9,250 nt of DNA from Nitrospira sp. (GTDB taxonomy: Bacteria > Nitrospirota > Nitrospiria > Nitrospirales > Nitrospiraceae). The stretch is taken from assembly GCA_015904055.1 (NCBI GenBank), contig JABMDE010000011.1, forward strand, positions 55,080 to 64,329. The letters run 5' to 3'. The notes under the pieces are model-generated. The model made no database searches. It was given only the letters and a program-made list of their open reading frames with translations, and was not told where the DNA came from. Of the stretch, positions 1 through 9,250 are shown in pieces; positions within the stretch are counted from its first letter, which is position 1, and each line of letters begins with the position of its first letter. A program made the position numbers and the translations under genes.

Positions 1-192
1 GACCATTCGACGGAAGAAATCCGCAAGTACATCACGGCGGACAGTTTGGCCTATCTCAGTCTCGATGGGATGCTCAAGGCCGCGCCGGGAACGCCGCAGC
101 AGTATTGCAGCGCATGTTTTACAGAGCGCTATCCCATTCCATTCACCCGTGCAGAGGAACTGCAATTAGGCCTCTTTGAGCCGGCGTCCTGA
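1..192 (+). CDS. purF: Amidophosphoribosyltransferase, C-terminal end (partial)
   Basis: Only the last 63 residues are in the window; the 5' end lies upstream. PurF makes 5-phosphoribosylamine from PRPP and glutamine, the first committed step of purine synthesis, in the cytosol. The visible part has the family's C-terminal signature [13 protein letters not shown] (residues 13-25 here), which matches the Bacillus-type enzyme. It is followed by [11 protein letters not shown] (35-45). The C-x-x-C pair (C36, C39) is in the place of the two C-terminal cysteines that bind the 4Fe-4S cluster in Bacillus-type PurF, so this is likely the Fe-S form and not the E. coli cluster-free form. The frame ends at TGA 190-192. 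No terminator is visible before the next gene 53 bases downstream. Identification is from motif memory; the catalytic N-terminal domain cannot be checked. Confidence 0.88.
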
Positions 193-245
193 GCGAAGCC
201 GACCTGGCGGCGTCGAGCCATTTGCAGAAAGGGATCGCAGCAGAT

Positions 246-548
246 ATGCAGCCACGATCTCGACCACGAGTGGCTGTCGACTATCCAGTTCTCTTCTCCG
301 GTGACCAGATCACCGGCAAGGGGGTCTTCGCAAATCTCACGATCGCAGGCGGTGAGATCGTGAGCGAGGCGCCGCTTTCTATCGGCACCCATCTTCATCT
401 GCAGGTGCAATCGTCCGGTGCCCGGCCGCCGATCGTCATCACGCTCGCCATCGTTCGGTGGAAGAGGGACAATCGGTGCGGCATCGAGTTCGTTCGATTT
501 CAAGGCGATGCGAAGCAACAGCTTGAAGATATGCTGAATCAGCACTGA
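246..548 (+). CDS. PilZ-domain protein, probable c-di-GMP receptor
   Basis: This is a 100-residue single-domain protein. PilZ domains bind cyclic di-GMP through an RxxxR motif and a D/NxSxxG motif. Here R4-S-R-P-R8 gives the first motif and N30-L-T-I-A-G-G gives the second (N30, T32, G35), with T in place of S. A predicted beta-barrel pattern follows and the protein ends in a short helix (QQLEDMLNQH), as many stand-alone PilZ proteins do. The ATG at 246 is chosen because AGAAAGGG lies upstream (226-233), although 12 bases is a long spacing. An in-frame TTG at 222 would add eight residues and has no good ribosome site. The target or partner cannot be read from the context; the neighbours are purF and an unknown small protein. 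Confidence 0.8.
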   Translation: MQPRSRPRVAVDYPVLFSGDQITGKGVFANLTIAGGEIVSEAPLSIGTHLHLQVQSSGARPPIVITLAIVRWKRDNRCGIEFVRFQGDAKQQLEDMLNQH

Positions 549-586
549 TGGACCGTGTGCTGATCCGTTCAAGCCCGCCGGCTCAG

Positions 587-616
587 TTGCCCCGCTAAAA
601 AACACCATGGTAGGAT
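587..616 (+). promoter_or_regulatory. Candidate sigma70-type promoter upstream of the 729-968 gene
   Basis: TTGCCC (587-592) is separated by 18 bases from TAGGAT (611-616), which is preceded by TG-n to make an extended -10. The predicted transcript would start near 623 and have a leader of about 105 bases before the GTG at 729. The 549-728 gap holds no other gene I can support, and I recognise no riboswitch in it. This is consensus matching only. Confidence 0.33.
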
Positions 617-728
617 GCCTGTGGTTTGAGAGCGGAGGGTATTGTGCCGAGGGAAGCGGTCACGATGTTGGTGTGAGGAGTGAGGTGCGCTCAGTGTCGG
701 CCGTCAGCCTCATGTGTGGGAGGGATCT

Positions 729-968
729 GTGGACGAAATCGAAGCAGGCAAGCAGAAATTCCTTGATGTCGTGAAGGCCATCGATGGTGCGGTACACGTG
801 GTCATTCCCGTGACTCCGTCCAACAGTATGTTTTTGATCTCAGTGACCAAAGGGGCCAATCGTAAATTCATGACGGTGCCGGAAGATGACATCATCGATC
901 TCCCGACCGATGCCGGCATTCTTGCGAAAGTCACGAAAACGGTCCGGGACGCCATCGCAGCGCTCTAG
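729..968 (+). CDS. Conserved-looking small protein of unknown function
   Basis: The product has 79 residues, starting MDEIEAGKQKFLDVVKAIDG. I do not recognise a family. It has no signal peptide, membrane segment or cysteine. The pattern is an N-terminal helix, two beta-like strands (AVHVVIPVTP and SMFLISVTKG), a KFMTVPEDDIIDLP stretch and a C-terminal amphipathic helix (ILAKVTKTVRDAIAAL), so it is probably a small soluble alpha/beta protein. The GTG at 729 is chosen because GGGAGG (718-723) lies just five bases upstream. The same frame can also begin at GTG 714, adding five residues, but that start sits before the ribosome site. The gene ends at TAG 966-968, immediately before a long palindrome. 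Confidence 0.62.
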   Translation: MDEIEAGKQKFLDVVKAIDGAVHVVIPVTPSNSMFLISVTKGANRKFMTVPEDDIIDLPTDAGILAKVTKTVRDAIAAL

Positions 969-970
969 GC

Positions 971-1028
971 AGGCTGAGGTTAAGGCTGAGGTTGAGGAAT
1001 GCTTCGACCTTAGCCTTAACCTCAACCT
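971..1028. repeat. Long intergenic palindrome built of 12-base units
   Basis: The left arm (971-991) and right arm (1008-1028) are 21 bases each and pair with only two mismatches, both G-T wobbles, around a 16-base loop. The left side is two tandem 12-base units (AGGCTGAGGTTA, then AGGCTGAGGTTG), and the right side is the inverse of similar units. There is no T-run after the stem, so a standard intrinsic terminator is unlikely. It fills almost the whole gap between two genes and ends nine bases before the next ATG, so the folded stem would sit against that gene's ribosome site. It resembles a dispersed REP-like element, but one window cannot show that. Confidence 0.75.
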
Positions 1029-1037
1029 GGATCTGCG

Positions 1038-1640
1038 ATGAAACAGCTTTTCCCCGGTATCTGGCAATGGTCCTGGTTCTCTGACGAGAAGCAGCTGGAT
1101 TTCAACGGCTTGTTTTTGTTGGTCGGTGAACACAAGATTCTGGTCGATCCTCCACCGATGACCGCCGAGGCTCGGTCCTTTGTCCGCCGCAACGGGCCGG
1201 TCGATTACATCCTCATTACGAACAGGGATCACCTCCGTGAGGCGGCAGCCTATCAGGCGGAGTTCACCTGCCGGCTGTATGTGCCTGAGGCGGATGCCAT
1301 ACAGATGGATGTGAAACCCTCAAAAACGTATACGGACGGTGAACTGCTCCCGGGCGGTATTTGGGCGATCCGGCTGAGCGATCAGAAATCTCCAGGGGAA
1401 TCGGCGTTGTTTCTGGATCGGGGACAGGGGATTCTGATTGTGGGGGATGCGTTGATCGGCAAACCGGCCGGCGCCGTCAGGTTGCTCCCTGCCGAGAAGT
1501 ATGCCGATGCGGCAAAGGCCAAAGACGGACTCCGCCGCCTCCTCAAGTACAATTTCGACGGTCTCGTTGTCGGCGACGGCGTGTCGATTCTTACGGGCGG
1601 CAAGCTGGCGGTTGAGCGGTGTCTGAGCCTGCCATTATGA
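1038..1640 (+). CDS. Metallo-beta-lactamase-fold protein with degenerate metal site
   Basis: The product has 200 residues. The fold is recognised from the start (LFLLVGEHKILVDPPP, residues 25-40), from YILITNRDHLRE (57-68) where the HxHxDH metal motif belongs, and from ILIVGDALIG (132-141), which carries the usual bridging Asp (D137). Key ligands are missing: only D64-H65 remain of HxHxDH, the PGHT histidine is replaced in SPGESALF (118-125), and the final GH is GDG (179-181). The protein is therefore more likely a non-catalytic or altered relative than a standard hydrolase. It is the first gene of an overlapping four-gene unit: its TGA (1638-1640) overlaps an ATG at 1637. The start has only a weak GGA (1029-1031) upstream, directly after the palindrome. 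Confidence 0.72.
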   Translation: MKQLFPGIWQWSWFSDEKQLDFNGLFLLVGEHKILVDPPPMTAEARSFVRRNGPVDYILITNRDHLREAAAYQAEFTCRLYVPEADAIQMDVKPSKTYTDGELLPGGIWAIRLSDQKSPGESALFLDRGQGILIVGDALIGKPAGAVRLLPAEKYADAAKAKDGLRRLLKYNFDGLVVGDGVSILTGGKLAVERCLSLPL

Positions 1641-2461
1641 CGTTCCGCAACGGATTGTCGGAAGAGCTGAATCGGCAAGGCAATGAGTATTTCTCGCACG
1701 GGCACTATACGGAGGCCTACACCTGTTACGCCAAGGCACTGGAGTGTGATCGGAAGACCGGCGATCAGCGGGCGTTGGCGGCGACGCTCGGCAATCTCGG
1801 CAATATCTGCGCAGTCAGCGGGCGGAGAGAGTCGGCCCAGGCGCATTATCAGGAAGTCTTGGAGTTGCAAAAGATTCACGGCGATGAGAAGGGGATCGGA
1901 ACAACGCTGGGAAATCTGGGAAATTTACGCGCCGATGCCGGTGAATGGAGCCGGGCACGGGCCTATTACCTGGAAGCGCTGGATCTCATGACGAAGACGC
2001 ACGATGAGGCGGCCAAGGCTGTGCTGTTTTCCGACCTGGGCCTGGTGGCGCGTGAGACCGGGCATTTTGACGAAGCGATCGACTGGTACGAACAGTCGTT
2101 GGTGTTGATGCGGCGGTTGGATAATCAAGGCGGTGTAGCCGATGCCTGGCGCATGATCGGACGCACGTTCCTGGTCCAACGGCGCTACGACGATGCGATT
2201 GCGTGTTGTCAGACCAGCCAGTCGGTTGCCGAGCGGTCGCGCGATGAACTCCGCGCGGGCGGCGCCCGCTATGTGTTGGCGCAGTGTTATGAAGAAACGG
2301 GACGGCTTGAAGATGCCGCGTATCTCTTGAAACAGGTTGTCACTATGGACCGCAAGTATCAGCTGCCTAAACTTGAGGAAAACACCAGACGTCTGGCGGC
2401 GCTTCAGGCGCGCATTGCCGGGCGTGATCACCTGTCGTCTTTGCCAGAGGCTCGAACATGA
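1637..2461 (+). CDS. TPR protein with six 40-residue repeats
   Basis: The product has 274 residues and is almost entirely tetratricopeptide repeats, which form a helical scaffold for protein binding. Equivalent helix-A positions recur at residues 11, 51, 91, 131, 171 and 211, exactly 40 apart, with the LGNLGN core in repeats two and three. This is the extended-TPR spacing seen in LGN/kinesin-light-chain-like proteins, not the usual 34. There is no signal peptide, so it is probably cytosolic. The C-terminal 40 residues are a charged helix and a tail. The ATG at 1637 overlaps the upstream TGA as ATGA, implying translational coupling. A GTG at 1619 in the same frame would add six residues and cannot be excluded. 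It ends at TGA 2459-2461, again within an ATGA overlap. Confidence 0.85.
   Translation: MTFRNGLSEELNRQGNEYFSHGHYTEAYTCYAKALECDRKTGDQRALAATLGNLGNICAVSGRRESAQAHYQEVLELQKIHGDEKGIGTTLGNLGNLRADAGEWSRARAYYLEALDLMTKTHDEAAKAVLFSDLGLVARETGHFDEAIDWYEQSLVLMRRLDNQGGVADAWRMIGRTFLVQRRYDDAIACCQTSQSVAERSRDELRAGGARYVLAQCYEETGRLEDAAYLLKQVVTMDRKYQLPKLEENTRRLAALQARIAGRDHLSSLPEART
2446..2460 (+). promoter_or_regulatory. Ribosome site and overlapping start codon for the third operon gene
   Basis: AGAGG (2446-2450) lies seven bases before an ATG (2458-2460) that overlaps the previous gene's TGA as ATGA, the same junction style as at 1637. It is the best start in the area, yet its frame stops at TAG 2587-2589 after 43 residues. 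The open frame that continues to 2897 is offset by one base. This site is the main evidence that the next gene's 5' end is broken. Confidence 0.6.
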
Positions 2462-2480
2462 CTGAACCAGTTCCATCTGC

Positions 2481-2897
2481 GTGGCCACAGCTCCGGACCG
2501 CCCTGACGCACGCGTTTCCCCCCAACTCTACGAATTGGAACCGAGCGGGCCACTCGTCATGGATCTGGGGTCCGACGGATGGATTTTAGAGGTCAGGCCG
2601 CAAGGGACTGTGCTGTGCCAGTATGGTGTGGCAATGGACGATGTGATGGCGCTCATGTCGGAGGGGACGCCGGAAGATTTGGGGACCGACGAAGTGGCCA
2701 AGCAGGCAAAGTATTTTCTCCAACCCGCGGTGTCGAAGTATCGGGCGCTGCTGCTGGAGTCCGGATTCGTCGAGGAGACGGAGATGACCGACGAGTTTGT
2801 GGCCGTGACATTCGCGCGCGGCGTCGATATGACGGACCCTGCCAAGGTGCAGGGCCTGCTCCGGTGGTGTTGTCAGCAGATCGGACGAATGCCGTAA
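2481..2897 (+). CDS. Unknown protein; true N-terminus probably frameshifted
   Basis: The open frame gives 138 residues from GTG 2481. I do not recognise a family. The part from about residue 27 (MDLGSDGWILEVRPQGTVL) looks genuine: acidic, soluble, alternating strands and helices, with a C-terminal RWCCQQIGRMP. The first 15 residues (rich in A, P, R and D) look like out-of-frame translation, and GTG 2481 has no ribosome site. A more natural start is ATG 2458, but its frame meets a stop. Inserting one base at the C-run 2518-2523 would give a continuous 146-residue protein in which HAFPP leads directly into QLYELEPSGP. An alternative conservative start is ATG 2560. The stop TAA (2895-2897) overlaps the methyltransferase ATG as TAATG. 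The position between TPR and methyltransferase genes suggests a shared process, not a known one. Confidence 0.65.
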   Translation: MATAPDRPDARVSPQLYELEPSGPLVMDLGSDGWILEVRPQGTVLCQYGVAMDDVMALMSEGTPEDLGTDEVAKQAKYFLQPAVSKYRALLLESGFVEETEMTDEFVAVTFARGVDMTDPAKVQGLLRWCCQQIGRMP

Positions 2898-3961
2898 TGC
2901 CGCGCATCGCCACCTTCGATGAGTTTCGCGATGCCATCGTCGCCTATCGATTGCCGCGTGTGTTGTTGGCCGGGTTGGAACTGGACGTCTTTACGGCGGT
3001 TGGCGAAGGGGCATGGACGATTTCCGCTCTTGCCAAGCAGCTCAAGGTCAGCGAGCGAGGATTGGATATCCTCTGCCGGAATCTTGCCATGGCCGGTCTG
3101 TTGCTGAAGAAAGGCGGAACCTACAGAAACAGCCGGCTTGGAGCGACGGCGCTCAATGCGACCCATCCTGCCTATCGAGGGTCGTATCTGGATTTAATCA
3201 GGACCCACTGGATGGACTGGGTTCGGCTGTCGGAGTCGGTGCGAAGCGGGTTGCCGATCGATCACGAGGTTCCCGACAGCCCGGATTGGCGCCGCCGGTT
3301 CACCTGGGCCATGCATCACCGCACAGTGGAAAAGGCCCCGGCGATTGCCTCGCAGATCACGCTGGGCAATGCCCGCACGTTTCTCGATCTCGGCGGTGGC
3401 CCCGGCACCTACGCGCTCTCATTTTTAGCGAAAAATCCCCGGTTGCGCGCCACCGTGTGCGATCGGGCCGAGGCGTTGGATGTGGCCAAAGAGATCGCTG
3501 CTACGCATCGGGCGGGACTGCGACTGTCGTATCTGCCGTGTGACTTTACCAAGGAGCCGATTTCAGGCACGTATGATGTGATCTGGTATTCCAACGTGCT
3601 GCATATCTACTCGCCGGAGGTTAACCGGGCGGTGTTTCGTCGGGTCTTGGCTGCGTTGGCGCCGGGCGGGCGGTTCATCATGCAAGACGCGTTTCTTCAT
3701 GGCCGCGAGGGGTTGCTTCCCGCGGAGTCCAGTCTGTTTGCCGTCTCGATGTTACTGTTTACGGAGGGGGGGAACACCTATCCGGCGTCGGAGACTGCGA
3801 CATGGCTCAAAGAGGCCGGGTTTACACGAATCACATCACTCCCGCTCAAGAAGAAGACTGAGGACTGGGAAAACGGAATTCTTGAGGCGTCGGCACCTAC
3901 CGCACATCCAAAAAGGAGCGTCCTCCAAACAGGATCAAGAGGAAGTTTAAAAGTCCGCTGA
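2897..3961 (+). CDS. SAM-dependent O-methyltransferase, class-2-like, with dimerisation domain
   Basis: The product has 354 residues. Residues about 10-85 form a winged-helix dimerisation domain (LPRVLLAGLELDVFTAV, then TISALAKQLKVSERGLDILCRNL), and about 130-330 the Rossmann methyltransferase domain. SAM motif I is DLGGGPG (164-170); NVLHIYSPE (233-241) is in the place of the conserved LHDW segment and carries the candidate catalytic H236; APGGRFIMQDAF (255-266) and the TYPASETATWLKEAGF stretch (294-309) complete the family pattern. Relatives methylate hydroxyls of small aromatic or secondary-metabolite substrates; the substrate here is unknown. ATG 2897 overlaps the upstream TAA. The same open frame runs back to 2579 but lies inside the preceding gene, so the longer version is rejected. 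Residues 333-354 form a tail overlapping the convergent gene by 65 bases. Confidence 0.88.
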   Translation: MPRIATFDEFRDAIVAYRLPRVLLAGLELDVFTAVGEGAWTISALAKQLKVSERGLDILCRNLAMAGLLLKKGGTYRNSRLGATALNATHPAYRGSYLDLIRTHWMDWVRLSESVRSGLPIDHEVPDSPDWRRRFTWAMHHRTVEKAPAIASQITLGNARTFLDLGGGPGTYALSFLAKNPRLRATVCDRAEALDVAKEIAATHRAGLRLSYLPCDFTKEPISGTYDVIWYSNVLHIYSPEVNRAVFRRVLAALAPGGRFIMQDAFLHGREGLLPAESSLFAVSMLLFTEGGNTYPASETATWLKEAGFTRITSLPLKKKTEDWENGILEASAPTAHPKRSVLQTGSRGSLKVR

Positions 3962-4247
3962 CCAGGCTGCTCAGCAGGGGCAGCATAATGTCCGGATCTT
4001 TTGACAGGATCTGGACCACCGTGGCGACGTCCATCGCCAACCCTACCGTTCCATACATCACACAGACCATCATGGCCCAACGAAACCCGCGCCAAATCAG
4101 AAGTCCTAGACTGAAAGGGACCAGGGCGAAAAAGTCGATCCTCCAGGCCTCTATTGGTGAGGGGGAGGTGTCAGACCCTATCGTCAAAGCCCCTATGTTG
4201 ACAGCTAGGAGCCCCGCCAACAGGGTGAGTAAGACGGTGTGTTTCAT
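3897..4247 (-). CDS. Small integral membrane protein, four predicted helices
   Basis: The product has 116 residues and no family I can name. Hydrophobic segments lie at about 4-23, 38-52, 57-80 and 88-108, with short polar loops (for example SDTSPSPIEAWR and SKDPD), so it should sit in the inner membrane. The C-terminus is RSFLDVR. The start at 4247 is chosen because it puts the first helix at the N-terminus. The frame is open back to 4382 but the added residues are not protein-like. No Shine-Dalgarno sequence precedes the ATG, and a good -10 (TATAGT) ends seven bases before it, which suggests a leaderless mRNA. Its 3' end overlaps the methyltransferase tail by 65 bases on the other strand. 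It is divergent from the secreted-repeat gene. Confidence 0.72.
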   Translation of the reverse strand: MKHTVLLTLLAGLLAVNIGALTIGSDTSPSPIEAWRIDFFALVPFSLGLLIWRGFRWAMMVCVMYGTVGLAMDVATVVQILSKDPDIMLPLLSSLVSGLLNFLLILFGGRSFLDVR

Positions 4248-4253
4248 GGGGAG

Positions 4254-4283
4254 ACTATAAGACGGGGGAAGGAAGATCGGCAA
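4254..4283 (-). promoter_or_regulatory. Candidate promoter of the 4247 membrane-protein gene (leaderless)
   Basis: Read on the minus strand, TTGCCG (4283-4278) is followed after 18 bases by TATAGT (4259-4254), which differs from TATAAT at one position. Transcription would begin at about 4247, the A of the ATG, so the message would be leaderless. The -35 lies inside one arm of the 4276-4300 dyad, a classical position for repression. This is by consensus matching. Confidence 0.45.
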
Positions 4284-4300
4284 TGGCCCGGATTGCCGAT
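4276..4300. promoter_or_regulatory. Perfect 9-bp dyad, candidate operator
   Basis: ATCGGCAAT (4276-4284) and ATTGCCGAT (4292-4300) are exact inverted repeats with a 7-base spacer. They lie in the gap between two divergent genes and one arm covers the proposed -35 of the minus-strand gene. A dimeric transcription factor site is the simplest reading; an RNA hairpin in the plus-strand leader is also possible. Confidence 0.5.
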
Positions 4301-4332
4301 GTACAACCCCCTCCTTTTGGGGGGACGTGTAC
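4301..4332. repeat. Second inverted repeat in the divergent gap
   Basis: GTACA (4301-4305) pairs with TGTAC (4328-4332), and CCCCC (4307-4311) pairs with GGGGG (4320-4324), separated by a small asymmetric bulge. The loop is TCCTTTTG. It directly follows the first dyad. No T-run follows, so it is not a standard terminator for plus-strand transcription. Confidence 0.45.
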
Positions 4333-4387
4333 TGATAGTGGGGAATATACCGGCGACAAGATCTCTTGCAGAATGCAGACACGCATC

Positions 4388-4394
4388 AGGAGGG
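4388..4394 (+). promoter_or_regulatory. Strong ribosome site fixing the 4398 start
   Basis: AGGAGGG ends three bases before ATG 4398. It is the strongest Shine-Dalgarno sequence in the window and settles the start of the secreted-repeat protein, despite the unusually long stretch before its signal helix. Confidence 0.65.
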
Positions 4395-4397
4395 TCT

Positions 4398-5312
4398 ATG
4401 TCGCAGATCCATTGCTTTTCTCAACATCTTGGCAGGCTGACGGACTCTTCACCGAGTACCGTTCCGGGTTGTAGACATTACAACAGCACACCATCGGCCA
4501 CGCAGGCTCGCGGAATATGGAGTCTTTCGCGCAGGTTGATTGGGGTCGGCTTATGCCTCTCATTGATGGGGGGGCAGGCATGGGGCGAGGTTGGGACCGA
4601 ACAAAAGGAAGGCCAGCAGGCCATCGTTGCGGCAGGTTTTGGCTATCAGGACAGTGTTGAGTCGACCATTACGGTCAAGGTGTACAATCCTGCCTCTGGT
4701 GAGGTGTTATCAGAAGACGTATACGAATTGAGCGTTAAAGAAGACAGTTTTGGCGGGTCGAATGGCTCAGCGGGCCGCATTTTTGCCGGCGGGGTCGGCC
4801 TGGGTGCTACCGATCTCTCCAGTTTTGTCGTTCGCGTGTACGATGCAAAGACGGGTGAGTTCCAGTGGTCCGGACGGCTCAATCTGACGCCGGGCGACGA
4901 GAGTGAGGCGGGGCGGTTAATTTCCACTGTGGTGCCGCGACGCGCGACCATCATGAAAATCCATGATATCGATACAGCGGCGCAGTCGCCACTGTTTGTA
5001 CTGCGTGCCGTGGATGTGTCGACCGGAGGGGTTCTCTGGGAAGATGAGTTTTCCGCCGATGGCGAGGGTGTGGCGAAGGTCAGGCAGATCACGACTCGCG
5101 TGATGGATGCCGTAGAGGGCGCACTGGTCGCTGATCTATTCGAATTCAGAATTCGCGTGTTTGCGCAAGATGGCCGGACGGTGTTGTGGGAAGATCAGGT
5201 GCTTCAGGAACCGGCCGATGAAGAGGCTCAAAGTGTGGTCGATGATCGTGCGCAGATGCTGCCGGCCTGGACAGGGACCACCGAACAAGATCCCAAGCCG
5301 GAGGAAATCTAG
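4398..5312 (+). CDS. Exported protein with four beta-rich repeats, function unknown
   Basis: The product has 304 residues. A basic SRRL precedes a hydrophobic core (IGVGLCLSLMGG, 48-59) and an AWG-E cleavage-like site near 63, so it is probably exported to the periplasm or beyond. The n-region of about 45 residues is unusually long. The mature part has four versions of a unit that reads hydrophobic-V-R/K-V-Y-D-x-x-TGE-x-LWED: they begin near 91 (ITVKVYNPASGEVLSED), 143 (FVVRVYDAKTGEFQWSG), 200 (FVLRAVDVSTGGVLWED) and 250 (FRIRVFAQDGRTVLWED). The D-x-x-TG-x-LW core recalls single blades of PQQ-type propellers, but four copies at 50-57 residue spacing do not make a known complete propeller. The C-terminus is acidic. 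It is convergent with the peptidase gene, sharing CTAG. I cannot assign a function. Confidence 0.78.
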   Translation: MSQIHCFSQHLGRLTDSSPSTVPGCRHYNSTPSATQARGIWSLSRRLIGVGLCLSLMGGQAWGEVGTEQKEGQQAIVAAGFGYQDSVESTITVKVYNPASGEVLSEDVYELSVKEDSFGGSNGSAGRIFAGGVGLGATDLSSFVVRVYDAKTGEFQWSGRLNLTPGDESEAGRLISTVVPRRATIMKIHDIDTAAQSPLFVLRAVDVSTGGVLWEDEFSADGEGVAKVRQITTRVMDAVEGALVADLFEFRIRVFAQDGRTVLWEDQVLQEPADEEAQSVVDDRAQMLPAWTGTTEQDPKPEEI

Positions 5313-6733
5313 GAGCGTTTTTGCTGGAAACTCTCCAGCCACTGATGATGGAATTGTTCGTAGGAGACGAACAACGTATTTTGAATGGCGGTTGCCGCTG
5401 ATGTTCGTGTCTTGAATGCCTTCAGGAGTCCATCGATCTGCGTCATTCCCCACCGTTCGATCAGATAGTGCGTCGCAGAGTTTGCCTCTAGATAGGCCAG
5501 CGTTGCGGCGTCCTCCGGCAAGGCACCCCAAGGGCCTTCGAGATAGGTCAACGGGATGAGTGTGACGTTTCCGTGTAAGGCCTCATCAAGATCGGGCCAT
5601 GAATCGCCGGCCAATTGCATGGCCAGCCCCTCGTTCAACCAGGTGGGAAGCGATCCGCTGCTCGTGCCCAGCCGGTCGTGCAGCAGGGCATGGACATATT
5701 CGTGGCGCAACACCGAGGTCAACCACTTCGTATCCGTCGTTGCTCCTTGGGTAGGCAGTTGGATACGCCCCAAGGTCGGATCGAACAGACCATCGGCCCA
5801 TGCCGGGCTTCCGGTCGCGCCTTGAAACGAATCTTTCGTGTGGAGCACGACCACGATGGGTTTTGACGGGAAGTGCCCGAACTTCTGCCCGATTTCCCGA
5901 TAGGCGTCCTCAAGTATCTCCAGCACGGCGGTCCAAGTGCCGTGATCCTCGGCCCCATCGAATTTCACCATGAAATGTTCGCTCATTTTTGCCGTCATGC
6001 GGGATTCAACCGATTCCATATGCTGAACCTTGGCGGTGACGGCGGCCAGATACGATCGTAACGCGGGATCGCGCGGCAGACGGTCTGCCGCCCGGGCCAG
6101 ATGTTTCACGGCTTCCGACGATTGATGCTGTTCATGCAGCAGCTCGGCCATCGCCAGGTGAGGAAAGGGCTCTTCAGGGGCGAGCCGAATCAATTGTTCC
6201 AGAAGGTCTCGATTCAGGGCAGGGTCCCGTTGCTCCCAGTAGGCATGGGCCAGGTTCAGGAGGATGACCGGGTTCGAGCTATCGAGCGCAGCGGCTTTTT
6301 TGAATGCCTTCACTGAGAGCTGTGTGCCGTAGAGCGTTTCTTGTTCGAGTCCGAGATTGTTCCAGAGCACGGCCACAAATGGTTTGGTTGTGGCGTCCGA
6401 GATCACACTTTGGGAAAGGGCCAGGAGTTTGGTTTCTGCGAGCGGTAAATTGTGTTTTTCAATTTCATCGCGGATCGCGATCAGTAGCGCCTCATGAGGA
6501 GAGCCGGGTATGGCAGGATGATCGAGGACACGGACCTGTGCGGTGTGTACTTCACGGGGGATGGCGGCAGGGGGTGGCGGCGGCGAGACTGGTTCAATGG
6601 TATCGCCGACGGCTGAAGCGGTGGAGGCACGCTGGGTGGCGGCGGGTGTTTTGAGAAATAGGTTGTATCCCACGACCAGCGCCAGTGCCAGCGCCATGGG
6701 TATCAAGATATGCGTAATATTGCGGCGATACAT
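5309..6733 (-). CDS. Membrane-anchored TPR protein with peptidase MA-like zinc site
   Basis: The product has 474 residues. One N-terminal membrane helix (about 7-27) is followed by a proline-rich linker (around 48-60), then TPR-like helices (about 80-240; for example AVLWNNLGLEQETLYG and PVILLNLAHAYWEQRD), then a C-terminal domain of the peptidase MA (gluzincin-like) type. The zinc motif is HEYVH (344-348), with the third ligand candidate E368 in PTWLNEGLA. The expected topology is an N-in anchor with the TPR and peptidase parts in the periplasm; substrate unknown. The start at 6733 is taken because it places the anchor at the N-terminus. The frame is open to 7384, but that extension is antisense to recG and rejected. 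The ribosome site is poor, and a promoter lies a few bases upstream. It ends convergently with the secreted-repeat gene. Confidence 0.83.
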   Translation of the reverse strand: MYRRNITHILIPMALALALVVGYNLFLKTPAATQRASTASAVGDTIEPVSPPPPPAAIPREVHTAQVRVLDHPAIPGSPHEALLIAIRDEIEKHNLPLAETKLLALSQSVISDATTKPFVAVLWNNLGLEQETLYGTQLSVKAFKKAAALDSSNPVILLNLAHAYWEQRDPALNRDLLEQLIRLAPEEPFPHLAMAELLHEQHQSSEAVKHLARAADRLPRDPALRSYLAAVTAKVQHMESVESRMTAKMSEHFMVKFDGAEDHGTWTAVLEILEDAYREIGQKFGHFPSKPIVVVLHTKDSFQGATGSPAWADGLFDPTLGRIQLPTQGATTDTKWLTSVLRHEYVHALLHDRLGTSSGSLPTWLNEGLAMQLAGDSWPDLDEALHGNVTLIPLTYLEGPWGALPEDAATLAYLEANSATHYLIERWGMTQIDGLLKAFKTRTSAATAIQNTLFVSYEQFHHQWLESFQQKRS

Positions 6734-6748
6734 GTTGTTTCGAGCATG

Positions 6749-6776
6749 AGTGTAGCACCCTAGGCAGAACCGACAA
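6749..6776 (-). promoter_or_regulatory. Candidate promoter of the TPR/peptidase gene
   Basis: Read on the minus strand, TTGTCG (6776-6771) is separated by 16 bases from TACACT (6754-6749), preceded by TGC to give an extended -10. The start of transcription would be near 6742, leaving a leader of only about nine bases before ATG 6733. It is divergent from the recG promoter, which has a very similar TGCTAC core. Confidence 0.42.
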
Positions 6777-6821
6777 AGTGTTCCGGGAAAACCGGCGCGC
6801 ACACTGCCTGTCTTGCTGTCG

Positions 6822-6850
6822 TTGAGCCGTGGAGAGTGCTGTGCTACGAT
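6822..6850 (+). promoter_or_regulatory. Candidate recG promoter, nearly leaderless
   Basis: TTGAGC (6822-6827), a 17-base spacer and TACGAT (6845-6850) with TGC in front form an extended -10 promoter. The predicted start is at about 6857, two or three bases before ATG 6860, the start of the RecG N-terminal segment. No Shine-Dalgarno site precedes that ATG, which fits a leaderless message. Confidence 0.42.
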
Positions 6851-6859
6851 TCGCCCGGT

Positions 6860-6994
6860 ATGCAGACTCCCTCCAAGTCGACTGCTGTAAGAGCGTTTCA
6901 GGATTGGTTGGACCGCGTTGCGCGTCCCATCGAATTTGCAACTCGAGACGAATGCGCGCACCTGGGTGCTGTGAAAAACCTTGCATCGCCGGGC
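6860..6994 (+). pseudogene. recG: RecG N-terminal remnant, out of frame with the helicase body
   Basis: From ATG 6860 this frame reads MQTPSKSTAVRAFQDWLDRV, followed by ARPIEFATRDECAHLGAVKN and L. I recognise this as the start of the helical N-terminal extension found in RecG proteins of several phyla (pattern: basic helix, P-x-x-F-A-x-RD-x-x-AHL-x-x-VK-x-L). After about residue 43 (S, 6986-6988) the family resemblance stops and the frame drifts into Arg/Trp/Cys-rich residues until 7216. The next recognisable RecG sequence, in a different frame, begins only about ten bases later with the end of the wedge domain. The rest of the extension, the helix-hairpin-helix segment and most of the OB fold are absent. 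The exact junction, somewhere in 6980-7000, cannot be placed without an intact relative. Confidence 0.65.
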
Positions 6995-7005
6995 GCCAGG
7001 GTTGG

Positions 7006-8808
7006 ATGGTTCCGCGGATGGAGGTGGCGCAGTACGAGGTACTTGGAGAGGATACGGAATCGACCCTGCATGTGGGGCGGATTGTGCCGGTCTATCACGA
7101 AACGAAGGGATGGACATCCCGTCAAATGCGGGTGCTGGAAAAAGATCTGTTGGACGAGCATGTGCGTGAACTACACGATTGTCTTCCGGTGCAACTTCGG
7201 GCCCGTCGGCGGCTGATTCCGATTCAAGAGGCGCTGCGGGATGTGCACTTTCCTGACGCCAGCGCCGATCTCGCGCTGCTGGAGCAGGGCAAGACGACGG
7301 CGCATCGGCGGTTGGCGTTCGAAGAGCTGTTTCTTCTCCAGACGGCCTTGGCGACCAGGCAACGGTCGGTGCAGAACGAGCCAAAACAGCTGACGTTCAA
7401 TCCGCGCACGCCGCTCCTGGAGAAGTTGAGCCGGCTGCTGCCGTTCCGGCTTACAGCCGCGCAAGATCGGGTGATTCGGGAAGTGTTTCACGATATGCTG
7501 ACGCCGCGGCCGATGAATCGTCTGGTGCAAGGCGATGTCGGATCGGGAAAGACCGCCGTTGCGCTCCATGCGCTCGTTATGGCTTGTGGGTCAGGCTATC
7601 AGGCGGCATTGATGGCGCCAACGGAGATTCTGGCTGAGCAACACTATCGCAATCTGTCCGGGACCTTTGAATCTCTGGGGCTGAAGGCGATGCTCATGCG
7701 AGGCGGAGACAAGGCATCAGTGAAGACCGCGCAGATCTCACAGCTTGCGTCCGGGGAAATTCAGGTGGCGATCGGCACCCATGCGCTGATTCAAAAGGGA
7801 GTGATGTTCAAGAACCTGGGATTGGCTGTTGTGGACGAGCAACACAAGTTCGGCGTACTCCAGCGGAAAACACTGATCGACAAAGGGTATAAGCCGGATA
7901 TGCTGGTACTCACGGCGACACCGATCCCACGGACGCTGGCGATGACGGTGTACGGCGATCTGGATGTGTCGGTCATCGATGAGCTGCCGCCGGGGAGAAA
8001 ACCGGTCCACACGCTCCTCTTCGACCAATCGCAGCGGCGGCGGGCGTACCAGCTCCTGCGTGATGAGTTGCGCAACGGCAGGCAGGCCTATGTGGTCTAT
8101 CCCCTCATCGAGGAGTCGGAAAAGACGGATCTTCAGGCGGCGATGCAAGGGGCCGAACAATTACAGAACGGAGAACTCGCCGAGTTTCGCGTCGGCCTGT
8201 TGCATGGGCGCATGAAAGCGGCGGAGAAGGAATTGGTGATGGCCGAGTTCAAAGCCGGAGCCATTCATGCCCTCGTTGCGACGACGGTGGTTGAAGTCGG
8301 AGTCGATGTGCCGAATGCGACTATCATGATGATTGAACATGCCGAACGATTCGGCCTGGCGCAACTGCATCAATTGCGCGGGCGTGTCGGGCGAGCAGGT
8401 CATCAATCCTACTGCCTGCTGATGGTGTCGGGGAGATGGAGCAAGGGAGGGGCAAGGGCTAGAGGTTTGAAGGGCGCGCTCGCTCCCGATGCTGCCGATG
8501 CGGATGGGCCATCGGCGTCACGAGAACGGTTGGAGGCGCTGGTGCGGTCGAACGACGGGTTTGTCATTGCCGAAGAAGATCTGCGTATTAGAGGGCCTGG
8601 AGAGTTCTTTGGTCTTCGACAATGGGGCATGCCGGAGTTTCGTGTGGCCAACATCGTGCGGGACGCCGATTTGCTGCAACAGGCCAGACAAGAAGCCTTC
8701 GCATTGTTGAAAATTGACCCGGACTTGAAGGCCCCGGCGCATCAGGAGTTGCGGGAAGCCATGTTGCGGAAGTGGCAGGAGAAATTGGAGCTGGGGTCAA
8801 TCAGTTGA
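7006..8808 (+). CDS. recG: ATP-dependent DNA helicase RecG, helicase body lacking the wedge domain
   Basis: RecG remodels stalled replication forks and Holliday junctions. Counting from ATG 7006 (600 residues), the helicase part is complete: Walker A GDVGSGKT (176-183), DEQH (277-280), TATPIPRT (303-310), VATTVVEVGVDVPNA, QLRGRVGR (456-463), then the RecG-specific SNDGFVIAEEDLRIRGPGE. Upstream only the last wedge strand (MEVAQYEVLGED, from 7018) and the linker (RIVPVYHETKG) are present, so the DNA-splitting wedge is missing. AGGG at 6998-7001 could serve ATG 7006. The frame is open back to GTG 6829, but those residues are Cys/Arg/Ser-rich and overlap the real N-terminal frame. About 24 extra residues (GRWSKGGARARG onward) sit after the motif VI region compared with E. 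coli RecG. A wedge-less product is not expected to work as normal RecG. Confidence 0.88.
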   Translation: MVPRMEVAQYEVLGEDTESTLHVGRIVPVYHETKGWTSRQMRVLEKDLLDEHVRELHDCLPVQLRARRRLIPIQEALRDVHFPDASADLALLEQGKTTAHRRLAFEELFLLQTALATRQRSVQNEPKQLTFNPRTPLLEKLSRLLPFRLTAAQDRVIREVFHDMLTPRPMNRLVQGDVGSGKTAVALHALVMACGSGYQAALMAPTEILAEQHYRNLSGTFESLGLKAMLMRGGDKASVKTAQISQLASGEIQVAIGTHALIQKGVMFKNLGLAVVDEQHKFGVLQRKTLIDKGYKPDMLVLTATPIPRTLAMTVYGDLDVSVIDELPPGRKPVHTLLFDQSQRRRAYQLLRDELRNGRQAYVVYPLIEESEKTDLQAAMQGAEQLQNGELAEFRVGLLHGRMKAAEKELVMAEFKAGAIHALVATTVVEVGVDVPNATIMMIEHAERFGLAQLHQLRGRVGRAGHQSYCLLMVSGRWSKGGARARGLKGALAPDAADADGPSASRERLEALVRSNDGFVIAEEDLRIRGPGEFFGLRQWGMPEFRVANIVRDADLLQQARQEAFALLKIDPDLKAPAHQELREAMLRKWQEKLELGSIS

Positions 8809-8810
8809 AA

Positions 8811-8906
8811 GAGCTGACAAGCACGTAGGCTGACAGGCGTGCAAGCGGCAGGTTGACAAGATTGGTGTTCCGGATGTCAGCTTGAGACCTGTCAACCTGT
8901 TAGCCA
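8811..8906. repeat. Intergenic element of short direct and inverted repeats
   Basis: The 107-base gap after recG is nearly filled by variants of GCTGACA: GCTGACA (8813-8819), GGCTGACAGG (8828-8837) and CAGGTTGACA (8849-8858), with inverse partners TGTCAGC (8875-8881), TGTCAACCTG (8890-8899) and CCTGTTAGCC (8896-8905). The 8849/8890 pair is a perfect 10-bp stem; the 8828/8896 pair has one wobble. Several folds compete. No T-run follows. Its construction is like that of the 971-1028 element, though the unit differs. The function could be termination, mRNA end protection, or a dispersed repeat. Confidence 0.55.
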
Positions 8907-8915
8907 GAGGGTCGA

Positions 8916-9239
8916 ATGGGCTTATTACAGAGACTGAAAGACGATTTGCGGACAGGCATCGCAACCTTGCGTCTGGGAACCGTGCATGCGGCCGGCCGCG
9001 CGCTGGAAGAGACGGAATTGCTCAGGATGCGGCTCGAAGCCCGCAAGTTGGACCAGCAACTCTCCGATCTCTATAAGGATATCGGTGAGCGGGCCGTCGA
9101 GATGAAAGAGCGCGGCGAAACAGCGGAGCACATCATCCATGATGCAGAAATCGGCAGGCTTGTTCGAGAGGTGCAGGCGATCAAGGAGTCGCGTAAGAAA
9201 CTGGAAGCCGAGATGGACGAGATTCGGAACGAGCAATGA
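8916..9239 (+). CDS. Small coiled-coil protein of unknown function
   Basis: The product has 107 residues, highly charged and almost entirely helical, with no membrane segment or signal peptide. An N-terminal amphipathic piece (GLLQRLKDDLRTGIATLRLG) is followed by heptad-like helices (ALEETELLRMRLEARKLDQQ, and later REVQAIKESRKKLEAEMDEI), separated by a short acidic and polar region around GETAEHIIHDAEIG. A helical hairpin or a dimeric coiled coil is likely. ATG 8916 follows AGAGGG (8906-8911) with four bases between. The stop TGA (9237-9239) overlaps a possible next ATG, suggesting it is the first gene of an operon continuing beyond the window. I do not recognise a named family. Confidence 0.75.
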   Translation: MGLLQRLKDDLRTGIATLRLGTVHAAGRALEETELLRMRLEARKLDQQLSDLYKDIGERAVEMKERGETAEHIIHDAEIGRLVREVQAIKESRKKLEAEMDEIRNEQ

Positions 9240-9250
9240 CCGCCCCGCCT
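9236..9250 (+). CDS. Possible start of the next gene (partial)
   Basis: An ATG at 9236 overlaps the preceding TGA as ATGA and reads MTAPP before the window ends. The junction has the same form as 1637 and 2458. Too little is present to say anything about the product. Confidence 0.3.

Follow-up and report, generated by a model that had tools for sequence, protein, structure and literature searches.

A Nitrospira recG gene in two reading frames, joined across 613 missing base pairs

We show that the recG gene in a 9,250-nucleotide stretch of a Nitrospira sp. metagenome contig (the window; contig JABMDE010000011.1, positions 55,080 to 64,329) is a join of two pieces with 613 bp missing between them, and that this join is absent from the relatives we searched. 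We tentatively favour a technical origin for the join, which we infer, and consider a real deletion about equally likely. Nothing in this copy of recG points to new biology: the gene is a known one, either broken or wrongly joined, and its state resembles a routine single loss or a fault of assembly rather than a novel type of enzyme.

Results

Using as reference a Nitrospira RecG of 853 amino acids (P0002, encoded on a 71.8-kb contig), we located both pieces on the forward strand. The N-terminal piece starts at ATG 6860, ends in AVKNL at 6982 and is identical to residues 1–41 of P0002 at 41 of 41 positions in the protein alignment; with one extra base it forms a 5′ remnant at 6860–6983. After codon 41 the frame of the remnant departs from RecG and runs to a stop at 7216, giving 118 amino acids altogether. 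The recG body occupies a second frame at 6985–8808, its stop codon included, and corresponds without gaps to residues 247–853 (581/607 identical). Residues 42–246 of P0002, a run of 205, are absent from the window. This arrangement bears out an earlier note on this DNA, made from the sequence alone, which had described two adjoining RecG pieces in different frames and a loss on the order of 200 codons; its placement of the wedge end at about 7000 has to be revised, as the body already starts at 6985 (IAGRQGWMVPRMEV).

The single open frame from start to stop that marks a RecG gene is thus replaced here by two pieces in different frames, and no full RecG can be produced from this copy as written. 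A mechanical open reading frame (ORF) of 659 amino acids (6829–8808, forward strand) combines the 5′ remnant, read out of frame, with the body, and its start is no natural RecG N-terminus. The first in-frame ATG of the body lies at 7006–7008 on the same strand, with a second at 7018. Beyond the gene, between recG and an ORF at 8916, an exact 10-base inverted repeat (CAGGTTGACA / TGTCAACCTG) was noticed by eye at 8849–8899.

Among 65 loci compared with the window, the closest relatives of the recG body are Nitrospira assemblies, and the two closest in DNA sequence served to place the breakpoints: L001, with 93.2% identity in the body, and L030, with 92.5% over the portion present. The blastn alignments end on the left at 6983 for both loci and resume at 6984 (L030) or 6985 (L001), which sets the deletion junction at 6983–6984 on the forward strand; L001 as a whole aligns to window positions 3371–6983, 6985–8798 and 8916–9250. 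Each locus carries a net 613 bases more than the window between these flanks. As 613 leaves a remainder of 1 on division by three, the net loss breaks the recG frame, in agreement with the earlier proposal that the deletion was not a multiple of three.

Microhomology at the breakpoints, which the earlier note had suggested looking for, was sought and none was seen. In both L001 and L030 a glycine codon supplies its second base just past the left end, a valine codon supplies its second base opposite 6983 when approached from the right, and each of these bases mismatches the window. Since neither flanking base fits, microhomology is not visible at 6983|6984, with relatives about 7% apart standing as proxies for the pre-deletion sequence. 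A stricter pattern scan of 98 locus sequences passed seven distinct recG copies, all seven with valine at the right end, and with glycine (four) or serine (three) at the left. Deletion between direct repeats was considered and rejected: among matches of at least 7 bases within 60 bp of both ends the longest was 8 bases, and none was in register. By these comparisons, two points 613 bp apart appear to be joined without shared sequence in an otherwise ordinary Nitrospira recG.

Pfam matches place the wedge of P0002 at residues 135–297 and an OB-fold at 194–260. The loss of residues 42–246 removes the rest of the N-terminal extension (42–134) and 112 of the 163 wedge residues. Removal of the wedge, as first described, therefore holds for most of that domain; its last 51 residues remain in the body, and residues 42–134 precede it. 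A Pfam search of the window ORF gave no match to PF17191 (wedge) or PF01336 (OB-fold). The helicase half, which had been called intact, is so: PF00270, PF00271 and PF19833 all exceed their cut-offs, the body retains DEAD, Helicase_C and RecG domain 3, and its frame stays open to 8808. Against NCBIfam, the 659-amino-acid ORF scored above cut-off for NF008168 (824.4 bits; cut-off 718) and NF008165 (743.6; cut-off 711) and just under it for TIGR00643 (658.4; cut-off 659.4), and other RecG models also fell below theirs.

In the material searched, the junction was met in no other sequence. Every match to the 659-amino-acid ORF covers at most 92% of it (among 120 listed of 8,000 scored), and all 16 matches to the 118-amino-acid junction ORF align over at most 36% of it, none carrying the junction; sequences absorbed into a 90% cluster would escape view in these protein searches. 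At the DNA level, no blastn alignment between the window and the 65 loci crosses 6984. Our literature search on recG pseudogenes in Nitrospira brought up a title on HuH endonucleases, and that on chimeric contigs with an internal deletion brought up none.

Five short RecG N-terminal proteins (P0128, P0130, P0132, P0135 and P0121) were considered as instances of the same break and rejected, as all continue in frame past the window's breakpoint. P0121 carries the name 'partial'. The other four, of 130–195 amino acids, belong to a more distant lineage, where recG frames may be broken or sequencing errors may be at work; contigs of 471 and 588 kb carry two of these proteins.

Across the genus, recG matches were found in 74 of 79 genomes (P0002 query, E ≤ 1e-100; the genus is that of G001, the genome of locus L001), the exceptions being G017, G024, G029, G050 and G058. 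The gene is full-length and open in 63 of the 74, extending from residue 12 or earlier to residue 852 or later in a frame of at least 851 codons with no stop. Nine others (G002, G003, G028, G032, G062, G071, G073, G075 and G079) are cut at a contig end or no more than 15 bases from it; apart from G079, G002 and one piece in G073, the match in this class starts no further than 15 bases from the first base of its contig. In G004, which has locus L002, recG starts at residue 79 beside an NN, and G019, which has locus L060, shows a different internal loss. The window's short form occurs in none of the 74 recG-bearing genomes, of which G003 holds only residues 597–853 and could not have shown it; all the others retain at least part of residues 42–246. 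When five relatives were searched for a second recG, the next matches were five pieces at 36–39% identity, plus weaker ones; three of the five lie in open frames of 1,157–1,294 amino acids and are read as Mfd.

Substitutions in the body give no sign of relaxed selection, on small counts. Compared with L001, 123 sites differ in 604 codons, distributed 18/15/90 over codon positions 1, 2 and 3. Among the 402 codons common to L001 and L030, changes unique to the window comprise 22 silent and 7 replacing, and the corresponding lineage-unique counts are 30:6 for L001 and 35:9 for L030. As the retained recG is without decay on these small counts, the join is either recent or not biological. A deletion of recent date, a technical join and continued use of the body would each fit this pattern, and the three alternatives offered at the outset (a recent event, an internal start and an assembly error) all agree with the tests run.

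Other irregularities in and near recG were observed in Nitrospira metagenome assemblies. Two loci have 100-N scaffold gaps inside recG (L062:6752–6851 and L065:6439–6538). At L060:6748 (Nitrospira sp. RSF5, 450-kb contig) there is a gapless in-frame join, 502|785, that omits residues 503–784, the motor core. Compared with L012, L060 is 98.0% identical over 6,749 bp left of its join and 88.7% over 1,492 bp to the right; immediately beside the join the values are 96.0% (500 bp left) and 95.3% (450 bp right), with 94.7% over 3,931 bp further right. The loss in L060 may be chimeric or real. Upstream of recG, L030:460–950 (3-kb contig) shows several jumps relative to L001 and the window; short approximate overlaps accompany two of them, and the jumps resemble joins introduced by assembly or by the merging of reads.

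Discussion

Under the technical reading that we favour, the join would have arisen in library preparation or during assembly, as a chimeric or gap-closing join, and the cells would keep a full recG. The survey of the genus agrees with this, with the short form in none of 74 recG genomes and a full-length, open gene in 63, as do the absence of the junction from every listed protein and locus and the constrained look of the retained recG (18/15/90 by codon position; 22:7 silent to replacing). Breaks in recG in L062, L065 and L060 add examples from other Nitrospira metagenome assemblies, and the jumps shortly before recG in L030 count on this side as well. L060 is a weak precedent, since its identity to L012 hardly changes from one flank of the join to the other, and its loss could itself be real. 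Set against a technical join, the window contains no N or ambiguous base, and its other indels relative to L001 within the aligned stretches amount to 1 base at 4291, nine inserted at 4468–4484 and 11 at 6801–6804, the last preceding recG. A de Bruijn assembler, moreover, makes a blunt join only where reads carry it. A chimera with a distant strain was rejected, as the distance to L001 and L030 does not shift across the junction: 28 and 26 differences, respectively, at 293 sites to its left, and 79 and 90 at 1,206 sites to its right. The join may nonetheless be one within the strain.

A real deletion, which we regard as nearly as probable as a technical join, would be a recent loss of 613 bp by homology-free end joining that made recG a new pseudogene and left its work to other enzymes; RuvAB or PriA could take it over. 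It is in keeping with a single clean event in sequence that has no N and elsewhere only small indels, for like distances to both relatives on the two sides of the junction, and for a junction without visible microhomology. Ku-LigD repair can yield joins without homology. The closest genomes by recG are G001, G002 and G003, each 93% to P0002, and G001 encodes Ku (C4:179973–180527) and an NHEJ ligase (C4:181599–182501) about 1 kb apart. Loss of the gene also appears tolerable, an excerpt of one study reporting that deletion of recG in Deinococcus leads to growth delay and reduced damage resistance (PMC7889586).

Several observations weigh on the other side of a real deletion. There is no second sequence with the junction in the protein matches listed or the 65 loci, and 63 of 74 genomes have a full-length recG, with 9 of the remaining 11 cut at contig ends. 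Of 76 genomes in the genus, 9 yielded Ku, and the NHEJ ligase turned up in one of seven (G001); neither was found in G002 (1.5 Mb) or G003 (2.2 Mb), two small genomes that are possibly incomplete. Among 14 control genomes, the Ku search was positive in one (B. subtilis), and the ligase search gave a signal in six, one over the cut-off.

It is very unlikely that the body is translated from ATG 7006 or 7018 and acts as a wedge-less helicase or translocase. Such a product would be compatible with a body frame open over 607 codons, with the presence of the helicase domains and with the constrained look of the substitutions, but a recent event accounts equally well for that constraint. Computed anti-Shine–Dalgarno pairing is −4.6 kcal/mol at 7006 and −6.2 at 7018, within the background of 300 places (5% quantile −8.4, 25% quantile −5.8); this is a weak test, as the usual start, ATG 6860, pairs more weakly still, at −2.3. 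Four homologues without a wedge match (P0013, P0025, P0073 and P0101, among 120 listed) start at an internal methionine within the wedge, and contig ends may have truncated them. The function of the missing part also argues against an internally started product, as the excerpted text of PMC7889586 attributes branched-DNA specificity to the RecG wedge. That of PMC6213257 describes the wedge as engaging the fork branch point. Removing the 99-residue N-terminal extension of Deinococcus RecG leaves activity unaffected, according to the same excerpt of PMC7889586. The fuller proposal, that end joining deprived the strain's RecG of its N-terminal extension and the greater part of its wedge and that the strain would now live on an internally started wedge-less motor, is slightly less probable again; if true, it would be a natural case of a RecG motor parted from the domain that recognises forks.

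Least credible is that this lineage naturally has a RecG of the short form, an idea rejected here since no naturally short relative, of the kind the earlier note had envisaged, occurs among the 74 recG-bearing genomes of the genus (G003 holding too little to be informative) and the twelve nearest proteins (P0001–P0012, among 120 matches listed of 8,000 scored) are all 851–876 amino acids long with the wedge present.

A gene broken by deletion is an already familiar kind of event, whichever reading holds. If the join is technical, it adds to the warnings that little biology should be read into the absence of a domain from a metagenome contig. If it is real, a nitrifier lineage has recently had a conserved fork-repair helicase knocked out, and one of the closest relatives of that lineage has Ku and an NHEJ ligase.

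Compared with known systems, the recG of the window is closest to the RecG helicase family (NF008168 / TIGR00643): its body is 96% identical to residues 247–853 of the Nitrospira protein and has DEAD, Helicase_C and domain 3, whereas residues 42–246 are missing, the frame is broken and most of PF17191 is gone. The recG of L060 offers a parallel, being likewise a gapless internal loss in a Nitrospira metagenome assembly; it differs in losing motor residues 503–784, in frame and between other breakpoints. The structure of RecG in PDB 1gm5, which we take to be the Thermotoga maritima protein, aligns with P0002 from residue 135 across wedge and motor, but the window is without a counterpart of about residues 116–227 in 1gm5 numbering, within the aligned part.
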